The position numbers were made by a program, and so were the translations under genes. Below are positions 1 to 12,531 of a stretch of DNA of 12,531 nt, one piece after another (within the stretch, counting starts at the first letter, position 1; every line of letters begins with the position of its first letter). The notes beneath the pieces were generated by a model. That model was not told the origin of the DNA, ran no database searches, and saw only the letters and a program-made list of their open reading frames with translations. Source of the stretch: Thermoplasmata archaeon (GTDB taxonomy: Archaea; Thermoplasmatota; Thermoplasmata; Thermoplasmatales; Thermoplasmataceae); NCBI GenBank assembly GCA_021827885.1, contig JAKAUD010000042.1, positions 1 to 12,531 on the forward strand. Reading direction: 5' to 3'.

Positions 1-41
1 AACAGGTGGCAAACGATCTGCAGGACCGTTTCAGCGCATAG
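1..41 (+). CDS. Possible C-terminal end of a host gene (partial)
   Basis: In the frame starting at base 3 the sequence reads QVANDLQDRFSA and then TAG at 39-41, directly before the first base of the tRNA. The residues look like an ordinary amphipathic helical C-terminus, and this is the only frame here with a plausible protein end. Only 12 codons are visible, so the family cannot be named. It would be host chromosome outside the integrated element. Confidence 0.3.
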   Translation, partial: QVANDLQDRFSA

Positions 42-122
42 GCGGGGATGGCCCAGCGGTACGGCGGCAGCCTGCTAAGCTGTTTCTCTATGAGAGCGAG
101 GGTTCGAATCCCTCTCCCCGCG
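42..122 (+). tRNA. tRNA-Ser (anticodon GCT)
   Basis: Class II tRNA decoding AGC/AGU serine codons. The acceptor stem GCGGGGA (42-48) pairs with TCCCCGC (115-121), with discriminator G122 as expected for serine. The D stem is GCC/GGC at 51-53/63-65. The anticodon stem 67-71/79-83 encloses loop CTGCTAA with anticodon GCT at 74-76. A long variable arm (TCTC/GAGA) lies at about 85-95. The T stem GAGGG/CCCTC (98-102/110-114) holds the loop TTCGAAT. No CCA is encoded. The 3' half is overlapped antisense by the integrase reading frame, so this gene is the likely integration target and its 3' end was presumably restored by the element. Confidence 0.96.
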
Positions 123-1088
123 CTTAGTATTATACAACCCGCAACGAATTCGAACCCTGTTCATTTCTTCACGGGTCCGAAAAAAACTGTTCCATTGTGA
201 AAGTACCTCATTTGACGCCTCCTCACTCGTCACATGCGTGTAAATCTGCGTGGATGCTATACTTTTATGACCAAGGAGCACCTGTATCTTGCGGGTATCC
301 AGTCCATGCCCGCGCACCCCTCCCTTCAGGAGTGTCGTGGCGAACCAGTGCCTCAGGGCATGGGGTGAGACCATCCCGGCTTTTCCGCGGATGGCGGATT
401 CCTTTATCCTCCTGCGCACGTAATCGGGCGAAGGCCTTTTCACAACGATCCCGCCATCCACGACGTGCTCTGCTACGAAGAGTGCCGGATCATTCGGCGC
501 CCTGGGTCGGTGCTTCTCGACGTATTCCGTGATCTCTGAATGCATCTGCGCGGAAAGCGGAACGTACCTGTCATCCTCCCTCTTAGAACTCCTGACCAGC
601 AGCCTCCCCTCCTCAAGATCGGAGAGATTGATTTTTGATATCTCCGACACGCGGAGACCGCAGTATGCCGCAAGCTTCACCCAGATTGTATTCCTGAGCC
701 TGATGCTCTCGTTCGCGTATAGCCTTGCCCCCTTCAGCACTTTCTGCACCTCCTCATCCGTGGGGATGTACCTTGGCCTCGGCTTCCCGGCAGGGATGGT
801 CGGCACGCCGACAGGGGAGTCCATGAACCTGCAGAACGCCCTGAACCCGTTCAGGTGGTTCTGCACGGTCTTGTCCCTGCTCTGCCCTGACCTGGAATCT
901 ATGAATTCAAAAACTTGATCCTCCGTGAAGTCCAGCGGGTCAAGGAAGGCCGAGATGAACTTCACGCTCCTCACCATTCTCTTCACGGTCTCCGAAGAAT
1001 ATCTGGGTTTTGTGCTTCTCCTGAGCCACTTCACGAACTCAGGAAGCTTCTCGGCAAGACCGGGTTCTATTTCCCTGGCGGGACTCAT
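75..1088 (-). CDS. Tyrosine recombinase / integrase (XerA-like)
   Basis: Site-specific recombinase that would integrate and excise the element at the adjacent tRNA-Ser gene. With the start at 1088 the protein is 337 aa: an N-terminal SAM-like core-binding domain (about 10-95) and a C-terminal catalytic domain (about 105-305). All catalytic positions are visible: R146 in CGLRVSE, K169 in SSKRE, H243 and R246 in HALRH, H274 in LGHKS, and nucleophile Y283 in TQIYTHV. The start at 1088 is preferred over an in-frame ATG at 1121 because it makes an ATGA overlap with the upstream gene and follows GGAAGGCGG. A typical recombinase would end about 25-30 residues after the tyrosine; the extra tail, including RDSNPRS, is translated antisense through the junction and tRNA T-arm. 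It is the last gene of the 2712-75 operon. Confidence 0.93.
   Translation of the reverse strand: MSPAREIEPGLAEKLPEFVKWLRRSTKPRYSSETVKRMVRSVKFISAFLDPLDFTEDQVFEFIDSRSGQSRDKTVQNHLNGFRAFCRFMDSPVGVPTIPAGKPRPRYIPTDEEVQKVLKGARLYANESIRLRNTIWVKLAAYCGLRVSEISKINLSDLEEGRLLVRSSKREDDRYVPLSAQMHSEITEYVEKHRPRAPNDPALFVAEHVVDGGIVVKRPSPDYVRRRIKESAIRGKAGMVSPHALRHWFATTLLKGGVRGHGLDTRKIQVLLGHKSIASTQIYTHVTSEEASNEVLSQWNSFFRTREEMNRVRIRCGLYNTKRGERDSNPRSHRETA
78..122. other. Probable attachment site (tRNA 3' half, element-chromosome junction)
   Basis: Archaeal tyrosine recombinases commonly integrate into the 3' half of tRNA genes, with the integrase gene lying just inside the element. Here the integrase frame enters the tRNA antisense and stops at TAG opposite 75-77 in the anticodon loop. 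The exact crossover cannot be placed from one end. No second copy of the T-arm/acceptor sequence in direct orientation was seen in this window, so the partner site lies outside it or has been lost. An inverted copy of the T-arm core AGGGTTCGAAT lies at 148-158 (copy at 99-109). Confidence 0.5.
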
Positions 1089-2002
1089 GCTGTGAGCACC
1101 GCCTTCCTTTTCTTCAGCCATGCCTGGAAATCGGCGTCGGCTTCTGAATCAAGCCATATAATGTTCTGCAGTATGGTGTTAGCCTCCGGCACGGTCGTGG
1201 GGTTAAGAACGAACTTGCCGTCCTTCAGCTTCACCTTGGCATTGAAGAGCGGTTCTTTCTGGCCATAATACTCAACAAACAGAGGGCCGTATTTCTTCAT
1301 TTTTCCCTCGAGCCCCTCCATGATCCGGTCCCTCTGCTTTGCGGACATCTCTCTCTCCTCGCTGCCGCTGCTCTTCTGCCCGGCATTTCCAGCCGGCTGG
1401 CTGCGGTGTGAGTTTTCTATGTCCGGTGGCACTTCCCCGTCGATAACGTCGTACATATCCTCGGCATCCTGCGTGAAAATTCTTGATGCACCGGTGGCAC
1501 GCAATATCATGTCCACGTATGCGCGCTTGATGGCCATCTTCAGGATCGTGTTGTCGATCCATGCAACCATGTTTATCATGGACACCTTATCGCCCTTCTG
1601 GCGCATCTTGTCCATCTGTGTGATCATGCTCTTCATGTACTTCGGGTCAAGGGACGAGCAATAGCCTTCACCATCCGAGATCTTCTCTCCCCTGCCGTTG
1701 AAGCCTGAAACCCTTATGGTATAGGACACGTACGGGTTCTCCCCGGTGAGCTGCCTGTCGCATGTCTTCTCCGATATCTCGTCCCGTATGTTGAAATACT
1801 TGGACAGCAGCTCTGCCCCCGGCTTGTAACACGACGGCTTGTTTCCGCCCGGCAGCACACCGTAGTCGACGCCCCTGACCATTATGGCCTTGAATATGTG
1901 CGTCAGCGCATTTCCCGCCTTTCCCAGCTCGTTCCACTCCGACGGAACGTCGAACGGCATCATGGCCATGCTCTCCCTTCTTTCCACCTGTTCACTCATC
2001 AT
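1085..2002 (-). CDS. Phage-type recombination / single-strand-annealing-like protein
   Basis: Protein of 305 aa. The start at 2002 is chosen because GGAGGG sits 8 nt upstream; an in-frame ATG at 1999 directly follows. Residues 45-70 carry a VDYGVLPGG stretch followed by KPGAELLSKYFNI, and residues 155-180 carry KMAIKRAYVDMILRATGAS and then FTQDAED. I recall these two blocks (YG-I-PG..KP-L-KPGAE-L and KMA-KRA-VDA-L..T-ASD-FTQD) from uncharacterised phage and integrative-element proteins often grouped with annealing recombinases; that functional link is from memory and not proven here. A polar linker (about 189-217) rich in S, G, Q and E separates a basic C-terminal domain. It lies directly upstream of the integrase with an ATGA overlap, which fits a recombination role in the element. 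Confidence 0.55.
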   Translation of the reverse strand: MMSEQVERRESMAMMPFDVPSEWNELGKAGNALTHIFKAIMVRGVDYGVLPGGNKPSCYKPGAELLSKYFNIRDEISEKTCDRQLTGENPYVSYTIRVSGFNGRGEKISDGEGYCSSLDPKYMKSMITQMDKMRQKGDKVSMINMVAWIDNTILKMAIKRAYVDMILRATGASRIFTQDAEDMYDVIDGEVPPDIENSHRSQPAGNAGQKSSGSEEREMSAKQRDRIMEGLEGKMKKYGPLFVEYYGQKEPLFNAKVKLKDGKFVLNPTTVPEANTILQNIIWLDSEADADFQAWLKKRKAVLTA

Positions 2003-2120
2003 TTTCTTTTCCCTCCTTGCAAAAAGCGGCGGAATCCGGCCGCTCCAACTCCTCAATTCCCGTGGCACCATCTGAAATGCCGGATCCCCGCGTGTTCCCA
2101 AAAATTCCGTTCAGCTTCAT
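1992..2120 (-). CDS. Small 42-aa protein linked by overlaps at both ends
   Basis: The frame starts at an ATG (2120-2118) that forms an ATGA overlap with the stop of the upstream coiled-coil gene. It ends at TGA (1994-1992), 11 nt inside the start of the downstream annealing-like gene. It begins MKLNGIFGNTRG and ends CKEGKENDE. It is acidic at the C-terminus and shows no membrane segment or known motif. Its support is positional: it exactly fills the only gap in an otherwise fully overlapping operon, and its last codons contain the ribosome site of the next gene. It may be a true protein or a coupling leader that delivers ribosomes to the annealing-like gene. Confidence 0.5.
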   Translation of the reverse strand: MKLNGIFGNTRGSGISDGATGIEELERPDSAAFCKEGKENDE

Positions 2121-2413
2121 TTCGTCACTCTCCCCAACTCCAGCTTCAACTGTGCACTCCTGAGCTTCAGCGACGCCAGTTCCTCCCGGACGCGCACAAT
2201 TTGCCTGTCGGTCGCCCTGATCCGGCGCTCGACGGCTTTCGATTTCCCGTCGCGCTGCATCTCCCTGATCAGGGACAGCTTCCTTGCACTCAGCCTCTCC
2301 AGCCGTTCCTCGCGCGTGCGTATCCTCCTTCCGGAACTCCTGAGCTCATTGAGCGCGGGCACGGCGGCATAGACTCTCTTCATGCGCATCCCTGCACTCC
2401 CGTTGCTCAGCAT
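2117..2413 (-). CDS. Small basic coiled-coil protein, function unknown
   Basis: A 98-aa protein from the ATG at 2413; an in-frame GTG lies at 2416. From about residue 24 to the end it is one long charged helix with heptad-like spacing of leucine, isoleucine and valine (REERLERLSARKLSLIREM, then IVRVREELASLKLRSAQLKL), so a coiled-coil is the clear prediction. It is strongly basic and arginine-rich. The start overlaps the stop of the preceding gene in a TGATG arrangement with GGGAGGTG just upstream, and its stop overlaps the next small gene by ATGA. No family is recognised. Inside an element operon with integrase and annealing-like protein it could be an accessory DNA-binding or structural factor, which is inference only. 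Confidence 0.7.
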   Translation of the reverse strand: MLSNGSAGMRMKRVYAAVPALNELRSSGRRIRTREERLERLSARKLSLIREMQRDGKSKAVERRIRATDRQIVRVREELASLKLRSAQLKLELGRVTK

Positions 2414-2712
2414 CACGCACCTCCCGTCAGGCAGCTTTCGAGGAACACCGGTTGAACCGCTGGCTCACCGGGAAAGCACTGCGTCCACTTCTCCAGCAAT
2501 CCCTGCAGTTCATTCGCCGCCCTGACATAGGAGTCGTGCAGGCACGGGTTCATGGAAAACCGTGAACGGATCACTTTGCGGCACACCTGTACCTCTTTGG
2601 CAGCCGCCGTTATCCTTGCCCTGAGATAGGGCATGTAGTCAATCACCAGGCAGTCGTCCATTTGCGGCCCCTCCGCACCCGTCATTTCGCCTCCTTTTCC
2701 CATTTCATTCAT
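2413..2712 (-). CDS. First gene of the integrase operon, unknown 99-aa protein
   Basis: The start at 2712 follows GGAGG with 9 nt spacing. Downstream in-frame ATGs at 2685 and 2658 also have GGAGG-like sequences, so the true start is uncertain. The likely structured part begins at MDDCLVIDY (about residue 19). It is predicted to be two helices, with arginine and lysine residues (RARITAAAKEVQVCRKVIRSRF) and four cysteines spread through the chain without a CxxC zinc motif. No family is recognised. Its stop overlaps the coiled-coil gene start (TGATG). It heads the overlapping operon, about 85 bp from an AT-rich box at 2795-2804 that is nearly symmetric and may serve as TATA box in both directions. 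Confidence 0.6.
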   Translation of the reverse strand: MNEMGKGGEMTGAEGPQMDDCLVIDYMPYLRARITAAAKEVQVCRKVIRSRFSMNPCLHDSYVRAANELQGLLEKWTQCFPGEPAVQPVFLESCLTGGA

Positions 2713-2794
2713 CCCGTGTTTCCTCCGTAAAAATTCCGGTTCCCATTGGCGGACCAAAAAAGTGGTGAGCCTCCTGACCTTTCGCCGGGAAAAA

Positions 2795-2804
2795 ATTAAT
2801 TAAA
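2795..2804 (+). promoter_or_regulatory. TATA box, leaderless promoter for the 57-aa basic protein (possibly bidirectional)
   Basis: ATTAATTAAA preceded by GGGAAAAA, a BRE-like purine stretch. Its centre is about 25 bp from the ATG at 2825, the archaeal spacing that puts transcription start at or next to the start codon. The core TTAATTAA is palindromic and lies between divergent genes, so it could also drive the minus-strand operon with a leader of about 60 nt. Confidence 0.55.
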
Positions 2805-2824
2805 GCGCCAACGCATGTATAATC

Positions 2825-2998
2825 ATGGTTGACAAAAGGAAAGTCGTAAGAAAAAGACTTGGAAACAGAGACATCAGAGCGGGGGAGAAGAGCATCGAAA
2901 AAGGTCTCCTTGGTCCAAGAGGATACGGGGTTCTGAAGGGAACCGAGGACATCGCCAAGGGAATCAGTAAGGACAGAAGAACCAGAAAGAGAAAATGA
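2825..2998 (+). CDS. Small basic protein (57 aa), unknown
   Basis: The frame begins MVDKRKVVRKRLGNRD and ends KDRRTRKRK. It has about ten lysines and ten arginines against seven acidic residues. A glycine-rich middle (KGLLGPRGYGVLKG) separates two charged ends. The length, composition and lack of a hydrophobic core suggest a nucleic-acid or ribosome-associated peptide; no family is recognised. Support comes from the TATA box at leaderless distance and from good codon use over the whole frame. The gene is convergent with the 127-aa protein gene, with only 6 nt between their stops. Minus-strand frames across this stretch are shadows. Confidence 0.6.
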   Translation: MVDKRKVVRKRLGNRDIRAGEKSIEKGLLGPRGYGVLKGTEDIAKGISKDRRTRKRK

Positions 2999-3004
2999 GG
3001 CCAT

Positions 3005-3388
3005 TCAATCCTCCCTCCATATCCACGTATCTCTGACACTGGTATCTTCCAACAGCTCTGAAACGGCTTCATCATTGAAGAAGCACTTCGCCTGGAATGC
3101 CATCTCATTCAGAACTCGTGAAAGGCACACGCCACGGTCCCCGGTGAAAGAAACCCTGACAGTCCCGATGCCATTGGCATATGACCATTCAAAACGGTCG
3201 TCGGGGAACCTTGACTTCTGTCGGTCTGCCTGTGTCTTTCCAATCTCGTTGAACCTTGTCTCGCTTGTCAGGAACTCCTCTTCATATTCTACGCTTGTTT
3301 TTTCCTCCGTTCCGCTAATCCGGAACATGAAGTGATCGGGTACTGCATGCATCTCCTCGTCATATTTTCGTACCCTTGCCATTCTCAT
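3005..3388 (-). CDS. 127-aa protein coupled to an RHH regulator, unknown
   Basis: Translation starts at an ATG (3388) inside an ATGA overlap with the RHH stop, preceded by AAAGGAGGT, an almost perfect ribosome site six bases upstream, so strong coupled expression is expected. The chain is acidic and soluble. It has a basic N-terminus (MRMARVRKYDEEM), a probable beta-strand-rich middle (FEWSYANGIGTVRVSF), a helix with a cysteine (VLNEMAFQAKCFF) and an acidic end with tryptophans (DTWIWRED). It carries no recognisable RelE, PIN, MazF or HEPN motif. The arrangement of small DNA-binding protein followed by a coupled small protein is that of antitoxin-toxin pairs, but the function is open. It could also be a co-repressor or partner of the RHH protein. 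Confidence 0.75.
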   Translation of the reverse strand: MRMARVRKYDEEMHAVPDHFMFRISGTEEKTSVEYEEEFLTSETRFNEIGKTQADRQKSRFPDDRFEWSYANGIGTVRVSFTGDRGVCLSRVLNEMAFQAKCFFNDEAVSELLEDTSVRDTWIWRED

Positions 3389-3543
3389 GCCTGTACCTCC
3401 TTTATTTTCGATAACTGCTGCACTTTTTCGCGGACAGCCTCTATGATAAACTCACTGCGGTTCCTATATCCCATATCGCTGGTAGAAATCGCTTTCTCTA
3501 CTTTCAGGACAAGATCATGGGGCACCTTTATTGTATCATACAT
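3385..3543 (-). CDS. Ribbon-helix-helix (CopG/Arc-type) regulator, upstream copy
   Basis: A small dimeric DNA-binding protein of about 52 aa. The strand TIKVPHDLVLKVEKAI is followed by helix A and the helix-turn-helix pair YRNRSEFIIEAVREKVQQL, the hallmark of the RHH fold in which the N-terminal strand inserts into the DNA major groove. The ATG at 3543 is preferred because GGAGA lies 7 nt upstream and the family begins right at the strand; an in-frame ATG at 3570 would add nine residues. It is the first gene of a two-gene operon with the 127-aa protein (ATGA overlap) and lies divergent to a close paralogue at 3661. The shared intergenic region holds repeated ATTAC half-sites, so autoregulation is likely. 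Confidence 0.88.
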   Translation of the reverse strand: MYDTIKVPHDLVLKVEKAISTSDMGYRNRSEFIIEAVREKVQQLSKIKEVQA

Positions 3544-3568
3544 CTTTCTTTCTCCATCGGTGTTATAC

Positions 3569-3648
3569 ATTACTAATCAATTACTCCTATTAAATGGTTG
3601 TTATGTATTACATCTGTATTACTCCCAATCGTTAATTTCGATGTAATA
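3569..3648. promoter_or_regulatory. Divergent promoter region with phased ATTAC half-sites (probable RHH operator)
   Basis: ATTAC occurs at 3569, 3580, 3607 and 3618, and inverted at 3643-3647. The first two and the second two are each spaced exactly 11 bp, one DNA turn, so they face the same side. TATTACATC (3606-3614) and GATGTAATA (3640-3648) form a perfect 9-bp inverted repeat. ATTACTCC is repeated at 3580 and 3618. A TATA-like ATTTAATA for the minus strand (3588-3595) lies between the two pairs, and TTAATTTC near 3632 could serve the plus strand. Tandem half-sites at one-turn spacing are typical for RHH repressors; binding is inferred. Confidence 0.6.
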
Positions 3649-3660
3649 TAATTGCCATCC

Positions 3661-3834
3661 ATGGCAACGTCATACACGACGGTAAAGATCCCTGACCAGT
3701 TGCTTGAGAAGATAGAGGAAATAATTCGCGAGCACCCTGAATATGCATACCGCAATCGCTCCGAGTTCATCATTGAGGCGATACGGGAGAAGATACGTAC
3801 CCTGGAGGATCGAAAAAAATCCCAGAATCCATGA
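3661..3834 (+). CDS. Ribbon-helix-helix (CopG/Arc-type) regulator, divergent copy
   Basis: A 57-aa RHH protein starting at the ATG at 3661; an in-frame TTG at 3652 is less likely. The strand TTVKIPDQLLEKIEEII is followed by YRNRSEFIIEAIREKIRTL, then a short basic tail. It shares the core YRNRSEFIIEA(V/I)REK(V/I) with the divergent RHH protein at 3385-3543, so the two arose by duplication or from a common family and may bind the same sites or form heterodimers. Unlike its paralogue it has no coupled downstream gene: its 3' end faces the VapB-like gene on the other strand. Confidence 0.88.
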   Translation: MATSYTTVKIPDQLLEKIEEIIREHPEYAYRNRSEFIIEAIREKIRTLEDRKKSQNP

Positions 3835-3891
3835 TCCTTCGGGTAGGAGAGACCACAGGTATTCAGTTCACTGGCCCCCTGTAGAATGTCC

Positions 3892-4044
3892 TCATACTGA
3901 AATCTCCTTCTGACGGCGTTCTTCAAGCAACTTGTCGATTACCTCGGGGTAGGTGTCCACGAAGAAAACGTGCCTCAAATTTTTCAGTTCCTTATGGGCT
4001 TCCTTGGATACTTTTATGGTTACGACTCCTGACTCCATATTCAT
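3892..4044 (-). CDS. Solitary VapB-like antitoxin-type small protein (50 aa)
   Basis: Starts at the ATG at 4044; a second in-frame ATG lies at 4038. An N-terminal strand (VVTIKVSKEAHKELKNL) is followed by a helix and a short turn (FVDTYPEVIDKLLEERR). This is the pattern of the short archaeal VapB family (TI-VS-E-H-L-L....TY-EVI-KLLE). The gene has its own TATA box within an inverted repeat at leaderless distance. Antitoxins of this type normally precede a PIN toxin on the same strand. Here only an ATGA-overlapping frame of ten codons (MRTFYRGPVN) follows before the convergent RHH gene, so the toxin is missing or was lost. The PIN-like gene at 6219 is on the other strand and 2 kb away. Confidence 0.7.
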   Translation of the reverse strand: MNMESGVVTIKVSKEAHKELKNLRHVFFVDTYPEVIDKLLEERRQKEISV

Positions 4045-4054
4045 TCAACCATGA

Positions 4055-4085
4055 GTAAAACGTAGAAGTATATAATATGTTTTAC
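4055..4085 (-). promoter_or_regulatory. TATA box inside an inverted repeat upstream of the VapB-like gene
   Basis: GTAAAACGTA (4055-4064) and TATGTTTTAC (4076-4085) form an imperfect inverted repeat (9 of 10 pairs) centred at about 4070, exactly over the AT-rich TATA element (ATTATATACTT on the minus strand). The centre is 26 bp from the ATG at 4044, so transcription is likely leaderless. A dimeric RHH protein bound here would block TBP, so this is a probable autorepression operator. Confidence 0.55.
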
Positions 4086-4144
4086 ACAGCATAGAAGATA
4101 ACAATACATGCAATAATAAAGAGAATAGAGTTTTAAGCTTTATA

Positions 4145-4771
4145 TTGCCTGACGAAAATAGAACATTGCCAGAGCGTTCTCAACGGTTGATCCTCAAGTT
4201 ATATGAGGAAAACAGGGAAGTGGTTAAGACTTCATTGCTTCCCATAGTTCCAAATTCGTATTCTCTTGAAAGATATCTGAGGGAACTTGCGGCAAACGGT
4301 TTGATAAGTATAAGGGAAGAGAAAATAGTCAGGAAAACTTTTTACGTTTCCCTTACCCTGAAAGGTCGTGCTGTGGCAGAGCAGCTGAAGCGAGTAGACG
4401 GGGCAGTGAGAGGAAGATCAATGGAAGCGGAGCCTTTCATTACAATGGAAACCAACGAAAAAGGAGAAAAGATATATGTGTTAACGCCAAATTACAGAGA
4501 ATTTGCAGAAGAAAGAAGGAAGAGACTGTCAGCACTGATACACGTGAACGTTTTGGACGATCACATAGTCTTCAAGGAGACAAATTATGAAGGAACCGGA
4601 AAAGACAGGCTTGTCGTGATATACGTGAAGCTGAACGGTAACGGCATTCTCAGGCTATGGTGCGAACTGGATGAATCATACGACTGCTGGCACGTGAGTG
4701 AAGCATGGTCATTGCCGGCCGTAAGGGAGATGTACTTCAACCAGGTGAAGAAAGGAAACATTAAGGGATGA
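4145..4771 (+). CDS. Winged-helix transcriptional regulator (MarR/ArsR-like) with unknown C-terminal domain
   Basis: Residues about 8-85 form a winged helix: helices in LPERSQRLILKLYEENREV, recognition helix in YSLERYLRELAANGLISI, then the wing (EEKIVRKTFYVSLTLKGRAVA), as in archaeal MarR-like regulators. The C-terminal half (about 100-208) alternates strands and short helices (EKIYVLTPNYREF, HIVFKETNYEG, RLVVIYVKLNGNGILRLWCEL) and may be a ligand or dimer domain; I do not recognise it. No ATG is available at the 5' end. Candidates are TTG at 4145 and TTG at 4166; the second is 25 bp from a TATA-like TTTATATT and would suit a leaderless transcript. It sits 5 nt ahead of the membrane-anchored protein gene, so it probably controls or senses with that partner. 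Confidence 0.82.
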   Translation: MPDENRTLPERSQRLILKLYEENREVVKTSLLPIVPNSYSLERYLRELAANGLISIREEKIVRKTFYVSLTLKGRAVAEQLKRVDGAVRGRSMEAEPFITMETNEKGEKIYVLTPNYREFAEERRKRLSALIHVNVLDDHIVFKETNYEGTGKDRLVVIYVKLNGNGILRLWCELDESYDCWHVSEAWSLPAVREMYFNQVKKGNIKG

Positions 4772-4776
4772 AATAG

Positions 4777-5364
4777 ATGGTAGACAGAGAAAAAAGGAAG
4801 AAACCCAACGTCAAGGAAATCTTGGGTAAGGAACTCGTTCACGGAAAGTTCCTGAAGGTATGGATGGCCATAGCAATCGCGGTAATAATCGTAGGCAGTG
4901 TCTCGGCTTACGCACTCTATGAACACGATCACGCTGCTCCAACTCTTCTTACGGAACCCCAGGTTAAAGCCGTTATGGGGGGCGGATGGAACGTTGTGTC
5001 CCTAAATAATAGCACAAGCAACGCCGGAAATACGTCGGGCATGTCGTTTATGAACATTGGAGCGGTTAACGCACTTGGAGAAAATTTCACGCGGTACGGG
5101 GAGTGGATGGTTGTGGTTGTGGAGCAATACAACACGACCCATTACTCTGAAAGGGCTTATTTCGGGTTCCTGAATTATGAAGGTGCGAGCACAACGGGCG
5201 TCATCGACGGCAACAATTATTACTATTATTCTGGATTTTTATCAACGGTATCATTTGTGCTTGGTCAGGACGGTTCGTATCTGGTTTTGATACTGTCATC
5301 AGGAATAGAGTTTAATCAGACGCAAGGCGCAACTCTGCTTACGGATCAGTTTGGGGAGTTATGA
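4777..5364 (+). CDS. Membrane-anchored exported protein, sequon-rich, unknown
   Basis: A basic N-terminus (MVDREKRKKPNVKE) is followed by one transmembrane segment at about residues 27-48 (VWMAIAIAVIIVGSVSAYAL). A domain of about 145 residues follows that should face outside. It contains about six N-x-S/T sequons (for example NNS, NTS, NFT, NTT and NQT) and aromatic strand-like stretches such as NNYYYYSGF and GSYLVLILSSG. This fits an archaeal cell-surface glycoprotein held by an uncleaved signal anchor. There is no cysteine for a lipobox and no catalytic motif that I recognise. It is cotranscribed with the winged-helix regulator just upstream. The pair could be a surface-stress or immunity unit, which is inference. 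Confidence 0.8.
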   Translation: MVDREKRKKPNVKEILGKELVHGKFLKVWMAIAIAVIIVGSVSAYALYEHDHAAPTLLTEPQVKAVMGGGWNVVSLNNSTSNAGNTSGMSFMNIGAVNALGENFTRYGEWMVVVVEQYNTTHYSERAYFGFLNYEGASTTGVIDGNNYYYYSGFLSTVSFVLGQDGSYLVLILSSGIEFNQTQGATLLTDQFGEL

Positions 5365-5417
5365 GTTAACATGAAACACCGGGATGAAGAAAAGTGCGTC
5401 ATGTTCCATAGTAAATA

Positions 5418-5427
5418 TTTATATAAA
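5418..5427 (+). promoter_or_regulatory. TATA box upstream of the helical-protein/PIN-like operon
   Basis: TTTATATAAA is a near-ideal archaeal TATA box in a gene-free 132-bp gap. Transcription would start near 5450, giving a leader of about 45-50 nt before the ATG at 5497. Inside that leader a 12-codon frame (ATG at 5466, MNALNVRNDIDV) ends at 5504, overlapping the main start by 8 nt, so it may act as an upstream coupling frame. Nothing else was found in the gap. Confidence 0.55.
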
Positions 5428-5496
5428 GCATATGATTAATTAATAGCTAATTACAATAATATTGAATGAATGCACTAAATGTGCGGAATGATATAG

Positions 5497-6210
5497 ATGT
5501 TTGAACAAATCAAATCATTAGGGCCTGATTCCATGCTTGTAAAGGAACTAAAAAAGAATTCCGTGAATATGTTTAACAGGATACCGGAAAGTAGTGTAGA
5601 TAGAAGCAGAGCAAAATTATACGGACGATACCAAAAGATTATGAAAGAACAAATTCTTTCTAGGTCAGACGACTTTATAGACGCTCTTACCGATTTTGTG
5701 AAGGATTACCCAAGTGAAAAAGAGATAAAGAGGGTGGAAGATCTATTTCAGGAAGTACTCAAGATCAAAATTAACGAAAGTGGGGCGGAAGAAGAAAAAG
5801 AAGGAGTTAGTTTAGCAGAAAGAATTGCACACTTAGAAGCTACTATCCCACTGAACGAAAGAAACATAGTATATAGGGAAGAACTTAAAGACTTAAAGAA
5901 AACAATGGAAAAAGTAATAAAAGAACTGGTTGCGATTAATTGGGCAGAAGTTAGCGAGGAGGACTCAGAACGTCTTTACTCTTTTTCAGAAGTAATTTCA
6001 ACCTCGAATGCTATCATAGATTCATTGTTGTCTGAATTATCTATAAACAGTAACAAGGATGTGAAGCAAGGAATGTCTGTGTTGCTTTATCTTGTTCTTC
6101 GTGCAAATGCGTATCTGCTGAGTAAAATTACACACGATTCACTTTCATGGACAATATCAGTAGTTCAAGCCTATGCATATGCAAATGTTACTTACCTAAT
6201 TGCAAACTGA
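5497..6210 (+). CDS. Alpha-helical protein paired with a PIN-like nuclease, unknown
   Basis: A 237-aa protein, almost wholly helical by sequence. A charged central section (about 100-145, including ERNIVYREELKDLKKTMEKV) is a likely coiled-coil. The C-terminal third (MSVLLYLVLRANAYLLSKI, then ISVVQAYAYANVTYLIAN) is more hydrophobic and could pack on a partner or membrane, though it carries polar residues and is not a clear transmembrane helix. No catalytic motif is visible. It lies 8 nt ahead of the PIN-like gene on the same strand. The size is larger than usual VapB antitoxins, so if it is the neutralising partner it is of a new kind. It is AT-rich like the following restriction genes. Confidence 0.75.
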   Translation: MFEQIKSLGPDSMLVKELKKNSVNMFNRIPESSVDRSRAKLYGRYQKIMKEQILSRSDDFIDALTDFVKDYPSEKEIKRVEDLFQEVLKIKINESGAEEEKEGVSLAERIAHLEATIPLNERNIVYREELKDLKKTMEKVIKELVAINWAEVSEEDSERLYSFSEVISTSNAIIDSLLSELSINSNKDVKQGMSVLLYLVLRANAYLLSKITHDSLSWTISVVQAYAYANVTYLIAN

Positions 6211-6218
6211 GGTGTAAA

Positions 6219-6950
6219 ATGTCTATCTTTTTCCCAGATACATCAACCCTGATGTCACTATTTGACAAAACAGACCCGCTCCATAATAGAGCAAGAGATA
6301 TTTTGCGCCAGTACAAAATAAAGGATGTTTTTATGCCAGGCACTGTTCTAACCGAATGGCAGAGCATGGCGATGAGGGAACACAAAAAACTGGTTGGGAA
6401 TACAATTAGACTTATGGATTCCAAAAGAAGTGAAGGAGTTTCAACCTTGACCGTCAGAGATTTCAACGTGTTGGTTGATTCTGCGGCCACCGAAATCCGA
6501 GGTAAAGGTAAGATTGAGGGAAGAAAATTAGATCAGGCACGGAGTAACTTACAAAGAGAAATTGAAAGTACCTTCAGGACAAAATCAGGTAAAACCATTA
6601 CGAGCCGTCCAATTGATGATTTGAAGGAATACATAATTCGTCTCAACTATGCTTTTTATGAGAAGAGCATGGGTGTAATTGGTTTCTTCATTCAGCATGG
6701 CTATAGCCATCCGGACATAAAAGAAGACGTTGAAAGGGCAGTGAAACTGTTCATGTCGGAACACAGAATTGACTTGGAAACACAAGATTCTATGATTTTA
6801 GGGGATTTGTTGAGATATGCCGCCGCCGATTCAGAAGATTATGACTTTGTTGTTGGAGATAAGACCTTTTTTAAAAAGGGGCAAGAATACATTAAGTTAT
6901 ACAATGGTGTAATTTCGCGGGTTTCATTCAAACTACTCGCGGCATCATAA
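6219..6950 (+). CDS. PIN-like nuclease with a large internal insertion
   Basis: A 243-aa protein starting at the ATG at 6219, which follows GAGGTGTAAA; in-frame upstream codons to 6147 lie inside the preceding gene and are not used. The acidic residues of a PIN active site are present in order: D7 in FFPDTSTL, E46 in TVLTEWQ, D190 in ETQDSMILGDLLRYA, and D214 in VVGDKTFF. Between E46 and D190 lie about 140 residues, far more than in standard VapC toxins (about 130 aa in total), forming a helical, basic insertion. PIN domains cut single-stranded RNA with metal ions. It is the second gene of a unit with the helical protein at 5497. A toxin or defence effector role is inferred; an RNA-processing enzyme is the alternative. 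Confidence 0.72.
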   Translation: MSIFFPDTSTLMSLFDKTDPLHNRARDILRQYKIKDVFMPGTVLTEWQSMAMREHKKLVGNTIRLMDSKRSEGVSTLTVRDFNVLVDSAATEIRGKGKIEGRKLDQARSNLQREIESTFRTKSGKTITSRPIDDLKEYIIRLNYAFYEKSMGVIGFFIQHGYSHPDIKEDVERAVKLFMSEHRIDLETQDSMILGDLLRYAAADSEDYDFVVGDKTFFKKGQEYIKLYNGVISRVSFKLLAAS

Positions 6951-7045
6951 GTTTCACTATATAATGATTTAAAAGTATGGTATAGAATCCGTTTCACTTA
7001 GATTTTTAGCAAAGTAATTGTGGCATGAGTGGGTAACTCGGATTA

Positions 7046-7141
7046 ATGCATCATTTCAGAAACTGTGACGGCATCCTGTCATTTGTGAGGGAGAATGGAA
7101 AGATCTTCGCAGAAAACTTCCTGATATATGGGGAGGAATGA
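7046..7141 (+). other. Short open frame, possible gene remnant, in the 6951-7172 gap
   Basis: The 222-bp gap between the PIN-like gene and the AbrB gene is without an evident gene. A 31-codon frame (MHHFRNCDGILSFVRENG to IYGEE) has natural-looking codon use and protein-like hydrophobicity but no promoter or ribosome site and no family. A stop lies in frame 12 nt upstream, so it is self-contained or a remnant. TTTTT at 7002-7006 may contribute to termination of the PIN-like operon. Confidence 0.2.
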
Positions 7142-7172
7142 GTTTCGGTAAAAACAAGGAATGCTGAAGGAT

Positions 7173-7331
7173 TCAGTCCATTTTCTTCACGAATACCCTG
7201 CCGTCTTCCTGGTAAAAGCCAATTATATCTCCGGCATTTGCTTTCAGTGCTTCGGCCGCTTTCTTTGGGAGTGTTATCCTGAGCGATGATTCCCTTTTGG
7301 ATATATGTGATACTTCAAGCAGTTGTGGCAT
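7173..7331 (-). CDS. AbrB/SpoVT-type DNA-binding protein (52 aa)
   Basis: A small swapped-hairpin AbrB protein: MPQLLEVSHISKRESSLRIT followed by LPKKAAEALKANAGDII and GFYQEDGRVFVKKMD. The central S-LRITLPK-A-ALKA-AGD-I pattern and the closing strand are the family signature. Such proteins act as dimeric transition-state regulators or as antitoxins. It lies 58 nt downstream of the nuclease gene of the restriction operon, on the same strand. It appears to have its own promoter: AT-rich sequence at 7346-7359 is about 22-25 bp from the ATG. A tandem TTGTGG(C/T)ATT(A/T)AG repeat overlaps its start codon, which suggests autoregulation. No partner toxin follows. Confidence 0.82.
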   Translation of the reverse strand: MPQLLEVSHISKRESSLRITLPKKAAEALKANAGDIIGFYQEDGRVFVKKMD

Positions 7332-7353
7332 TAAGGGTAATTGTGGTATTTAG
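7323..7353. repeat. Tandem TTGTGG repeat over the AbrB start codon (probable operator)
   Basis: TTGTGGCATTAAG (7323-7335) and TTGTGGTATTTAG (7341-7353) match at 11 of 13 positions with an 18-bp period. They span the ATG and the promoter-proximal region of the AbrB gene. A third copy of TTGTGGCAT is found at 7018-7026, about 300 bp away, on the same strand. Confidence 0.45.
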
Positions 7354-7389
7354 TTTAATTATTGTCTTAAATAAGGTGTTCTAAAATAT

Positions 7390-7731
7390 TCATACTTCTC
7401 TCAAGGTATATTTGATTCCTCTTTTCTTGCACCATTCCATGGCAGCCTGGCTTTTACTTCTTGTTATAGGATTATTGATAAGATGCCCCCCCTTAATCTC
7501 TACGATCTCCTGTTCTCCACTGCTGTATTCAATAAGAAAATCAGGGGTGTAATGAGCCAGCTTTCCGTCAAGATTGAAGTATGGTATTCTTATCCCATGA
7601 TTCTTAGTCCACTTAACCACATTGTCTGATTTCTCTAGGAAATCCATAAATTCTTTCTCCTTATCGCTATCACAGTACTCCAAAGAATATGCGCTCTTCT
7701 TTGGATTTGGATATACGCTACTGTTCGCCAT
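7390..7731 (-). CDS. PD-(D/E)XK nuclease subunit of the Type III-like restriction system (separate gene)
   Basis: A 113-aa protein that matches the C-terminal endonuclease domain normally fused to Type III Res helicases. It begins with SAYSLEYCDSDKEKEFMDFL, followed by VVKWTKNHGIRIPYF and HYTPDFLIEY. The core catalytic residues are D64 in TPDF and E78-x-K80 in VEIKGG, and the closing helix is KSQAAMEWCKKRGI. Its ATG at 7731 lies one base after the Res stop (TAA A ATG), so translation is surely coupled. It would make the double-strand cut directed by the Res motor. TnsA-like nucleases share the D...ExK layout and are the alternative label, but the neighbours favour restriction. Whether the split is natural or from a frameshift cannot be told from one sequence. 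Confidence 0.82.
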   Translation of the reverse strand: MANSSVYPNPKKSAYSLEYCDSDKEKEFMDFLEKSDNVVKWTKNHGIRIPYFNLDGKLAHYTPDFLIEYSSGEQEIVEIKGGHLINNPITRSKSQAAMEWCKKRGIKYTLREV

Positions 7732-7732
7732 T

Positions 7733-9763
7733 TTAGTTCACCGTCCCTGAAAATATGCCTTTTAAAATCCCCTTGGTAAAATTCTTCCTTATTTCAGGAA
7801 TGCATTTGATTATATTTTCAAGTTCAGCCTCTGACCCCTCTGACAAAGTCTTATTTCCCAGGAATTTAAGGCTTATGTGATCCATCATCACATTATACAG
7901 ACGCTCCTGTTTTGTGATATCATAAGCATTCTCTTCTATCATTGTCTTTACCAACAGCACAATTTCGTCCCTTACATCATCGATTGTAAAACTGTACTTG
8001 GTTGAGCTTGTGAAAAGTTCTCCCTTTCCCTTGTCCTCAACTTCAGTGCCAAATTTTTTACCCACGCTCTTTCTGCGTATTCTTTCCATCATCACTGCTG
8101 TAATTTCTATGGCCTCATCAGTTTCATATTTGACAGCATTGAGCTTTTCTCTCCAGTCCTTTACAGTATCCTCATCTCTCAATTTAGATCTTATGACCGC
8201 CAACTTAGTTTGAAAACTAGAATCAACCACGGGCTGTTTTATCATTATAAGTTTGTCTGGGTTCACAAGCTTCTGAATGAATTGTCTGCGTTCCGGGATC
8301 TCTTCTTCCCCTATTTCTGTGTTCGGCAGTACATCTTGCCTTATCCTGCTAACATTCATCATCTTCCAGAGCCAGTTATGATCCAATTTTGGATGATCTA
8401 CAACAAGCAATATCTCAGGGTCAGAGCTACCCTTTCTTATCTTTCTTAGCCCCCTACCTATTATCTGTTGACCAAACACAGGAGAGGATATCTTCCTTAA
8501 CAGTAGGATTACAGAAACTTCCGCAACGTCCCACCCTTCTCTGAGCATGAAAACACTTACCACTGCTTCATAGGGGCTATCAATTGAACCGATTCTCTTT
8601 GCCTCCTCCCTTTCACTATCACCTGATTCTTCAGTTACCAAGAGTGTTTTAAGATGAAATTCACTTTCCAGGAATTCCTTTGCCCTCCGGGCTTCGTCAA
8701 TTCCCATAGTTACTACAAAAAGTAGCGGTTTGTATTTTTCGTTTGCTTCTTTCTTTTTCTGTGATATAGCATTAATTGAAATAGAAAGAAGCATCTTCAT
8801 CGGTGCCGGGTCCATTATCCACTGGAATGGTTTCACTCGTTTTTCATACAGCTCCATTTCCTCAGGGGTAAAGTCTGAAATCTTTCTCTTCTCTCTGGTC
8901 TTTGTATTTGTGTAAGTCAGTTCAACGATTCTTGATTCAGGTTGCAGCACTACTATATTTTTGATAACAGGTTTTGGTGAATCCATGGCGGAAGTTATGT
9001 CAAAACTGTAGATCATTTTGGAATCGGGATAACTGCCGTCCGCTCTCTCGGGAGTTGCAGTTGTGTCAAGTCGAATCATGGTCTGGTCTCTAAGAATACT
9101 TAAAACCCTGGAAAATTGCTCTGCAACGCTATTGTGAGCTTCATCATTGAATATTGCAATATTGCCAATTTTGGTCTTTATAAAATCCAGGTTTCTTGCC
9201 GTATTTGAACCAGTGTCATAGAGTTCTTGAATGTTGGTTATTATTATGTCAGCGGATATCATATATTGTGGGTTACCACCACTCTCAAGAACCGTAGCGC
9301 CAATCATATTGTTGAGGCTTCTATCTGGGGTAAGTGACCACTTCTCAAACACTGTTGTATTATTATTGTCTGCTGACCTGATAAAGTCAGTTGCGAGTCT
9401 GTCCTTGACTATCAGATTTGGGCAAATAATTATGAACTTTTCAAACACTGCTTGATAGGTGTACTTCAACCACGCTATTACTGACGCAATGATAAGACTC
9501 TTTCCCCCACCTGTAACTATCCTTAGGAGATATTTCGCCCCTAGATTGTTTCTCTTTATCTCATATGAAAAGATTACCCTCAAAATGGCCTCCTTCTGGT
9601 GCTGCCAGAGCTGTAAACCATCTTTTCTGTGAAGCAGATGTTCGATGAACTCCATTGTTTCTGATCTTGAACCCGGATATCCACCCATAACCCAATTTTT
9701 AAAATCTTCCTCAAAACTCGAAAAGGAATCGGGCATTGTTGAATATTTTTGCAACTCAATCAA
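7733..9763 (-). CDS. res: Type III-like restriction subunit Res, SF2 helicase/ATPase without its nuclease domain
   Basis: A 676-aa superfamily 2 motor: Walker A TGGGKS (84-89), DEAH box in FNDEAHN (207-210), motif III TTATP (234-238), motif V REGWDV (408-413) and motif VI QQIIGRGLR (432-440). The arginine finger and the unusual TGGGKS loop are as in Res/COG3587-type enzymes. Full-length Res proteins are usually about 900-1000 aa with a C-terminal PD-(D/E)XK domain; this chain stops after a helical C-terminal region, and the nuclease is the next gene. It overlaps the Mod stop by 8 nt, with a TTG start at 9763; TTG at 9754 and ATG at 9736 are alternatives. It uses ATP to translocate or switch along DNA from unmethylated sites. 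Confidence 0.9.
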   Translation of the reverse strand: MIELQKYSTMPDSFSSFEEDFKNWVMGGYPGSRSETMEFIEHLLHRKDGLQLWQHQKEAILRVIFSYEIKRNNLGAKYLLRIVTGGGKSLIIASVIAWLKYTYQAVFEKFIIICPNLIVKDRLATDFIRSADNNNTTVFEKWSLTPDRSLNNMIGATVLESGGNPQYMISADIIITNIQELYDTGSNTARNLDFIKTKIGNIAIFNDEAHNSVAEQFSRVLSILRDQTMIRLDTTATPERADGSYPDSKMIYSFDITSAMDSPKPVIKNIVVLQPESRIVELTYTNTKTREKRKISDFTPEEMELYEKRVKPFQWIMDPAPMKMLLSISINAISQKKKEANEKYKPLLFVVTMGIDEARRAKEFLESEFHLKTLLVTEESGDSEREEAKRIGSIDSPYEAVVSVFMLREGWDVAEVSVILLLRKISSPVFGQQIIGRGLRKIRKGSSDPEILLVVDHPKLDHNWLWKMMNVSRIRQDVLPNTEIGEEEIPERRQFIQKLVNPDKLIMIKQPVVDSSFQTKLAVIRSKLRDEDTVKDWREKLNAVKYETDEAIEITAVMMERIRRKSVGKKFGTEVEDKGKGELFTSSTKYSFTIDDVRDEIVLLVKTMIEENAYDITKQERLYNVMMDHISLKFLGNKTLSEGSEAELENIIKCIPEIRKNFTKGILKGIFSGTVN

Positions 9764-11594
9764 CCTCTAAATCTATCACATGCAGAGCTTCGCCACCCTG
9801 GTCATCTTCTACTTTAAAAGCAATTTTTGTCTTTCCTGAGCCTTCTAATTCGGCAGATAACGCCATTTTCCTATCTCCCTTTGTTCTGTTTCCTAGGATT
9901 GCAAAACCTGTCGTTGGAATGAAAACTCCATCAAAACTAAAATCCGCCTGTACGTTCACTATCTTTCCACCATTAAGCGAAACAGATTCGGAGAAATCGA
10001 ACTCATAAGTTCTATATCCCATTTTCCTTACCCTAAGCCTCACAACTGGTGGCATAATGAATCTCAAGAAGTTTGCATAATTCTCATTCTTTTCCACTAT
10101 GTGTTGCTTGAATTTGTCAGAACCTATAGGAACAAGATCTATATTTACAAATTCAATACCTGCACCAAGTCTAGCCAACATTTCCTGGGCCTGTTTTGCC
10201 TTTTCAGAGAACTGCCATCCTATCATTATTCCTTTTTTTCGGTTCTCATAATTCTTTTCTAAATATTCAGCAAAGTTAAGAACAGCGTCTTCATTCACTA
10301 GAATCTCGTGGTTCTTGGACCCGATCCAAATGGGGATTCCCTGTTTCAGTCCAGCGATTGTCTGATCGGCCACCTTCCTTCCGCCAAAAGCATTGAGAAT
10401 AAAGTCTTTAAAGTCATCATCAGTAAGCTTCGAAAGCGAGAATATGTCGAGATCGGAACACGACAATAACTCTATGTTAGGGGAGAAGGATATTTCTGTG
10501 TTTTCTTTTATGGTCTTTAAAATTCTCCCTTTTGAAATTTCTACAGCAATCCTTGATATGTCTGAAACAATCCATCTCCTTTTTAGTTTTTGTGCAACTG
10601 CAGCCGTAGTACCACCGCCACTGAAGAAGTCTGCTACTATATCACCTTCATTTGAGCTTGCCTCTATTATTCTTTCTAGTAATGCTTCAGGCTTCTGTGT
10701 AGGGTAGCCTAATTTTTCATTGGAAATTCCTTGAATAAATGGAATCTCGAATACTTCGGAAGGTCTTCCCTCTTTCATATAAGCCATTCTAACAGTTCCA
10801 TTTTTATTGTTGTATATTTTGAACCGCTTACCATCCTTATCTATCTTGTCATACCTATTAATTGCTTTTTCATCGTAATCTACCAATATTGCGCTCTGGT
10901 CAAAATAATAATCATCAGACCTTGTATAGAACAAAATTGTATCATGCTTCCGCGGATAGTTTCTCGAAGTGCTTGACGGCCCAAAATATTTCCATATTAT
11001 CTCATTTCTAAAATTATCATATCCAAATATCTTATCCATTTCTACTTTAACATAATGTGAGGCATGCCAGTCCAGATGAACGTATATCGATCCTGTTTTT
11101 TTCAGCAGTCTCTTCATTTCAATTAATCTTGCATCGAGCCAGATTAGATATGTAGGCATCCCGCCGTCCCAAATATCCGTAAAGGAACGGACCTCATTTT
11201 CGTCTCCGAATATAACATTATAGTTTCTTCCAGAGAAGAATGGGGGATCGATGTAAATTAGGTCTATGGATTCAGAAGGCAGCATCCTCATTATATGCAA
11301 ATTGTCACCCCAGTAGATCTTGTTAGTAAAATCATAATTACCATCAAATTTGATCTCCTCAACTTTCTGAAAAGGCAGTTTAACATATGGAAATTCTTCA
11401 GAATATCCCTTTCCTTTCTTATAGCCCTTGGGAAGTTCATCTACCGGGACGGTCCCAAACCTTTTTGGGATTTTATAAAATTGAGGTTGTTGCGCAATTT
11501 CAATTGTTGGTTTTATGACCTCTTCAGATACAGTGAATTCGTCAAATTCGCTTAGCTTACTCAAGTTTGAATCTTCTTCATCTTTTGTTGTCAC
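9756..11594 (-). CDS. mod: Type III-like DNA adenine/cytosine-N4 methyltransferase Mod (beta class)
   Basis: A 612-aa protein that methylates the recognition site and gives the complex its specificity. The motifs are in beta-class order: catalytic motif IV DPPF (116-119, in DLIYIDPPFFSGRNYN), a target-recognition section (about 200-290), motif X GYPTQKP (296-302) and SAM-binding motif I DFFSGGGTTAAVA (322-334). IWDGGMPTYLIWLDARLIEM and TGSIYVHLDWHASHY are typical of the COG2189 Mod group. After the catalytic core about 230 residues follow (380-612) that include KVADQTIAGLKQGIPIWIGS and a likely beta-rich end; their role, perhaps binding Res, is unknown. The start is GTG at 11594. A TATA-like box 28 bp upstream points to a leaderless transcript. 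It is the first gene of the operon Mod-Res-nuclease. Confidence 0.92.
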   Translation of the reverse strand: MTTKDEEDSNLSKLSEFDEFTVSEEVIKPTIEIAQQPQFYKIPKRFGTVPVDELPKGYKKGKGYSEEFPYVKLPFQKVEEIKFDGNYDFTNKIYWGDNLHIMRMLPSESIDLIYIDPPFFSGRNYNVIFGDENEVRSFTDIWDGGMPTYLIWLDARLIEMKRLLKKTGSIYVHLDWHASHYVKVEMDKIFGYDNFRNEIIWKYFGPSSTSRNYPRKHDTILFYTRSDDYYFDQSAILVDYDEKAINRYDKIDKDGKRFKIYNNKNGTVRMAYMKEGRPSEVFEIPFIQGISNEKLGYPTQKPEALLERIIEASSNEGDIVADFFSGGGTTAAVAQKLKRRWIVSDISRIAVEISKGRILKTIKENTEISFSPNIELLSCSDLDIFSLSKLTDDDFKDFILNAFGGRKVADQTIAGLKQGIPIWIGSKNHEILVNEDAVLNFAEYLEKNYENRKKGIMIGWQFSEKAKQAQEMLARLGAGIEFVNIDLVPIGSDKFKQHIVEKNENYANFLRFIMPPVVRLRVRKMGYRTYEFDFSESVSLNGGKIVNVQADFSFDGVFIPTTGFAILGNRTKGDRKMALSAELEGSGKTKIAFKVEDDQGGEALHVIDLEVD

Positions 11595-11618
11595 ATGGTA
11601 ACTAAAAAGAAATGAGTA

Positions 11619-11628
11619 GTTATTAATT
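11619..11628 (-). promoter_or_regulatory. TATA-like box of the restriction-modification operon
   Basis: On the minus strand AATTAATAAC, preceded by GGCGA, lies with its centre about 28 bp from the GTG at 11594, suitable for a leaderless mRNA. The 148-bp gap to the next feature (11595-11742) holds no other convincing gene. A 20-codon plus-strand frame at 11659-11721 lacks support. Confidence 0.45.
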
Positions 11629-11742
11629 TCGCCTAAATAGAGGTAGGAAGTTAATAAAATGAAGAACCTTCTCAGTACAAATTACGCAAGTCTACCTGGT
11701 TATATTGGAACAGACGAGTAGGGGCAGGATAAGGAAATTGTG

Positions 11743-12281
11743 TTATTTCTCTTCACTTGAGAATAGTTCCACTAACTCAGGGGTAAGCTCTAGATTATAA
11801 ACCATTTTATTTTCTGGATAAATTTCTCTTTCGTACCAGTGTTCTTTTCTAACACTAGTGGCGACACCTACCTTTATTCCTTTTTCTCTGAGTGCACTGC
11901 ATAACTTCCACTCATTGAACAAATAGGCATTTGATATACAGAATGGCCTTTCTCCATCTTTAGATGAAGATGCAGCTTTGTAGCGTTCAGTAAAAATCAA
12001 CGGATAGACATCTTCGCTAATGTCAGGATTAAGGTTTATCAAGTGCTAGTTAAGTTGTCTATACTTGACATCGATCTTTTTACCCTTTAATTCATCAGCT
12101 ATAAAAGATCCATCATACCATCTTTCACTGCCTTTCTCGTTAAGTTATATCGGGAAAACTTTAGAAACAATCCATTCGGCGATATGGCCTTTTCCGCTGG
12201 TCTCCTTACAATTTGTGAAATCTTATGGTCAATTTCATTTCTATCTTTGATGAGTCTGGAAAGTTCCTTAATTTCTTCCAT
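11743..12281 (-). pseudogene. Decayed gene of an uncharacterised family (one frameshift, two stops)
   Basis: Three pieces make one protein of about 180 residues. Piece one (ATG at 12281) reads MEEIKELSRLIKDRNEIDHK to VRRPAE. At the A-run 12189-12193 the frame must shift by one base, as if one base was deleted. It then continues GHIAEWIVSKVFPI, a TAA (12147-12145), LNEKGSERWYDGSFIADELK, a TAG (12048-12046) and INLNPDISEDVYPLIF to the real end at 11743. The restored protein has a G-IAE-I-S-VF-I block, a W-Y/DG-F....LKGK-I-VK block, a CISNAYLF block and a KVGVATSVRKEHW block near the end. I recall this layout from a bacterial and archaeal family of unknown function (possibly DUF6998; not verified). 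Promoter and start are intact, so the decay is recent. Confidence 0.8.
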
Positions 12282-12284
12282 ACA

Positions 12285-12310
12285 GCGTTAACGCACGGAA
12301 TTAATTTATA
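12285..12310 (-). promoter_or_regulatory. TATA box and 10-bp palindrome before the decayed gene
   Basis: TATAAATTAA (12310-12301 on the minus strand) is centred 25 bp from the ATG at 12281, an ideal archaeal leaderless promoter. Between it and the start lies the perfect palindrome GCGTTAACGC (12285-12294), covering the expected transcription start. It is a likely repressor site. The promoter lies just beyond the stop of the HTH gene at 12312. Confidence 0.55.
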
Positions 12311-12311
12311 A

Positions 12312-12527
12312 CTATCTGCCTATCTGTCCAACAAAGAACTCCTTTTCGGACATTAAAATCATGGGTAAGGGGGTATATAAATTAACAGGTCTGTTTTCAG
12401 GGGCAGGTTTTTCGGACAGAGATTTGAGGATTCCGTGAACCGTGGATCTCTTGATACCAACCAGCTGAGAGATCTCCCTGATGGACCTGCCTTCTCTTTT
12501 CAAGTCCATGATGAATGATGCATCCAC
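12312..12527 (-). CDS. Small helix-turn-helix protein (resolvase/sigma-like HTH), possibly cut by the window edge
   Basis: Residues 7-40 (MDLKREGRSIREISQLVGIK, then RSTVHGILKSL) form a clear HTH of the type found at the C-terminus of DNA invertases, in Hin/resolvase proteins and in small regulators: 'REG-S-REI-----I-RSTV--IL'. The remaining 30 residues (ENRPVNLYTPLPMILMSEKE and so on) match nothing I know. The start is GTG at 12527 or ATG at 12509; the frame may continue past the window end, so the upstream part could be missing. It is upstream of the decayed gene in the same direction and is the natural candidate to bind the palindrome at 12285. Confidence 0.65.
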   Translation of the reverse strand: MDASFIMDLKREGRSIREISQLVGIKRSTVHGILKSLSEKPAPENRPVNLYTPLPMILMSEKEFFVGQIGR

Positions 12528-12531
12528 CCCT

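What the first reader, a model, noticed from the sequence alone, without database searches (positions are those of the whole stretch)
5497..6950. Helical protein plus PIN-like nuclease with a 140-residue insertion next to restriction genes
All four PIN acidic positions are present, but the domain is split by a large insertion, and the partner is an unrecognised 237-aa helical protein with a hydrophobic C-terminus. It sits beside a restriction-modification operon, the usual place for new defence systems. This is the strongest candidate for an undescribed defence or toxin-antitoxin system here.
Basis: partly seen in the sequence, partly recalled or inferred. Interest (0 to 1): 0.7.

Follow-up and report, generated by a model that had tools for sequence, protein, structure and literature searches.

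The report
Archaeal nuclease with helical partner gene
Two neighbouring genes in an acid-loving archaeon encode a predicted nucleic-acid-cutting PIN protein with an unusual helical insert and an unknown helical partner; the two travel together between genomes and most likely form a toxin-antitoxin or virus-defence pair of a new variety.

The parts
5418..5428 (+). TATA-box-like element (TTTATATAAAG) upstream of the pair
   Evidence: TTTATA at about the same place in 5 of 5 aligned upstream regions (window, L001-L004); the archaeal promoter reading is general knowledge
5497..6210 (+). helical partner gene, 237 aa, acidic (net charge -7)
   Evidence: homologues; AlphaFold model pLDDT 77.7, helices only; charge
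6209..6214 (+). GAGGTG ribosome-binding-like motif overlapping the helical gene's stop codon, 4 nt before the PIN start
   Evidence: sequences printed; GAGG(T/C)G in 5 of 7 pairs, altered in L001 and L022
6219..6950 (+). PIN-domain nuclease gene, 243 aa, split PIN core
6237..6239 (+). codon of predicted catalytic Asp7
   Evidence: invariant
6354..6356 (+). codon of predicted catalytic Glu46
   Evidence: invariant
6357..6698 (+). region carrying the long helices that split the PIN fold (residues 47-160; net charge +7 against -4 for the rest, window's copy only)
   Evidence: helices 41-71, 79-94, 101-117, 132-160; charge
6786..6788 (+). codon of predicted catalytic Asp190
   Evidence: invariant
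6858..6860 (+). codon of predicted catalytic Asp214
   Evidence: invariant
42..123 (+). tRNA-Ser(gct), overlapping the integrase 3' end: likely attachment site of an integrated element (context)
   Evidence: the attachment-site reading is inference
75..1121 (-). XerA-like tyrosine recombinase/integrase (context)
   Evidence: PF00589 1.6e-28, recomb_XerA_Arch 1.4e-36 below its cut-off, phrog_1 3.9e-37
7390..11594 (-). type III-like restriction-modification genes: TnsA-like nuclease, Res helicase, Mod methylase (context)

Best explanation
A mobile two-gene toxin-antitoxin-like (abortive-infection-type) module. Shown: two co-inherited, adjacent genes under purifying selection, the second a PIN-fold protein with the complete acidic site, the first an acidic protein predicted to be all helical. 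Inferred: the helical protein is made first, docks on the basic helical insert of the PIN protein and keeps it inactive; when it is lost or displaced (virus infection, loss of the element, stress), the PIN protein cuts RNA, probably tRNA or rRNA as known VapC toxins do (recalled), and arrests the cell.
For: PIN fold and four invariant acids; Pfam PIN in 10 of 20 A1 and 10 of 13 A5 members, above cut-off in P0053. Helical gene directly upstream in 7 of 7 pairs, gap 7-10 nt in six and 1 or 13 nt in L004 depending on the start codon. Of 400 genomes of the class, 6 with both, 1 helical only, 0 found with a full PIN relative only. The helical-only genome G348 has no PIN relative on that contig (best tblastn E 1.2) and none by profile A1 in the genome; a lone antitoxin is harmless while a lone toxin is not. 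Mirror-tree r 0.885 over 9 pairs, 2 of 5000 permutations as high. Helical partner acidic in 19 of 20 near-full-length rows; in the window the PIN insert region is basic. Sporadic: full PIN match in 5 of 117 genomes of one order and 1 of 106 of another. Changing neighbours, among them mobile-element, TA and restriction genes.
Against: The partner is far larger than usual VapC antitoxins and has no DNA-binding domain above a Pfam or NCBIfam cut-off; weak sub-threshold matches do exist (TetR in 4 of 21 members, best 0.019; phage-integrase SAM-like in P0054, 20.1 of 22.3 bits), so self-repression is not evident but not excluded. Neither window protein has a PADLOC match at E up to 1; four unrelated models each match one of 20 PIN members. 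Three of 8 loci show no mobile, TA or defence gene (L002, L004, L022, by eye). No background rate of defence neighbours was measured. PIN net charge itself varies from -2 to +5. Binding was not modelled. One helical-only genome is a weak basis for asymmetry.
Confidence: 0.5

Rival explanations
1. Sensor-effector defence complex: the helical protein is not an inhibitor but an obligate activating or substrate-recruiting subunit of the PIN nuclease, which acts only on invader nucleic acid.
For: The partner is large, predicted all helical and carries no antitoxin-type DNA-binding domain above cut-off; strict co-inheritance fits an obligate complex; AbiE, PDC-S01 and restriction genes near some copies.
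Against: One genome keeps the helical gene without a detected PIN gene, and the PIN protein carries a full active site of its own.
Confidence: 0.22
2. A non-conflict RNA-processing or element-maintenance pair, for example an RNase used by integrated elements or plasmids, or a housekeeping nuclease kept by a few lineages.
For: No mobile or defence gene seen beside the copies in L002, L004 and L022; integrase in the window and a D5-like primase in L003.
Against: Present in few genomes of each order, not found in the phage, plasmid and IMG/VR collections at the sensitivity used, and no neighbour shared by the loci read.
Confidence: 0.15
3. The pair belongs to the adjacent type III restriction-modification genes as an accessory module.
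For: Only 439 nt separate the PIN stop from the end of the restriction genes.
Against: Opposite strand; the operon was seen in none of the other 7 loci in the stretch held (ORF lists judged by eye, unequal flanks; L020 only positions 3000-14000 and ORFs of 120 aa or more).
Confidence: 0.03

Closest known systems
VapBC type II toxin-antitoxin (Shigella VapC 5ecw/5ecd/5ed0, M. tuberculosis VapBC11 6a7v; FitAB 2h1c/2bsq)
   Same: PIN fold with four acids; two adjacent genes, partner first (gene order of VapBC recalled)
   Different: 243 aa with inserted helices instead of chains of 132-143 residues; partner 221-257 aa, predicted all helical, no DNA-binding domain above cut-off
PIN-associated antitoxin families of Makarova et al. 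2009 (DUF433, COG2886, DUF104/AbrB, COG1753/RHH, MerR-like; PMC2701414, section 9 read, passages)
   Same: unexpected partners found next to PIN genes, many in archaea
   Different: those described there carry HTH, AbrB, RHH or MerR-like domains, none of which was matched above cut-off here; the same paper says no TA systems were identified in Thermoplasmatales at that time
PDC-S70, archaeal PIN candidate defence gene (PMC12988326, passages seen)
   Same: PIN nuclease proposed as archaeal defence
   Different: described as a single-gene system; the PIN family here gave no PDC match in PADLOC-DB 2.0.0, but I did not verify that this version holds the S70 model
BREX BrxC helical domain (PF25792)
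   Same: weak match of residues 36-93 of the helical protein; 17 of 21 members, best E 1.4e-4
   Different: below the gathering score in the window's protein (15 of 27 bits); 11 of 18 rows match in the alignment holding the two distant members, of which P0054 does not

Membership tests
PIN-domain superfamily | Asp after strand 1, Glu in a helix, Asp at a later helix start, Asp after the next strand | tested here: met
   D7 after strand 2-6, E46 in helix 41-71, D190 in helix 188-203, D214 after strand 207-212; invariant; distances between the side chains were not measured (no coordinates at hand)
PIN-domain superfamily | PIN fold | tested here: met
PIN-domain superfamily | Pfam PIN profile match | tested here: met
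   not the window's own protein, but 10 of 20 A1 members, best 3.2e-6; P0053 27.8 bits against cut-off 23.6
VapBC toxin-antitoxin | two adjacent genes, partner (antitoxin) first | tested here: met
   7 of 7 pairs
VapBC toxin-antitoxin | small antitoxin with a DNA-binding domain (RHH, AbrB, HTH, PHD) | tested here: not met
   221-257 aa, no such domain above cut-off in Pfam for any member shown or in NCBIfam for the window's copy; predicted all helical; sub-threshold TetR and SAM-like matches noted
VapBC toxin-antitoxin | operon self-repression through an operator | tested here: inconclusive
   5 upstream regions aligned; only a TATA-like element is clearly shared
VapBC toxin-antitoxin | toxicity of the nuclease and neutralisation by the partner | not testable with these tools
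   needs expression experiments
PDC-S70 candidate defence | match to its profile | tested here: inconclusive
   no PDC match, but presence of the S70 model in the library was not verified
GINS replication factor (considered for the helical protein) | sequence similarity held across the family | tested here: not met
   single-sequence match to 7yil_A, E 0.0013, absent with the family profile at E up to 5 and with distant members P0054 and P0050

The most novel reading that the evidence does not exclude
A new class of PIN conflict system in Thermoplasmata: a large helical inhibitor-sensor docks on a basic helical insert grown into the PIN nuclease, replacing the DNA-binding antitoxin tail of VapBC, and releases the nuclease on infection.
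Probability: 0.4. Interest if true: 0.62.

Novelty: new variant of a known kind. Interest (0 to 1): 0.45.

Why it matters
A 2009 survey found no TA systems in Thermoplasmatales (PMC2701414, passage seen). A 2026 survey reports low CRISPR-Cas prevalence in Thermoplasmatota, which keep restriction systems, AbiE, CBASS and others, and also that one Thermoplasmata genome holds 71 defence systems, the archaeal maximum (PMC12988326, passages seen), so these archaea are not poor in defence as such. A small recurrent PIN pair with an unannotated partner, unmatched by PADLOC models, is a directly testable addition, and the insert suggests a different way of controlling a PIN nuclease.

Full report
Observation. 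The window holds a 237-aa ORF (5497-6210) and, 8 nt later, a 243-aa ORF (6219-6950). The protein search gave 19 relatives of the second and 20 of the first, and 29 for the first with a profile, of which only the 7996 best candidates were scored. The two hits whose source names an organism are Thermoplasmataceae MAGs, and the 4 loci found in GTDB genomes are Thermoplasmata MAGs. Synonymous change exceeds non-synonymous change about 4.5-fold between the window and L001 for both genes, so both are translated.

The partner. The first protein is modelled as helices only (pLDDT 77.7, pTM 0.78), is acidic in 19 of 20 near-full-length rows, has no transmembrane-like segment, and has no Pfam, NCBIfam, PADLOC, PHROG or PDB relative that survives checking. 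A GINS resemblance was tested and dropped.

Do they belong together? Yes. In all 7 pairs read (window, L001-L004, L020, L022) the helical gene lies directly upstream on the same strand; the gap is 7-10 nt in six, and in L004 13 nt to the homologous position or 1 nt to the GTG start; a GAGG(T/C)G motif overlaps the stop codon in 5 of 7. Two of these pairs are only about 25-29% identical to the window, so the partnership is old. In 400 genomes of the class the helical profile found 7 full members and one partial match. Six of the seven also hold the PIN gene: five by profile A1, and G141 by profiles A3 and A5 only. A1 and A3 also gave one partial PIN match each, G258 and G428, left out. The wider PIN profiles were run on 389 phylum genomes and 106 of one order, not on the same 400, so a distant PIN-only genome could be missed. 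Four of the six genomes (G001-G004) had first been found through the PIN gene. Fisher P is 1.3e-12, without correction for kinship or that ascertainment. Distances of the two proteins correlate across 9 pairs (r 0.885; 2 of 5000 permutations reach it); 8 of those pairs were matched by identical longest-contig length in the protein tables, an inference. The helical-only genome, G348, has a helical gene with a C-terminal extension and no PIN relative by profile A1 or on the contig.

Surroundings. In the window the pair lies between a tRNA-Ser-overlapping integrase with its neighbours and type III-like restriction genes. L020: AbiEi/AbiEii about 1.1 kb away and PDC-S01 about 4 kb away. L021 (helical only): a ParE-like toxin about 0.5 kb away, and a protein with sub-threshold restriction-nuclease matches farther off. 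L003: a D5-like primase, and a protein with DarG (8.9e-6) and PDC-M19A (7e-11) matches about 1.5 kb away. L001: an IS200-type transposase. L002, L004 and L022 lie among what look by eye like ordinary metabolic or membrane-protein genes; the HTH-CBS gene beside the L022 pair matches generic HTH models and is not counted. So 4 of 8 loci have a TA, defence or candidate-defence neighbour in the stretch held. Flanks differ in length, only chosen ORFs were scanned with PADLOC (7 of the window, the pair included; 9 of L003 and L020-L022), flanks of L001, L002 and L004 were not, and there is no background control. The distribution is sporadic: full PIN matches in 5 of 117 genomes of one order, plus one partial, and 1 of 106 in another.

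Mechanism. Best supported is a toxin-antitoxin-like module: the helical protein, translated first, binds and restrains the PIN nuclease, plausibly through the basic insert; loss or displacement of the partner frees an RNase. Steps shown: pairing, order, PIN fold (predicted), intact site, charge contrast, helical-only survival (one case). Steps inferred: binding, inhibition, RNA target, trigger, antiviral benefit. The main rival is a sensor-effector complex in which the partner activates the nuclease.

Known or new. The fold and the two-gene logic are those of VapBC and FitAB; the partner fails the DNA-binding antitoxin feature, so I do not file it as VapBC. PIN-linked antitoxins in PMC2701414 section 9 (read) are HTH, AbrB, RHH or MerR types. 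Four library searches (15 of 82, 10 of 15, 1 of 1 and 15 of 35 papers listed) showed no paper that I recognised from title or abstract as describing this pair. Three papers were opened, two of them by passages only and one by passages and one section; most subscription journals are not held. I rate it a new variant of a known kind, of moderate interest.

Noticed in passing
window 7390-9763 (-): The type III-like restriction subunit looks split: a 676-aa Res helicase (PF04851) and a separate 113-aa TnsA-like nuclease (PF08722, 6.3e-13; RE_endonuc 3.4e-4 below cut-off), whereas the matched NCBIfam and PADLOC restriction models span both parts in one protein.
   Followed up: no
window 42-1121: tRNA-Ser(gct) overlaps the 3' end of a XerA-like integrase on the other strand, suggesting an element integrated at the tRNA gene; no second attachment site was found in the window.
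   Followed up: partly
window 1085-2101 (-): Protein beside the integrase matches phrog_10048 (6.8e-30), a viral family of unknown function, and no Pfam family.
   Followed up: no
window 7173-7331 (-): Short reading frame (52 codons) that by eye resembles an AbrB-type swapped-hairpin regulator between the PIN gene and the restriction genes.
   Followed up: no
window 3385-3834: Two small divergent ORFs, 61 and 60 aa, that by eye resemble ribbon-helix-helix regulators.
   Followed up: no
L021 6307-7799 (-): A helical gene without its PIN partner, about 0.5 kb from a ParE-like toxin; its C-terminus runs past the position where most others stop.
   Followed up: partly
L003 10055-11464: Two proteins without PADLOC match (the 385-aa one also without Pfam match) downstream of a protein with a DarG/PDC-M19A-like region.
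   Followed up: no
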